NCBI GenBank assembly: GCA_024235715.1
Contig: JACKLW010000011.1
Coordinates: forward strand, 89,465-153,464
Direction: 5' to 3'
DNA length: 64,000 bases
Source of the DNA: Accumulibacter sp.
GTDB taxonomy: Bacteria > Pseudomonadota > Gammaproteobacteria > Burkholderiales > Rhodocyclaceae
Shown here: piece after piece, positions 1 to 64,000 of the stretch
Layout: every line of letters starts with the position of its first letter
Numbering within the stretch: position 1 is the stretch's first letter
Program-made: the position numbers and the translations under genes
Notes under the pieces: generated by a model
Database searches by the model: none
Told to the model about the DNA's origin: nothing
Seen by the model: only the letters and a program-made list of their open reading frames with translations

Positions 1-235
1 TGTCGGTGACCGAAATGGAATTGTCCGCATGGATGGTAACGACGATATCATCACAATGACCGGCCAGCGCCTCGTCGATCGCGTTGTCCACCACCTCGAA
101 CACCATGTGGTGCAAACCCGTGCCATCCGAAGTATCACCGATGTACATCCCTGGACGCTTGCGCACCGCCTCCAGACCTTCCAGCTGCTGGATGCTCGAT
201 TCGTCGTAGGCGGCCTGCTCGTTTTCGTCAGTCAT
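1..235 (-). CDS. gyrB: DNA gyrase subunit B, N-terminal fragment (cut by window edge)
   Basis: The ATP-hydrolysing subunit of DNA gyrase, which introduces negative supercoils. Only the first 78 codons lie in the window, starting at an ATG at 235 on the minus strand; the gene continues beyond base 1. The visible part is the start of the GHKL ATPase domain: it has the family-typical stretch [12 protein letters not shown] followed by [20 protein letters not shown], which carries the Asn/Glu/Asp residues of the ATP-binding N-box. It follows dnaN by about 60 bases in the same direction. recF, which lies between dnaN and gyrB in many bacteria, is absent here. Confidence 0.97.
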
Positions 236-297
236 TCTTGATCCACACTGCCTTTCTTCGGTTTAACCTCTGCTGCTCTTCGTCATTAGCAACGCGC

Positions 298-1428
298 TCA
301 GATGCGCATTGGCATCACCACGTAGCGGAATCGCTCATTGCCCGGAATGCTCAGCAGCGCACTCGAATTGGCATCATTGAAACCCCACTCGATGGTTTCT
401 TCGGAACGGTTGTTCAGTACATCGAGCAGATAGGCCACATTGAAACCGACATCGAGCGCCTCGCCGTCGTAGTCGACCTCTATCTCTTCCTGCGCCTCCT
501 CCTGCTCCGCGTTGGCGGCCATGATCTTCAGACTGCCTTCCGCAAGCACCAGGCGAACGCCTCGGAACTTCTCGTTGGTCAGAATCGCCGCGCGTACCAT
601 CGACTGCAGCAAGAGCGCGCGACTGACCGATACGACATTCTTCAGGCTCGCCGGAATGACTCTCTCGTAGTCAGGGAAACGGCCATCGATCAACTTCGAG
701 ATGAGGTCTATTTCGCCAAACCGGAAACGAATCTGACTCGGCAGCATTTCGATCGACAGCGGCTCCTCGCTGTCCGCCAGCAAGCGATTCAGCTCGATCA
801 CCGTCTTGCGTGGCAGGATCAATTCCTGGCGCGCGGCACCTTCCTCACGCAGCGCGTCCGGCGCATCTTCAAGCGGCATGCTGGCGTATGCCAGGCGATG
901 TCCGTCCGTGGCCACCGCGCGCAACTCGCTGCCATCGACCAGCAGCAGGAGTCCATTCAGGTAATAGCGAACGTCCTGGGTGGCCATCGCATACTGGGTC
1001 TGAGCCAGCAGTCTGCGAAACTCCTTCTGCGGCACGCTGAACCGCCTGGCCTCACCATCGGCCAATGCGAGGCTGGGAAAGTCGTCAGCCGGCAAGGTCT
1101 GCAGGCTGAAACGGCTCTTCCCCGCTTTCACCTGCAGGCGCCGGTCGTCAAGAACCAGGCTGACTTCTTCAGATTCCGGCAGCGAACGCAGAATCTCCTG
1201 CAGCTTCCTGGCGCCAACGGTAACCGCACCGTCACCATCGCCAACTGCCCCAGTCGTCGAGGTGGTGATCTGGATCTCGATGTCGGTTGCCAGAAGAGTC
1301 AACACGTCCCCCTTCTTTTCGAGCAACACGTTCGACAGAATCGGCAATGTATGACGCCGTTCCACGATCCCCGAAACTGCCTGCAAAGGCGCCAGCAGCG
1401 TGTCGCGTCTTGTTTTGATAAGAAGCAT
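298..1428 (-). CDS. dnaN: DNA polymerase III beta sliding clamp
   Basis: The ring-shaped processivity clamp that tethers DNA polymerase III to DNA. The 376-residue product is close to the usual 366-370. It starts MLLIKTRRDTLLAPLQAVSG and keeps the family pattern RHTLPILSNVLLE near residues 25-37 and the C-terminal YVVMPMRI, which forms part of the hydrophobic peptide-binding pocket. The ATG at 1428 is the only start compatible with the conserved N-terminus. It is codirectional with dnaA (upstream, 211-base gap) and gyrB (downstream), the classical origin cluster. The gap upstream is strikingly AT-rich and may hold origin sequences and its own promoter. Confidence 0.98.
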   Translation of the reverse strand: MLLIKTRRDTLLAPLQAVSGIVERRHTLPILSNVLLEKKGDVLTLLATDIEIQITTSTTGAVGDGDGAVTVGARKLQEILRSLPESEEVSLVLDDRRLQVKAGKSRFSLQTLPADDFPSLALADGEARRFSVPQKEFRRLLAQTQYAMATQDVRYYLNGLLLLVDGSELRAVATDGHRLAYASMPLEDAPDALREEGAARQELILPRKTVIELNRLLADSEEPLSIEMLPSQIRFRFGEIDLISKLIDGRFPDYERVIPASLKNVVSVSRALLLQSMVRAAILTNEKFRGVRLVLAEGSLKIMAANAEQEEAQEEIEVDYDGEALDVGFNVAYLLDVLNNRSEETIEWGFNDANSSALLSIPGNERFRYVVMPMRI

Positions 1429-1639
1429 ATCTATAAATCCTATAAAGACTATAGTTCGAACAAATCTGTTGATATGTAGCTATTCATTTTTATTTTCAAT
1501 GCCTTGCGACAATTTCCAGAACTGAAAAAAGCGTGTCTTGCGCTGTGGGCAGAACTTAACAACTTCTCCACAGCCTCTTTCTGGCCACCTTCTCCACTTT
1601 TTCTCGGCTGCTTTTCCACCGACTTCTACAGTCCCTGAC
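1429..1639. other. dnaA-dnaN intergenic region, candidate oriC segment
   Basis: A 211-base gap between dnaN and dnaA. About 70 bases next to dnaN (1429-1500) are very AT-rich against the GC-rich surroundings. The other half holds three same-orientation sequences resembling the DnaA box TTATCCACA: TTCTCCACA at 1564-1572 (one mismatch), TTCTCCACT at 1590-1598 and TTTTCCACC at 1612-1620 (two mismatches each). An AT-rich unwinding segment beside a row of DnaA boxes between dnaA and dnaN is a known origin architecture. That this is the active origin is inference. Confidence 0.5.
1431..1457. repeat. Three 9-bp-period CTATA direct repeats upstream of dnaN
   Basis: CTATA begins at 1431, 1440 and 1449, exactly nine bases apart, giving three tandem near-repeats (CTATAAATC, CTATAAAGA, CTATAGTTC) directly in front of the dnaN start codon. 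They lie in the AT-rich half of the gap, so they could belong to a DNA-unwinding element or to a dnaN promoter/operator. The sequence does not decide which. Confidence 0.5.
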
Positions 1640-3043
1640 CTAGCCTTTGAGGACTTGCTGCAGCACATGCACGTCGTGATTGAGATCGTTGTCCTTGGTA
1701 CGCAGATCATCGATGGTTCGTACGGCGTGAAGCACAGTCGTATGGTCGCGACCGCCAAAGGCGTTGCCGATTGCCGGGTAGCTCAACGTGGTCAGATTCT
1801 TGGCCAGCCACATGGCGATCTGACGCGGTCGAACAATCACCCGCGTACGTTTCTTCGAGAACAGATCGGGAACCTTGATCTTGTAGTAATCGGCGACTGT
1901 CTTCTGAATGTTTTCGACCGTGATCTGTCGGTTGACCGAACCAATCACGTCCTTCAGCGCTTCCTTGGCCAGATCCAGCGAGATTTGCCGACCATGGAAA
2001 GCCGAGTAGGCCAGCACCTTCTTGAGTGCGCCTTCCAGTTCGCGCACATTGGAGCGCAGATGCTTGGCTATGTAGAAAGCGACTTCGTCGTCGAGCGCGA
2101 CGCTGTCAACTTCGGCTTTTTTCTTGAGGATCGCGACCCGCATTTCGGTCTCCGGCGGCTCTATCTGGACTGTCAATCCCCAGTCGAAACGCGTGATGAG
2201 GCGATCTTCCAAGCCAGATATGTTCTTCGGGTAGGTGTCACAGCTTATCACGATCTGCTTGCGCATCTCACTTAATGCATTGTAAACATAGAAGAATTCT
2301 TCCTGTGTCCGGTTCTTTCCATTGAAGAACTGAACATCGTCAAGGAGCAAGACGTCGAGCGAGCGATAGTAGCGCTTGAAAACGTCGAATGACTTCTGCT
2401 GGTAGGCGCGTACGACGTCCGAGTAATAGTCCTCGGCGTGGACGTAGCGCACGACCTTGTCTGGATAGTTGTCCAGAATGTGATTGCCGATGGCGTGCAC
2501 CAGATGCGTCTTGCCCAGACCGGCACCACCGTAAATGAACAAGGGGTTGTAAGTGGTCTCCCCGGGGTTGATCGACACCTGCCGCGAAGCGGCTCGCGCC
2601 AGGTCGTTGGCTTTCCCGACGATAAGATTGTCAAAGGTAAACGTTTGTATCAGCCTCGTTTTTTCATAGGCTGAACGGCCCTTGTTGACCAGCGACGCAG
2701 TACTTGCAGCGCTGGCGACCAGGGGCGCCTTGCTGCCGGGCGCTTCACGGGTTGCTTTGCTGTTGCCGCCCGGCGTCAGCTGTCTTGGCGTCGAAACGCG
2801 TTCGCCAAGGCTCAAGACGACACTTACCGGCGCCGAGAAGTACTCGCTGCCAAGTTCCTCGATTCGCCCAAGATAGCGCTCCTTCACCCATTTGAGGATG
2901 AAGCCGTTGGGCGCCAGCAGCCGCAAGCCGCGCGCGAAGTCCTCCTCCCCTTCCAGAACGAGGGGACGGATCCAGGTGTTGAATTGCTGAGGCGGAAGTT
3001 CCTGCTCGAACTGGCTCAGACACGAAGACCAGAAGCTAGCCAT
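1640..3043 (-). CDS. dnaA: Chromosomal replication initiator protein DnaA
   Basis: AAA+ ATPase that binds DnaA boxes and melts the origin. The product is 467 residues when started at the ATG at 3043; a TTG lies one codon upstream, but the ATG is preferred. Domain I is at residues 1-85 (FWSSCLSQFEQELPPQQFNTW), followed by a linker to about 130. The AAA+ core carries Walker A GGAGLGKTH near 172-180 and Walker B VLLLDDVQ near 232-239. The C-terminal domain IV carries the DnaA-box recognition signature GGRDHTTVLHA. It is followed by dnaN in the same direction and faces rpmH across a 322-base gap, the standard proteobacterial arrangement. Confidence 0.98.
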   Translation of the reverse strand: MASFWSSCLSQFEQELPPQQFNTWIRPLVLEGEEDFARGLRLLAPNGFILKWVKERYLGRIEELGSEYFSAPVSVVLSLGERVSTPRQLTPGGNSKATREAPGSKAPLVASAASTASLVNKGRSAYEKTRLIQTFTFDNLIVGKANDLARAASRQVSINPGETTYNPLFIYGGAGLGKTHLVHAIGNHILDNYPDKVVRYVHAEDYYSDVVRAYQQKSFDVFKRYYRSLDVLLLDDVQFFNGKNRTQEEFFYVYNALSEMRKQIVISCDTYPKNISGLEDRLITRFDWGLTVQIEPPETEMRVAILKKKAEVDSVALDDEVAFYIAKHLRSNVRELEGALKKVLAYSAFHGRQISLDLAKEALKDVIGSVNRQITVENIQKTVADYYKIKVPDLFSKKRTRVIVRPRQIAMWLAKNLTTLSYPAIGNAFGGRDHTTVLHAVRTIDDLRTKDNDLNHDVHVLQQVLKG

Positions 3044-3269
3044 CAATGGTCATGACCTGACATCCCGAAATGGTGCGCGCGAGAAAAACCGCGGCGGCGG
3101 CAGCCTGCCATGACAAGACAGCTCGACATAGAGATGGACCACTATCCCCGCGTGCGACAGGCTGCCACCTTGACACTGGTGGAAAGAACCTGCCGCCGAC
3201 CCTCTGCGCTTCGCATTCGTTGTCTTGTCGGGAGCGCTAAAGGGGTCATTCTAACCTGTCAGGCGCAAG

Positions 3270-3278
3270 TTATCCACA
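3270..3278 (+). promoter_or_regulatory. Consensus DnaA box TTATCCACA
   Basis: An exact match to the high-affinity DnaA-binding nonamer, lying between the divergent dnaA and rpmH genes, 21 bases upstream of the rpmH -35 element. It could serve origin function, dnaA autoregulation, or coordination of rpmH/rnpA transcription with replication. Confidence 0.8.
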
Positions 3279-3298
3279 GCAAGATTCGAAATATGGCC

Positions 3299-3328
3299 TT
3301 GACAAGCTTCGGTCTGAAGCTGTCTAAT
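3299..3328 (+). promoter_or_regulatory. Sigma-70-type promoter of rpmH with internal inverted repeat
   Basis: A perfect -35 TTGACA (3299-3304), an 18-base spacer and a -10 TCTAAT (3323-3328, one mismatch to TATAAT) lie 38 bases before the rpmH start. The spacer is itself an inverted repeat: AGCTTC (3305-3310), five-base loop, GAAGCT (3316-3321). With one bulged base the pairing extends outward to 3301 and 3324. Such a dyad between -35 and -10 could be an operator. Confidence 0.65.
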
Positions 3329-3365
3329 GACGCGTTCACTTCGCAATGACTTCAAGGGTTTAACC

Positions 3366-3500
3366 ATGAAACGTACCTATCAACCGTCGGTTGTTCGTCG
3401 CAAGCGCACGCACGGCTTCCTCGTTCGCATGTCCACTCGTGGCGGTCGCGCGATCATCCGTGCACGTCGCGCCAAAGGTCGTCACCGCCTGGCCGTTTGA
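3366..3500 (+). CDS. rpmH: 50S ribosomal protein L34
   Basis: A 44-residue basic protein of the large ribosomal subunit, exactly the usual length. It begins [19 protein letters not shown] and ends GRHRLAV. The family hallmark KRTYQPS and the arginine/lysine-rich helix are complete. It is first in the rpmH-rnpA-yidD-yidC-mnmE run, and its TGA overlaps the probable TTG start of rnpA, so the two are translationally coupled. It is driven by the promoter at 3299-3328. Confidence 0.98.
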
Positions 3501-3895
3501 GCGGTAGCGCCGATCCGCTTGCCAGTCTTTCGGTAGCTGCCGCCGCTTTTCCGAAGCGCTACCGCCTGTTGAAAACGGATGAGTACTCATCCGTTTTTGG
3601 TTTCAGGAAGGCGGTGAAGAGCCAGCATTTCCTGCTACATTACCGCCCTCGCGAAAGCGGTGAGACTAGCGGACCCAGGCTTGGTCTGGTCGTGGCGAAG
3701 CGTTTCCTGCGTCGTTCGGTCGATCGCAACCTGATCAAGCGGCTGGCCAGGGAACATTTCCGACTGATGCGCGCAGATCTTCGCTGCAGTGATTTCGTGC
3801 TGCGTCTGGCCGTCCGGCCGAAAGCACTCGACCGGCAGACGCTGGCGCTGGAAATCAAGCGCTTGCTGAGCAAGATGACCTCACCTCGACGATGA
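3497..3895 (+). CDS. rnpA: Ribonuclease P protein component
   Basis: The protein cofactor of RNase P, which helps the catalytic RNA trim 5' leaders from pre-tRNAs. The product is 132 residues from a TTG start at 3497, overlapping the rpmH stop; no ATG or GTG precedes the conserved [17 protein letters not shown]. The central RNA-binding RNR-type motif is present as [18 protein letters not shown]. rnpA follows rpmH in nearly all bacteria. The short N-terminal extension before FPKR is not conserved, so the exact start is uncertain. Confidence 0.93.
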
Positions 3896-3899
3896 ACCG

Positions 3900-4109
3900 A
3901 TGAAACACATACTGCTGGCGCTGATAGGTTTTTACCGATACGCGATCAGCCCGCTGCTCGGGCGTCGTTGCCGTTTCTTCCCAAGCTGTTCGGAGTACGC
4001 AGCAGAAGCCGTAGAGAAACATGGCGCCAGCAAAGGGGCAGTACTTGCCGTGCGCCGAATCTCCCGCTGTCATCCGTGGAACGCGGGTGGTTTTGACCCC
4101 GTACCCTGA
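3900..4109 (+). CDS. yidD: Membrane protein insertion efficiency factor YidD
   Basis: A small 69-residue protein that assists YidC-dependent insertion of inner-membrane proteins. It has the amphipathic start [17 protein letters not shown] and the cysteine-bearing signature [11 protein letters not shown], then [18 protein letters not shown], which ends the family consensus. It lies four bases after rnpA and 26 bases before yidC, inside the conserved operon. Confidence 0.95.
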
Positions 4110-4135
4110 ACATCAATCGAATCGTATAGGCTTTC

Positions 4136-5836
4136 ATGGATAACCGACGCCTGCTCCTGTTGCTGATTTTTTCCTTCTCACTGGTGATGCTCTGGGATGC
4201 CTGGCAGAAATACAATCAGCCGCCACCCGTAGCGCCAGTCGCGACGACGGCTGTGAATGGCACCGGCACGGCAGCACCGCAGCCGTCGACGAGCTTGCAT
4301 ACCGCGGCGCCTGTCGTCCCCGGAGCACCCGCCGACATCCTTGCACCGGCGGCTCGAAAAGGTGAAACAGTCACCATCAGGACCGATCTCTTCGTCGCCG
4401 AGATCTCGGTGCAGGGGGGCGACATCGTTCGCCTGGTTCTCGATGACTACAAGGATACAGAGGCCAAGAGCAAGGACTTCGCCTTCTTCGACGCCCGTCA
4501 CAAGTATGTCGCGCAGAGCGGGCTGATTGGCGACGGTTTGCCCAACCACAAGACCGTGTTCACGGTGGTCCCCGGGAACCGGGAATTTGGCGCCGACGAC
4601 AAGACCCTGCAGCTGCGCCTGGAAGCGCCGTCCAGCAACGGCGTCAAAGTCACCAAGATCTACACCTTCACGCGCGGCAGCTACCTGATCGACGTCACGC
4701 AGGAGATCGACAATGGCGGCGACAAGGAAGTTGCGGCGCATGCCTACTATCAGTTGCAACGGGATACCAGGAAGCCGGAAGGCGAGAGCAGGATGGTGTC
4801 CACCTTCACCGGGCCGGCGGTCTACACAGAGCAGGAAAAGTATCAGAAGATCAGTTTCTCCGACGTCGAGAGTGGCAAGGCCAAGTTTGTGACCCAGGCT
4901 GACAATGGCTGGATCGCGATGGTTCAACACTACTTCGTCGCCGCGTGGCTGCCCCCGGAGAAACTGCCCCGAGAGTTCTACATGCGCGCACTGAATGGTG
5001 GCGCCGACCCGACGGTTACGGCCGGCGTTATCGTCCCGGTACCGGTCGTCGCAGCAGGCGCCAGGGCCAGCTCCTCTGTCCCGCTATATGCCGGGCCACA
5101 GCTGCAGAGCAGACTCGATCATCTGGCCCTGCCCAAGGCGGAAGGTGGCATTGGTGCGCAGGGATTGCCACTGGTCGTCGACTACGGCTGGCTGACCATC
5201 GTTGCCGCCCCGATTTTCTGGTGTCTGCAGGCGATCCACAAGCTGGTCGGCAACTGGGGCTGGTCGATCGTCCTGCTGACGGTCGGTATCAAGTTGCTGT
5301 TCTTTCCGCTGTCGGCGGCGAGCTACAAGTCGATGGCCAAGATGCGCCAGGTGACGCCGCGGCTGGTTGCGCTCAAGGAACGCCACGCCGGCGATCGCCA
5401 GAAGCTGAACCAGGAAATGATGGAGCTCTACAAGCGCGAGAAGATCAACCCGCTTGGTGGCTGCCTGCCGATCGCCGTCCAGATCCCGGTGTTCATTGCC
5501 CTCTACTGGGCTCTGCTTGGCGCCGTCGAAATCCGGGATGCGCCGTGGATCCTGTGGATCACCGATCTCTCAGCGAGCGATCCCTACTACGTGCTGCCGG
5601 TGCTGATGGTGCTGACGATGCTCATCCAGACGCGGCTCAATCCGACGCCGCCGGATCCCATCCAGGCCAAAGTGATGATGATGATGCCGTTCATCTTTGG
5701 CGCCATGTTCTTCTTCTTTCCGGCCGGGCTGGTTCTCTACTGGGTGGTCAACAACACCCTGTCGATTGCCCAGCAATGGCAGATTACCAGGATGATGGAA
5801 GGTGGCAAGAAAGCCGCCAACGACGCCAAGGCCTGA
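4136..5836 (+). CDS. yidC: Membrane protein insertase YidC (Oxa1 family)
   Basis: Inserts and folds inner-membrane proteins, alone or with SecYEG. The 566-residue product has an N-terminal membrane anchor (residues 5-20, [15 protein letters not shown]). A variable Pro/Ala-rich linker follows, then a large periplasmic beta domain to about residue 350. The conserved C-terminal five-helix insertase core comes last and includes [20 protein letters not shown] near 440-460. It is codirectional with yidD. Its last 35 bases overlap the GTG start of mnmE, so coupled translation is likely. The usual length in Gram-negatives is about 540-560. Confidence 0.97.
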
Positions 5837-7178
5837 GTCGGGGAACATAGCAGCGACGATAGCCGCTATCGCGACCGCTCCCGGTCGTGGTGGCATCGGC
5901 ATCGTCCGTGTCTCGGGTGCGACCCTCCTCGGTTTCGCCGAGGCACTGAGTGGCAAGCGCCCTGCGGCTCGCCGGGCGATGCTCGCCGACTTCATTGCTT
6001 CCGACGACAGCGTCATCGACAGCGGCCTGCTGCTGTATTTCCCTGCGCCGCGTTCCTTTACCGGCGAGGACGTCCTCGAGCTGCACGGCCATGGTGGGCC
6101 GGTGATCATGCAGCTGCTCCTGGCGCGCTGCCTGGAGCTTGGCGCAAGACTGGCAGACCCTGGCGAGTTTACCCGCCGCGCTTACCTCAACGGCAAGCTC
6201 GACCTGGCGCAGGCCGAAGCGGTCATCGACCTGATCGATGCCGCAACGGCGGCGGCGGCGCGTAGCGCCGTGCGCTCCCTGCAGGGTGAGTTCTCGCGCG
6301 AAGTCACGGCGCTGCTCGAGCAGCTGATAGAGCTGCGTGCGCTGGTCGAAGCGACTCTCGATTTTCCTGAAGAGGAAGTCGACTTCCTCGAATCGGCTGA
6401 CGCCCTTGGCCGCCTCGATCGCCTGCAGCAGCGCCTTCACGCCGTCTTCGAGCGTGCCCGCCAGGGTCGCTTGCTGCAGGGCGGCCTGCACGTCGTTCTC
6501 GCCGGCCAGCCCAACGTTGGCAAGTCCAGTCTGCTAAATTGTCTTGCCGGTGACGAACTGGCCATCGTCACGCCGCTTCCTGGCACCACCAGAGACGTCG
6601 TACGCGGGACCCTGCAGGTCGAAGGCATTCCTCTGCACGTCATTGACACCGCCGGCCTGCGCGACACAGCAGACCAGATCGAGCGAATCGGCATCGAACG
6701 CACCTGGCGCGAGATCGACCGCGCCGACGTCGTTGTCCTGCTCGTCGATGCGCGTACTGGCGTCAATGATGCCGACCGGGCGATTCTCGCTCAATTGCCC
6801 AGCCACCTCGCTCGCCTGACCGTGCACAACAAGATCGACCTCGCTGGCCGGGCAGCCGAATTTGATGAACAAGCCGACTGCCCGACCATTTTTCTTTCCG
6901 CCCGATCTGGCGAAGGCGTCGAACTGTTGCGCCAGGCCTTGTTGCGCATCGCTGGCTGGCACCCGGCGGAAAACGTCTTCATCGCTCGCGAACGTCATCT
7001 GCGTGCCCTGGCCGAAACCCGGCAGCGTATCGACCAGGCGCGTGCGCAACTGCCGCAGCTCGAACTGTTCGCCGAAGAGCTGCGTCTGGCGCAACTGGCG
7101 CTGGCGACCATAACCGGAGCATTCAGCGCCGACGATCTGCTTGGCGAGATTTTCGGCCGTTTCTGCATAGGCAAGTAG
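5802..7178 (+). CDS. mnmE: tRNA uridine-5-carboxymethylaminomethyl GTPase MnmE
   Basis: A GTPase that works with MnmG to install the cmnm5 group on wobble uridine 34 of tRNAs. The 458-residue product starts at GTG 5802 inside yidC; no other start codon precedes the conserved [14 protein letters not shown]. The N-terminal tetrahydrofolate-binding domain is followed by the G domain near 230-380: G1 [10 protein letters not shown]3 DTAGLR, G4 NKID. The C-terminal FCIGK supplies the catalytic cysteine typical of MnmE. Its partner mnmG lies 11 kb downstream at 18404, separated by an unrelated block. Confidence 0.96.
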
Positions 7179-7309
7179 AGCAGCAGCGCCTTTTGGCGTG
7201 CGGAACGGTGTCCGCCCGGCAGCCTTCCGCTGTCGACGAAACCAATCACCTTTCCGGGTCTTCGCTTCGCCGGACTACGCAAGGTAAACAGAGCACAGGA
7301 ACATAGACG

Positions 7310-8071
7310 ATGAACTGGGATCCAGAGCAATACCTCAAATTTGTCGAGGCGCGTCGTCGGCCGGCGCTCGATCTGCTCGCCCGGCTTGGCGGCAAATCGC
7401 CGACGACCGTTGTTGACCTTGGCTGTGGTGCCGGCAATATCACCCGGCTGCTGGCCGAACACTGGCCACAGGCAAAAATCACCGGTATCGACAATGACGC
7501 AGCGATGCTGAAGAAGGCCTCGTCGACCGCCTCGACGATTGACTGGCAGCAGGCCGACATTGGCAAGTGGCAGCCCGCGGTCGAACCCGATCTGATCTTT
7601 TCGAATGCGGCCCTGCACTGGCTCGGCGATCACCCGCATCTCCTGCCAGCCCTCACCGAACGACTCGCCGACGGCGGTGTGTTGGCGGTGCAGATGCCGT
7701 CCAACTTCAGCGCCCCGTCGCACCAGATCCTGCGCAAACTGGCCGATGACTATCGCTGGCAGCAGACGCTCGGCGGTATCGAGATGGGCAAGGTCCTCTC
7801 GGCTGCCGAGTATCATCGCCTCCTGGCGCCGCATTGCCGCCATCTGGAAGTTTGGGAGACGACCTATTGGCAGGCGTTGAGCGGTGACGATGCGATTGTC
7901 GAGTGGATGAAAGGAACCGCCCTGGTGCCGTATCTCGCACGTCTCGACGCCACTGCCGGCGAGCGTTTTCTGGCCGCCTATCGAGAGCCACTGGCGGTCG
8001 TCTATCCGCGCGGCGCCGATGGACTCACACTCTTTCCGTTCACGCGAGTCTTTTTTGTGGCGCAACGCTGA
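7310..8071 (+). CDS. tam: Trans-aconitate 2-methyltransferase (SAM-dependent)
   Basis: Methylates trans-aconitate, a by-product that inhibits aconitase, using S-adenosylmethionine. The 253-residue product matches the E. coli Tam length and pattern. It starts MNWDPEQYLKFVEARRRPALDLLARL and has the SAM-binding motif I VVDLGCGAGNITRLLA near residues 35-50. The acidic loop GIDNDAAML and motif SNAALHWLGDH follow. Its TGA is directly followed by the GTG of the TSUP permease gene, so the two are likely cotranscribed. The substrate is assigned by family resemblance only. Confidence 0.85.
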   Translation: MNWDPEQYLKFVEARRRPALDLLARLGGKSPTTVVDLGCGAGNITRLLAEHWPQAKITGIDNDAAMLKKASSTASTIDWQQADIGKWQPAVEPDLIFSNAALHWLGDHPHLLPALTERLADGGVLAVQMPSNFSAPSHQILRKLADDYRWQQTLGGIEMGKVLSAAEYHRLLAPHCRHLEVWETTYWQALSGDDAIVEWMKGTALVPYLARLDATAGERFLAAYREPLAVVYPRGADGLTLFPFTRVFFVAQR

Positions 8072-8851
8072 GTGGCCTTCACCGGCACCGAGTATTCCGC
8101 ATTTCTCGCGTTGGGGACGGCGGCGCTGTTCGCCGGTTTCATCGATGCCGTGGTCGGCGGCGGTGGTCTGATACAGATCCCGGCGCTATTCACTACCCTG
8201 CCGAATGAAATTCCGGCGACGCTCTTCGGCACCAACAAGTTCGCCAGTGTGTTCGGCACCAGCAATGCCGCATGGCGCTATGCGCGGCGGGTGAGCATGC
8301 CATGGCGAACGACGCTGCCCGCGGCTCTCGCCGCGTTTGCGTTCTCCTACCTTGGCGCCGCGGCGGTTGCCTGGATGCCGCCCGAACTGCTGCGGCCGTT
8401 GATCCTTGCCTTGCTCATCGGCGCGGCTGCGTACACTTTCGCGCGCAGCGATTTCGGCGCAATTCATCGGCCGCAACACACGGGTCGTCGCGAGTTCGTG
8501 TATGCGCTGATCGTCGGCGGCGCGATCGGCTTTTACGACGGCTTCTTTGGACCTGGGACCGGCAGCTTCCTGATCTTTCTGTTCATCCGCTTCTTCGGTT
8601 TTGACTTTCTGCACGCCTCGGCAGCATCGAAAGTGGTGAACGTAGCCACCAATCTCGCGGCCATGGGCTATTTCATTCCCAATGGCCATATTCTGCTCGG
8701 CGTTGCGCTGTTGATGGCCACCTGCAACGTCCTGGGCTCGCTGATCGGCACTCACCTCGCCCTGCGGCATGGCAGTGGTTTCGTTCGCAAGGTTTTTTTG
8801 TGCGTTGTCGGCCTGTTTATCGTCAAATTCGCGCACGATACCTTCGCCTGA
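8072..8851 (+). CDS. TSUP (TauE/SafE) family membrane permease
   Basis: A predicted eight-helix inner-membrane protein of 259 residues. The family moves sulfite, sulfoacetate or other organosulfur anions. The first helix carries the glycine-rich repeat signature AGFIDAVVGGGGLIQIPAL, and the second half repeats it as GFYDGFFGPGTGSFLIFLF, the internal duplication typical of TSUP proteins. It starts at GTG 8072 immediately after the tam stop codon with no gap. The substrate cannot be deduced from sequence, and no sulfur-metabolism gene lies beside it. Confidence 0.85.
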   Translation: MAFTGTEYSAFLALGTAALFAGFIDAVVGGGGLIQIPALFTTLPNEIPATLFGTNKFASVFGTSNAAWRYARRVSMPWRTTLPAALAAFAFSYLGAAAVAWMPPELLRPLILALLIGAAAYTFARSDFGAIHRPQHTGRREFVYALIVGGAIGFYDGFFGPGTGSFLIFLFIRFFGFDFLHASAASKVVNVATNLAAMGYFIPNGHILLGVALLMATCNVLGSLIGTHLALRHGSGFVRKVFLCVVGLFIVKFAHDTFA

Positions 8852-8957
8852 GCTTGTCTTGTGCACTCAGCGGCCGCACAATGTCCGAGTGCCGCCAGGC
8901 AGTCTGCGGCACGAACACACCGATTAACGCAGCAATGAATCGTGTTGAGGGGAGACA

Positions 8958-10112
8958 ATGAAGATCAAGAATTCGATCGCCGGGCTTCTGGCCATTCTGG
9001 CGACAGGCTTTGCAGCCAACGTCACTGCCGACATAAACGTCGGCGTCACGCTATCCGCCACCGGACCAGCAGCTTCTCTCGGGATTCCCGAGAAGAATAC
9101 CGTTGCCCTGTTGCCGACGACCATAGCCGGTCAGAAGATAAACTACATCGTTCTCGATGACGCGTCCGATACCACCACGGCAGTCAAGAACACGCGCAAG
9201 CTGATTGCCGAAGACAAGGTAGACGTGATTATCGGTTCGACAATAACGCCCAATTCGCTGGCGATGATCGATGTCGTCGCCGAGGCCGAGGTTCCGATGA
9301 TCGCCATGGCTGCTTCATCACGCATCATCGCCCCGATGGACGCCAAGCGTGCCTGGGTGTACAAGACTCCGCAAAACGACGCCCAGATGGCGATGGCCAT
9401 CGTCGAACACATGGCCGGCAACAAGGTCAAGACGGTCGCCTATATAGGTTTTGCCGACGCCTACGGTGAAGGCTGGTGGAACGAGTTCTCGAAGGCCGCC
9501 GAGGCCCAGAACATCAAGATCGTCGGCAACGAGCGCTTCAATCGCTCCGACACATCGGTGACCGGCCAGGTACTGAAAATCCTTTCTGCCAAGCCCGATG
9601 CCGTTCTCGTCGGGGGCGCCGGCACGCCCGCCGCCTTGCCGCAGAAGGCGCTCAAGGAGAAGGGCTACAAGGGAGTCATGTACCAGACGCACGGGGTGGC
9701 CAATGCCGACTTCCTGCGCGTTTGCGGCAAGGATTGCGAAGGCACTTTCCTGCCCGCCGGTCCGGTCCTGGTCGCCGTGCAATTGCCCGACAGCAATCCG
9801 GTCAAGAAGGAGGCGCTCGATTACGTCAACAAGTACGAAGCAGCGCAGGGCAAGGGCAGCGTGTCAACCTTTGGTGCGCACGCCTGGGACGCGGGCACCT
9901 TGCTCGCCAATGCCATTCCGCAGGCACTCAAGAAGGCGCAGCCCGGAACGCCTGAGTTCCGCAAGGCGCTCCGCGACTCTCTCGAAGACACCAAGGAACT
10001 GACCGCTGCCCATGGCGTCTTCAACATGAGTCCGCAGGATCACCTTGGCTTCGACCAGCGCTCGCGGGTGATGGTACAGATCGTCGATGGCAACTGGTTG
10101 CTGGTGAAGTAG
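8958..10112 (+). CDS. Periplasmic branched-chain amino acid-type ABC substrate-binding protein
   Basis: A solute-binding protein of the Leu/Ile/Val (HAAT) family, 384 residues with a signal peptide (MKIKNSIAGLLAILATGFAANVTA). The mature part starts INVGVTLSATGPAASLGIPEKN and keeps the two-lobe periplasmic-binding fold, with FADAYGEGWWNEF in the middle. It is the first gene of a complete importer operon (10291, 11322 and 13091 follow). It is preceded by a Shine-Dalgarno GAGGGGAGA. The ligand could be branched-chain amino acids, other amino acids or aromatic acids, because this family is substrate-diverse. Confidence 0.9.
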   Translation: MKIKNSIAGLLAILATGFAANVTADINVGVTLSATGPAASLGIPEKNTVALLPTTIAGQKINYIVLDDASDTTTAVKNTRKLIAEDKVDVIIGSTITPNSLAMIDVVAEAEVPMIAMAASSRIIAPMDAKRAWVYKTPQNDAQMAMAIVEHMAGNKVKTVAYIGFADAYGEGWWNEFSKAAEAQNIKIVGNERFNRSDTSVTGQVLKILSAKPDAVLVGGAGTPAALPQKALKEKGYKGVMYQTHGVANADFLRVCGKDCEGTFLPAGPVLVAVQLPDSNPVKKEALDYVNKYEAAQGKGSVSTFGAHAWDAGTLLANAIPQALKKAQPGTPEFRKALRDSLEDTKELTAAHGVFNMSPQDHLGFDQRSRVMVQIVDGNWLLVK

Positions 10113-10119
10113 CGTCAGC

Positions 10120-10139
10120 GGCGCGCCTTCCGGCGCGCT
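10120..10139 (+). terminator. GC hairpin after the substrate-binding protein gene
   Basis: An inverted repeat GGCGCGCC-TTCC-GGCGCGCT (8 bp with one G-U pair, tetraloop) lies eight bases after the stop codon. There is no U-tract, so it more likely stabilises the abundant binding-protein mRNA or partially attenuates than acts as a full terminator. Confidence 0.4.
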
Positions 10140-10290
10140 CCGCCTGGTCACGACATCGACGCACGGTTGGCGATCGTCCGTCGCGCCGACCCGCCTCGTT
10201 CTATCGTTGCCTGTAATGATCCTGGCCGACTGCCCGGATTCCTCCGGAAGCGTTTGCAGCGGCCGGCATCGCGACTGGAATAGCGCGTAA

Positions 10291-11325
10291 ATGGATTTGC
10301 AGATTGCACTGTTGCTCGGCCAGGATGGAATCACCAACGGCGCCATCTATGCGCTGCTCGCGTTGGCCCTGGTCCTGGTCTTTGCCGTTACGCGCGTGAT
10401 CTTCATCCCGCAAGGCGAATTCGTTGCGTTCGGCGCCTTGACGCTTGCCGGCCTGCAGGCTGGCAGATTGCCGGGAACGATCTGGCTGCTGCTCGCCCTT
10501 GGAACGGCGATCGCCCTGGTCGAGGGTTCGCGGGCGCTTCGCGACCGTAACTTCCGGCGCCTTCCGATGATCCTGCTGGTCAACTGCGGCGTACCGCTGT
10601 TGCTCGCCGGCACCCTGTTCGCCTTGTCGCCGGCCAGCTTGCCCCTGCCGGTGCAGGTGCTCCTGGCACTGATGCTGGTGGTCCCGCTCGGCCCGATGAT
10701 CTACCGCCTGGCCTACCAGCCGATCGCCGAAGCTTCGGTGCTGGCGCTGCTGATTGTCTCGGTGGCCGTGCACGTCACCCTGATCGGTCTGGGCCTGCTC
10801 TTTTTCGGCGCCGAGGGTTCGCGAACGCTGTCCTTTACCGACATCAGTTTCGAACTTGGCGACATCCTGGTACAGGGACAGACGCTGCTGGTAGTGGTCG
10901 CCAGCCTGATGCTGATCGTCGCGCTGTATTTCTTCTTCGAGCGCACGATCTACGGCAAGGCCCTGCGCGCGACGGCGATGAACCGCACGGGCGCGCGGCT
11001 GATGGGGATTTCCGGCAGCCTGGCGGGCATGCTCTCATTCACGCTGGCAGCGGCGATCGGTGCCTTGTCCGGCATCCTGATCTCGCCGATAACCACCATC
11101 TACTATGACTCGGGTTTTCTGATCGGCCTCAAGGGCTTTGTCGGCGCCATCATCGGCGGGCTGGCCAGCTACCCGGTGGCCGCCGCTGGCGCGATTCTGG
11201 TCGGCCTGCTGGAGTCGTTTTCCTCGTTCTGGGCCAGCGCCTTCAAGGAGGTGATCGTGTTCACCTCGATAATCCCGGTACTGGTCTGGCGCTCCTTGAA
11301 GACCCGTCACGTGGAGGAGGAATGA
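10291..11325 (+). CDS. livH: Branched-chain amino acid ABC transporter permease (LivH type)
   Basis: The first membrane subunit of the HAAT importer. The 344-residue polytopic protein starts [29 protein letters not shown], which is the LivH signature, and has the cytoplasmic coupling loop [17 protein letters not shown] near 230. It is longer than E. coli LivH (308) because of an extra hydrophobic stretch at about residues 70-140, seen in some proteobacterial homologues. It overlaps the next gene by four bases (ATGA), so translation is coupled. Confidence 0.88.
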
Positions 11326-13094
11326 AGCGCAGTCCGCAACCGACGATCCTCGTGCTGTTGTTCGTTGCGGCGCTGCTGCTGGCGCCACTCTTTCTCCCCG
11401 CGTTCTACGTCACCCTGCTCAACTATATCGGCCTGTATGCCATCGTCGCTCTCGGTCTGGTTCTACTCACCGGCGTCGGCGGCCTGACCTCGTTCGGGCA
11501 GGCCGCTTTTGTCGGCCTTGGCGCCTACACGTCCGCCTATCTGACCACCGTCCACGGCGTCTCGCCGTGGCTGACGCTGCCGGCCGGTTTGCTGGTCACC
11601 GGTCTCGTCGCGCTTTCCCTGGGAATGGTGACGCTGCGCCTGTCCGGCCACTTCCTGCCGCTGGGCACCATCGCCTGGGGGATCGCCCTGTACTATCTTT
11701 TCGGCAACCTTGCCGCTCTCGGTGGGCACACCGGCATCAGCGGAATTCCGCCGCTGCAGTTCTTCGACATCGAGCTCAGGTCCGGCCGCGAATTCTTCTA
11801 TCTGATCTGGGCGGTGCTGTTGGTGATCATCCTGGCCACGCGCAACCTCCTCGATTCCCGTGAGGGCCGGGCAATTCGGGCGTTGAAGGGCGGCACCCTG
11901 ATGGCCGAGGCGATGGGCGTGAATACGCCACGTTCGAAAATCGTCATCTTCACCGTCGCCGCCCTCTACGCCAGTATCTCCGGCTGGCTCTACGCGCACC
12001 TGCAACGGTTCGTCAATCCAACACCGTTCTCGCTGACGCAGGGCATCGAGTACCTGTTCATGGCCGTGGTTGGCGGCGTTTCGCACGTCTGGGGTGCGAT
12101 CCTCGGCGCTGGTCTGATTACCGTCCTGAAGCAATGGCTCCAGGACTGGCTACCGACGCTGCTCGGCAAGAGCGGCAACTTCGAGATGATCGTTTTCGGT
12201 CTGCTGATGATCTTCGTTCTGCATCGTGCCCGCGATGGCGTCTGGCCATTCGTCCAGCGACTGTTCCCGCAACGCCGACCAGGCGCTTGCCCGATCAAGG
12301 CGCAAGCATTGCCACGCCGGCCGCTTCCCGAAACGGACTCGGTGGTGCTCGAAGTCAAGGACGCCAGCAAGCGTTTCGGAGGGCTGGTAGCCAACGACCG
12401 GATGAGCTTCCGTGTCCGCGCCGGCGAGGTGATGGCCCTGATAGGCCCAAACGGTGCAGGCAAGAGCACCATGTTCGATGGCATTTCCGGTGTCGACCCC
12501 CTGACTTCCGGCGCTGTCAGCTTTTGCGGTCAACGCATCGAAGCCTTGCCGGCGCGTGATATTGCCAGGCGCGGGATGAGCCGGACCTTCCAGCACGTCC
12601 GCCTGCTGCCGGCGATGAGCGTGCTCGAGAACGTCGCCATCGGAACCCACTTGCGCGGGCGCAAGAGCTTCGTCGCTGCCGCCTGCCGCATGGACCGCGA
12701 CGAGGAAGCACGTCTGCTGCAGGAAGCGGCGGCGCAGATCGCGCGCTGCGGTCTCTACGAGCAGATGCATGAACCGGCCGGCAGCCTGCCGTTGGGCAAG
12801 CAGCGCATCGTCGAGATCGCCCGTGCACTGGCCGCCGATCCCTGCCTGCTGCTCCTCGACGAGCCGGCAGCCGGACTACGCTATCTGGAAAAGCAGGCCC
12901 TTGGCGAACTCCTGCGCCGCTTGCGGTCCGAAGGCATCGCCATTCTGCTCGTCGAACACGATATGGATTTCGTCATGGGTCTCGCCGATCGCGTCGTGGT
13001 CATGGAGTTCGGCAGGAAGCTGGCCGCCGGACTGCCCGAAGAGATTCAGCGCAATCCGGCAGTCGTCGAAGCCTATCTCGGCGGTGTCGAGTGA
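11322..13094 (+). CDS. Fused LivM permease-LivG ATPase subunit of ABC importer
   Basis: A 590-residue fusion of the second permease (residues 1 to about 300; [30 protein letters not shown]) and an ABC ATPase (about 340-590). The ATPase has Walker [10 protein letters not shown] near 375-383, Walker [12 protein letters not shown] near 508-518 and the switch histidine in [17 protein letters not shown]. The ABC signature is unusual: LPLGKQR replaces the common LSYGQQR. In most bacteria LivM and LivG are separate proteins. It overlaps livH upstream and livF downstream by four bases each. Confidence 0.9.
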
Positions 13095-13849
13095 GCGGGC
13101 TGGCGGCGGCAGGCGAACGAGTCGTCGTCCTCGAGGTCAGCGAGCTATCGGTGAGCTACGGCAAGATAGAGGCATTGCATGGCCTGGCGCTCAAGGTGCA
13201 TCGGGGCGAGATCGTCACCGTCATCGGTCCCAATGGTGCCGGCAAGACGACCTTGCTGTGCGCGTTGATGGGACTGCTGCCGGCAGGCGGCGAGATCGTC
13301 TATCTCGGCGAACGGCAGGGGCCCGGGCGCAGTGTCGAGAGGCTGGTCAGGCAAGGGATGACGCTGGTCCCTGAAAAACGGGAGCTGTTCGCCGAAATGA
13401 GCGTCGAAGACAATCTGCTGCTCGGCGCTTTCGACCGCTATCGAGCCGGCCATCGTGATCATCTGGAAACCATGGATCAGGTTTTCGACGTCTTCCCGCG
13501 GCTGATGGAGCGCCGCCAGCAGCTGGCCGGCACGCTTTCCGGCGGTGAACGCCAGATGCTGGCCATGGGCCGGGCGCTGATGGCCAAACCGAGGCTATTG
13601 CTGCTCGACGAGCCGAGCCTGGGTCTGGCGCCGCTGATCATCCGGGAGATCTTCCGCACCGTCGCCGAGCTCAGGAAGACCGGCGTGGCGATTCTGCTCG
13701 TCGAGCAGAATGCACGTGCCGCCTTGCACGTCGCCGACTATGGCTATGTTCTGGAGACTGGTGAGCTGTCGCTCGAAGGGCCCAGCCGAGACCTGGCCTC
13801 AGACCCGCGGGTAATCGAGAGCTATCTGGGTCTGGGGGGGAGGAATTGA
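13091..13849 (+). CDS. livF: Branched-chain amino acid ABC transporter ATPase (LivF type)
   Basis: The second ATPase of the importer, 252 residues. It has Walker A GPNGAGKTTLL near 43-53, signature LSGGERQMLAMGRALM and Walker B LLLLDEPSLGLAPLI. The C-terminal LLVEQNARAALHVADYGYVLETG is the LivF pattern. The GTG start at 13091 overlaps the stop of the fused LivM-LivG gene. It ends the operon, and a GC-rich hairpin follows 13850. Confidence 0.92.
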   Translation: MSGLAAAGERVVVLEVSELSVSYGKIEALHGLALKVHRGEIVTVIGPNGAGKTTLLCALMGLLPAGGEIVYLGERQGPGRSVERLVRQGMTLVPEKRELFAEMSVEDNLLLGAFDRYRAGHRDHLETMDQVFDVFPRLMERRQQLAGTLSGGERQMLAMGRALMAKPRLLLLDEPSLGLAPLIIREIFRTVAELRKTGVAILLVEQNARAALHVADYGYVLETGELSLEGPSRDLASDPRVIESYLGLGGRN

Positions 13850-13850
13850 C

Positions 13851-13867
13851 GCCCGCCGCGGGCGGGC
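13851..13867. terminator. GC hairpin between convergent livF and response-regulator genes
   Basis: A perfect 7-bp inverted repeat GCCCGCC-GCG-GGCGGGC lies right after livF and 25 bases before the end of the oppositely oriented response-regulator gene. It lacks a T-run on either side. It is plausibly a weak bidirectional terminator. Confidence 0.45.
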
Positions 13868-13892
13868 CGGCCTGACCCTGTCTGGGCGCGCG

Positions 13893-15614
13893 CTAACTGC
13901 GCGTCTTCTCACCCGTGCTTCGCGTTGGGGAAAACGGCACGATGGCGACGCCATACTTGCGTGAGACGCGCTGGTACATCTCGCGCGCCGCGATCACCTT
14001 GGCGTTGCGCAGATCCCTTTCCTGCGCCATCTGCAGGTAACCGAGGCCGCGCTTCGCCAGCGCCGGATTCCATCCCTTCAGTTCGATGAGGGTGAAGATC
14101 GCCTTGCAGGCATTGATCAGGAACTGCAGATTGGGTACGCGTTCCGCCGCTTCCATGAGCAGCTTCACAGAGCCTTCGAGGTCGCCGCCGCGTGCCGCCA
14201 GCACGCCGCGGTTGTTGAGCTCGACGATCTCCCGACCGACCTGCGCGAGCAGCGCCTGTCCACTCTTTTCCTTGCCGGTCTTGGCGTAGATGCCCTCGAT
14301 CTGGGCGATCATTGCCCGATCTTCATGGTTCTCGGCGGCTACCTTGCGGACCACTTCCTGCGCGCTGGCCTCGTTGCCGGTAGCCAGACAGGCGTGCGCG
14401 AGATCGAGCGCCAGCTTGCCCGATACCATCCCGGCCTTTCCGTCGGCCTTCAGGGCATCGTGCAGGACCAGTGCTTTTTCGACTGCCAGCTTGGCTTTGG
14501 TCGGGTCGCCCTGCTTGTCGGCACACAGGCCGTCCATGACCAGCGCCGCCAGTTCGCCCTGTTTGTTGCCGCGCCAGTCGCGCCGGATCTCATCGGCAAT
14601 ACGCTTGGCGCCTTCGACGTGACCCAGGTCGAGCATGACGCGCGCCAGGTTGGAGTAGTCGTCGACGTTATTCAACGACGAGCCGCGGCGACGTTCGAGG
14701 ACCTTGCCGTAAGCGCGTTCCGCAGTCTGAAAGTCGCCGTTGCGCGCCGCCACGTCGCCGACCATGCGTTGCCGGGCCGAGTTGTTGGGCGAAATCATTG
14801 CTGCCGATTGCAGGGCTTCCTGCGCTTCGGGCAGCTTGCCCATCTCTTCACGCACTTCGGCGAGGAAGTCGTAGGCGGCCATGAATTCGGGGAAGTCGTC
14901 GATCAGGCCCTCACTGACCGTTTCGGCTTCGCTCAACTGCTGCTGACTACGCAGCGCTATTGCCAGACCGATGCGCGCCCATGGCACCATGCGTTGCGCC
15001 AGGACCTCCTCATACACTGCCTGTGCCTCGGCGGGACGGCCAAGAACGTTGAGAATTTCGCCCTTGAGGCGGAGAAGGTCAAAGAGAAAGCCGCTCTCGT
15101 GTCCGAGCAGGCGTTCGCAGGTCTCCAGCGCATCGGCGAAGGCGCCGTTTTCGAGATGCTCATAGAGTGGCGCGAAGAACTGCTTCTTGTACAGGGCACG
15201 AACCAGCCTGCCGTGCAGTTCGTCGGCGGTGAAAGGCTTGATCAGGTAGTCGTCCGGGGCCAGTTCGGCAATCGAGACGACGTTGTGATAGGCGCGCTCG
15301 CTGGTAATCAGCATGAAGACCGTGGACAGGGGCACCAGACGTTGCTGGCGCAGTTCCTCGAGGAGTTGCTGTCCGTCGCGCCCGTCTTCGAGCTGGTAGT
15401 CGGACAGGATGATGTCGAACTGATGGGCCTTGACCTGCCGCAGAACCTCTGCCGAGGTGCCGGCATTATGCACCGCGACGACCCCCAGGGCCGAGAGCAT
15501 GATGCGCAGCGAACTGCGTGCATTGGGATGGCGGTCAATGAGCAGCGCCCGCTTGCGCGCCAGATCCTTGCTCATCTTCTGCAGCAGGTCGGCGGTGGTT
15601 TCGGGCATCTTCAT
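13893..15614 (-). CDS. Response regulator receiver protein with C-terminal TPR array
   Basis: A two-component output protein without a DNA-binding or enzymatic domain. The receiver spans about residues 20-140: LLIDRHPN, phospho-acceptor Asp in DIILSDYQLEDG, and conserved Lys in YLIKPF. Most of the remainder to residue 573 is tetratricopeptide-like helical repeats (for example RPAEAQAVYEEVLAQ and DFQTAERAYGKVLERR). A protein-interaction output is therefore likely. I chose the ATG at 15614 (MKMPETTADLL) rather than the ATG at 15650. One acidic residue of the usual DD pair is replaced by Arg (IDR). No sensor kinase is adjacent. Confidence 0.85.
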   Translation of the reverse strand: MKMPETTADLLQKMSKDLARKRALLIDRHPNARSSLRIMLSALGVVAVHNAGTSAEVLRQVKAHQFDIILSDYQLEDGRDGQQLLEELRQQRLVPLSTVFMLITSERAYHNVVSIAELAPDDYLIKPFTADELHGRLVRALYKKQFFAPLYEHLENGAFADALETCERLLGHESGFLFDLLRLKGEILNVLGRPAEAQAVYEEVLAQRMVPWARIGLAIALRSQQQLSEAETVSEGLIDDFPEFMAAYDFLAEVREEMGKLPEAQEALQSAAMISPNNSARQRMVGDVAARNGDFQTAERAYGKVLERRRGSSLNNVDDYSNLARVMLDLGHVEGAKRIADEIRRDWRGNKQGELAALVMDGLCADKQGDPTKAKLAVEKALVLHDALKADGKAGMVSGKLALDLAHACLATGNEASAQEVVRKVAAENHEDRAMIAQIEGIYAKTGKEKSGQALLAQVGREIVELNNRGVLAARGGDLEGSVKLLMEAAERVPNLQFLINACKAIFTLIELKGWNPALAKRGLGYLQMAQERDLRNAKVIAAREMYQRVSRKYGVAIVPFSPTRSTGEKTRS

Positions 15615-15751
15615 TGCCGGCACATTACCCGACAGTGCCCCGCCGGGCAAGCGACGGCGACCTTTCCGGCGTAGCGCTCTCAGCGCCGTTCCGGGTCAGG
15701 CCCGCCGGGCGGCGATTCCGCTCCATGCGTCCGGCCTGGCGGCACGACTCG

Positions 15752-17311
15752 TCAGTAGACCGACGTCCGGATCAGGTGGTCGAAAGCACTGAGCGCGGCC
15801 TTTGTCCCCTCGCCCATGGCGATGACGATCTGCTTGTACGGCACGGTGGTCACGTCGCCCGCGGCAAACACTCCCGGCAGAGATGTGCAGGCGCGGGCGT
15901 CGATCTCGATTTCGCCGCGTGGCGACAACTCCATGGTCCCTTGCAGCCACTCGCTGTTCGGCAAGAGCCCGATCTGCACAAAGATTCCTTCGAGGTCGAT
16001 GCGTTGCTGTTCGCCGCTGGCGCGATCGGTGTACAGGATGCCATTGACCCTGTGGCCGTCGCCGGAGACTTCGGTCGTCAGCGCCTCGGTGATCACCTTG
16101 ACGTTGGCCAGGCTGAACAGCTTCTTCTGCAGCACTGCGTCAGCGCGCAGGGTGGCCTCGAATTCGAGGAGGGTGACATGGCCAACGATGCCTGCAAGAT
16201 CGATTGCTGCCTCCACACCGGAATTGCCGCCACCAATGACCGCCACGCGCTTGCCCTTGAACAGCGGGCCGTCGCAGTGCGGGCAGTAGGCGACGCCATG
16301 GCCACGATACTGCTTCTCGCCAGGGACGTTCATCTCGCGCCAGCGCGCGCCGGTGGCGATGATCACCGTCTTGCTGCGCAGCGTCGCGCCGCTGGCCAGA
16401 CGGATCTCGTTGAGGCCGTCGCCGCCTGCCGGCCGCAGCGTCTCGGCGCGCTGCAGATCCATGATGTCCACGTCATACTCCCTGACGTGCTCTTCCAGCC
16501 CGGCTGCAAGTTTCGGACCATCGGTCGCCTTGACCGAGATGAAGTTCTCGATGGCCAGCGTATCGAGCACCTGTCCACCGAAGCGTTCGCTGACCACTCC
16601 GGTGCGCACCCCCTTGCGCGCTGCGTAGATGGCGGCGGCAGCGCCAGCAGGCCCGCCACCGACGATCAGCACGTCGAAAGGATCGCGAGCCGAGATCTTT
16701 TCCGCTTCGCGCCGGGTCGCGCCGGAATCGATCCTGGCGATGATTTCCTCGAGCGCCATGCGGCCCTGGCCGAACTGCTCGCCGTTGAGAAATACCGTCG
16801 GCACCCCCATGATCTGACGCTCGCTCACCTCTTCCTGGAAAAGACCGCCGTCGACCATCTCGTGGCTGATGCCCGGGTTGGTCACGGCCATCAGGTTCAG
16901 CGCCTGCACGACGTCCGGACAGTTGTGGCAGGAAAGCGAAATGAAGGTTTCGAAATGAAACTTGCCGGGAATCGCGCGAATTCCCTCGATCACGCTGGCA
17001 TCGGTTTTCGGCGGGTGACCGCCGACCTGCAGCAAGGCCAGGATCAGGGACGTGAATTCGTGTCCCATCGGTACCCCGGCAAAGCTGATCCTCGCCTGTT
17101 CGCCGGGGCGCCCGACCGAAAACGAGGGTTTGCGCGTGGCGCTGCCGTCTTCCCTGATGCTGACCTTGTCGGAGAGCGCGGCGATGGCCTGCAACAGGGC
17201 GAGCATCTGGCGCGCCGCTTCGCTGCTGTCGGGAGAAGCAACGAGTTCGATCGGCTGCCGCAGTCTTTCCAGATAGGCCGCGAGTTGGGTCTTCATGTTG
17301 GCGTCGAGCAT
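15752..17311 (-). CDS. ahpF: Alkyl hydroperoxide reductase subunit F
   Basis: An NADH-dependent flavoprotein disulfide reductase that recycles AhpC. The 519-residue product follows E. coli AhpF (521) throughout, beginning [17 protein letters not shown]. The N-terminal double-thioredoxin-like domain carries Cys128-His-Asn-Cys131. The FAD/NADH thioredoxin-reductase-like part has [17 protein letters not shown], the redox pair in CPHCDGP and the NAD-binding motif [12 protein letters not shown]. It lies downstream of ahpC in the same direction, separated by 126 bases that contain a strong hairpin. Confidence 0.97.
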
Positions 17312-17340
17312 GTCGGTTGTTCCTTGTCGAGTTGCATGGA

Positions 17341-17377
17341 AAAGGGGCCGCCAAGCAGCATGCTTCGCGGCCCCTTT
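17341..17377 (-). terminator. Hairpin (attenuator/terminator) between ahpC and ahpF
   Basis: An 11-bp perfect stem (17341-17351 with 17367-17377, AAAGGGGCCGC/GCGGCCCCTTT) is topped by a further 5-bp stem. On the minus strand it ends in a T-run, as a rho-independent terminator would. Lying between ahpC and ahpF, it would let ahpC be made in excess over ahpF, which suits the need for more peroxidase than reductase. Confidence 0.7.
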
Positions 17378-17437
17378 GCGTTGGGACCCTGCTTCAGGCC
17401 GCCGGGGAAGGCCCGGCAGCCGCGGCGAGCAGTTGTC

Positions 17438-18001
17438 CTAGATCTTGCCGACCAGATCGAGCGACGGGGCCAGCGTTGCGTCGCCTGGCGTCCATTTGGC
17501 AGGGCAGACTTCACCCGGGTGGCTGGCCACGTACTGGGCAGCCTGGACCTTGCGCAGCAGCTCCTTGGCGTCACGGCCGATGCCGAGGTCGTGGATTTCG
17601 CAAACCTTGATGACGCCTTCGGGGTTGATGACGAAGGTTCCGCGCAGGGCCAGACCTTCCTCTTCGATCATGACTTCGAAGTTGCGGGTAATAGCGCCGG
17701 TTGGGTCGCCGAGCATCGGATAGTTGATCTTCCTGATCGTTTCGGACGCGTCGTGCCAGGCCTTGTGCGTGAAATGCGTGTCGGTGGATACCGAGTAAAT
17801 TTCGACGCCGAGCTTCTGAAACGATGCGTACTCGTCGGCCAGGTCACCGAGTTCGGTCGGGCAGACGAAAGTGAAGTCTGCCGGATAGAAGAAGACAACC
17901 GACCACTTGCCTTTCAGATCGGCGTCGGAGACGGGGCCAAACTTGCCGTTGTGGAAAGCGGTGGCTTTGAACGGTTTGATTTCGGTATTGATCAAGGACA
18001 T
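17438..18001 (-). CDS. ahpC: Alkyl hydroperoxide reductase subunit C (2-Cys peroxiredoxin)
   Basis: A peroxidase reducing H2O2, organic hydroperoxides and peroxynitrite. Started at the ATG at 18001 ([16 protein letters not shown]), which has a GAGGAGAG ribosome-binding site, the product is 187 residues, exactly the E. coli length; an upstream in-frame ATG at 18088 is not needed. The peroxidatic Cys47 is in [12 protein letters not shown] and the resolving Cys166 in [11 protein letters not shown] promoter and an OxyR-type operator lie upstream; ahpF follows. Confidence 0.97.
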
Positions 18002-18045
18002 CTTGACTCTCCTCTGAGGGTTGAACAAAAGTAATCGACGGACGG

Positions 18046-18075
18046 ATGTTAGTGGATTCGCCAAGATTGTTCCAA
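18046..18075 (-). promoter_or_regulatory. Probable ahpC promoter
   Basis: On the minus strand, TTGGAA (18075-18070), an 18-base spacer and TAACAT (18051-18046) form a moderate sigma-70 promoter ending about 45 bases before the ahpC start. Its -35 abuts the OxyR-type operator, the geometry expected for OxyR activation. Confidence 0.55.
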
Positions 18076-18111
18076 TTGATTCTGACAATTCAGCTCATAG
18101 CCGGGGGCTAT
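18075..18111. promoter_or_regulatory. OxyR-type operator upstream of ahpC
   Basis: Two 15-bp dyads, ATTG-N7-CAAT (18075-18089) and ATAG-N7-CTAT (18097-18111), are separated by exactly seven bases. This reproduces the 37-bp ATAG-N7-CTAT-N7-ATAG-N7-CTAT pattern bound by the OxyR tetramer. It lies 74-110 bases upstream of the ahpC start and touches the predicted -35. oxyR itself is not in the window. Confidence 0.75.
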
Positions 18112-18403
18112 GTTGCTGGCCTCGTGAAGCTGCGGAAAGAGCGCTACCGATCGGCTCGCGGCGCTTCACCCATGCCCGGCGACCGATGCTCAGGCAGCCG
18201 CCCGGATCAGCCTGTCCGGCACGCCAGCCGACGGTTGCTCTTCGCGCAGTGCCGCTTGCCGCCTTTCCGAAGCTGCGGCTGCGATTTTGCACGCACGTGA
18301 GGAAGAAACCGGAGACCTGCCTGAAACCTGTTATTTTTCAGAGAACTGCCGTAGAATTCCGCTCTTTTGCGCAGTCCGCTGCGCGAGGAAGACCGGACTT
18401 CGC
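18112..18403. other. Divergent ahpC-mnmG intergenic region
   Basis: 292 bases between the OxyR-type site and the mnmG start. An in-frame extension of mnmG reaches back to 18287, but its residues are not like MnmG. No other gene is supported. The mnmG promoter probably lies in the AT-richer part around 18320-18365. Confidence 0.5.
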
Positions 18404-20323
18404 ATGCTCTTTCCCGACCGTTTCGAGGTAATTGTCGTTGGTGGTGGCCATGCCGGCAGCGAGGCGGCGCTGGCCGCGGCGCGCATGGGAATGAAGACCC
18501 TGCTGTTGACGCACAACCTGGATACGCTCGGTGCAATGAGCTGCAACCCTTCGATCGGCGGCATCGGCAAGGGGCACCTGGTCAAGGAGGTCGATGCCCT
18601 CGGCGGGGTGATGGCCGAGGCGGCCGATGAAGCGGGGATTCAGTTCCGGATTCTCAATTCGAGCAAGGGTCCGGCGGTGCGCGCGACGCGCGCTCAGGCC
18701 GACCGCGTTCTCTACCGGCAGGCTATACGCGGCCGCCTGGAGAACCAGCCGAAGCTGACGATTTTCGCGCAAGCCTGCGACGACCTGATCGTCGAAGCCG
18801 ACCAGGTCGTCGGCGTCGTCACGCAGCTGGGGGTACGTTTTGCGGCGCGAGCGGTGGTGTTGACAACCGGCACCTTTCTCAACGGTCTGATCCATGTCGG
18901 CATGTCGAACTATACTGGCGGTCGCATGGGTGACCCGCCGGCAGCTTCACTGGCAGCCCGGCTGCGCGAGCTGCAATTGCCGGTCGGGCGCCTCAAGACC
19001 GGCACGCCGCCGAGGCTCGATGGGCGCAGCATCGACTTCTCGGTGATGGTCGAGCAGCACTCGGATCAACCACAGCCGGTGTTCTCGTTTCTTGGCGATG
19101 CGAAGCAGCATCCACGGCAACTGCCGTGCTGGATCACCAGCACCAATGCCCGAACGCACGACATCATCCGCGCCAACCTCGATCGCTCGCCGATGTATAC
19201 CGGCGTGATCGAAGGCGTCGGTCCGCGCTACTGCCCTTCGATCGAAGACAAGATTCATCGCTTCGCCGCCAAGGACAGCCATAACATCTTCCTCGAGCCG
19301 GAAGGCCTGAGCACCCGCGAGGTCTATCCGAACGGGATTTCGACCAGTCTGCCCTTCGATGTTCAGCTGGCGATCGTTCGTTCGATCCGTGGCCTGGAGA
19401 ACTGTCACATCCTGCGCCCCGGCTATGCCATCGAATACGATTACCTCGACCCACGTGCGCTGAAGGCCTCGCTGGAAACGAAGGCCATCGGTGGATTGTT
19501 CCTTGCTGGCCAGATCAACGGCACCACCGGCTACGAGGAAGCCGCAGCGCAAGGGCTGCTGGCCGGCGCCAATGCGGCCCTGCTGGCGCAGCAGAAAGAG
19601 CCCTGGACGCCACGTCGCGACGAGGCCTATCTGGGCGTGCTGGTCGACGATCTGATTGCGCGCGGCGTGTCCGAACCCTACCGTATGTTCACCAGCCGCG
19701 CCGAGTATCGTCTGTCCTTGCGCGAGGACAATGCAGACATGCGGCTGACCGAGCACGGGCGTCGCCTGGGACTGGTCGACGACCGGCGCTGGGCGGCGTT
19801 TTGCGAGAAACGTGAAGCGATCGCCCGCGAACAGGAGCGCCTGAAATCGACCTGGGTGCATCCGGAAAGGCTCGCCGAAGGGGATGCGCAACGCGTCTTC
19901 GGCAAATCGCTGGAACACGAATACAGTCTGTACGAACTGCTCCGCCGCCCGGATGTAGGCTATCCGGCGCTGATGAGTCTGCGCCTCGGCGAAGCCTCGG
20001 TCGACGGCGGCGTGCGTGATCCGCAGGTCATCGAGCAGCTCGAGATCCAGGCCAGGTACCAGGGCTATATCGAACGCCAGCACGAAGAAGTGGTGAGGAG
20101 CCTGGCCAACGAGGAGCGGCCCATTCCAGTCGATTTCGATTTCAGCAACATCAGCGGCCTGTCGCGGGAAGTGCAGCAGAAGCTGTCTCTGCAGCGGCCA
20201 CAGACCCTCGGACAGGCTTCACGCATTCAGGGTGTGACCCCGGCGGCGATTTCGATCCTGACCGTCTGTCTGAAGCGCGGCGAGAGGGACGCCCAGGGTT
20301 CGCGCGCCGCTGGCGTCGGTTGA
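18404..20323 (+). CDS. mnmG: tRNA uridine-5-carboxymethylaminomethyl enzyme MnmG (GidA)
   Basis: FAD-dependent partner of MnmE in wobble-uridine modification. Started at the ATG at 18404 ([20 protein letters not shown]) the product is 639 residues, close to the usual 629. It has the FAD-binding [17 protein letters not shown] near 12-28, [16 protein letters not shown] near 45-60, and the conserved [13 protein letters not shown]. The long C-terminal helical domain is complete. Its stop overlaps the rsmG start (TGATG). The order mnmG-rsmG-parA-parB-atp is the standard origin-proximal cluster of proteobacteria. Confidence 0.97.
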
Positions 20324-20970
20324 TGGCTGCGCAGGCGCAACTGGCAGAGGGGCTTTCGCTCCTTGGCATCGCGCTTTCAGATGACGCGCAGCGCAAGCTC
20401 CTCGACTATGCGCGGCTGCTCGAGAAATGGAACCGGACCTACCGTCTGACTGCCGTGCAGGACACCGCGCGCGTGATCAGTCATCACCTGCTCGATTCAC
20501 TGGCGGTGCTGCCTTTCCTTTGCGGCGCCCGCTTGCTCGACGTCGGCAGCGGCGGCGGCATGCCCGGAATTCCTCTGGCGATCGCGCTCCCCCACTTGCA
20601 CGTTGTGCTGCTGGACAGCAACTCGAAGAAGAGCGCTTTCCTGCAACAGGCGGTGATCGAGCTGGGGCTGGCGAATATTGCCGTACACTGCGGGCGGGTC
20701 GAGAACTACCGGCCGGCAACGGGTTTCACGATGATCACCGCCCGCGCATTTTCCGAGCTGGCGGTGCTCGTGAAGCTGTCGCGCCACCTGCTGCAAGGCC
20801 AGGGCCGGTGGCTGGCCATGAAAGGCGTCGACCCAAAAGACGAGATCGCTCGTTTGCCGGCCGACGCCGCCGTCGATGCGGTGCATCGCGTTGAGGTGCC
20901 GGGGGTCGCCGGCGAGCGGCATCTGGTATTGATCCGCCGCCGTATCGCTGGGCTTGAGGGGGAGAGTTGA
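20323..20970 (+). CDS. rsmG: 16S rRNA (guanine-527-N7) methyltransferase RsmG (GidB)
   Basis: SAM-dependent methyltransferase acting on G527 of 16S rRNA; loss gives low-level streptomycin resistance in many bacteria. The product is 215 residues from the ATG at 20323, which overlaps the mnmG stop; a TTG one codon upstream is unlikely. Motifs are LEKWNRTYRLTAV near 33-45, SAM site LLDVGSGGGMPGIPLAI near 70-86, and ITARAFSEL. The downstream parA start follows directly. Confidence 0.96.
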   Translation: MAAQAQLAEGLSLLGIALSDDAQRKLLDYARLLEKWNRTYRLTAVQDTARVISHHLLDSLAVLPFLCGARLLDVGSGGGMPGIPLAIALPHLHVVLLDSNSKKSAFLQQAVIELGLANIAVHCGRVENYRPATGFTMITARAFSELAVLVKLSRHLLQGQGRWLAMKGVDPKDEIARLPADAAVDAVHRVEVPGVAGERHLVLIRRRIAGLEGES

Positions 20971-20971
20971 T

Positions 20972-21769
20972 TTGGCAAGAGTACTCGCGGTAACCAATCA
21001 GAAGGGTGGCGTCGGCAAGACGACGACAGCCGTCAACCTCTCGGCCTGTCTGGCCGAATGTGGTCAGCGCGTGCTGCTGATCGATCTCGATCCGCAGGGC
21101 AACGCGACGACCGGTTGTGGCGTGGTCAAGCGCGGCGCCATGCCGACCGTCTACCAGGTGCTGATCGGACGGTCGACGGCGGCCGAGACGCGATTGAGCA
21201 GCGATTTCGGCTTCGACGTACTGCCGGCCAACCGCGAACTGGCGGGTGCCGAAATCGACCTGATCGACCTCGGGCAGCGCGAGTATCGGCTGCGCGACGC
21301 GCTTGGTGCGGTTCGTGGCGACTATGACTTCGTCCTCCTCGACTGTCCGCCGGCGCTGAACATGCTGACCGTAAACGGCCTCGTCGCCGCCGACACGGTA
21401 ATGATTCCGATGCAATGCGAGTACTACGCGCTGGAAGGCCTGACCGACCTCGTCGCGACGCTGAAGAAGGTCCGCGCCAACCTCAATCAGAAGCTCGAGA
21501 TCGAAGGCTTGCTGCGCACGATGTTCGACCCGCGCTCGACGCTGACCCAGCAGGTGTCGAGCGAACTCGAAGGCCATTTCGGCGACAAGGTCTACCGTAC
21601 GATCATTCCGCGCAATGTACGCCTCGCCGAGGCCCCGTCCTACGGCAAGCCGGTGATCGCTTTCGACCGCGGTTCCAGGGGCGCACAGGCCTACCTTCAG
21701 CTGGCACGGGAAATTCTCGATCGTCGTGCCGTCAAGCGGCCGGCTGGCGCGGCCGCACTGGGAGTCTAG
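20972..21769 (+). CDS. parA: Chromosome partitioning ATPase ParA (Soj)
   Basis: A Walker-type ATPase that moves ParB-parS complexes and segregates origins. Motifs are the deviant Walker A QKGGVGKTTTAVNLSA near residues 9-24, Walker A' LLIDLDPQGNAT and Walker B DFVLLDCPPAL. I prefer the TTG at 20972 (MARVLAVTNQKGG, 265 residues), placed after the rsmG stop with a GGGGAGAG ribosome-binding site. An upstream TTG at 20954 would overlap rsmG and add six residues. It is coupled to parB two bases downstream. Confidence 0.96.
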   Translation: MARVLAVTNQKGGVGKTTTAVNLSACLAECGQRVLLIDLDPQGNATTGCGVVKRGAMPTVYQVLIGRSTAAETRLSSDFGFDVLPANRELAGAEIDLIDLGQREYRLRDALGAVRGDYDFVLLDCPPALNMLTVNGLVAADTVMIPMQCEYYALEGLTDLVATLKKVRANLNQKLEIEGLLRTMFDPRSTLTQQVSSELEGHFGDKVYRTIIPRNVRLAEAPSYGKPVIAFDRGSRGAQAYLQLAREILDRRAVKRPAGAAALGV

Positions 21770-21771
21770 CC

Positions 21772-22611
21772 ATGAAACACAAAGGTTTGGGCCGTGGCCT
21801 CGACGCGTTGCTGGCCGGTAACGACGCCCAGAACAAGGAGCAGCTGCGGACCTTGCCGCTCACCGACATCCAGCCCGGAAAGTACCAGCCGCGTACGCAC
21901 ATGGACAGCGCGTCGCTCGAGGAACTGGCCGCGTCGATCAGGATGCAGGGCTTGATGCAGCCGATCCTGGTGCGGCCGGTTGACGACGATCGCTACGAAA
22001 TCATTGCCGGCGAGCGCCGCTGGCGCGCGGCCCAGATGGCCGGCCTGGCCGAGGTGTCGGCATTGATCCGGGAGATCCCGGACGAAGCGGCGCTGGCGAT
22101 GGCCTTGATCGAGAACATCCAGCGCGAGAACCTCAACCCGCTCGAGGAAGCGCAGGGACTGCAGCGCCTTATCGACGAATTCGCCATGACGCACCAGCAG
22201 GCGGCCGATGCTGTCGGCCGTTCGCGGCCGGCGGCGTCCAATCTGCTTCGCCTGCTGCAGCTGGCGGTGCCGGTACAGGAGCTCCTGATGCGTGGCGAGG
22301 TCGATATGGGCCACGCGCGCGCACTTCTTCCCCTGGCCGGTGCGCTGCAAATTCAACTCGCTCAGCGCGTGGTGCAGAAGGGCCTTTCGGTACGTGAAAC
22401 CGAGCGCCTGGTTCAGTACGCGCTCAGACCGCCGAAGGAGCCCGTAGCCAGCAAACCCGATCGCGACGTCATGCGCCTGCAGGACGAGCTGGCCGATCTC
22501 CTCGGCGCGCAGGTGGTGATTCGCGCCAATCAACGTGGTGCCGGCAAGGTGCTGATCGAGTTTGGCGACCTCGATCAGCTCGATGGAATCCTGCAGCGCC
22601 TGCGTCGTTGA
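21772..22611 (+). CDS. parB: Chromosome partitioning protein ParB (Spo0J)
   Basis: A CTP-dependent DNA clamp that loads at parS sites and partners ParA. The product is 279 residues from the ATG at 21772 (MKHKGLGRGLDALLAG, the conserved ParA-interacting N-terminus). The CTP-binding/ParB-N region has YQPR near 42 and GERRWRAAQMAGL near 85-97. ENIQRENLNPLEEA follows. The HTH MTHQQAADAVGRSRPAASNLLRLLQL and a C-terminal dimerisation domain complete it. No clean parS sequence was noticed in the window. Confidence 0.96.
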   Translation: MKHKGLGRGLDALLAGNDAQNKEQLRTLPLTDIQPGKYQPRTHMDSASLEELAASIRMQGLMQPILVRPVDDDRYEIIAGERRWRAAQMAGLAEVSALIREIPDEAALAMALIENIQRENLNPLEEAQGLQRLIDEFAMTHQQAADAVGRSRPAASNLLRLLQLAVPVQELLMRGEVDMGHARALLPLAGALQIQLAQRVVQKGLSVRETERLVQYALRPPKEPVASKPDRDVMRLQDELADLLGAQVVIRANQRGAGKVLIEFGDLDQLDGILQRLRR

Positions 22612-22703
22612 TGCGCCGCAACATAGGCGCTGTCCAGGAGCTCGCTCAAAGCGCCCGCAAGCTAGATTTTATCAAGGAAAACCGACTTTCTTGCACATGC
22701 GGT

Positions 22704-22732
22704 TTGATTCCTCTTTGGGAGTCTGGTATCCT
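22704..22732 (+). promoter_or_regulatory. Candidate promoter of the atp operon
   Basis: TTGATT (22704-22709), a 17-base spacer and TATCCT (22727-22732) precede the proposed atpI start by 24 bases, in the 145-base gap after parB. Two mismatches per hexamer or fewer and ideal spacing make it plausible, but it is unproven. Confidence 0.45.
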
Positions 22733-22756
22733 GCCAACGTTTTGGAGGGGCTGGCT

Positions 22757-23919
<1,163 letters not shown>

Positions 23920-23983
23920 TGGGTCTTCGCCGGATGTCTTCATGCTCTGTCTGATTCACGCCGTCCTTGTTTAACCCATTTAG

Positions 23984-24277
<294 letters not shown>

Positions 24278-24317
24278 TCGCTTCTCCTTTCTGACTCACC
24301 CTTAAAAGGAGGTTAGC

Positions 24318-24788
24318 GTGAATATCAACGCAACGTTATTTGGCGAAGCGGTCTGGTTCGGCGTCTTCATCTGGATCACCATGAAGTACGTCTGGCCCCC
24401 GCTGCAGAAGGCTATTGCCGATCGCCAGGCCCTGATCGCCGACGGGCTTGCCGCCGGTGAGCGTGGCAAGCACGAACTCGAGCTGGCCTCGAAGCGTTCC
24501 GCCGATTCCCTGCGTGAAGCCAAGGTGAAGTCGGCCGAAATCATCGTTGCCGCCGAAAAGCGTGCCTTGCAGGTGATTGAAGAGGCGAAGCTGGCAGCAA
24601 GAGTGGAAGCCGACAAGGTCGTCGCGTCAGCACAGGCAGAGATTGCTCAGCAGGTCGAGCAGGCCCGCGCCGAACTGCGTGGCAAAGTTGCCGATCTCGC
24701 CGTCGCCGGCGCCGAGCGCATCCTGAAGCGCGAAGTCGATGCCAAGGGGCACGCCGAGATCCTGGCCGCACTGAAGCAGGAACTCTGA
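24318..24788 (+). CDS. atpF: ATP synthase Fo subunit b
   Basis: The peripheral stalk subunit: one N-terminal membrane helix (residues 3-28, [27 protein letters not shown] split by polar residues) and a long charged coiled coil, 156 residues in all. It starts at GTG 24318 behind AAAAGGAGG. The length and the family-typical [15 protein letters not shown] are as expected. It lies between atpE and atpH in the standard order. Confidence 0.97.
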
Positions 24789-24792
24789 GACC

Positions 24793-25329
24793 ATGGCCGA
24801 ACTCGCTACCATCGCGCGTCCATACGCTGAAGCAGTTTTCCGCGTCGCGCTGGACGAAAAGGCGCTGCCGGCTTGGTCCGAGCGGCTGTCGCTGCTTTCC
24901 GCAATCGCCGCGGACAGCCAGATGCGTTCATGCATCAGCAACCCCGAACTGTCTGCCGCGCAGAAGAGCGAACTCTTCAAGTCGCTGGCCGGCGAGGCGC
25001 TGGCGGGCAGCGAAGCCAATTTGATCGACGTTCTCGCTGCCAATGAGCGGCTTTCCGCGCTGCCGGAAATCGCCGACCTCTTCGAGGCCCTGAAAGCCAG
25101 CCAGGAAGGTGTCAAGGAAGCGACTATCTATAGCGCCTTTCCGGTCACCGAAAGGCAGCGCAAGGCGCTTATCGCGGACCTCGAAGCGCGCTTCAAGACC
25201 CGGCTGACGGCCGACGTGGTCGTCGATCAATCGTTGATCGGCGGCGTAAAGATTGTGGTTGGCGACCAGGTCCTCGACACTTCCGTGCGCGGAAAATTGG
25301 AGAGCCTGCGGTTGGCGCTCAAGAACTAG
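24793..25329 (+). CDS. atpH: ATP synthase F1 subunit delta
   Basis: Links the peripheral stalk to the top of the alpha3beta3 hexamer (OSCP family). The 178-residue product has an N-terminal helical bundle beginning [15 protein letters not shown] and the C-terminal signature [27 protein letters not shown] split over residues 143-170. It starts at ATG 24793, four bases after atpF, and is followed by atpA after 10 bases. Confidence 0.97.
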
Positions 25330-25339
25330 GAGAATTTCC

Positions 25340-26878
25340 ATGCAGTTGAATCCTTCAGAAATCAGCGAACTGATCAAGAGCAAGATCGAGAATCTTGCGA
25401 TCAGCGCCGATCTGCGCACCCAGGGCACCGTCGTTTCGGTGACCGACGGCATCTGCCGCATCTACGGCCTGACCGACGTCATGCAGGGAGAAATGCTCGA
25501 GTTTCCGGGCAATACCTTCGGCATGGCTTTGAACCTCGACCGCGACTCGGTTGGCGCGGTGGTTCTCGGTGAATACGACCAGATCAGTGAGGGTGACACG
25601 GTCAAGACCACCGGTCGCATCCTCGAAGTTCCAGTCGGTCCCGAACTCCTCGGTCGCGTGGTGAACTCGCTGGGTCAGCCGATCGACGGCAAGGGCCCGA
25701 TCAACAACAAGCTGACCGACAAGATCGAGAAAGTGGCACCCGGCGTGATCTGGCGTAAATCGGTCTCGCAGCCGGTGCAGACCGGCCTGAAGTCGATCGA
25801 TGCGATGGTGCCGATCGGTCGCGGCCAGCGCGAACTGATCATTGGTGACCGGCAAACCGGCAAGACCGCGGTGGCGATCGACACGATCATCAACCAGAAA
25901 GGGCAGGACCTGATCTGTATCTACGTTGCCGTCGGCCAGAAGGCCTCGACCGTCGCCAACGTCGTTCGCAAGCTCGAAGAGAACGGCGCGATGGCGTACA
26001 CCACGGTTGTCGCCGCCACCGCCTCCGAAACCGCCGCCCTGCAGTACATCGCACCGTACTCCGGTTGCACCATGGGCGAGTACTTCCGTGACCGCGGCCA
26101 GGATGCGCTGATCATTTACGACGACCTGACCAAGCAGGCCTGGGCATATCGCCAGGTATCGCTGTTGTTGCGCCGCCCGCCTGGACGTGAGGCCTACCCG
26201 GGCGATGTGTTCTACCTGCACTCGCGCCTCCTGGAGCGTGCGGCGCGCGTTTCCGAGGAATGGGTCGAGAAGTTCACCAATGGCGAAGTCACGGGCAAGA
26301 CCGGGTCGCTTACCGCCTTGCCGATCATCGAGACGCAGGCGGGCGACGTTTCCGCCTTCGTTCCGACCAACGTCATCTCGATTACCGACGGGCAGATCTT
26401 CCTCGACACGGACCTCTTCAATGCGGGTGTCCGCCCGGCCATGGATGCCGGTATCTCGGTCTCGCGCGTCGGTGGCGCCGCCCAGACCAAGGTCGTCAAG
26501 AAGCTCGGCAGCCACGTTCGTCTTGCGCTGGCCCAGTATCGCGAACTTGCCGCTTTCTCGCAATTCGCCTCCGACCTCGACGAAGCGACCCGCAAACAGC
26601 TTGATCGTGGGCGTCTGGTGACCGAACTGATGAAGCAGCCCCAGTACTCGCCAATGTCGATTTCGCAAATGGCGGTCACCCTGCTGGCGGTGAACAAGGG
26701 CTTCTTCGACGATGTTGATGTCAAGGACGCGCTGGCGGTCGAGAAGCAGATGCAAGGTTTCATCGAGCAGAAACACGCCGACCTCATCAGCAAGATCGAA
26801 ACAAGCAAAGATCTCGACGCCGACGCTGAGCAGAAGCTCACCAAGGCGATTGAGGAGTTCAAGGCCACATTGGCCTGA
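25340..26878 (+). CDS. atpA: ATP synthase F1 subunit alpha
   Basis: The non-catalytic nucleotide-binding subunit of F1. The product is 512 residues from the ATG at 25340 ([19 protein letters not shown]) behind AGGAGAA. It has P-loop [15 protein letters not shown] near 169-183 and the alpha/beta signature, here in [18 protein letters not shown]. The open frame extends upstream into atpH but is not homologous there. It is in the canonical order before atpG. Confidence 0.98.
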
Positions 26879-26899
26879 TGATCGATCGAGGAGGTTGCC

Positions 26900-29208
<2,309 letters not shown>

Positions 29209-29224
29209 AGCGGGCCGGGAGAAC

Positions 29225-29259
29225 GTCGTTTCCGCACCGCCCTCAGGTGCGAAAACGAC
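29225..29259 (+). other. Large mRNA hairpin between atpD and atpC
   Basis: A 14-position stem (29225-29238 with 29246-29259) with one mismatch and a 7-base loop fills the atpD-atpC gap. No U-run follows, so it is not a canonical terminator. It could protect the upstream mRNA, be a processing site, or tune the epsilon subunit level. Confidence 0.6.
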
Positions 29260-29278
29260 TCAGCAAGGGAAGAAGATC

Positions 29279-29701
29279 ATGTCACTCAGAGTACATGTCG
29301 ACGTTGTCAGCGCGGAGGAGTTGATTTTTTCCGGCCAGACCGACTTCGCGGTGTTTCCAGGCGAGGCCGGCGAGCTAGGCATCTATCCGCGCCATACGCC
29401 GCTCCTGACACGCATCAAGCCGGGCACGGTGCGCCTCAAGATCCCGGATCGTGAAGAATACGAGCTGGTCTATGTGTCCGGCGGGATGCTGGAAGTGCAA
29501 CCGGCCCTGATTACGGTCCTGGCGGACACGGCGGTTCGCGCGGCCGACCTCGATGAAGCGAAGGCGATTGAAGCGAAGCGCCGTGCGGAGGAAATGCTTC
29601 GCGATCATACGTCGGATGTTGGTCTGGCTGCGGCGGAAGCCGAACTGGCGCAGGCGGTTGCCCAATTGGCGGCCATCAAGAGGTTGCGCCCCCAGCGCTG
29701 A
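29279..29701 (+). CDS. atpC: ATP synthase F1 subunit epsilon
   Basis: A central-stalk subunit that couples and inhibits F1. The 140-residue product has an N-terminal beta sandwich ([38 protein letters not shown]) and a C-terminal helical hairpin rich in Ala/Glu (residues 90-135). It is last in the operon and followed by a strong terminator. Confidence 0.97.
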
Positions 29702-29719
29702 AGCAGGAGACATCCCGAA

Positions 29720-29759
29720 GAAGGAAAACGGGCAGCGGCAAGGCTGCCCGTTTTCCTTC
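29720..29759. terminator. Bidirectional terminator between atpC and ubiJ
   Basis: A 17-bp perfect stem (29720-29736 with 29743-29759) with a six-base loop is flanked by A- and T-runs (stem halves include GGAAAACGGGCAGC and GCTGCCCGTTTTCC). It ends the atp operon and, read on the other strand, the ubiE-Tim44-ubiJ operon. Confidence 0.9.
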
Positions 29760-29774
29760 CGGGAAACACATGTT

Positions 29775-30347
29775 CTAGCAGCGTTCGAGCCGGCTGAGTC
29801 GCTTCTCGACGCGCGCGAAATCGTCGCGCAGTGCGTCCACGCCGGTGCAGAATTTCTCGACCTCAAGGCGCGCTGCGACCGCGGCTGCCTCTTCCGTTAG
29901 ATACTCTGCCAGCCCGGCGGCCAGATTCCTCGCTCCCTGAATTTGCCATTGCGCCGCTCCTTTTGCCAGGCGAACCGCTCGCCGCGCGATAATGTCGCCA
30001 AAGACCTGTGACAGATCGTGCTCGACATCCCAGTGCAAATTGCGGAAGACAAAGCCGAGGGTCTCGGCCAGCTCTGCCGAGCCAGAAATCGTCGCCCTTG
30101 AGAACAGGGATGGCCGATCAGTCAGCGCCCGCAGCACGCTGTCCTTGGGTAGTCGTATGGAAACCGTTATGGGCACGGACGGCTCGGCGGCCTCGAGAAA
30201 ACCAGACGGCGTGATCGCGACGGAAAGCGCCGCAGGACCGCACTCCAGCCGGGCCGTCTGCCCGGCATGGCCGGCGAGTCGAGAGTGCGCCCAGTCCGCG
30301 CTCGCCAACAAATGGTTGACCAGCGCGAGCGGCGGATGGCTCAGCAT
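29775..30347 (-). CDS. ubiJ: Ubiquinone biosynthesis accessory factor UbiJ (SCP2 domain)
   Basis: A lipid-binding accessory factor of the Ubi complex that is thought to present hydrophobic ubiquinone intermediates. Started at the ATG at 30347 it has 190 residues: MLSHPPLALVNHLLASADWA, then an SCP2-like sterol-carrier fold (LECGPAALSVAITPSGFLEA) and a C-terminal coiled coil (VAARLEVEKFCTGVDALRDD, then FARVEKRLSRLE). The gene order ubiE-Tim44-ubiJ supports it. ubiB, often next in line, is not in the window; the opposite-strand atp operon follows. Confidence 0.85.
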   Translation of the reverse strand: MLSHPPLALVNHLLASADWAHSRLAGHAGQTARLECGPAALSVAITPSGFLEAAEPSVPITVSIRLPKDSVLRALTDRPSLFSRATISGSAELAETLGFVFRNLHWDVEHDLSQVFGDIIARRAVRLAKGAAQWQIQGARNLAAGLAEYLTEEAAAVAARLEVEKFCTGVDALRDDFARVEKRLSRLERC

Positions 30348-30352
30348 GCCAG

Positions 30353-31225
30353 TCAGGATACCTGCTGGATGCCTGCCACCACCCAACCGCGCGACCCGTC
30401 CGCAGGCTTGGACAGGTTCCAGATCTCGTCGAAGGGCTCGGCAGCTGCGCCGGCTTCCTCGCGGATCATGCCGCTCATGCGAACGCTCGCGACGTGCCGG
30501 TTGCCTTCGGTGGCCACTTCCAGGAGTTCGGCGTCAAGGGTCACCACGTCTGTCTGCTGGCTTGCCTGACCCCTTTCACCCATCTGCAGCTTGATCTCCG
30601 CGAACACCTCGGGACTGACGAACTCGCGAATATCCTCCATGTTCCCCGCATCATTGGCCGCCTGCAGACGGACAAAGTTCAGCTTTGCGACGCGCAGGAA
30701 ACCCTCGGCGTCAAAGTCAGCGGGGATGCTGGCTGCCGGCTGCGCGGCCACAGCCCCCGCGCCGGGAAAACCTTGCCCAGGCGACAGGTCTTTCGGCGCA
30801 TCCAATGGTGGCACCGGGCGCACGCCTGCGCCGCCCGCCGCCGCGTAACGCAAGGGTTCTGCAGCGGGCGAAGTCCCGGCCTTTCGCCGAAAGAGCAGCT
30901 TGAAGACGAAAACCGCGGCAAGTGCCAGCAAGGCGATCATTACCAGATTGGCCATCCCCTCGCCGAGCCCGAAGTGCGAGAGCAGCGCCGCGATTCCCAG
31001 GCCGGCCGCGAGTCCCGCCAGGGGCCCCATCCAGTTGCGTTTCGGTGCGCCTGCGGCAGGCGCAGCCGGACTCGCCGGCGCGGCCGCTGACCTTTGCGGC
31101 GGCGGGGTTGCCTGGCGCTGCATGCCCATGGACCTGCCACCACCGAACCGTCTGGCCTCGGCATCATCGACCATCAGACCAAAGCTCAAGGCGCAGACCG
31201 CCAAAGCCACAAAAAATCTCTTCAC
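30353..31225 (-). CDS. Tim44-like domain protein, secreted/membrane-anchored
   Basis: A 290-residue product from GTG 31225. It has a signal peptide (KRFFVALAVCALSFGLMV) and a Gln/Pro/Ala-rich segment. Two hydrophobic stretches follow (PLAGLAAGLGIAALL; LVMIALLALAAVFVFKLLF), and a C-terminal Tim44-like domain occupies about 150-290. The bacterial members of this family have unknown function; the mitochondrial relative tethers the import motor. It sits between ubiE and ubiJ, five bases from the latter, suggesting a role near ubiquinone biosynthesis, but this is inference. Confidence 0.8.
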   Translation of the reverse strand: MKRFFVALAVCALSFGLMVDDAEARRFGGGRSMGMQRQATPPPQRSAAAPASPAAPAAGAPKRNWMGPLAGLAAGLGIAALLSHFGLGEGMANLVMIALLALAAVFVFKLLFRRKAGTSPAAEPLRYAAAGGAGVRPVPPLDAPKDLSPGQGFPGAGAVAAQPAASIPADFDAEGFLRVAKLNFVRLQAANDAGNMEDIREFVSPEVFAEIKLQMGERGQASQQTDVVTLDAELLEVATEGNRHVASVRMSGMIREEAGAAAEPFDEIWNLSKPADGSRGWVVAGIQQVS

Positions 31226-31238
31226 AACCGTCTCCTCG

Positions 31239-31979
31239 TCAGAACTTGAAACCCCGGTGCAGGGCGACCACGCCCAACGCCAGATTGAAATATTCGACAC
31301 GCTCGAGTCCGGCCTGTTCCATCAAGCCCTTCAGTTCCTCCTGGTCCGGATGAACGCGGATCGACTCTGCCAGGTAGCGATAACTTGCCTCATCGTCGGT
31401 TATCATCCGACCCAGGCGCGGAATGACCTTGAACGAATAGAAGTCATAGACCGGGGCGAGAGGTTTCCAGACCCGGGAGAATTCCAGCACCAGCAGGCGA
31501 CCGCCCGGGCGCATTACGCGTTGCATCTCGGCCAGCGCCAGGTCCTTGTGCGTCATGTTGCGCAGGCCGAACGCAACCGTCACGCAGTCGAAATGATCGT
31601 CGGGGAAAGGCAGCTTCTCGGCATCGCACTGGGCGACCCGAACCATCACGCCGCAGTCACAGAGTCGGTCCCGGCCGCGTGTCAGCATGGCATTGTTGAT
31701 ATCGGTCAGCCAGACCTGGCCCCCGTCCCCGAGCTTCCTGGCAAAGGCCAGCGCCAGGTCGCCCGTGCCTCCCGCCACGTCGAGTACCCGCGAACCCTCG
31801 CGGACGCCGCTCTTGGCAATGGTGAAGGACTTCCACAGCCGGTGCAGGCCGCCCGACATGAGATCGTTCATCACATCGTAGCGCTGAGCCACCGAATCGA
31901 ACACATCGGCTACGCGCTGCGCCTTGTCGCGCTCCGCGACTTGCTGGAAACCAAAATGGGTTGTGTCTCTGTCGTTCAT
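31239..31979 (-). CDS. ubiE: Ubiquinone/menaquinone biosynthesis C-methyltransferase UbiE
   Basis: Methylates the benzoquinol (and demethylmenaquinol) ring using SAM. The 246-residue product has conserved [17 protein letters not shown] near 34-50, SAM motif [15 protein letters not shown] near 65-79, and [17 protein letters not shown] further on. It starts at ATG 31979. A short gap separates it from the DUF971 gene upstream; Tim44 and ubiJ follow in the same direction. Confidence 0.97.
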
Positions 31980-32011
31980 CGTCCTCGCTCACGCCCGAGA
32001 AGTCGCGGTGA

Positions 32012-32446
32012 TCAATGTTTGCTGCAGCCTCCACCAGCGGGCTTCGCCGGGGTGACGAGCGCAGGGGACGCGCCCGGATCGCGGCTGGCGCCCGCGGCAG
32101 CGAGACGTTCGAGGTAGCTCTGCCAGAGCTGATCGCGGCGGCTGCCGAGATTGTAGAGGACGTCCCAGGAGTAGAGGCCACTGTCGTGGCCGTCGGAGAA
32201 GACAGGCCGGATCGCGTAGTTGCCGACGGGCTCGATGCGTTCTATGTCTACCTCACGCTTGCCGACCTGCAGTACTTCCTGCCCCGGGCCATGGCCCCTC
32301 GCTTCAGCGGAAGGCGTGAACACGCGCAGGAACTCGTAGCTCAGTTCGAAGCGTTCGCCGTCCGCAAAGCTCATTTCGAGAATACGGGATTTCTGGTGCA
32401 GTTTGATCTCGGTCGGGATCTTTGTCGTCTCGTCCAGGCCTGCCAT
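32012..32446 (-). CDS. DUF971 family protein
   Basis: A small 144-residue soluble protein of the DUF971 family (similar to the N-terminal domain of gamma-butyrobetaine hydroxylase, a zinc-binding fold). It shows the family sequence SRILEMSFADGERFELSYEFLR near 20-41 and IEPVGNYAIRPVFSDGHDSGLYSW split over residues 72-97. I prefer the ATG at 32446 over the one at 32464. It lies upstream of ubiE, a common betaproteobacterial arrangement. Its biochemical role is unknown; it may act in Fe-S or quinone metabolism. The C-terminus ends in Gly-Gly-Gly-Cys-Ser-Lys-His. Confidence 0.85.
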   Translation of the reverse strand: MAGLDETTKIPTEIKLHQKSRILEMSFADGERFELSYEFLRVFTPSAEARGHGPGQEVLQVGKREVDIERIEPVGNYAIRPVFSDGHDSGLYSWDVLYNLGSRRDQLWQSYLERLAAAGASRDPGASPALVTPAKPAGGGCSKH

Positions 32447-32678
32447 GAATGCCTCTAAAAACAATCGGGCTGATCATGATAGCGCAAATCGGGCGACGGC
32501 GACCGTGGCGCGCGTCGGCAGGCCGTCGTGGGGCAGACGGGGGCTCCTCCGCAGGAAGCGGTAGCGGGGCCGGAGGGCGGCTGGCGGATCGAGGAACAGC
32601 GGACGCAGGCGAACGCATGGCGTCTCTCTCCCGCCGTGCCGCGGGCGGCGCCGACCGTGTCCGGCCGCCAGTTTCCCG

Positions 32679-34289
32679 TCAGGTCACCGAGAAACTCACG
32701 CGGGCGAAATCGGGGCCGTCACCGAGCAGGCGGTCGAGTCTGACACGCCAGACCCCATCCACATAGACTTCCAGCAGGCGCCCTGAATGGAACCAGCCTT
32801 GTGGAATGACCAGGCTCTGTTCGCTAGCCATCGCCGGGACGGCGGGGAGCATGAAGGCGCGGCTATAGGGTTCGGAGTGCGCCGCCTCCTGAGCCAGCGG
32901 CCGTGCGGCGACTGCCTGTGGCTTGCCGGGCAATGCGGAGATCCCGGCAATCAGCCCACCTCCCTGTTCCTGCATCAACCACACCACCTGCGCCAGCAGG
33001 TGTGCGCTGCCGTCGTGCGGGCAAATCGACAGCAACTGCTCGGGCGCTATCCGGCGGCCGGCCGTCGAACGCATCAAACGGAAGCCAGTAGCGCTCTGGT
33101 CGAGAACCTCCCATTCATCCACGGCAAAGCCGACCTGTGTCTGGCGAACGTCGAGTCGTTGCGTCGGGTCGAGCGTGTGGCGAAAGGCGAACAGCCTGTC
33201 GAACTCATCGCGCGAGTACACCCGTGCGCTCTCGGGCTGCGTGAACTCCTTGCCGGAAATGTAGTAATGCATGCCGGCAAATCCGGCGCACACTTTCGAC
33301 TTCCCGGTCGTCACGTGGCGGCGGAACTGGCGGGTGGCGCGCAGCAATGCCCAAGGCCTCGCGAGCCGCGCGAGCAGGCGCTGGCATTGACTGGCCGTGC
33401 AGTCCTCGCCGAGGCCAAGCTGAGCGGGGCTGATCCTTTCCCGTAACTGCTGCCTGGTCTGGTTGATCTGCATTGCCAGCCGACCACTGTCGACGCGACG
33501 AACGTTTTCGGTCTGCAGGCAGTCGCGGGAGGCACAGAGCCCGGCATCCTTCATCAGATCCACGACCGATGGAGGAAGAGGCTCGCCCGCTACGACAGAA
33601 TGCACCGTGACCAGTGGCGACCAACTGTTTGCCCACCGTCGAACCAGTCCGAGTTCGCGGACGTTGAGGCTGTACGGCCCGGCGAGTTCGCTGAGGAGCA
33701 GGCTGACGAATGCAGCCGTGCAGTGCGTGCTGCGGCCGAGTGGGTCGAGTGAATCGGGTACGGCGAGCGTTGCCACGCCCCATTCCTCAGCGCTGGCGTA
33801 GAAACCGTGCAGATCCAGCCACATGCCCCGCGGCAGTTCCCGCCGGGCGCGATGGTGCTCGATGACCGCCATCCCGGTGTAGTAGATGCAGCGGTGCAGG
33901 ATCAAGGCCAGACGTTCTGCGGCGTCGCCATCGTCGTCCTGGGCGTTTTGCAACTGCGCGCAGTGCGCGTAGGCGTGCGACGCCTTGACCCAGGTGGCGA
34001 CCACCTGCCGAAAAGCAGCGTCCTCGGTGTCCCCCAGCGGCAGTGCTTTGCTGGTGTACTGCCGCGCCAGCTCTTCCTCGATGAAGCACAGTGAAATCCG
34101 CGTCTGCTCGAGCAGTTGCAGGTATACGTCGCCGGCCGGGGGTGACTGCAGCAGGCAATCGAGAAAGTTGTTGATCTCGACCTGAGCCTGCTGCGCGTTG
34201 GCCAGCGGCAGACGCGAAAGGATCCTGAAGCCAGTTTGCAGGTCGGAAATCTTCATGGCAGTTGGCGCGGTGGAAAGAACTGCGTTCAT
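32679..34289 (-). CDS. Large conserved-looking protein, possible C-terminal PilZ-like domain
   Basis: A 536-residue soluble protein without signal peptide or membrane helix. The N-terminal half is helical (SRLPLANAQQAQVEINNFLD; LLEQTRISLCFIEEELARQY). The C-terminal part contains WEVLDQSATGFRLMRS near 400-415, resembling the S-x-x-G-x element of PilZ domains, but the upstream R-x-x-x-R motif is not obvious. Its ATG overlaps the stop of the HIT gene (ATGA), so the two are translationally coupled. I recognise similar proteins in other betaproteobacteria without a firm function. It could be a c-di-GMP effector; this is a guess. Confidence 0.75.
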   Translation of the reverse strand: MNAVLSTAPTAMKISDLQTGFRILSRLPLANAQQAQVEINNFLDCLLQSPPAGDVYLQLLEQTRISLCFIEEELARQYTSKALPLGDTEDAAFRQVVATWVKASHAYAHCAQLQNAQDDDGDAAERLALILHRCIYYTGMAVIEHHRARRELPRGMWLDLHGFYASAEEWGVATLAVPDSLDPLGRSTHCTAAFVSLLLSELAGPYSLNVRELGLVRRWANSWSPLVTVHSVVAGEPLPPSVVDLMKDAGLCASRDCLQTENVRRVDSGRLAMQINQTRQQLRERISPAQLGLGEDCTASQCQRLLARLARPWALLRATRQFRRHVTTGKSKVCAGFAGMHYYISGKEFTQPESARVYSRDEFDRLFAFRHTLDPTQRLDVRQTQVGFAVDEWEVLDQSATGFRLMRSTAGRRIAPEQLLSICPHDGSAHLLAQVVWLMQEQGGGLIAGISALPGKPQAVAARPLAQEAAHSEPYSRAFMLPAVPAMASEQSLVIPQGWFHSGRLLEVYVDGVWRVRLDRLLGDGPDFARVSFSVT

Positions 34290-34753
34290 AACATTATCTC
34301 CTTGCTCACCGCCGTTCTGGTCTCGCTGGTGCGCAGGGCGGCAATGATCTCGTCGCCAAGTTGCCGCCCATTGACTGCACGGCGACGTTGAGCGCCCAGC
34401 CGCTGCGGCGTTGCCCAGATCGGCTGGGGAAAGTGTCTGTCGTCCCGCCAGCGCGGGATAAGGTGCCAGTGCACGTGCGGGGTCAGGTTCCCGAGACTGG
34501 CGAGATTGACCTTGTCCGGCTGGTAGAGGCAGCGCACCGCGGTTTCCACCGCGAACACCACATTCATGAGCTGCATACGTTCCTTGTGCGGCAGGTCGGT
34601 CATCTCGCGCAGATGGCGGTGCAGGATCACCCGGCAGAATCCGGGATAGTCCGGATCAGCAACCATGACCACTCGGCAGATACCGTTCTCCCAGACCACT
34701 TCACCGCCCGGTGAGCCGCACAGCTCGCAATTGTCGAAACCGCCTTCACTCAC
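34286..34753 (-). CDS. HIT family hydrolase/nucleotidyl transferase
   Basis: A histidine-triad protein of 155 residues from GTG 34753, preceded by AGGAG. It has the N-terminal zinc pair Cys9-Glu-Leu-Cys12 and the triad HVHWH at residues 93-97 followed by LIPRW. The family hydrolyses nucleoside phosphoramidates and similar alpha-phosphate bonds; this subtype begins with a CELC motif and PDYPGFCRVIL. A longer frame reaches 34885, but its first 44 residues are not conserved-looking. It is coupled to the downstream 536-residue gene. Confidence 0.88.
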   Translation of the reverse strand: MSEGGFDNCELCGSPGGEVVWENGICRVVMVADPDYPGFCRVILHRHLREMTDLPHKERMQLMNVVFAVETAVRCLYQPDKVNLASLGNLTPHVHWHLIPRWRDDRHFPQPIWATPQRLGAQRRRAVNGRQLGDEIIAALRTSETRTAVSKEIML

Positions 34754-35163
34754 TTCCTGACTCCTTAATGACTCGCTGGCGTCAACGCGCCCTGTTGACC
34801 GAGACAATAGGCCCGTCAGGCGCTTGGCGTGAGGAAATAGATCACAGAGCGTGTGACATGGCAGGGTGTTCTGTTCGATTGGCACGCCGTCATGCGCAGG
34901 AGACGCAGCAGCAAAGGAGGAGCCGGCCGGCGCACCGAGCGAAGTCTGTCCAGGGACGCGCCGGCGCCCCTGCGCCGGGTCTGCGCCGAGGGCGATGCAG
35001 GAGTCGGCAGCCTGCTGCCGTGCACAGCTTCCCGACGGGCAGTCAGGAAATGTCGAACGTCGCGTCGTCGCCGGATGCGGCGGTCAGGTCGCCTTGGCGC
35101 ATGGAAGCGAGAACGGCATCCGCTCGCCGGCAGCACATCGCGTGCGGTGGGCGATGTCGTGAG
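34754..35163. other. Intergenic region, no gene recognised
   Basis: 410 GC-rich bases between the HIT gene start and the end of the CNNM gene. The reading frames here are Arg/Pro/Ala-rich and do not look like proteins. No RNA gene, repeat or operator was recognised beyond the HIT promoter that must lie here. Confidence 0.5.
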
Positions 35164-36438
35164 TTACAGGCGTTCGACGCGCACCTTGGTCACGGTACGC
35201 GCATCGGCTTCGATCACTGTGTAGCGGTAGCCGCGCTCTTCGACGGTATCGCCGACGAGCGGGATTTGTCGCAGGCGGTTGATGAGAAAGCCGGCGAGGG
35301 TATGCGCTTCGCCAACCGGCAGATTGAGTCGCAGCGAGTCGTTGAGTTCCGAGATCGGTGCCCGCCCGCCCACCAGGTGCCGGTCGTCGTTCTCCGACTC
35401 GATCACCACGCGCGGTGGCTTCATGTTGTCGAAGTCATAGCCGGTGTCCACCGTGCCGACGACCTCTTCGAAGATATCTTCCATGGTCAGGATGCCGATC
35501 GCCGAGCCGAACTCGTCGACGACGATCGCCATGTGGTCGCTGCGTCCCCGCAGCAGCGGCAGGACCTGGTCAATGGTCTGCTTGGGCGAGAGATAGAGCG
35601 CCGGGCGAATGAAATCGCTGGCCGGGCGTTTGTCGATATCCGGCAACAGCAAATCCCAGGTGGTCAGCGTCAGCACGCCGGTGACGTTGGTGATGTTGCC
35701 GCGGAAGACGGGCAGGCGATTGTAGCCATGCTCCCAGACGCGACGTACCGCTTCGTCGATACCCCGCCTCTCGTTGAAGCCGATGACCTCGGCCAATGGC
35801 GTCATTACCTCGCCGACGGTGGTATCGGCGAAGCGGAAGATGCGGCGAATGCGTTGCTTGTTGGTGGCACCCCCGCCGTCAGCCGGCGTTTCCGAGAGGT
35901 CGAGCAGCACGCGCAACTCGTCCTTGGTGATGAAGCCGCTCTGCCCCGAGGAAGCACCACCGAACAGGCGCGCGGCAAGCCGTGCAACGCGGCTGAAAAC
36001 GAAGATCACCGGGTAGAAGACATACGAGAAGAAACGCAGTCCGTAAATGATCTTGGTGACGATCCAGTCAGATTTCTGCTGAAAAATGCTCTTTGGCACG
36101 ATTTCGCCAAAAATCAGCAGGAACGGCGTAAATACCAGCACCGAAATCATGTCGCCCGACGGGCCGACGAGGTCGATGAAGAGCAGCGTGCCAATGGTGG
36201 TGATGGTAACCGTCGCGATATTGGTTCCGACCAGCGTCGTGCCCAGCATCACGTCGGGCGTGCGAAAAAGCTGCAGCACCAGCTTCGCTCCCGGGTCACC
36301 AAGTCGCGCCTGATGACGGAGGTGAATCTTGTCGGCATTGACCATCGCCAGTTCGGAGCCCGAAAAGAAGCCCTTCAGTACCAGAAAGATCAGGATGACC
36401 ACCAGGTGGAAGACCCAATCCATGGAGACCCATTCCAT
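35164..36438 (-). CDS. CNNM/CBS-domain (CorC-HlyC) membrane protein, copy 1
   Basis: A 424-residue protein from ATG 36438 (MEWVSMDWVFHLVVILIFLV). It has an N-terminal CNNM (DUF21) membrane domain with FFSGSELAMVNADK, then a CBS pair (TPLAEVIGFNERRG; LTMEDIFEEVVG) and a C-terminal CorC_HlyC/transporter-associated domain (LRLNLPVGEAHTLAGFLI). Such proteins are linked to Mg2+/Co2+ efflux; the name haemolysin is historical. It follows its paralogue at 36443 by four bases, so they form one operon. Confidence 0.9.
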   Translation of the reverse strand: MEWVSMDWVFHLVVILIFLVLKGFFSGSELAMVNADKIHLRHQARLGDPGAKLVLQLFRTPDVMLGTTLVGTNIATVTITTIGTLLFIDLVGPSGDMISVLVFTPFLLIFGEIVPKSIFQQKSDWIVTKIIYGLRFFSYVFYPVIFVFSRVARLAARLFGGASSGQSGFITKDELRVLLDLSETPADGGGATNKQRIRRIFRFADTTVGEVMTPLAEVIGFNERRGIDEAVRRVWEHGYNRLPVFRGNITNVTGVLTLTTWDLLLPDIDKRPASDFIRPALYLSPKQTIDQVLPLLRGRSDHMAIVVDEFGSAIGILTMEDIFEEVVGTVDTGYDFDNMKPPRVVIESENDDRHLVGGRAPISELNDSLRLNLPVGEAHTLAGFLINRLRQIPLVGDTVEERGYRYTVIEADARTVTKVRVERL

Positions 36439-36442
36439 TGCT

Positions 36443-37978
36443 CTACTCCTCGCCCAGCTTTTTCGAAGCAGCGGTTTGCCCTGTCGGCTTGTCGATCTGC
36501 TCTGGCAGTTCGCCACCGGCTTCGGGTTCCTCATCCTTCGCTTCCCGAAGCAGGTCGTCTTCGTACTCGTCGAGCGACTCCTGCTCATGGTCGGCCGTCG
36601 TGTCGTCTGCTGCCGAGGCGAGGCTTTCCATGTCCAGCGGCTCTTCCGGTGCCTCGCCGGCTTCCTCCTGCGTGCGTCCGAAAGAGACGCGCACCTTGGT
36701 GATGCGCATACCGCTCACTTCCTTCACCGTGATCTCGTAGTCCGCGCAGAACACCTTCTCGCCAACCCGCGGCAGGCGACCGAAAAGCACCAGCGCCACG
36801 CCACCAATGGTGTTCATCAATGGGTCGTCGATGTCGAAGTTGGTGAGCGTGCGCAGGTCAGCCAGGCGCATGTAGCCGGGGACGGTGAAGCTGTTGTTCC
36901 CCTCCTGCTGATAGTGCTCCTGCCCTCGCATCTTCCCGGAAATCTCGCCGAAAATGAAGCTCATCACGTCCTTGATGGTGACGATCCCGAGGACCTCGCC
37001 GTACTCCCCGATGACCACTGCCGCGCGCGTGTTGAAACGCTGAAAGTACTCCAGCATTTCATCCACTTTCTTGGTCGGCGGCACGAAGTGTGCGGGTTTG
37101 AGGATCTCCTGCAGTTCGATTTTTGAGATGTCCCGATCCGTGCGCACCCGGCGCAGCAGATCCTCCGCATGCAGGAAGCCGATGACGTTGTCCCAGTGAC
37201 CGCGGTAGACGGGCACCCGCGGATGCCGGTAACCACGAAAACGCTCGATCAATTCCTCGATCGGCAGGTCGGCATCAAGGAAGCGTATGCGCGGCCCTGG
37301 GGTCATGATTCTCGCTACCTCGGTCTCGGCCGCCTCGAGCACCTTGTCGATGAGCACCCGTTCCGACGCCTCGATTACCCCGGTTTCCTCGCTGTCGGCC
37401 ATCAGTGTGCGCAGCTCATCGGGTTTCAGAATGTTTTCGCGGTCGACGTGCTCGCCGACGACGAAAGTCGTCACCCGGTCGGCGACCAGGCGGACCACAT
37501 CGCGCAGAGGGGTGACGATGAAGATCCATTTTGGCAGGAAGCGCGCCGAGAGGACGCTGGCGAACTTGACGGGAGCATTGACCGCGATGGTCTTAGGGGT
37601 GACCTCGCCGAAGAGAAGCAGCAGCGGCACCATGACGACAACATTAATCCAGCCGGCGTCCGCCTCGCCAAAGATGTGAACCAGGATCACCGTCATGTTG
37701 GCTGCCGCAGCGATGTTGACCAGTTCGTTTCCGCAGAGCAGCGAAACGATCAGACGCCGCGGCTCGTCGAGCATCGCGTGGATGCTTTCGGAATGTGGGC
37801 TCCGCGAATTGCGCAGTTTTTGCAGATCGATGCGGCTGAGCGAGAAAAGTGCCGTTTCGGAGCCCGAAAAGAACGCCGAGAAACAGAAGAGAATGCTCTG
37901 GATCAGCAGCCGAATTGTCAGTTCCCAATCGACTGCCGACAGATTGATCGAGTCGACGGTTTCCCTTAACCACTCCAT
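36443..37978 (-). CDS. CNNM/CBS-domain (CorC-HlyC) membrane protein, copy 2
   Basis: A 511-residue protein from ATG 37978 (MEWLRETVDSINLSAVDWEL). It has a CNNM domain with FFSGSETALFSLSRIDLQ, a CBS pair (MTPGPRIRFLDADLPIEEL; VLGIVTIKDVMSFIFGEI), a CorC_HlyC domain and an additional acidic C-terminal tail of about 70 residues rich in Glu/Asp. The frame is open upstream to 38314, but that part has no conserved character. It is a paralogue of the adjacent downstream gene; heteromeric action is possible. Confidence 0.9.
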   Translation of the reverse strand: MEWLRETVDSINLSAVDWELTIRLLIQSILFCFSAFFSGSETALFSLSRIDLQKLRNSRSPHSESIHAMLDEPRRLIVSLLCGNELVNIAAAANMTVILVHIFGEADAGWINVVVMVPLLLLFGEVTPKTIAVNAPVKFASVLSARFLPKWIFIVTPLRDVVRLVADRVTTFVVGEHVDRENILKPDELRTLMADSEETGVIEASERVLIDKVLEAAETEVARIMTPGPRIRFLDADLPIEELIERFRGYRHPRVPVYRGHWDNVIGFLHAEDLLRRVRTDRDISKIELQEILKPAHFVPPTKKVDEMLEYFQRFNTRAAVVIGEYGEVLGIVTIKDVMSFIFGEISGKMRGQEHYQQEGNNSFTVPGYMRLADLRTLTNFDIDDPLMNTIGGVALVLFGRLPRVGEKVFCADYEITVKEVSGMRITKVRVSFGRTQEEAGEAPEEPLDMESLASAADDTTADHEQESLDEYEDDLLREAKDEEPEAGGELPEQIDKPTGQTAASKKLGEE

Positions 37979-38589
37979 GAAATGCCCCCGCCCCAAGGAA
38001 TTGTCGGCCAGCAGAGATCGCCATCTGGCGCGCCGGATCGCAGTGCACCACCCTTCGACCGATCGGCCGGCTGCCGACACGATGCGGGGACGCGCAAGGC
38101 GCAAGGATAGGCGCAATATAGCGACGAAACAAGCCTTGTCGAGGGAAAATCGCTGCTTGTTCCTGCCGTTAGCGTCGGGCAAGGCGGTCCCGGCCGGGGC
38201 TTGTCGTATTGCGAATCGACGGAGTCGCGCTTGCAGCGACTGCGCGACCCACGGATGGCTGCCGGATGCGCAGGCATGTTCTGCGCTGCCAGGTGTGCGC
38301 GTTTTATTGGCCAAATGCGCACAAAAAACACGATCTGCGGCAGCAAACTATTGTATTCTTGCGCTTGCTCGCCAGCAGGGGGGGCTACAGAAAACCTCCG
38401 GGGTTCGTCCTTCAGCCGACTGGTCGTTCGGGCTCTAGCGCCAGCCGGTCCGCCCGGCAAGTGCTGCCGAGGTGGCTGCGGCTCGGCCCGAAAGGTCACG
38501 ACGACATCTCGGTTTGCTCGGGTTTTCGAGTTTGACTTTTATCCGGCGACTGTACCTGCCAGTCCCCACCAGAAGAGGAGTATTTCCTA
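37979..38589. other. Divergent intergenic region, no gene recognised
   Basis: 611 bases between the CNNM operon and uspA, which face away from each other. Open frames on both strands are Arg/Ala/Pro-rich shadows. The right part (38320-38360) is AT-richer and could hold promoters. A GAGGAG ribosome-binding site for uspA lies near 38575. Nothing else is supported. Confidence 0.5.
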
Positions 38590-39090
38590 ATGGCTGACAA
38601 AAAACAGGACCCACACGCGCACGATCCTGCCCAAGGGCCGATTCTCGTGCCTGTCGATTTCTCGTCGCATTCCGAGGCTGCGCTACTGCTGGCCAGTGAC
38701 ATTGCCGATGGCCTGGGGAGCAAGCTTCTGGTCCTCCACGTGGTCCACGATCCACAGAATATGCCCGGCTATTACGCGCGAATGGCCAGCAAGAAAACGC
38801 TGACCCGAATGGCTGATATCGCGGGCGAGATGCTTGACGAATTCATGGCGAAAGTGCGGAAACGGCATCCGGCGCGGAAAGCACTGCACGGCGCGGAAGT
38901 GCTGCTGGTCACAGGTATTCCGGTGACGCGCATCCTCCAGGTGATCGAGAAGGAGAAGGCCAGTATGGTCGTCATGGGCAGCAAAGGCGCGACAGGACTG
39001 CGGCACCTGCTGCTCGGTTCGGTTGCCGAGCAGGTTCTTGGCCTTGCCAAGCTGCCGGTGACCATCGTCAAAGAACAGGCAAAACACTGA
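38590..39090 (+). CDS. Universal stress protein (UspA family)
   Basis: A 166-residue single-domain Usp. It starts ILVPVDFSSHSEAALLLASDIA at residue 18, with the conserved Asp, and has the ATP-binding loop GSKGATGLRHLLLGSVAEQV near 135-154 (G-x2-G-x9-G-S), so it is probably an ATP-binding type. It lies 28 bases before the Na/phosphate cotransporter gene in the same direction, indicating an operon and possibly a stress link to phosphate transport. Confidence 0.92.
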   Translation: MADKKQDPHAHDPAQGPILVPVDFSSHSEAALLLASDIADGLGSKLLVLHVVHDPQNMPGYYARMASKKTLTRMADIAGEMLDEFMAKVRKRHPARKALHGAEVLLVTGIPVTRILQVIEKEKASMVVMGSKGATGLRHLLLGSVAEQVLGLAKLPVTIVKEQAKH

Positions 39091-39118
39091 GTCAAGAAAA
39101 CCGGAGGAGACTTTATTC

Positions 39119-40918
39119 ATGCTCAACACCTATCTGAAGCAATGTCCCAGCAATACCGGAGCGATGGTTGCGCTATGCATCGTGGGCTCCGTTCTCGGCG
39201 TCATCGCCTGGCCGGCGCTTGCCGCGACGGCGAGCGCCGCCGGCATGAACTGGGGCGCAATGACAATGGAGTTGCTTGGCGGCCTCGCACTGTTCCTCTA
39301 CGGCATGGTCCAGATGGAAGTGGCGCTGAAGGCTGTGGCCGGCGAGCGAATGAAGAACATCCTCGCCAAACTGACCGTCAACCGCTTCGCGGGCCTGGGA
39401 ACCGGCGCGGTGGTAACGGCGGTGATCCAGTCGTCATCGGTCACCACCGTTCTGCTGGTCGGCTTCATTTCGGCCGGGCTGATGTCGCTGCCGCAGTCGG
39501 TCGGGGTGATCATTGGTGCCAAGATCGGCACCACGATCACCGGTCAGATCGTCGCCTTCAAGATCACCAAGGCCGCGCTGGGGATGATCGCCGTTGGCTT
39601 CGGCATGCTCTTCCTGTCGAAGAACGAGAAGGTCAAGAGTTACGGCGGCATGTTGATGGGCCTCGGCCTGGTGTTCTTCGGCATGCACGTGATGGGTGAG
39701 GCGATGCATCCGCTGCGTAGTTACCAGCCGTTCCTGGACATGATGCAGACCATGACCAACCCGGTCGTCGCGGTAATCGTCTCCGCTCTCTTTACCGCGC
39801 TGATCCAGTCGTCGTCGGCCACCACGGCGATCGTCATCGTCATGGCCTCGCAGGGCTTCATCAGCCTGGATGCCGGCATCCCGCTGGTCATGGGCGCCAA
39901 CATCGGCACCTGCGTCACGGCACTTCTGGCCGCCATCGGCAAACCCCGGGAAGCAGTGCGCTGCGCAGTCGTGCACACCGGACTGGCCACCACTGGCGTC
40001 CTGATGTGGCTGCCGTTTGTCAGTGTCATCAAGAGTGTGGTGTTGGCTATTTCGCCAGCCTATCCCGAGCTCAGCGGCATGGAACAACTCGCTGCGGAGA
40101 CCCCGCGCCAGATCGCCAACGCGCACACCTTCTTTAACGTCGCCAACGGTTGTATCTTCATTTGGTTTACGACCTATATCGCGCGCTTCGTCGAATGGCT
40201 GGTGCCCGACAAGCCACTCGAAGAGGAGGCGCTCATCGTCCGCACCAAGTTCCTGCAGGAGGAACTGGTGAGCACACCCTCGCTGGCGCTCGATAGCGTG
40301 CGCATGGAGGTCATGCACATGGGTGAGACGGTCAACGGGATGCTCAAGGGCATCATGCCGGCGATCATCAAGGGCGATCGTGAGGCGCTCGAAAGCATCC
40401 GCCAGATGGACGACACGGTTGACATCCTGCACGCCGGGATCATCGATTACCTCGGCCAGATCAGCAAACAGCCCTTGACCGAAGGGCAGACCAGGGAGTT
40501 GCTGAATCTCATGGAGGCGGTCAGCAACCTGGAAAACATCGGTGACATCGTCGAGACCAATCTGGTGGTGCTCGGCCAGGATCGCATCCGCGACAAGATT
40601 CAGGTCAGCGAGACGACCCAGGAGGTCCTCAATGGCTTCCAGGCAGCAGTCTGCAAAGCGGTCGCTGCCGCCATACAGGCAGTTGCGCAGAGCAACGAGC
40701 GGGCAGCGCAGGTGGTCACCGGGATGAAGGACGAGATCAACCGGATTGCCGAATCGGCGGCAGCGCACGAGGCGCGCCGGCTGATCGCCTCGGAACCCAA
40801 TCGCATCCTGGCCTACACGCTGGAAGTCGAGATCATCGAGAAGCAGAAGCGGATCTACTATTTCGCCAAGCGCATGGCCAAGAGCGTTCTCCCGGCGGTT
40901 CTCCAGCAACGCGACTAG
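39119..40918 (+). CDS. Na/phosphate cotransporter family protein with PhoU-like C-terminus
   Basis: A sodium-phosphate (NPT2-type, YjbB-like) membrane protein of 599 residues. It has two internal repeats, each with a QSSS substrate motif (TAVIQSSSVTTVLL near 101-114; TALIQSSSATTAIVIV near 225-240). A cytoplasmic PhoU-like helical domain runs from about 385 to the C-terminus (VRMEVMHMGETVNGMLKG). Relatives have been shown to export or import Pi; direction cannot be read from sequence. It is cotranscribed with uspA and ends at the terminator at 40941. Confidence 0.92.
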   Translation: MLNTYLKQCPSNTGAMVALCIVGSVLGVIAWPALAATASAAGMNWGAMTMELLGGLALFLYGMVQMEVALKAVAGERMKNILAKLTVNRFAGLGTGAVVTAVIQSSSVTTVLLVGFISAGLMSLPQSVGVIIGAKIGTTITGQIVAFKITKAALGMIAVGFGMLFLSKNEKVKSYGGMLMGLGLVFFGMHVMGEAMHPLRSYQPFLDMMQTMTNPVVAVIVSALFTALIQSSSATTAIVIVMASQGFISLDAGIPLVMGANIGTCVTALLAAIGKPREAVRCAVVHTGLATTGVLMWLPFVSVIKSVVLAISPAYPELSGMEQLAAETPRQIANAHTFFNVANGCIFIWFTTYIARFVEWLVPDKPLEEEALIVRTKFLQEELVSTPSLALDSVRMEVMHMGETVNGMLKGIMPAIIKGDREALESIRQMDDTVDILHAGIIDYLGQISKQPLTEGQTRELLNLMEAVSNLENIGDIVETNLVVLGQDRIRDKIQVSETTQEVLNGFQAAVCKAVAAAIQAVAQSNERAAQVVTGMKDEINRIAESAAAHEARRLIASEPNRILAYTLEVEIIEKQKRIYYFAKRMAKSVLPAVLQQRD

Positions 40919-40940
40919 CTGACTCGTCGCAGTGGTTCGG

Positions 40941-40976
40941 AAAGGCCCTTGCCCGTGTCAGCGGGCAAGGGCCTTT
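40941..40976 (+). terminator. Rho-independent terminator after the Na/phosphate cotransporter gene
   Basis: A perfect 15-bp stem AAAGGCCCTTGCCCG/CGGGCAAGGGCCTTT with a six-base loop ends in a short T-rich run, 23 bases after the stop codon. Confidence 0.88.
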
Positions 40977-41054
40977 CTTCCTGGTCTGGAATCCGGCCCG
41001 CCAGCGACCGTCGACGAGGCCGTCTCGCGAGGCCGGCCGCGGTAGAATGGCGCG

Positions 41055-42074
41055 ATGCTGGTTCTCGGTATCGAATCCTCATGTGACGAAACGGGTATGG
41101 CGCTGTACAGCACGTCTGCTGGCGGCGTCCTGCTCGCGCACGCCCTGCACTCGCAGGTGCGCATGCACCGGGCCTATGGAGGCGTCGTGCCGGAACTTGC
41201 CTCGCGCGATCATATCCGGCGCCTCGTACCCCTGCTGCGCCAGGTGCTCGTCGACAGCGGCTGTTCGCTGACCGACATCGACGCGGTGGCCTACACACAG
41301 GGTCCCGGTCTGGCGGGCGCCCTGCTGGTCGGTGCCGCGTTCGCCGAGGCCCTGGCAACGGCGCTCGATCGGCCCAGCGTGCCGGTCCACCACCTCGAGG
41401 GTCATCTGCTGTCGCCACTGCTTTCGCGTACCCCGCCGCGCTTCCCGTTTGTCGCCTTGCTGGTTTCCGGCGGTCATAGTCAGCTGATGCGCGTTACCGG
41501 CGTCGGCGCGTACGCATTGATGGGTGAAACGCTTGACGATGCGGCTGGCGAAGCTTTCGACAAGACCGCCAAGCTGCTCGGTCTGGGCTACCCGGGTGGT
41601 CCGGCGCTGGCCGAGCTGGCCGAAGCCGGCCGTGCCGAGCGGGTGAAACTGCCGCGGCCGATGCTCACGTCGGGTGATCTGAATTTCAGCTTCAGTGGCC
41701 TGAAAACGGCGGTGCTGACCAAAGTGCGCGAATTGGCGACGATCAGCGAGCAGCAGCGGGCGGACATCGCGCGCGGGTTCCAGGATGCGATCGTCGAAGT
41801 GCTGGTCAGCAAGGCATTGCGCGCGGTTGCGGTGAGCGGTCTCGGGCAGCTGGTTGTCGCCGGTGGCGTTGGCGCGAATCGTGAACTGCGGCGGCAGCTC
41901 GACGCCCGCGCCGGCAAAGCCGGCATCGCCGTGTTCTATCCCGAGCTCGAGTTCTGTACCGACAACGGCGCGATGATCGCCCTGGCGGGTGCGCTGCGTC
42001 TGCAGACCGGGGATGCCGCGAAGCCTGCCGGCGCCTTCGCCGTACGGCCGCGCTGGCCGCTGGACTGTACCTAG
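41055..42074 (+). CDS. tsaD: tRNA N6-threonylcarbamoyladenosine transferase TsaD
   Basis: Transfers the threonylcarbamoyl group to A37 of ANN-decoding tRNAs. The 339-residue product starts [18 protein letters not shown]. It has the metal-binding HLEGH near 115-119, [13 protein letters not shown], the nucleotide-binding [10 protein letters not shown] and [11 protein letters not shown]. Its stop codon overlaps the convergent plsY stop. Confidence 0.97.
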
Positions 42075-42724
42075 CGCGACTTCATCGGCCTGGCGGCGGT
42101 TTGCTGTGGTTTCTTCTTCGAGCCGATCCTCGGCTCGCTGCCGGCCATCAGGCGCTGCAGGTTTTGCCAGTGTCTGCCGATGAGCGCCATCGAAATGATT
42201 CCGATGGCCAGCACGATATCATCCTTGCCCCACGCCAGAATGGCGAAAACCGGCGCGGCCGCTGCCGCCACCAGCGCCGCCAGCGACGAGTAGCGCGAGA
42301 TCGAGGCGACGAACAGCCAGGTGCCCAGTGTCGCCAGGCCCAGCCAGAGGTTGATCGCCAGCAGGACCCCGGCAGCCGTGGCCACGCCCTTGCCCCCCTT
42401 GAACTTGAGAAAAACGGGGTACAGGTGACCAAAGAAGACCGCCAGTGCGACGAGGCCGACGGTGTACCCGGGCAGACCATACTGCGGTGCATAGTGACTG
42501 GCGAGAAAGACCGCCAGCCAGCCCTTGGCGGCGTCACCAACCAGGGTGAAGATCGCTGCGCCCTTGTGACCGCTGCGCAAGACGTTGGTGGCGCCGGGGT
42601 TCTTCGAGCCATAGCTGCGCGGGTCGGCGAGGCCGAACAGGCGACTGGCGACCAGCGCGAAGGAGATCGACCCCAGCAGGTAGGCCGCGAGGATGCCGAG
42701 AAGGAGGAGCAGGGAGGGCGGCAT
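42071..42724 (-). CDS. plsY: Acyl-phosphate:glycerol-3-phosphate acyltransferase PlsY
   Basis: A membrane acyltransferase that makes lysophosphatidate from acyl-phosphate. The 217-residue polytopic protein has the three PlsY motifs: [31 protein letters not shown] (split; motif 1), [19 protein letters not shown] (motif 2) and a final conserved stretch. It is tail-to-tail with tsaD and divergent from folB, as in many proteobacteria. Confidence 0.95.
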
Positions 42725-42834
42725 GGGGGTGATCGGGTGGTCGGTGCGGCTCTGGGTTAGAATGCGCGAAGGGATCGTCGCGCGGCAGACTTCGCGACGG
42801 CAGGGAATTCTACACCGAGCTGACGTACCGCCGC

Positions 42835-43191
42835 ATGGACATCATCTTCATCGACGCGCTTCGCGCTTCAACGCAGATCGGCATCTACCCGCGCGAAAAG
42901 GCGATGCCCCAGACGATAGAGATCTCGTTGCAGATCGGTACGTCTACCGCCAGCGCCGGAGCCAGTGACGACATTCGCGACACCATCGACTACGCAACCG
43001 TCGCCGAGCGGCTGCGCAGCGAGCTGGCGTCGCGCCACTTCAATCTCCTCGAGCGGCTTGCCGAGTACGTGGCGACGCTGCTGCTCGAAGACTTCGGCGC
43101 CACCTGGGTGCGCGTCTCGATTGCCAAGCTGGGCATGATGTCCGGCGTACAACGCGTCGGCGTGGTCATCGAGCGCGGTGCGGCGGCCTGA
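42835..43191 (+). CDS. folB: Dihydroneopterin aldolase FolB
   Basis: Cleaves 7,8-dihydroneopterin to 6-hydroxymethyl-dihydropterin and glycolaldehyde in folate synthesis. The 118-residue product has [20 protein letters not shown] near 7-26, [12 protein letters not shown] and [12 protein letters not shown], with the conserved Glu and Lys residues ([11 protein letters not shown]). It starts at ATG 42835. Confidence 0.95.
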
Positions 43192-43604
43192 TTTTCAAGT
43201 CCCGGCATTGCACCGCGGTCAACGTCAGGGTCTTGCGCGGTACGCTCAGGAACGCAGGTTCATGCCGGCATTGCCGCGCTTTCCTGTGCGACGGCATGCT
43301 GCCACAGCTGCGGCAGGGCTAGCGCTGCCGCGACCGTGATCGGCCTTCTCGCGAAGGGCATTGCCAAGTCTCCCTGGATGTCCCTGAGGGCGTCGCATTC
43401 CTGGGAGTCATGTTGCGGTGCGGACGGTGCGGAGTATGGCAAATCGCCGCACAAGGCCTTGTTTTTGAGGGGAATCAAAATAGCGGCAGCGGCCACCGGA
43501 TCGCTGCATGTGGCCGGTGACGGGCTGGCTGCGCTGGCCGGCAAACGGGCTTCGTTCAGCCGGGCACGGCTCGCGGCATCACGCGGGCGTCAGCCCGATG
43601 AACG
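43192..43604. other. Intergenic region with one weak small ORF
   Basis: 413 bases between folB and the convergent barrel-protein gene. The only candidate gene is the 33-codon frame at 43260-43361. Other frames are not protein-like, and I see no RNA gene. Confidence 0.45.
43260..43361 (-). CDS. Small ORF with signal-peptide-like sequence, or gene remnant
   Basis: A 33-residue frame starting at ATG 43361 behind GGGAGA (7-base spacing). It reads MPFARRPITVAAALALPQLW and then an Ala/Gln-rich end. It resembles the N-terminal signal peptide of the nearby barrel protein (MPFPRPAIVALATTILTVPA), so it may be a truncated duplicate rather than a functional gene. Weak support. Confidence 0.25.
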   Translation of the reverse strand: MPFARRPITVAAALALPQLWQHAVAQESAAMPA

Positions 43605-44159
43605 TCAGGGCAGCGTAGCGCCGACGGTCAGCATCATGCCCGCCGCTCCGAAAACCACCAGTTCGGTACAGAAGCGGTTGTAGCAATAGCCCATCGACGG
43701 CAGGATGGCAGGCGCATAGCCGGAATTGTTGAACGGAATCTTGTCCTGGTACTCGCCGCGATAGCCGTGCAGTACCCCAGCCGTAAGCTTCAGGTAGAGC
43801 GGCTGTATCTTGTCGACCGGCCGCCAGAGCAGACCGCCGTAGGCATACCAGGACGCCTGGCTGTACGAGTTCTCGAAAGTCGCCGCGCCGACCAGAACCT
43901 GCCCCGCGAGCCAGCGTTTGTCGGTGCGCCATTCGGCGTTGATCAGCTGCTGCGAATTGTCGTGTTCGTCGTCCGGATGGAAGTGCACCGAAGCGACGCT
44001 GGTCTGCAGGTAGAAGCGGTCGGTCCGCCACGGCTCGGGAGCACTCCATGCCTCGGCGGCGGTCTGAGCGGCAACCGCGGCCTGCTGCGCCTGGACCGCC
44101 GGAACGGTCAGTATCGTCGTCGCCAGTGCGACGATTGCTGGTCTGGGAAAAGGCATCAT
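43605..44159 (-). CDS. Outer-membrane beta-barrel-like protein
   Basis: A 184-residue product from ATG 44159 (MMPFPRPAIVALATTILTVP) with a signal peptide ending near AQA. The mature part is rich in alternating aromatic/polar strands (RFYLQTSVASVHFHPDDEHD; LYLKLTAGVLHGYRGEYQDK; ILPSMGYCYNRFCTELVVFG) and ends in a hydrophobic strand, LTVGATLP. Pseudomonas homologues of this type carry the name sn-glycerol-3-phosphate transporter, which I regard as unproven. Extending the frame to 44297 adds sequence before the signal peptide that is not needed. Confidence 0.7.
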   Translation of the reverse strand: MMPFPRPAIVALATTILTVPAVQAQQAAVAAQTAAEAWSAPEPWRTDRFYLQTSVASVHFHPDDEHDNSQQLINAEWRTDKRWLAGQVLVGAATFENSYSQASWYAYGGLLWRPVDKIQPLYLKLTAGVLHGYRGEYQDKIPFNNSGYAPAILPSMGYCYNRFCTELVVFGAAGMMLTVGATLP

Positions 44160-44357
44160 CAGGCTTCCTGTGCGTTTGGCGCGGCTTGCGTCGGTGTGTA
44201 AAACGGCAAGGCTCGACGGGCTCGCCGACTGCTGCAGGCGCGCCAGTAGCCAATCATCTTGCTCATGCCGGGACGAAAAAAAGCGCAACCATATCATGAG
44301 CCTCGCGTTTTGTCTGGCTTGGCCGTGGTGCGGACGCGCAACCCGCCGCCAGGCAAG

Positions 44358-46424
44358 CTAGTTTCCGCGCATCGGTCCGGCAACGCGCACCGGCACGGCC
44401 TGGTCGAGCATTGGCCAGATGCCACGCCCGAGCGCGCGGCGACCATCGAAGACCAGCCAGCTCTGGCTGCCGTAGTGCGGCAGCGGGCGCAGCATGGCGC
44501 TCAGAGCGTCGGTGTCGCGCGCCGAAACGACGGCCACGGGCACGCCCGCCTGCCCGGCAATGGTCCACACCTGCGCGCTTCCCCGCCGGGCCGTTTGCGC
44601 CGGCCGGGGCGGCAGTCCGGCTGCCGTCAGCGCCGCGTCAACGTCGGCGTGCAGGCCGACCAGCAGTACTGGCGATGTCGCCGTACGCAAATCCGCCGCC
44701 GCGATCTCCCGCGGTCTTGTCTCGAAGAGTCGCGCGGCCAGTGCCGCGGCCGCCTCGCGCACTTCGGGACGTGACGACACCTGAAACAGCCGCGGTGCCT
44801 GCGCGACGATCCACTGGCGCAGGATCGGCGGCAGTTGCACGGGGTCGAGCGAACGCCAGAGGCGCAAGTCGGGGTCGAGCACGACGCTCCGCGGCATCCG
44901 GTCGATGCGCCGGCTCGCCGACTGCTGCGCCTGGTCCACCTCGAAGGCGAGGCTTGCGCTGTGATCGCCGCTACGCACTTCGACCGGCACGCGCAGCGAG
45001 TAGGCAGGCACACCCTGCGTCAACTCGACCGTCAGACGCGTGCCATCAGCGCTGGCCGCCGCGCTGGCGCTGGTGATCCGCAGTTCGGGCGCGCCGTCGC
45101 GTTCCAGCCACTGTCTGAAGAACGTGCCCAGTTGCTGCCCCGACGCCTGCTCGAAGGCCCGTTGCAAATCGCCCCAGCTCGCGGCCCGGAAGCGCTGCTG
45201 CTCCCAGAACGTTCGCAGTCCCGTCGCGAAGTGCTGCTCGCCCAGCTGGTCGCGGAGCATCAGGAAGACCATCGCCGACTTGCCATAGCCGACCGCCGCC
45301 GCCGCGCCGTGCGTCCGCGCACGGAACGAGGCCAGCGTTTGCCGGCTGCCCGGCGGCAGTGCCGCGAAGTCGCGCAACCAGGCCAGGCGCATGGCGCGCG
45401 CGGCATCGGGCGACTCGCGCTCCTTGTAGGCGTAGTCGGCCATGAACGTGGTCAGGCCTTCGGCCCAGTTGCCGCTCGCATAATCGACGTAGACGCCGTT
45501 GCCCCACCAGTTGTGGAGGATTTCGTGGCCAAGCGAAGTGGCGCGAATGAATGGCAGCTTGAGCACCTCGGCACCCAGGTAGGTCAGGGTGGGCATCCCG
45601 AAACCCGTCGGTAGCGGGCTGGCAACCACCGAGAAGCCACTGAACGGGTAGGCGCCGATCTCGCTCGCATAGTCCTCGATGTGGGCCCGCGTCTCGTCGA
45701 GATAGCTGTCAGCAAGGCCGGCGACCTGGTGGAGCTCGCGGGTGAAGTAGGTGCGCAAGCGCAAGGGCTCGCCTGCACCGCCTGGCACCATCTTCTCGCG
45801 AACAATCCACGGGCCGGCCATCAGGTCGATGCCGTCCGCCGGATGCACGAACGCGAAGCTGGCGCGGTACTGGCCGCCGGCCGCGTCCGGCACTTCCTCG
45901 TCCAACAGGCGGCCGGCGACCAGCGCACGTTGAGCGCCGGGGACGCTCAGGCGGACGCGATAGGTGAACAAGGTGGCGGGTTGTGGATACCAGCCGCCGC
46001 CCGATGGCAGGAAACTGCCTTCCACCGCCGCCATCGGCGGCAGCTGGCGCAGCACGTCGCGATGGTCCAGCGATGCGTTGAGCGCCGGCAGAGTGCCGTG
46101 GTAGGCGATGCGTAGCGTCTTGCCGCGGGCAGCAGCGCGTGTCTGCCAGGTGCGCAGGTTTCCCTCCCGTCCGCTGGCGTTGATCGCCACCGGCCGCCCG
46201 TCGAGCGACGCCGTGGTGACGCCCAGCGACTCGTGCAGGAGGAAACGGAAGCGGGGCGCGGCGGGCGTCAGCGTGGCGACGACGGCGAGCTGACGACTGC
46301 CGGGATCGAGCTCGACCTCGAGGTCGAGATGTGGCAGCGGCGCGTCGGCGGCGCCGACCGAGGGAATCGCCAGCGTCAACAGCAACAGCGTCAGCAGTGC
46401 GCGCAGCAGGTGCCCGCGATTCAT
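44358..46424 (-). CDS. Secreted M1-family zinc metallopeptidase
   Basis: A 688-residue gluzincin with signal peptide (LLRALLTLLLLTLAIPSVGA). The zinc site is HEILH (His300, Glu301, His304) with the third ligand Glu322 in NWAEGL. The usual M1 exopeptidase motif GAMEN is replaced by GFGMPTLTYLG near 275-285, so specificity may differ from aminopeptidase N. After the catalytic domain comes an extended C-terminal region. Its ATG overlaps the stop of the ChaN-PDZ gene (ATGA), so the two are coupled. Confidence 0.88.
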   Translation of the reverse strand: MNRGHLLRALLTLLLLTLAIPSVGAADAPLPHLDLEVELDPGSRQLAVVATLTPAAPRFRFLLHESLGVTTASLDGRPVAINASGREGNLRTWQTRAAARGKTLRIAYHGTLPALNASLDHRDVLRQLPPMAAVEGSFLPSGGGWYPQPATLFTYRVRLSVPGAQRALVAGRLLDEEVPDAAGGQYRASFAFVHPADGIDLMAGPWIVREKMVPGGAGEPLRLRTYFTRELHQVAGLADSYLDETRAHIEDYASEIGAYPFSGFSVVASPLPTGFGMPTLTYLGAEVLKLPFIRATSLGHEILHNWWGNGVYVDYASGNWAEGLTTFMADYAYKERESPDAARAMRLAWLRDFAALPPGSRQTLASFRARTHGAAAAVGYGKSAMVFLMLRDQLGEQHFATGLRTFWEQQRFRAASWGDLQRAFEQASGQQLGTFFRQWLERDGAPELRITSASAAASADGTRLTVELTQGVPAYSLRVPVEVRSGDHSASLAFEVDQAQQSASRRIDRMPRSVVLDPDLRLWRSLDPVQLPPILRQWIVAQAPRLFQVSSRPEVREAAAALAARLFETRPREIAAADLRTATSPVLLVGLHADVDAALTAAGLPPRPAQTARRGSAQVWTIAGQAGVPVAVVSARDTDALSAMLRPLPHYGSQSWLVFDGRRALGRGIWPMLDQAVPVRVAGPMRGN

Positions 46425-47665
46425 CGCCCGGCCGGGAACCTGACGACGACTTCGATCCTGTCGCCGTCGCGTTCGACAAGCAGTGGCAACCAGGTGCCCG
46501 GCGGCTGCTCGCGAATCGCCGCCAGCAGTGGCGGCAGGCCGGGCAGCGGCCGACCGGCCAGCTCGATGATCTGGTCACCGTCCTGCAGGCCACTCTTCTC
46601 GGCCAGGCTTCCCTTGCTGACACTGGCGATCAGGACGCGGCCATCCCTGCTTTCGAGGGCGACCCCGAGCCGTGGCGGCACGTCGGGCGTCGGTGGCCGC
46701 GTCGGCACCGCGAAGACGGCGTCGGCAAGCCCGGGGGCAAGCTCGTCGCAGGTGGTGGCCGACGGCAGCGGCAACAGCGTGCCGATCGACTGAACGCCGA
46801 GATCGCGCAACTGGTGGGGAACGCCGTGACCGAAGCGCAGGTGGCCGCTGCCCATGATCCCGACCAGGAGCGGCTTGGCTTTACCGGCCGCCGGCGCCGC
46901 CTGCCTGGCGAGTGCCTCGGCCATTGCGCGATCCCAGGCCAGTTGCGAGTCGACGAAGTTGGCAAAGGCGGCGTCGCCCGGGGCCGCCTGGCGCGGTTTG
47001 CCGCGCATCTCCGCGTGCTGGCGATAGATCTCGAAGAGGAACCTGCGGTAGGCATCCGACGGCGCGGCCGCCTGACCGACGCCTTCGCGCTCGGCCGGCG
47101 GTACTGCGGCCCAGCCGTGGTCGGCGATCTTGCGCGTCAGTTTCTGGTCGATGTTCAGGGCCAGCATCGGAATCCGGTTCAGGCGTGCGAACTCGAACAG
47201 TGGCAGGTAGAGCTCGGGGGGCGTGTTCCAGAACCTGTCCCATTGCGACTCGGCGAGAAACTCCTTGACGCCCAGTTCTCCGGCCACCCAGCGATCGAGA
47301 ACCGGCTGCACGCGGCGGGGAAACATCTCGAAGCCGATGACCATCTCCGGCCGCAGCGCGTGCAGTCCGGCAAGAACCTGCAGCTGCCACTGGTGGTGGT
47401 CGGCGTCGTCATGCTGTTCGCCGAGCAGGAGCACGTCACGTCCGACCAGTTCGGCGAGGATGTTCTGCTTGCTCGCCGCCTTCGTCTGGCGATCGTCGAA
47501 GATTGCCCAGCCGGCTGGCGCCAGACAGGCTTTGCCTGGCGGCGCCGGCCGGTGCGCGGCGCTGGCCGCGCTGGCGCGATCAGCGACCAGCACGCCGAAA
47601 AGCGTGCTGGCGATCGTCGCCAGCAGCAGGGCCGGGATCATTCTTGCCTGGGAGAGAAAGGTCAT
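46421..47665 (-). CDS. ChaN-like protein with C-terminal PDZ domain
   Basis: A 414-residue product from ATG 47665 with a signal peptide (MIPALLLATIASTLFGVLVA) but no lipobox cysteine. The ChaN (haem-binding, iron-regulated) domain spans about 50-300: RDVLLLGEQHDDADHHQWQL, VIGFEMFPRR, and GIMGSGHLRFGHGVPHQL. A PDZ domain follows near 330-410 (PPRLGVALES; SLAEKSGLQDGDQIIEL). The fusion with PDZ suggests substrate or partner recruitment. It is upstream of and coupled to the M1 peptidase gene. Confidence 0.85.
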   Translation of the reverse strand: MTFLSQARMIPALLLATIASTLFGVLVADRASAASAAHRPAPPGKACLAPAGWAIFDDRQTKAASKQNILAELVGRDVLLLGEQHDDADHHQWQLQVLAGLHALRPEMVIGFEMFPRRVQPVLDRWVAGELGVKEFLAESQWDRFWNTPPELYLPLFEFARLNRIPMLALNIDQKLTRKIADHGWAAVPPAEREGVGQAAAPSDAYRRFLFEIYRQHAEMRGKPRQAAPGDAAFANFVDSQLAWDRAMAEALARQAAPAAGKAKPLLVGIMGSGHLRFGHGVPHQLRDLGVQSIGTLLPLPSATTCDELAPGLADAVFAVPTRPPTPDVPPRLGVALESRDGRVLIASVSKGSLAEKSGLQDGDQIIELAGRPLPGLPPLLAAIREQPPGTWLPLLVERDGDRIEVVVRFPAGR

Positions 47666-47907
47666 GGTTCTCTGTTGCGGGCTTGTTGGGGAGCAGCGTC
47701 CGGCTGCCGTGCAACCGCGTCTGCGTAGCATGGGCTGCGGCGTTGTCGGAGGTCGAACTGCACGGACATCACAGGGCAGAAAACGTTCGTTCCGGCAGAC
47801 CGGGCGCCGCCATGGCCCGCAAGTCGCTGCGCCGCCTGCGACGGCGTAGCACGAAGCTGCCGGAAGCTGCTATCTTGCGGCGACAGCAACCCGCCCGTGA
47901 ACGAGCC

Positions 47908-49986
47908 ATGAGCACACCCTCCCCTGCCATCAGCGGCACGCACGTCGTGCGTGGCGCCTGTCCGCACGACTGCCCGGATACCTGCGCGCTCGATATAAGC
48001 GTCAGCGACGGACGCGTGCTCAAGGTCGCCGGCGCTGCCGATCATCCGCCGACTGCCGGCGTGCTGTGCAGCAAGGTAGCTTTCTACCCCGAGCGCATCC
48101 ATCATCCCGACCGGCTGCTCCACCCCTTGCGCCGCGTCGGCGGCAAGGGCCCGGGCGCTCGCTTCGAGCGCATTTCGTGGGACGAAGCGCTGGCGACCAT
48201 TGCCGGGCGCTTTCGCGACATCGCCGCGACAGACGGGGCCGAAGCGATCGTTCCCTACAGCTACGCCGGCAACTCCGGCCTGCTCGGCTATGGTTCGATG
48301 GATCGCCGCTTCTTCCATCGTCTCGGCGCCTCGCAACTCGACCGCACGATCTGCGCCAGCGCTGGGGCGATGGGCTATCGTGGCACGATCGGTGCGAGCC
48401 TCGGCTTCGACATCGAGAACGTCGTCGACGCGCGGCTGATCATCATCTGGGGCAGCAACAGCGTCGTCTCCAATCTGCACTTCTGGCGGCTGGCACAGAA
48501 AGCGAAGCGGCGCGGCGCGCGCCTGATCGCCATCGACCCCTTGCGCACCGCGACTGCCGAGAAGTGCGACCAGCATATCGCCCTGCTGCCGGGAACCGAC
48601 AGTGCCCTGGCACTCGGGCTGATGCACGTGCTGATTCGCGACGACCTGCTCGATCACGACTATATCGTCCGGCACACACTCGGCTTCGACGCGCTCAAGG
48701 AACGTGCGCTGAACTACCCGCCGGCGCGGGTGGCGGCGATCTGTGGCATCGACGAAAGCGAAGTCGAGCAACTTGCGTGCGCGTACGGCAGCGCCACTCC
48801 GGCGGCGATTCGCACCAACTACGGCATCAACCGTACCGCCGGTGGCGGCATGGCACTGCGCACGCTGGCCTGTCTGCCGGCGCTGACCGGCGCCTGGCGA
48901 TCCCCGGCAGGCGGTATCCTGCTCTCGAGTTCGGGCAACTACCCGGTCGACACGGCGGCTCTCGAGCGCCCCGACCTGATGCCCAGGCCGGCGCCGCGAA
49001 CGATAAATATGAGCACGATCGGCCGCGATCTGCTGCGCGCGCAGCCGCCGATCAAGGCGCTCGTCGTCTACAACAGCAATCCGGTGGCGATCGCGCCGCA
49101 GTCGGCCGAAGTGGTGCGCGGCTTCTCCCGCGCAGACCTGTTCACCGTCGTGCACGATCTTTTCCAGACCGATACCGCCGACTATGCCGACATTGTCCTG
49201 CCGGCGACCAGCCACATGGAGCAGCTCGACATTCACAAGTCTTACGGCCATCTGCACATCCAGGTCAATCAGCCGGCGATTGCGCCACTCGGCGAAGCGC
49301 TGCCGAATACCGAGGTGTTCCGCCGCCTGGCGCGGGTCATGGGTTTTGCCGATGCCTGCTTTGCCGACTCCGACGACGATCTCTGTCGCCAGGCCTTCGA
49401 CTGGAACGACCCGCGGCTGGCCGGTCTGTCCTGGGACAAACTCAGGACGGAAGGGCACGCCCGCCTGACTCTGCCGCGCGGCGCAGCGCCCTTCGCCGAC
49501 GGCGGCTTCCCGACGCCGTCGGGAAAATGCGAGTTCTACAGTGCGACCCTGGCCAGTGCAGGCGTCGACCCCTTGCCCGATTTCATCGCGCCGCGCGAAT
49601 GGCGGCAGAGCCCGCTGGCGAGCGAGTTTCCGCTCGCCCTGATCACCCCGCCGGCACGCAATTTCCTGAACACCAGCTTCGCCAACTCGGCGCGTTTCCT
49701 GGCGCAGGAAAAGTCGCCAGCCATCCATCTTCATCCGTCTGACGCGTCGGCACGCAGCATCGCCGACGGCAGTCTGGTGCGCGTCTTCAACGGCCGAGGC
49801 GAATTCAATGCGCGCGCCGTCGTCAGCGATCGCGTGCGCCCCGGCGTGGCAATGGCCACGTCGATCTGGTGGCGCAAGCTTTCGCCCGACGGCCGCAACT
49901 GCAACGAGGTGACCAGCCAGGCACTGACCGACATGGGCGGCGGAGCGACCTTCTACGATTGTCTGGTCGAGGTTGCCAGGTGCTGA
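47908..49986 (+). CDS. Molybdopterin-dependent oxidoreductase (BisC/DMSO reductase superfamily)
   Basis: A 692-residue soluble Mo/W-bis-PGD enzyme. The [4Fe-4S] cluster ligands are Cys18, Cys22, Cys26 and Cys54 (CPHDCPDTC...LCSK). Later motifs are ICASAGAMGYRGT, IIIWGSNSVVSNLHFW, FQTDTADYADIVLPATSHMEQ and a C-terminal molydopterin-dinucleotide-binding domain. No twin-arginine signal is visible, so it is probably cytoplasmic. The substrate is unknown; this subfamily is usually annotated only as molybdopterin oxidoreductase. I start it at ATG 47908; the frame is open far upstream but not homologous. It overlaps truC by seven bases. Confidence 0.9.
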   Translation: MSTPSPAISGTHVVRGACPHDCPDTCALDISVSDGRVLKVAGAADHPPTAGVLCSKVAFYPERIHHPDRLLHPLRRVGGKGPGARFERISWDEALATIAGRFRDIAATDGAEAIVPYSYAGNSGLLGYGSMDRRFFHRLGASQLDRTICASAGAMGYRGTIGASLGFDIENVVDARLIIIWGSNSVVSNLHFWRLAQKAKRRGARLIAIDPLRTATAEKCDQHIALLPGTDSALALGLMHVLIRDDLLDHDYIVRHTLGFDALKERALNYPPARVAAICGIDESEVEQLACAYGSATPAAIRTNYGINRTAGGGMALRTLACLPALTGAWRSPAGGILLSSSGNYPVDTAALERPDLMPRPAPRTINMSTIGRDLLRAQPPIKALVVYNSNPVAIAPQSAEVVRGFSRADLFTVVHDLFQTDTADYADIVLPATSHMEQLDIHKSYGHLHIQVNQPAIAPLGEALPNTEVFRRLARVMGFADACFADSDDDLCRQAFDWNDPRLAGLSWDKLRTEGHARLTLPRGAAPFADGGFPTPSGKCEFYSATLASAGVDPLPDFIAPREWRQSPLASEFPLALITPPARNFLNTSFANSARFLAQEKSPAIHLHPSDASARSIADGSLVRVFNGRGEFNARAVVSDRVRPGVAMATSIWWRKLSPDGRNCNEVTSQALTDMGGGATFYDCLVEVARC

Positions 49987-50828
49987 GCGCGGACGAGGCG
50001 TGTCGCGGCCTGCTGCCGATTCTCTTCCACGACCAGCACCTGATCGCCATTCACAAGCCCGCCGGTCTGCTGGTCCACCGCAGCGCCATTGACCGCCGTG
50101 AGCACCGCTTTGCGCTGCAGATGCTGCGCGAGCAGATTGGCCAGCGCGTGTATGCCGTGCACCGGCTCGACAAGGGAACCTCCGGCGTCCTGCTCTTCGC
50201 GCTGAGCAGCGCGGTCGGGCGCGCGCTGAGCAGCAGCTTCGAACAGCGGCAGGTAGGCAAGAACTACCTGGCGGTGGTGCGTGGCCACCCGCCGCTTGCC
50301 GGCGAGATCGACCATCCGCTGCGTCGCCACCTCGAGCGCTGCGAACGCGGCAGCGCGGCGACGGCGACACAGACGCAGGACGCCTGGACCCGCTACCGGA
50401 CCCTGGCGACCAGCGAACTGCCGCACCGCGTCGACCGCTACCCGTCGAGCCGCTACGCGCTGGTCGAACTCGAGCCGCTGACCGGCCGTCGCCACCAGTT
50501 GCGCCGGCATCTGAGGCACATCTCGCATCCGGTGATCGGCGACGCGACCTACGGCAAGGGGAGTCACAACCGCCTGTTTCAGACGCTCTTCGCTTGCCAC
50601 CGGTTGCTCCTGGCGTGTGTCGAACTGCGCCTGCCGCATCCGGCGAGCGGCGCAATGCTGACGCTGCGCGCACCACTGGCCAGCGACTTCTGTCGTCTGC
50701 TCGCACGTCTCGAATGGACGGCCGCCGTGCCGCCGCAATGGTTGCCGGACGGGCGGGAAGGGCCTGTCGACAGCGCCGCGGTCGACGATCAACGGGCGAG
50801 CCACCTCAGTTTCTCGCTCAGGGGTTGA
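49980..50828 (+). CDS. truC: tRNA pseudouridine(65) synthase TruC
   Basis: An RluA-family pseudouridine synthase. The 282-residue product from GTG 49980 has IAIHKPAGLLVHRSAIDRRE, the catalytic HRLDKGTSGVLLFAL (Asp), VELEPLTGRRHQLRRHL and HPVIGDATYG, matching E. coli TruC closely, including the RFALQMLREQIGQ element. It overlaps the preceding molybdoenzyme stop and the convergent CapA-like gene tail (11 bases). Confidence 0.93.
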   Translation: MLSADEACRGLLPILFHDQHLIAIHKPAGLLVHRSAIDRREHRFALQMLREQIGQRVYAVHRLDKGTSGVLLFALSSAVGRALSSSFEQRQVGKNYLAVVRGHPPLAGEIDHPLRRHLERCERGSAATATQTQDAWTRYRTLATSELPHRVDRYPSSRYALVELEPLTGRRHQLRRHLRHISHPVIGDATYGKGSHNRLFQTLFACHRLLLACVELRLPHPASGAMLTLRAPLASDFCRLLARLEWTAAVPPQWLPDGREGPVDSAAVDDQRASHLSFSLRG

Positions 50829-51795
50829 CGCACTCGCGCACCACGCTGTCGCCGATGCGACCGCAGGGTGTTGCGACACCGGCTTGCGGTTGTGGGCTGC
50901 CGTCGTCGTCGAGGTGGGCGGCGACGGTTTCCCAGGCGACAAGGCCACGCTTGTCCACAGTCAGGCGCAGCAGCCAGCCGGTACGTGTCGCGGCGTCGTC
51001 GAAGCCGTCGAAAACAAAATTTCCCAGGCTGTACACAATGAGCTTGTCCCGGTAGTATTCGACGCCCTGTGTCACATGCGGGTGGCCGCCGACCACGAGA
51101 TCGGCGCCGGCGTCGATCATCGTGCGGGCAAGCTGCCGCTGGCGTTCGCTCGGCCGCACTTCCCGTTCCCAGCCCCAGTGCATGTAGGGGATCACCACAT
51201 CGGCACCGGCCGCCCGCGCGGCGCGGATGTCGGCGACCACCTGACTGTCCTCGCTCCAGGCGATCCCCGGCCATTCGGCGCCAGCCTCGAAGGCGCGCGG
51301 CTTGAACTCGTTGTAGGAGAGCACGGCGATACGCAAGCCGCGACGCTCGATCCACAGCGGCTGGTGCGCCTGGTGCAGGTTGCGGCCGCCGCCGAAGGCG
51401 GCGATTCCGTGGCTGGCGAGATGGTCGAGGGTTTCCAGAAACGCCTTCTGTCCGTAATCGCCGGAATGGTTGTTGGCCACCGCCAGCGCATCGAATCGAC
51501 CCTTGAGCAGGGCCGTCACGCGCGGGTCTGCGCGGAAACTGTAGATCTTGCTGTCCAGCGCCTGGCCCTGCGTGGCGATCGGGCATTCGAGGTTGCCGAT
51601 GCGGTAGTCGGCATCTTGCAGCGCGGGCGCGAAGGCCGCCAGCGGGTCACCGCCGCGGCGGATTAGGCGGCCCGGGCCGTCGTCGAGCATGATGTCGCCA
51701 ACAAACACGAGACGCACCGGATCCGCGGCCAGCGGTCCGGCCGGTGTCAGAGTGAGCGCCAGAAGGAGGCCGGCCAGCCGGTGCCAGCGGTTCAC
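50818..51795 (-). CDS. CapA-family (PGA_cap) metallophosphatase-like protein
   Basis: A 325-residue secreted protein from GTG 51795 with a signal peptide (LAGLLLALTLTPAGPLAA). It has the phosphoesterase-like motifs FVGDIMLDDG, GNLECPIA, VANNHSGDYG and GGHPHV that mark the poly-gamma-glutamate capsule protein CapA family. No capB/capC neighbours exist, so a role in capsule synthesis is unlikely to be simple. The start overlaps the stop of the upstream small secreted protein (GTGA), so they are coupled. Confidence 0.88.
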   Translation of the reverse strand: MNRWHRLAGLLLALTLTPAGPLAADPVRLVFVGDIMLDDGPGRLIRRGGDPLAAFAPALQDADYRIGNLECPIATQGQALDSKIYSFRADPRVTALLKGRFDALAVANNHSGDYGQKAFLETLDHLASHGIAAFGGGRNLHQAHQPLWIERRGLRIAVLSYNEFKPRAFEAGAEWPGIAWSEDSQVVADIRAARAAGADVVIPYMHWGWEREVRPSERQRQLARTMIDAGADLVVGGHPHVTQGVEYYRDKLIVYSLGNFVFDGFDDAATRTGWLLRLTVDKRGLVAWETVAAHLDDDGSPQPQAGVATPCGRIGDSVVRECVNP

Positions 51796-52223
51796 CCTGC
51801 CTGGCTCTCTGCTTTGGACAGCTCGCACCAGTAGCGCAACTCGCCATCCCTGCGTGGCTCGTAGATGTGGTTGAGCCCGGTGAAACCCCAGAGCGCGTGA
51901 TTCACCTGCGGCGGCGGGTAACGGTGGGTTGCCTGGTGGATTGGCGCCGGGCCCCGCTCTCGGTCGGCCAGTACATAGACCTTGATTGCCGCCAGATCGG
52001 CGGGTTCCTGCTGGAACACGACACGAAAAAGGAAATACGAACCGATCTTCTGCACCGGGACAGCGTAAGGCGATGCCACCGGCTGTGCCTCAACAAGCCG
52101 CGTTTCGCCACCGTAGCTGACGTGACAGGTGACCGTTTCGGCCAGCGCGGTCGATGCCTGGCAGCCGACGAGCTGAGCGAAGAGCAGGGCTGTGCTGGTA
52201 CCCGGCAGGCGATGGCGTGGCAT
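51792..52223 (-). CDS. Small secreted protein of unknown function
   Basis: A 143-residue product from ATG 52223 with a signal peptide. A cleavage site after ALA (before ETVTCHVSYGGE) fits, although LVGC just upstream also resembles a lipobox. The mature protein has two cysteines and the sequence GSYFLFRVVFQQEPADL, then PPPQVNHALWGFTGLNHIYE and RYWCEL. I do not recognise a family. Coupled to the CapA-like gene downstream. Confidence 0.7.
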   Translation of the reverse strand: MPRHRLPGTSTALLFAQLVGCQASTALAETVTCHVSYGGETRLVEAQPVASPYAVPVQKIGSYFLFRVVFQQEPADLAAIKVYVLADRERGPAPIHQATHRYPPPQVNHALWGFTGLNHIYEPRRDGELRYWCELSKAESQAG

Positions 52224-52430
52224 GGCAGGCGAAGGAGTTTTCCGATCCTGCAGTATCGGGAGCCGGCAGCGACACGTCAAGCGGCGCAGAGACGCACGCG
52301 GCGACGGCAGGAAGACACGAGCGGCGGCCTTGACGCGCTATTTGCTTGCCAGGCCCCTTATGCGAGAAATCATTGCTAAACTGTGAAAGTTACGCTGACT
52401 GTCGCCTTCCTCCCTTCGGGTGCATCGCCA

Positions 52431-52928
52431 ATGCCGCTTTCCCTGGATTTTCGCCGCTGCCTCCTGGCTTTCGCCCTGTTGCTCAGTGCGTGCAGCACGC
52501 TCGATACGCAGCCGCCGGACGCCAAGCCGGCGGCCCGCGAAGTCGCGACGCCCAAGCCGGCGGTCGCCAACACGCCTTTCGCCGATGACCCGGGCCGGCG
52601 AACGGTCTATTTCGGCTTTGGCGAGGCGACGATCAACAGCGCGGGGGCGCAAGTCCTGCGTGAGAACGCCCAGCAGTTGAAGAACGATCCGCAACTGGTG
52701 GTGACGGTGGTCGGCCACACGGACAATCTGGGCAGTGCCGCGTACAACCTGGCTGTCGCCGACAAGCGCATCGACGCGGCGACCGAAAAGCTGCGCTCGT
52801 TTGGCGTGCCGAAGAACCAGCTGCGGCGCCTGCCGCTCGGCAGCGAGCAGAGCAGCAAGGAGACCTGCGACAGCGAACCCTGCCGGCAGGCGATGCGCAA
52901 GGTCGAGCTGGTCTACGAAAGGCGCTGA
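52431..52928 (+). CDS. OmpA-family lipoprotein
   Basis: A 165-residue product from ATG 52431 with a lipobox LLSAC (Cys21), so it is a probable outer-membrane lipoprotein. An OmpA-like peptidoglycan-binding domain follows: TVYFGFGEATINSAGAQVL and VTVVGHTDNLGSAAYNLAVA, with the conserved Asp in TDN. A GTG at 52383 would add 16 residues. It stands alone between the small secreted protein (divergent) and a terminator. Confidence 0.85.
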   Translation: MPLSLDFRRCLLAFALLLSACSTLDTQPPDAKPAAREVATPKPAVANTPFADDPGRRTVYFGFGEATINSAGAQVLRENAQQLKNDPQLVVTVVGHTDNLGSAAYNLAVADKRIDAATEKLRSFGVPKNQLRRLPLGSEQSSKETCDSEPCRQAMRKVELVYERR

Positions 52929-52944
52929 GTTGCCGTGATCGTGC

Positions 52945-52974
52945 TTCGACCGCTGTTGCGTAACAGCGGCCGAA
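52945..52974. terminator. Bidirectional hairpin between OmpA-like and CoA-transferase genes
   Basis: An inverted repeat TTCG-A-CCGCTGTT / AACAGCGG-C-CGAA (one mismatch, four-base loop) lies between the converging genes. No strong T-run, so moderate confidence. Confidence 0.55.
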
Positions 52975-52999
52975 AGCAGCGTTCGCCTTCCGGGTTTCC

Positions 53000-54301
53000 C
53001 TAGAGCAGCTTCAGTTTGCGCGCCGCTTCAGTCAGTTCCCCGCGGAAATCCGGGTGGGCAATGCCGATCAGCGCCTGGGCTCGCTGCTTGGCGCTCTTGC
53101 CGCGCAACTGCGCGAGGCCGTATTCGGTGACCACGTAGTTGACATCGTTCTTGCTGGTCGTGACGTGCGCGCCGGTGGTCAGCGTCGGCACGATCCGCGA
53201 AAGGCTTTCTCCCTTGGCCGTTGCCGGCAGGACGATGAACGACTTGCCATCGCGAGAGCGGTTGGCGGCGCGAACGAAGTCGGCCTGGCCGCCGGTTCCC
53301 GAGTAGGACTGCGGACCGAAGCTCTCCGAACAGCACTGGCCGATCAGATCGACCTGCAGCGTCGCGTTGATGGTCACCAGCTTGTCGTTGCGCGCCGCCA
53401 GAAAGGGATCGTTGGTGTAGTCGACGGGATGCATCTCGAGCATCGGGTTGCGATGCATGAAGCGATAGAGCTTTTGCGAACCGAGCGCGAAAGTGGCCAC
53501 CATCTTGCCCGGCAGATAGGTCTTCTTGCGGTTGGTCACGGCGCCGCATTCGAGCAGCTTGAGAATGCCGTCGCCAATCATCTCGGTGTGGATGCCGAGA
53601 TCGTGCTTGTGAACCAGTTGCATGACCACCGCGTCGGGGATGGCGCCATAGCCGATCTGCAGCGTCGACCCGTCCTCGATGATGTCCGTGACGTATTCGC
53701 CGATTGCCTCCTGGACCTTGCCGATCTGTGGCAGGCCCACCTCGAGCACCGGGTCCTCGCTCTCGACGAGGCCGGCAATCTGTGAGACATGCACGTGACA
53801 GTTGCCGTTGGTGAACGGCACGTTGGGATTGACCTCGAGGATCACCGCCCGCGCCATGCTGATCGCCGCCATGGTGTAGTCGGTGCCCAGGCTGATCGAG
53901 AAGTAGCCGTGCTCGTCCATCGGCGAAGCCATGGTGAACACGACGTCGACGCGGATCTGCCGGTTCTTGATCAGCGACGGCATTTCGGAGAAATAGCTCG
54001 GCAGGTAGTCGATCCATCCTTCCTGTCCGCCGGGACGAGTGGCCCCGCCAAAGAAGAAGGCGAGATGGCGGACATTGTCGACCGTCTCGGGGTCGATATA
54101 GGCAAACTTTCGCAGCGGCAATATCTGCGCCACGGTAACCCCGTGAAAACGCTGCCGCTGCTCGGAGAGGGCGCTCAGCAGGGTCGGCGGCTCGCCGACC
54201 CCGGTCGGCACACTGATCAGATCGCCATTCTCGACCAGACCCATGGCGTCCGCGGCGTTCATTTTCTTGCTCTGGTAAATCCTCTGGTAAATATCCGACA
54301 T
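53000..54301 (-). CDS. Acetyl-CoA hydrolase/CoA-transferase family protein
   Basis: A 433-residue class I CoA-transferase-like enzyme of the 4-hydroxybutyrate/butyrate:acetyl-CoA transferase group. Motifs are VPTGVGEPPTLLSAL near 31-45, MASPMDEHGYFSISLGTDY and LQIGYGAIPDAV. The likely catalytic glutamate lies in GIHTEMIGDG near 239-248. GTGGQADFVRAA near 342-353 helps bind CoA. Encoded just downstream of icmF in the same direction, it may activate or release short-chain acids such as isobutyrate (inference). Confidence 0.88.
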   Translation of the reverse strand: MSDIYQRIYQSKKMNAADAMGLVENGDLISVPTGVGEPPTLLSALSEQRQRFHGVTVAQILPLRKFAYIDPETVDNVRHLAFFFGGATRPGGQEGWIDYLPSYFSEMPSLIKNRQIRVDVVFTMASPMDEHGYFSISLGTDYTMAAISMARAVILEVNPNVPFTNGNCHVHVSQIAGLVESEDPVLEVGLPQIGKVQEAIGEYVTDIIEDGSTLQIGYGAIPDAVVMQLVHKHDLGIHTEMIGDGILKLLECGAVTNRKKTYLPGKMVATFALGSQKLYRFMHRNPMLEMHPVDYTNDPFLAARNDKLVTINATLQVDLIGQCCSESFGPQSYSGTGGQADFVRAANRSRDGKSFIVLPATAKGESLSRIVPTLTTGAHVTTSKNDVNYVVTEYGLAQLRGKSAKQRAQALIGIAHPDFRGELTEAARKLKLL

Positions 54302-54318
54302 GCTCGGTCCCCTCCTTG

Positions 54319-54332
54319 TTGTTGGCCAACAA
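54319..54332. promoter_or_regulatory. 14-bp perfect palindrome upstream of the CoA-transferase gene
   Basis: TTGTTGGCCAACAA is a perfect dyad, 18 bases upstream of the CoA-transferase start codon and just before its ribosome-binding site (GGAGGGG). It fits an operator for a dimeric regulator or a translational element. No binding protein is assigned. Confidence 0.45.
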
Positions 54333-54409
54333 ACCGTATTCCCGGACTTCGACGAGCCCCGGATACGCGCTTTCTTTTTTTGCCCTGATACGCCGACCAG
54401 GCCTGCAAG

Positions 54410-57400
54410 CTACATGCTGCGACGATATTGACCACCGACATCGTATAGCGCGTTGGTGATCTGCCCAAGCGAACAGACCCGTACCGCGTCGACCAGCACG
54501 GCGAAGACGTTGCCGTTGTCGATTACCGTTTGCTGCAGACGTTCGAGCATCGCGCCCGCCGCCCCGGCATTGCGGTCGTGGAAAGCCCGCAAGCGCGTCA
54601 GCTGCGATTGCTTCTCCTCCTCGGTCGAGCGCGCGAGCTCGATCTCGATCTGGGCGTCGCCCTTCGGATTGCGGAAAGTATTGACGCCGACGATCGGGAA
54701 TGAACCGTCGTGCTTCTTGTGCTCGTAGTGCAGCGACTCCTCCTGGATCTTGCCGCGCTGATAGCCGGTCTCCATCGCCCCGAGAACGCCGCCGCGCGCG
54801 GCGATCGCCTCGAACTCCTTGAGCACGGCCTCTTCGACCAGATCGGTCAGTTCGTCGATGATGAACGACCCCTGATTGGGGTTCTCGTTCATCGCCAGAC
54901 CCCATTCGCGGTTGATGATCAGCTGGATTGCCATGGCGCGGCGAACGGATTCCTCGGTCGGCGTGGTGATCGCTTCGTCATAGGCATTGGTGTGCAGCGA
55001 GTTGCAGTTGTCGTAGATGGCGATCAGCGCCTGCAGCGTGGTCCGGATGTCGTTGAAGGACATTTCCTGTGCGTGCAGCGAGCGACCCGAGGTCTGGATG
55101 TGATACTTGAGCTTCTGGCTGCGCTCGCTGGCGCCGTACTTGTTTTTCATCGCCACCGCCCAGATGCGCCGGGCAACACGGCCGATCACGGAATACTCGG
55201 GGTCCATGCCGTTGCTGAAGAAGAACGACAGGTTCGGCGCGAAGTCGTCGATCTGCATGCCACGCGCCAGATAGGCTTCGGTATAGGTGAAGCCGTTGGC
55301 CAGGGTAAACGCCAGTTGCGAAATCGGATTGGCGCCCGCTTCGGCAATGTGATACCCGGAAATCGACACCGAGTAGAAGTTGCGAATGTCGTTGTGAACG
55401 AAGAACTCCTGGATGTCGCCCATCATCTTGAGCGCGAATTCGGTCGAAAAGATGCAGGTATTCTGCCCCTGGTCTTCCTTCAGGATGTCGGCCTGCACCG
55501 TGCCGCGAACATTGGCCAGCACCCATTCACGAATCTTGTCGATCTCGTCTTCGGTCGGTTCGCGCGAGTTTTCACTGCGGAACTTGTCGACCTGCTGGTC
55601 GATGGCGGTATTGAAGAACATCGACAGAATGATCGGTGCCGGTCCGTTGATGGTCAGCGATACCGAAGTCGTCGGTGCGCACAGCTCGAAGCCGTCGAAG
55701 AGCACTTTCATGTCGTCGAGGGTGGCGATCGAGACGCCGGAATTGCCGACCTTGCCGTATATGTCGGGCCGGGCGTCGGGATCGCAGCCATACAGCGTGA
55801 CCGAATCGAAAGCGGTGGACAGGCGCTTGGCAGGCATGCCCTCGGAAACCTTCTTGAAGCGGCGGTTGGTGCGGAAGGCGTCGCCTTCGCCGGCAAACAT
55901 GCGTGTCGGATCCTCGTTTTCGCGCTTGAAGGCGAAGACGCCGGCGGTAAACGGGAAGGAACCGGGGACATTCTCCTTCATCAGGAAGCGCAGAACTTCA
56001 CCGTCGTCCTGGTAGGTCGGCAGCGATACCTTGCGGATGCGCGATCCGGATAGCGAGGTGTTGGTCAGGCGGGTGCGTTTCTCCTTGTCGCGGATCTTGA
56101 CGACGTATTCATCCTGCGCATACAGCTCGACGGTCTTCGGCCACATGTCGAGAAGCTTCCGGGCGCGAGGGTCGAGTTGCCCGTCCTTCCACTCGATCAT
56201 TTCGTCGAAGTCGCCGCCAGCGGGTTTGCCGCAGGCCTGAAACAGGTTCTTGGCAGTTCTCAGCGCCTGCCGCTGGCGGGCCGTTTCGGCCTGTTCAGCG
56301 GTATGGGCGTGGTAGGCACGGACCGTCTCGGCGATTTCGGCCAGATAGCGCACGCGCTGCGCCGGAACGATCGCCCGCTGGTTCGACGACTGCTTGACGC
56401 CGACCAGCGGCAGTTTGCCCTTTTTCAGCGCCAGGCCGAGTTCGAGCAGGCGCGGCACCATCGCCTGGTAGAGCGCGGTGACCCCGTCGTCATTGAAGCG
56501 CGAGGCCATGGTGCCGAAGACGGGCATTTCCTCCGTGCTCTGGCCGAAGGCCTCGTGATTGCGCTGATACTGCTTGCGAACGTCGCGCAAGGCGTCGTCG
56601 GCACCCTTGCGGTCGAACTTGTTGATGGCCACGAAGTCGGCGAAGTCGAGCATGTCGATCTTCTCCAGCTGCGACGCGGCGCCGAACTCGGGCGTCATCA
56701 CGTACAGCGAGGCATCGACCAGCGGCACGATCGCCGCGTTGCCCTGGCCGATTCCAGAGGTTTCCACGATCACCAGGTCGAAGCCGGCCAGTTTGCAGGC
56801 GGCGAGCACTTCGGGCAGTGCCGCGGAAAGCTCGGAACCCGTTTCGCGCGTTGCCAGCGAGCGCATGTAGATGTTCGGATGCTCGATGGCGTTCATCCGG
56901 ATGCGGTCGCCGAGCAGCGCGCCGCCGGTGCGTTTGCGCGACGGGTCGATGGAGATCAGCGCCAGCTTGATGCGGTCACCCTGGTCGAGCCGGAAGCGTC
57001 GCACCAGTTCGTCGGTCAGCGACGACTTGCCGGCACCCCCGGTGCCGGTAATACCCAGTGTCGGCACTTTCAGTCCGGCGGCCGCGTCGAGGATGTTCTT
57101 GCGCAGTGCGTCCGGATAGACACCGTTCTCCAGCGCGGTGATCACCTGCGCGAGCTGCCGGCGGTCACCGGCCTTGAGCCCGGCGAGCACCACCTCGGGA
57201 TCCGTTGGCGCCAGCGCCGAGAGGTCGAAATCGGATTTCTCGGCGACGTCGTTGATCATCCCCTGCAGACCCATCGACTGCCCGTCCTCCGGCGAATAGA
57301 CGCGGGCCACGCCATAGGCGTGCAGCTCGTCGATCTCGCTGGGCACGATGACGCCGCCACCGCCGCCGAAGACCTTGATCTTCTCGCCGCCGCCTGCCTT

Positions 57401-57679
57401 CAGCAGGTCGATCATGTACTTGAAGAACTCGACGTGGCCACCCTGGTACGAGGTGATGGCGATTCCCTGCACATCCTCCTGCAAGGCAGCGTTCACGATT
57501 TCCTGAACCGAGCGGTTGTGACCGAGGTGGATCACCTCGGCGCCGGTTCCCTGCAGGATCCGGCGCATGATGTTGATCGACGCGTCGTGCCCGTCAAACA
57601 GGGACGCTGCGGTGACGAAGCGCAGCTTGTGCGTGGGTTTGTACGGCAAGAGCTTCTTGGCGATCGAAAGGTCGGTCAT
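54410..57679 (-). CDS. icmF: Fused isobutyryl-CoA mutase IcmF (B12-binding, G-protein chaperone, mutase)
   Basis: Adenosylcobalamin-dependent interconversion of isobutyryl-CoA and n-butyryl-CoA. The 1089-residue product has an N-terminal B12-binding domain (DGHDAS at 29-34; His31 is the cobalt ligand). A MeaB-like GTPase chaperone follows, with P-loop GTGGAGKSS near 212-220 and NKFDRKG. The C-terminal TIM-barrel mutase domain spans about 540-1089 ([19 protein letters not shown]-type motif: [20 protein letters not shown]). The domain order is that of IcmF, not methylmalonyl-CoA mutase. Its neighbours are a CoA-transferase and a divergent AraC regulator. Confidence 0.93.
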
Positions 57680-57716
57680 GGTCTTTGCGCTCCACGAGAA
57701 TCAGAAATCTGTCGGT

Positions 57717-57817
57717 TATCGGGATATTTCACGGAACGTACATGGTAGGAAGTTGCCCGCAATAAAGCCATTACCCGATACGCCTTGAACAGTGTAAATG
57801 TCGCCAACTTGAAATAT
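57717..57817. promoter_or_regulatory. Inverted repeats in the icmF-AraC divergent region
   Basis: TATCGGG at 57717-57723 is repeated inverted as CCCGATA at 57774-57780. Immediately adjacent ATATTTCA at 57724-57731 is repeated inverted as TGAAATAT at 57810-57817. They sit in the AT-rich gap between icmF and the AraC-type regulator and may be its operators. Confidence 0.4.
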
Positions 57818-57847
57818 GCTGTCGATTCACGACCTTGCACCAGGACC

Positions 57848-58993
57848 ATGCGTTACGCTGAGAAGACCGCCAAACATCTGCCCGGCGCCGCCAGATCCCT
57901 CCGCGCTGCCGCGGCAGGCAGCAGGATTCCGGCCGCTGCCCGGGCGACGGTCGCCATTGCTTTCGTCGAGGGCATGCTGGCCGGCGTCCGCGATGCCGGC
58001 GTCGCCACGGCGCCGCTCCTCGAGCGCGCCCACATCGCTCCGGCGCTGCTCGATGAACCGACGGCCCGTATCCCCGTCGACCGCTACGCGGCACTCTACA
58101 ACCTGATCAACGCGCAACTCGACGACGAAGGCTTCGGGCTCTTCTCGGTGCCGATGCGCGTCGGCAGCTTCGAGTTCCTCTGTCGCAGTGCCATCACTGC
58201 GCCGACCCTGTCGGAAGCCATCGAACGTTGCATTCGCTTCCTCCGCCTTGTCCTCCCGGATCTCGTCGTCCGCCTCGAAAGCAACCGCGAGCAGGCTCGC
58301 CTGTGCATCAGTGAAACGCGATCACTGCCAATCGGGCGGGTTTTCGCCTTCGAATGGCTCTTGCGTTTGCTGCACGGCCTGCTTTCGTGGCTCGTCGGCC
58401 GTGCAATCGTTCTTGACGCGGTGGATTTTCCCTACCCACGCCCGCAGCACGCCGAGGATTATGCGCTGATCTACACCGCAGATTCGACTTTCGACGCCAA
58501 GACGCTCACCGCCAGCTTCGCCGCCACTCTGCTGGACCTGCCGATCCGCCGCGATGAGGCGGCTTTGCAGGTCTTTCTCGACGGCGCTCCGGGCAAGCTG
58601 ACGACGCTCTACCGCCGCGACCGGGAAATGGTCCTGCGCGTTCGCAAGGCATTGCGTGACGCCCTGCCCGGTTCACTGTCGCTGGCCACGATCGCCCGCA
58701 TCCTGCATATTTCACCGCGCACGCTGCATCGTCGACTGGCGGACGAAGGATCCAGTTTTCAGGCGACCAAAGACGCCTTGCGCCGCGATGTGGCAATCGA
58801 CAGCCTGGCCAAGACCCGGCTCGGGCTGGCGCAGATCGCCGCCGAACTGGGCTTCGCCGACAGTGCCGCTTTTTACCGGGCCTTCGTGCGCTGGACGGGC
58901 ATCGCGCCAGCGCAGTACCGACGCCGACTGCAGGCGGCGGGTAACGGGCGGAGCGGAACTGGCCAAAATGTCTCGTCGTCGGCGCCGGAATAG
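57848..58993 (+). CDS. AraC family transcriptional regulator
   Basis: A 381-residue regulator from ATG 57848 (MRYAEKTAKHLPGAARSL). The N-terminal arabinose-binding-like/DUF4066-type sensor region (about 30-260) is followed by the C-terminal double HTH: SLATIARILHISPRTLHRRL and AQIAAELGFADSAAFYRAFV ending WTGIAPAQYRRRL. Divergent from icmF, it probably controls the mutase and CoA-transferase genes. Confidence 0.9.
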   Translation: MRYAEKTAKHLPGAARSLRAAAAGSRIPAAARATVAIAFVEGMLAGVRDAGVATAPLLERAHIAPALLDEPTARIPVDRYAALYNLINAQLDDEGFGLFSVPMRVGSFEFLCRSAITAPTLSEAIERCIRFLRLVLPDLVVRLESNREQARLCISETRSLPIGRVFAFEWLLRLLHGLLSWLVGRAIVLDAVDFPYPRPQHAEDYALIYTADSTFDAKTLTASFAATLLDLPIRRDEAALQVFLDGAPGKLTTLYRRDREMVLRVRKALRDALPGSLSLATIARILHISPRTLHRRLADEGSSFQATKDALRRDVAIDSLAKTRLGLAQIAAELGFADSAAFYRAFVRWTGIAPAQYRRRLQAAGNGRSGTGQNVSSSAPE

Positions 58994-59073
58994 CGGGCCG
59001 GCAGGCAGGCGCCGGCGGGGAAGGTGGCGCGTGGGAGCGCTGCGTGCGCGGCGCGGCGGGGGAGTGCAATGCT

Positions 59074-60384
59074 TCAGCGGTCGGTCATGAAACGCGTCGC
59101 GTTTTCAAGGTCGGCGTGCGTACTGCCGCTGTACAGGGCATTGACGAATTTTCGCCAGATCAGGTCCGGTTCGCCCAGGCGGAAACCATAAATGCCGCCC
59201 TCCGATTCCCTGGATGCCGCGACCTGTATTCGCGACACCTCGGCGGGTCCGAGCTGGATCGTGATTTCCCCCCAGACATTGACCGGCACCAGGACCAGCG
59301 CGTGTGCCTGAAAGCCATAGCGTGAGAGCTGGATGATTTCAAGGTCGACCCGGTTCTCGGCACCATCGGGCGCAACCACCAGGAAGCGGGCCGGGCATCT
59401 GACCGAAAAGCGCCGATGGCGCCGCCGGCCCGTCTCGTCCTTGTTGCCTTCCGGAACGACCGGCAGAACATCCTTGTAGGCCGGCAGGTCGTAGATCGTG
59501 TGCATCAGGCACTTCTTTCGATCACTAAGCTGCGCAAAGACGTTGGTACGTACATTGAAGAAGTGATCCAGCAGTTCCGGCGTCAGCACCGGGTCATTGG
59601 TGGTGTAGAAGCGGCGTTGCGGCAGCCTGATGTTGGGCAGGCGCACCTGCGTGAAGAAGGCGTACAGATTGCGCTTTGGTGGCTTGTTGTCGTAGTGCTT
59701 CTTGAAGATCTCGGGCGCCGAGCGAAGGTCCAGCGTCGCGCCTACCGCGGGTGCACCGTTCACGAAATCGTAGTTCTCGACGACGTTCTGCGTCAGACGC
59801 CTGAAGAATAGCAGCGATTCGTACATCTCGATGTGGCGCGGATTGACCGCGATCACCAGGTGCCGGGTGTCGAAGAACGTCGTGCAATACTCGTACATGA
59901 ACTTCATCAGCGGAAAGAGGATACTGCCGCCGGTGCGACGGAACCGCTTGTGCACGGCCAGCGCCGAGACCTCGGCGATATTCCCCTTCTTTTCGCGCAG
60001 CGCCGTCAGATCGAAGATCCGCTGCAGCGGAAAGCCGAGCACGCTCTCGCGGATCAGGGACAAGGTGCCGACCACCTGGTCGTCGTACTTGGCGCACAGG
60101 GTGGTGGTGGTCGGCAAGGCATGATAGATGGTGACGCGCATCCCGGAAGGATCCGGATTCATGAAGCCGCTGTCGACGTAGGCCTCATGCAGCAAGGCAA
60201 AGCACGCCTCGAGTTCCTCGCGCGTGTCGGCGATCTTCAGTACCAGTCGCTCGTTCGGCGTGGGGTTGCAGTCAACGAAGTTGCGGTAAACAGCGAAGCG
60301 CCTTTTCCTGGGCAGGAAATTGAACAGCTTTCTCAAGGTCCCGTGCAGTATCTTTCGTACGGGAAAGACAAGCTTCCTGATCAT
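59074..60384 (-). CDS. FeeM-like N-acyl amino acid synthase domain fused to C-terminal PilZ domain
   Basis: A 436-residue protein from ATG 60384 (MIRKLVFPVRKILHG). Residues about 45-220 resemble the GNAT/autoinducer-synthase-like N-acyl amino acid synthase FeeM (LKIADTREELEACFALLHEA; EVSALAVHKRFRRTGGSILF). The C-terminus holds a PilZ domain with the c-di-GMP motif pair RRRHRRFSVRCPARF near 320-334 and LSRYGFQA near 355. c-di-GMP could gate acyl transfer. Substrate is unknown. Upstream ATG at 60432 is less likely because MIRK has a GGGTGG ribosome-binding site. Confidence 0.82.
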   Translation of the reverse strand: MIRKLVFPVRKILHGTLRKLFNFLPRKRRFAVYRNFVDCNPTPNERLVLKIADTREELEACFALLHEAYVDSGFMNPDPSGMRVTIYHALPTTTTLCAKYDDQVVGTLSLIRESVLGFPLQRIFDLTALREKKGNIAEVSALAVHKRFRRTGGSILFPLMKFMYEYCTTFFDTRHLVIAVNPRHIEMYESLLFFRRLTQNVVENYDFVNGAPAVGATLDLRSAPEIFKKHYDNKPPKRNLYAFFTQVRLPNIRLPQRRFYTTNDPVLTPELLDHFFNVRTNVFAQLSDRKKCLMHTIYDLPAYKDVLPVVPEGNKDETGRRRHRRFSVRCPARFLVVAPDGAENRVDLEIIQLSRYGFQAHALVLVPVNVWGEITIQLGPAEVSRIQVAASRESEGGIYGFRLGEPDLIWRKFVNALYSGSTHADLENATRFMTDR

Positions 60385-60690
60385 CACCACCCTTTCGGCG
60401 ACTCCGACGCTTCGAAACGCCCCGACCCGCATGCTGGCACGAATACCATTGCCCCTTCATCGACAACGCCGGAGCGTGGTCGTGCGACGTTCACGGCATT
60501 CCCGGGGTGCATCTTATCAAAAGCGACGCGCCAGCATGCCGACTGTTCGAACTGCTCGCTGCGGTCGATCATTGCGGCGGCGCGACCGGCTCCCCAGGCC
60601 GCTGCGCGTGATCGCCTCCCGCAGCGGCCGCCGCCTGCACGCCAGCCGGCAAGGCGACGCAGATCGCGTGGCCAGCGCGCGCGGCGCGCT
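60385..60690. other. Intergenic region, no gene recognised
   Basis: 306 bases between the end of the MDR dehydrogenase gene and the FeeM-PilZ gene (both minus strand). It must hold the promoter of the latter. Frames here are shadows rich in Arg/Ala/Pro, and no RNA gene or repeat was recognised. Confidence 0.5.
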
Positions 60691-61704
60691 TCAATGTCGG
60701 ATGCAGACCTTCCCGAAGTGGGCGCCGCTCTTTAGGTAGGCCATTGCCTGCTTGAGCTCTTCGAAAGCGAAGACGCGGTCTACCACCGGCTGCAGCCGGT
60801 GCTGGTCGATGGCGCGCAACATTGCTTCGAAACCGTCGCGGTGACCGACGGTAATGCCCTGCAGACGAACCAGCCGGGTGACGACCAGTCCCAGCGGCGC
60901 CGCCAGGCTCGCACCCGACAGCACCCCGATCATCGACAGCGTCCCGCCAGGGCGTATGCAGCGCAGTGACTGCGGCAGCGTCTTCTCGCCGCCAAGCTCG
61001 ACGATGTGATCGAAACCACGGCCGCCGGTCAGCGCCCGTGCCGGCTTCGCCCATTCGGGAGTCGTCGAATAGTTGATGCCGGCGTCCGCCCCGAGTGCCC
61101 TGGCGCGTGCCAGCTTGGCATCGCTCGACGAAATGACCGTCACATGAGCGCCGAGCAGTTTGGCGAACTGCAGCGCGAAGAGAGCCACGCCGCCGGTTCC
61201 CTGCACCAGCACGCGCGACCCCGGCCCAAGCGTGTCGTAGGTGACGACCGCGCTCCATGCAGTAAGCGCCGCACAGGGCAGCGTCGCCGCCTCTTCGTCG
61301 CCGAGATGCGCCGGCAGGCGGACGACACCGCTTTCGGGCAGGCACACCAGATCGGCCATCATGCCGTCGACCGGCCCGCCGAGCGTCTGCGTGAGCCGCT
61401 CGAGATCAGGAGCGCCGGCGAGCCAGCCCTGGTGGAAGCATGGGCACACGCGATCGCCGAGCTGCACGCGCGTCACGTCCGCACCGACCTCGACGACTTC
61501 GCCGACGCCGTCGGAAACCGGAATCAGCGGCAGTACACCGGTGAATGATCCGTAGCCGCGATCGGGCACGACCAGATCGCGGTAGTTCAGCGAGGCGGCT
61601 CGCATGCGGAGCAGCACCTGTCCCGGGCCAGGCTGCGGGTCGGGACGACTGGCGAGCTGCAGATGCTCCATGCCCCAGTCATCCTGGATCTGAAAGACTC
61701 TCAC
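60691..61704 (-). CDS. MDR-family NAD(P)-dependent alcohol dehydrogenase/quinone oxidoreductase
   Basis: A 337-residue medium-chain dehydrogenase. It has SLNYRDL near 38-44 in place of the catalytic zinc cysteine region, DGVGEVVEVGADV and the Rossmann motif VLVQGTGGVALFALQFAK near 164-181. Further motifs are GADAGINY and GHRDGFEAML. Absence of obvious zinc ligands suggests a zinc-independent reductase. Substrate unknown; it stands alone on the minus strand. Confidence 0.87.
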   Translation of the reverse strand: MRVFQIQDDWGMEHLQLASRPDPQPGPGQVLLRMRAASLNYRDLVVPDRGYGSFTGVLPLIPVSDGVGEVVEVGADVTRVQLGDRVCPCFHQGWLAGAPDLERLTQTLGGPVDGMMADLVCLPESGVVRLPAHLGDEEAATLPCAALTAWSAVVTYDTLGPGSRVLVQGTGGVALFALQFAKLLGAHVTVISSSDAKLARARALGADAGINYSTTPEWAKPARALTGGRGFDHIVELGGEKTLPQSLRCIRPGGTLSMIGVLSGASLAAPLGLVVTRLVRLQGITVGHRDGFEAMLRAIDQHRLQPVVDRVFAFEELKQAMAYLKSGAHFGKVCIRH

Positions 61705-62015
61705 GGCGCCGGCCCTCCTGGTTTCGTTGCGTGGGTGATTGCAGTTTCCGTTGGCTCATCGCAAAATCGGTGCGCAAGCGTCGCTGGCGGCTCGGTACGC
61801 GGCCGCCCTTCTGCGCAGCCGTCGCGAGACGCATCGTCACGGAGGGGGCGCTTCAGGCGACTGGCTCGGAGGAGTATATATTGGCTCCGTCGGGAGTGCT
61901 CGATCTCGCGATCAGCCTCCGGCAGATCGGAGGCTCACAGGGAGCTGCGCGGTGAAGAACCGCCGGCATCGACACGCTATCATTGGTGCCAACGCTTGAC
62001 CCAGGAAATGCCGTC
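61705..62015. other. Divergent intergenic region, no gene recognised
   Basis: 311 bases between the dehydrogenase and the M23 peptidase. A short AT patch, GTATATATTGG near 61875-61885, could be promoter-like. No gene or RNA is supported. Confidence 0.45.
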
Positions 62016-62948
62016 GTGAAGCCCGCCCTGTTTGTCTGTTTGCTGTTGTTCCACAGCCTGCGCCTGTCTGCGGGTCAGCTGCAGAACTACCCGTTCGTTG
62101 TGGAAACAGTGAAAGAAGGTGCTGGCCAGCGCGTCGTCGCGCGTAATAATGGCCCGGCGCCAGTATCGGTGATGGTTGCGCTCACAGCTTCGCGCAACAT
62201 CAGCACGGACCGGCCCTTCCCCGTCCAGGCCGTCGTTCCGCCCGGTGCCCGGAGCCTGCAGCTGGCACGGATTCGGCCGGAGACAGCCGGCGCTGCCTAC
62301 TCCTTTCGCACCCGCTCCTCGTGGCTGCTCGGCGATTTCAACGCCCGACAGAGCCCCGCAGCCATCTATCGCTTGCCGTACCCGGACGGGCTGGCGTTCC
62401 ACATCGGTCAGGCTGCCGGTGGTCCCCTGATCAGTCACAAGACGCCGGACAGCCAGTACGCGGTGGATATCGGTATGCCGGAGGGCACGCCGGTGGTCGC
62501 TGCGCGCGATGGTTTGGTGATCGATACCGAAGCCAACCAGATCCGTGGCGGGCGAAGCCCGGAGTTGATGGGCAAGGCCAACGCCGTGCGCATACAGCAC
62601 CGCGACGGAACCATCGCCGTCTATGCACACCTGGCGCATGGCGGCGTGCTCGTGCGTCGGGGACAACGAGTCAAGGTCGGGATGCGCATCGGGCTGTCGG
62701 GGTCCACCGGCTACTCGTCGGGGCCGCATCTGCACTTCGCCGTACAGACCGTACTGCGGTCGGGGGATCGCCTGACGATGCTCTCCTTGCCCTTCAGGTT
62801 CTACGTGGGCAGTCCGCCTGCGGTTTTTGCGCCCCGAGCAGGAATGTTCGTCACCGCGCAATATGTTTCCCCGGGGCGGATTCCCAGCGCTGTGCCGGCA
62901 GGCGGCAAAGCGCTCACGCACCGTCCGGGCGCGGGGAGTTCCAGGTAG
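62016..62948 (+). CDS. Secreted M23-family (LytM) peptidase
   Basis: A 310-residue protein from GTG 62016 (KPALFVCLLLFHSLRLSAG signal peptide) behind AGGAAA. The M23 domain spans about 150-270: YAVDIGMPEGTPVVAARDG carries the metal-binding Asp, then VYAHLAHGGVLVRRG, GLSGSTGYSSGPHLHFAV with the HxH ligand pair. It likely cleaves or recognises peptidoglycan cross-links. The preceding His in LISHKTPDSQY would complete the site, as in this subfamily. It is not operonic with neighbours. Confidence 0.87.
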   Translation: MKPALFVCLLLFHSLRLSAGQLQNYPFVVETVKEGAGQRVVARNNGPAPVSVMVALTASRNISTDRPFPVQAVVPPGARSLQLARIRPETAGAAYSFRTRSSWLLGDFNARQSPAAIYRLPYPDGLAFHIGQAAGGPLISHKTPDSQYAVDIGMPEGTPVVAARDGLVIDTEANQIRGGRSPELMGKANAVRIQHRDGTIAVYAHLAHGGVLVRRGQRVKVGMRIGLSGSTGYSSGPHLHFAVQTVLRSGDRLTMLSLPFRFYVGSPPAVFAPRAGMFVTAQYVSPGRIPSAVPAGGKALTHRPGAGSSR

Positions 62949-63528
62949 CAGCAAGCCCCCCTCTTACCCAGTTCCTCCGTTGCGCGGGTGGCGCCGAGCA
63001 GGGCGTAAACGACCGCGACGTCGCATCCTGAGGCGGCTGTGCTCAGGACATGAGTTCCACGGCCCACGAAACGCAAACGTCTCTGCGCCCTTGATTGGCG
63101 AATGCGCGCGGCGCCAGTCTACGCCGACATGGTCGGGGAATCGCTGTAGCGCAGGCATCGCGGGCGCACTCGTCACGAGTCTCCCGGCGGGTGTTGATTT
63201 CCGGCGATCCTGTTCCACTGTCGGAAAACTTTACACCGTGGCGCGCAGTTACTTGCTTGGTGCGACTGGGGTCTCCGCCGTCCGGTGTCGGCAAGTCTCT
63301 GATTGAATGTTGTATAAATGGGAAACGCTGCCGTCGATGTATGCTGCCCGGCATGTCGCGCCTTGTTTCACCGGTCAAGCATGGTGTTGGTTCGCCATTG
63401 ATATTGCGAATAAGAATCAACGTGTTGGAAATCAGGGCACAGCTATTGCTTGTCCGTTCAACTTGTGCCCGTGTGGAGACCGGGCACGAAATGCATGACC
63501 AACCAACCTTTTGAACGGAGGAACACTG
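62949..63528. other. Upstream region of interrupted secreted-protein gene
   Basis: 580 bases without a recognised gene. The right half (63300-63480) is markedly AT-richer than the rest of the window and holds a near-consensus sigma-54 promoter at 63435-63450. An activator-binding site would be expected roughly 80-150 bases upstream of it, but I cannot assign one. Confidence 0.55.
63435..63450 (+). promoter_or_regulatory. Sigma-54 (RpoN) promoter
   Basis: GGGCACAGCTATTGCT matches the -24/-12 consensus TGGCACRNNNNTTGCW at every defined position except the first; GG and GC are correctly 12 bases apart. It lies 79 bases upstream of the ATG at 63529. Sigma-54 control is known for PEP-CTERM protein genes in floc-forming Rhodocyclales, which fits the downstream gene. 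Confidence 0.7.
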
Positions 63529-64000
63529 ATGCGACGCCTTGTGTTGCTTCCCTTGACGATCTGCACCCTGGCCGGTGTACCTGCTCATGCGGTGCCAACG
63601 ACGGTCAACTAAAACGTGGACTTCTCTTCTCCAAGCCAGAGTTTCTGGGGCCCAGGCAAGAGCGCGGCAAGCTTTGGCATCGACCAGTTCCTCCTCGGCA
63701 ACTCCACTTTCGGCCTGCGCTTCGAGACCGGTGCCAGCACCGGAACCGTCAAGTCGAACTACAACAGCAGGATCACGGTCGCCTACGACAACGAGGCGCA
63801 AGCTGGGCCAGTCAGCTTGTTGCTCGGCTTCCAGGGAGACAGCAACGGCGGCCACTTCGACACGAGCTTTGGCGCATTCGTCGACGTCACCGCCTATTTC
63901 CCGGTGATTGGTGGCGTGACCGTGACGAATCCCAATTACAGCTTGCAGACAAGCCGTACCTACACGCCTTCGCCGCCGGACAGCGTCTCGGACAGCGATT
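63529..64000 (+). pseudogene. Secreted protein gene interrupted by in-frame TAA (runs off window)
   Basis: A well-formed start: ATG 63529, six bases after GGAGGA. It encodes a signal peptide (MRRLVLLPLTICTLAGVPAHA) and then VPTTVN before a TAA at 63610-63612. The same frame continues open after the stop to the window end, 129 codons without another stop, reading NVDFSSPSQSFWGPGKSAAS, FGIDQFLLGNSTFGLRFETG and so on, a sequence rich in Gly/Ser/Thr like secreted or PEP-CTERM surface proteins. The C-terminus is outside the window, so no sorting signal can be seen. It is either a nonsense pseudogene, a programmed readthrough, or a sequencing error. Confidence 0.7.

Follow-up and report, generated by a model that had tools for sequence, protein, structure and literature searches.

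A PEP-CTERM-type surface protein gene at an Accumulibacter contig end, probably interrupted by a single recent nonsense change behind its signal peptide

The window analyzed here comprises the final 64,000 bases of contig C11 (153,464 bases) in an Accumulibacter sp. assembly (G000; 4.14 Mb, 25 contigs, 90.54% complete). Base 64000 of the window is also the last base of the contig, and hence the gene under study, which fills the last 472 bases (63529–64000, plus strand), is cut by the assembly and not by the window alone. Its upstream neighbor is an M23-family peptidase gene at 61983–62948 (PF01551, 79.5 bits), and the 580 bases after it hold no clear gene. On translation, a short open reading frame starts at ATG 63529 and ends after 27 codons at a TAA stop at 63610–63612; it consists of a putative signal peptide, which extends to about position 63591, and six further residues. 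The N-terminus has the typical shape of a signal peptide, as judged by eye, with AHA at its end and VP following, and a ribosome-binding site (GGAGGA) was read directly from the sequence at 63517–63522 on the plus strand. Behind the stop, the same frame remains open for 129 codons (63613–63999, plus strand) until the contig end cuts it. The first-pass annotation had described this arrangement, with a good ribosome-binding site, TAA as codon 28 and 129 open codons up to the window end, and we found it as described.

A run of 129 stop-free codons has a chance probability of 0.05–0.09 at the local base composition, and the openness of the frame alone is therefore weak evidence. It is the homology of this stretch to residues 28–156 of the protein encoded by a relative, L004, that identifies it as a real coding frame. 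We also considered an antisense gene, as a minus-strand frame is open across 63043–63999, but the three antisense frames of L004 over positions 589–975 contain 2, 5, and 7 stops, respectively. With stops in all three, the antisense frame is not conserved, and this candidate was rejected.

L004, from the metagenome-assembled genome Burkholderiaceae bacterium isolate 13_July_SF_Bin36, was the one relative found in a scan of the genome contig collection, with 84% identity over all 129 residues behind the stop. Its gene is uninterrupted over 342 codons, and its start region aligns with that of the window gene, being one codon shorter. Three more distant homologues (34–45% identity) were found in three other genomes of the family. 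In total, at least 4 of 395 family genomes gave a match, the genome under study included; the best five candidates per genome were scored, so that weak relatives may be missed. Within the genus, none of the other 27 genomes matched, and the gene is thus an accessory one (1/28 genomes). The same search, again scoring the best five candidates per genome and hence liable to miss weak relatives, gave no relative in 398 other genomes drawn from the order, and none was found among plasmids and viral contigs. The first-pass annotation had proposed comparing the interrupted codon across related genomes. In this comparison, L004 has a sense codon where the window has TAA, and the frame is uninterrupted in all four homologues. 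At the position of the stop, the homologues show no conserved residue. A predicted structure of the intact L004 protein was unusable (mean pLDDT 30, pTM 0.19).

Next, the substitution pattern between the window gene and L004 was analyzed over the 387 bases behind the stop. Differences numbered 15, 11, and 49 at codon positions 1, 2, and 3, respectively, so that 49 of 75 fell on third positions. The NG86 method gave a dN of 0.10, a dS of 0.89, and an omega of 0.11 (bootstrap range 0.055–0.19, 300 draws), while LWL85 and YN00 gave omega values of about 0.13 and 0.06, respectively. The frame behind the stop has evolved under purifying selection, and the low omega together with the excess of third-position differences indicates that it was coding until recently. 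When the 21 residue differences were polarized using the three distant homologues, the window residue matched the outgroup in 5 cases, the L004 residue did so in 4, and 12 were undecided; the window side accordingly shows no surplus of changes. When dN (0.10) is set against half of dS (0.44), and even with every amino-acid change assigned to the window branch after the loss, our arithmetic limits the period of lost function to no more than roughly a quarter of that branch. The interruption is hence recent, or not real, or the stop is tolerated.

The C-terminus of the L004 protein carries a PEP-CTERM motif (PF07589, 23.9 bits against a cut-off of 20.7). On the NCBIfam model TIGR02595 it scored 13 bits, under the cut-off of 16, and the tails of two distant homologues scored 17.9 and 19.3 bits on the Pfam PEP-CTERM model, also under the cut-off, with the third giving no match. 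The C-terminus of the window gene lies beyond the contig end, and the first-pass suggestion to look there for a PEP-CTERM motif could be followed in the intact relative, where the motif is present. The same genome contains an exosortase (one PF09721 match, 247.6 bits against a cut-off of 25.7), the regulator PrsR (TIGR02915, 736.2 bits against a cut-off of 502.6), and 25 other PEP-CTERM motifs, none of them on contig C11. The window gene belongs to an ordinary class of genes for exported bacterial surface proteins, a known gene type with a known promoter type.

The missing 3′ half was sought elsewhere in the assembly. The L004 protein gave no further match in the genome at E-values up to 0.1, and a PEP-CTERM tail found where contig C21 starts (L026) was rejected as a candidate since it was, by eye, unlike the L004 tail. 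Because this half of the gene is missing, further lesions in it cannot be counted. About 90 bases behind the C21 tail lies an integrase-core fragment (rve_3, 37.4 bits; L026:247–702, minus strand).

A sigma-54-like promoter with the GG −24/GC −12 arrangement (GGGCAC-N5-TTGC) is located on the plus strand at 63435–63449, 79 nt before the start codon. It had been called near-perfect in the first-pass annotation; the site itself is real, but the adjective is too strong, as it agrees with 9 of 11 positions of the sigma-54 consensus. Sites of at least this score occur at background level in the window (16 on both strands versus 16.5 expected), and the stricter pattern GGCAC-N5-TTGCW occurs once, versus 0.41 expected. 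The site is credible because it is placed before a PEP-CTERM gene and because such sites are enriched before PEP-CTERM genes in this genome. Among 23 of the 25 PEP-CTERM matches (L020 and L026 lacked a start codon usable under the rule of the script and were excluded; the 23 start codons were chosen by that rule and not checked one by one), 11 had a sigma-54-like site of at least 9/11 within 250 nt upstream. No such site was present on the opposite strand of these regions, and 200 shuffles averaged 0.6, with at most 3. When the upstream stretch was extended to 450 nt, 12 of the 23 genes had a site, and in 11 of these 12 a TGTCG-N6-(T/C)TTACA box preceded it by 52–97 nt.

This two-part arrangement agrees well with published data. 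In the available text of Haft et al (2006; PMC1569441), motif 1 ends in TTTACA and is followed, after a spacer of 62.8 nt on average (32–92 nt), by a −24/−12 site placed on average 71 nt (SD 38.5) before the start. For a PEP-CTERM gene of Aquincola, the accessible part of a further study reports RpoN dependence, a mapped start site, and −24/−12 motifs (PMC9850573). The genome clearly shows the published two-motif PrsR/sigma-54 PEP-CTERM promoter pattern.

At the window gene itself, a perfect motif 1 box, the proposed PrsR enhancer site, was found at 63219–63235 (17 nt, TGTCGG-N5-TTTACA, plus strand, 12/12 positions). The window has no other such site on either strand, but the distance of 199 nt from this box to the sigma-54-like site falls outside the 52–97 nt seen at the genome's other genes. 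A possible degenerate second box at 63354–63370 (plus strand, 9/12 positions) has the usual spacing of 64 nt. As 15 plus-strand sites in the 64 kb score at least 9/12, this box is weak when taken alone. Upstream of L004 (507 nt) and of L006 and L007 (450 nt each), neither a sigma-54-like site nor a strong plus-strand motif 1 box was found; the starts of L006, L007, and L008 were our own choice, and L008 was left out of this comparison. The promoter is thus not a conserved feature of the protein family.

One of the two matches without a usable start deserves separate mention. L020 (C8:201523–201588, minus strand) is a PEP-CTERM tail in a 66-codon frame that has neither a motif 1 box nor a sigma-54-like site, and this frame follows closely after another long frame has ended. 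It is apparently what is left of a decayed PEP-CTERM gene.

Taken together, the data support the first-pass description of a secreted-protein gene that has a sigma-54-like promoter and a single nonsense codon. We assign a probability of roughly 0.6 to the reading that a PEP-CTERM gene has been disrupted at codon 28 by a single, recent nonsense change. The gene would encode an exosortase (PEP-CTERM) substrate that crosses the inner membrane by means of its signal peptide and that, to judge from L004, carries a sorting tail at its C-terminus. Transcription would probably be carried out by sigma-54 RNA polymerase under a PrsK/PrsR system; both promoter activity and a PrsK partner are presumed here. 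If the base is real in the sequenced population, translation would end just behind the signal peptide, so that no mature protein would be made, and this locus, out of about 26 PEP-CTERM loci, would carry a null allele. The apparent PEP-CTERM remnant L020 in the same genome was counted in support of a recent nonsense change. Points against it are the position at the contig end, the absence of the 3′ half of the gene, the missing promoter in the relatives, and the 199-nt spacing of the perfect box.

Three causes for the stop had been offered in the first-pass annotation. Two of them, a fresh nonsense change and a sequence error, are still viable, and recent gene loss or error is likeliest, rather than a special control mechanism. 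The main rival to a real nonsense allele is a consensus error near the contig end, to which we give well under even odds. In that case, through an assembly, consensus, or strain-mixing error, the gene would be intact in the organism and the stop would be a wrong base or a minority allele in the consensus. The stop lies about 390 bases from the contig end, where assemblies are least reliable, within a gene that occupies the last 472 bases of the contig, and apart from this one lesion the frame is conserved. Moreover, contig ends at PEP-CTERM genes are commoner in this assembly than chance would give, and strain variation could break the assembly there. Besides the C11 end, 3 of the 25 other PEP-CTERM motifs (C8 299–370, C19 675–743, and C21 78–143) start no more than 700 bases from a contig end, versus 0.21 expected (P about 0.001, with the distance chosen post hoc and not every contig's size looked up). 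Neighboring mobile elements could cause such clustering as well as strain variation. On the other side, no internal stop was present in the matched stretches of 59 ABC, 38 response-regulator, and 25 PEP-CTERM matches (122 in all), which indicates that the assembly is not generally error-ridden, and the other 156 codons of the window gene are present without a second stop or a frameshift.

The third cause, programmed or tolerated readthrough of the TAA, would set the amount of full-length protein: at a low, regulated rate of readthrough, translation would be a second level, besides the sigma-54-like promoter, at which the output of an extracellular-matrix protein is metered. We consider this very improbable, and the regulated form is without support in our data. 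The intact frame behind the stop and the low pairwise omega would fit it, as pairwise data alone cannot separate a long-standing read-through stop, but TAA occurs in none of the four homologues, all of which are uninterrupted. Furthermore, none of the 43 tRNA matches in the genome has the anticodon UUA. ARAGORN called 41 of these, all with ordinary anticodons, and the other two have UCU and CAU loops in an Rfam alignment read by eye; tRNAs for Phe and Asn are absent from the 43, so the set is incomplete, in the assembly or in the list, and a suppressor could have been missed. The RNA at 63601–63720 also folds worse than shuffled sequences (z = +1.93; 199 of 200 shuffles fold at least as well). 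Least credible of all is a translation restart at GTG 63616, from which a 128-codon frame runs to the window end: no ribosome-binding site precedes it, by eye, and its product would lack a signal peptide and could not be exported, as PEP-CTERM proteins need to be.

Two further observations were made on the tRNA genes. The two low-scoring tRNA-like sequences with UCU and CAU loops, without an ARAGORN call, lie about 8 kb apart on contig C18 (L078:101–168 and L079:101–157) and are perhaps tRNAs of a mobile element. Pairs of tRNA-Ala(ggc) and tRNA-Glu(ttc) occur at three places in the genome, on contigs C2, C5, and C11.

The result is mostly of annotation value, as it adds a PEP-CTERM-type gene whose four homologues are all uninterrupted. 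Its stop codon represents either an ordinary nonsense allele or an error. Our literature search found no paper pairing PEP-CTERM with a premature stop codon. Should the clustering of contig ends at PEP-CTERM genes prove real, strains may vary particularly often in these surface genes, so that metagenome assemblies break there.

Among known systems, the locus can be compared with pepA of Aquincola tertiaricarbonis RN12, an RpoN1-dependent PEP-CTERM flocculation gene (PMC9850573). As far as the accessible part of that study goes, the two share the sigma-54 type of promoter, but the L004 relative scored 14.5 bits versus the 80 needed for the floc_PepA model and is another protein by that model. 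A second comparison is with the substrates of the PEP-CTERM/exosortase (EpsH) system with PrsK/PrsR/sigma-54 promoters, as set out in the available text of Haft et al (2006; PMC1569441). Unlike those genes, the window copy has a nonsense codon, its tail is hidden by the contig end, and the distance between its exact motif 1 box and the promoter is 199 nt instead of the published 32–92 nt. In its other features it resembles them: an N-terminus shaped like a signal peptide, a long upstream intergenic region, a −24/−12 site 79 nt before the start with a motif 1 box upstream, a PEP-CTERM tail in the intact relative, and an exosortase and PrsR in the same genome.
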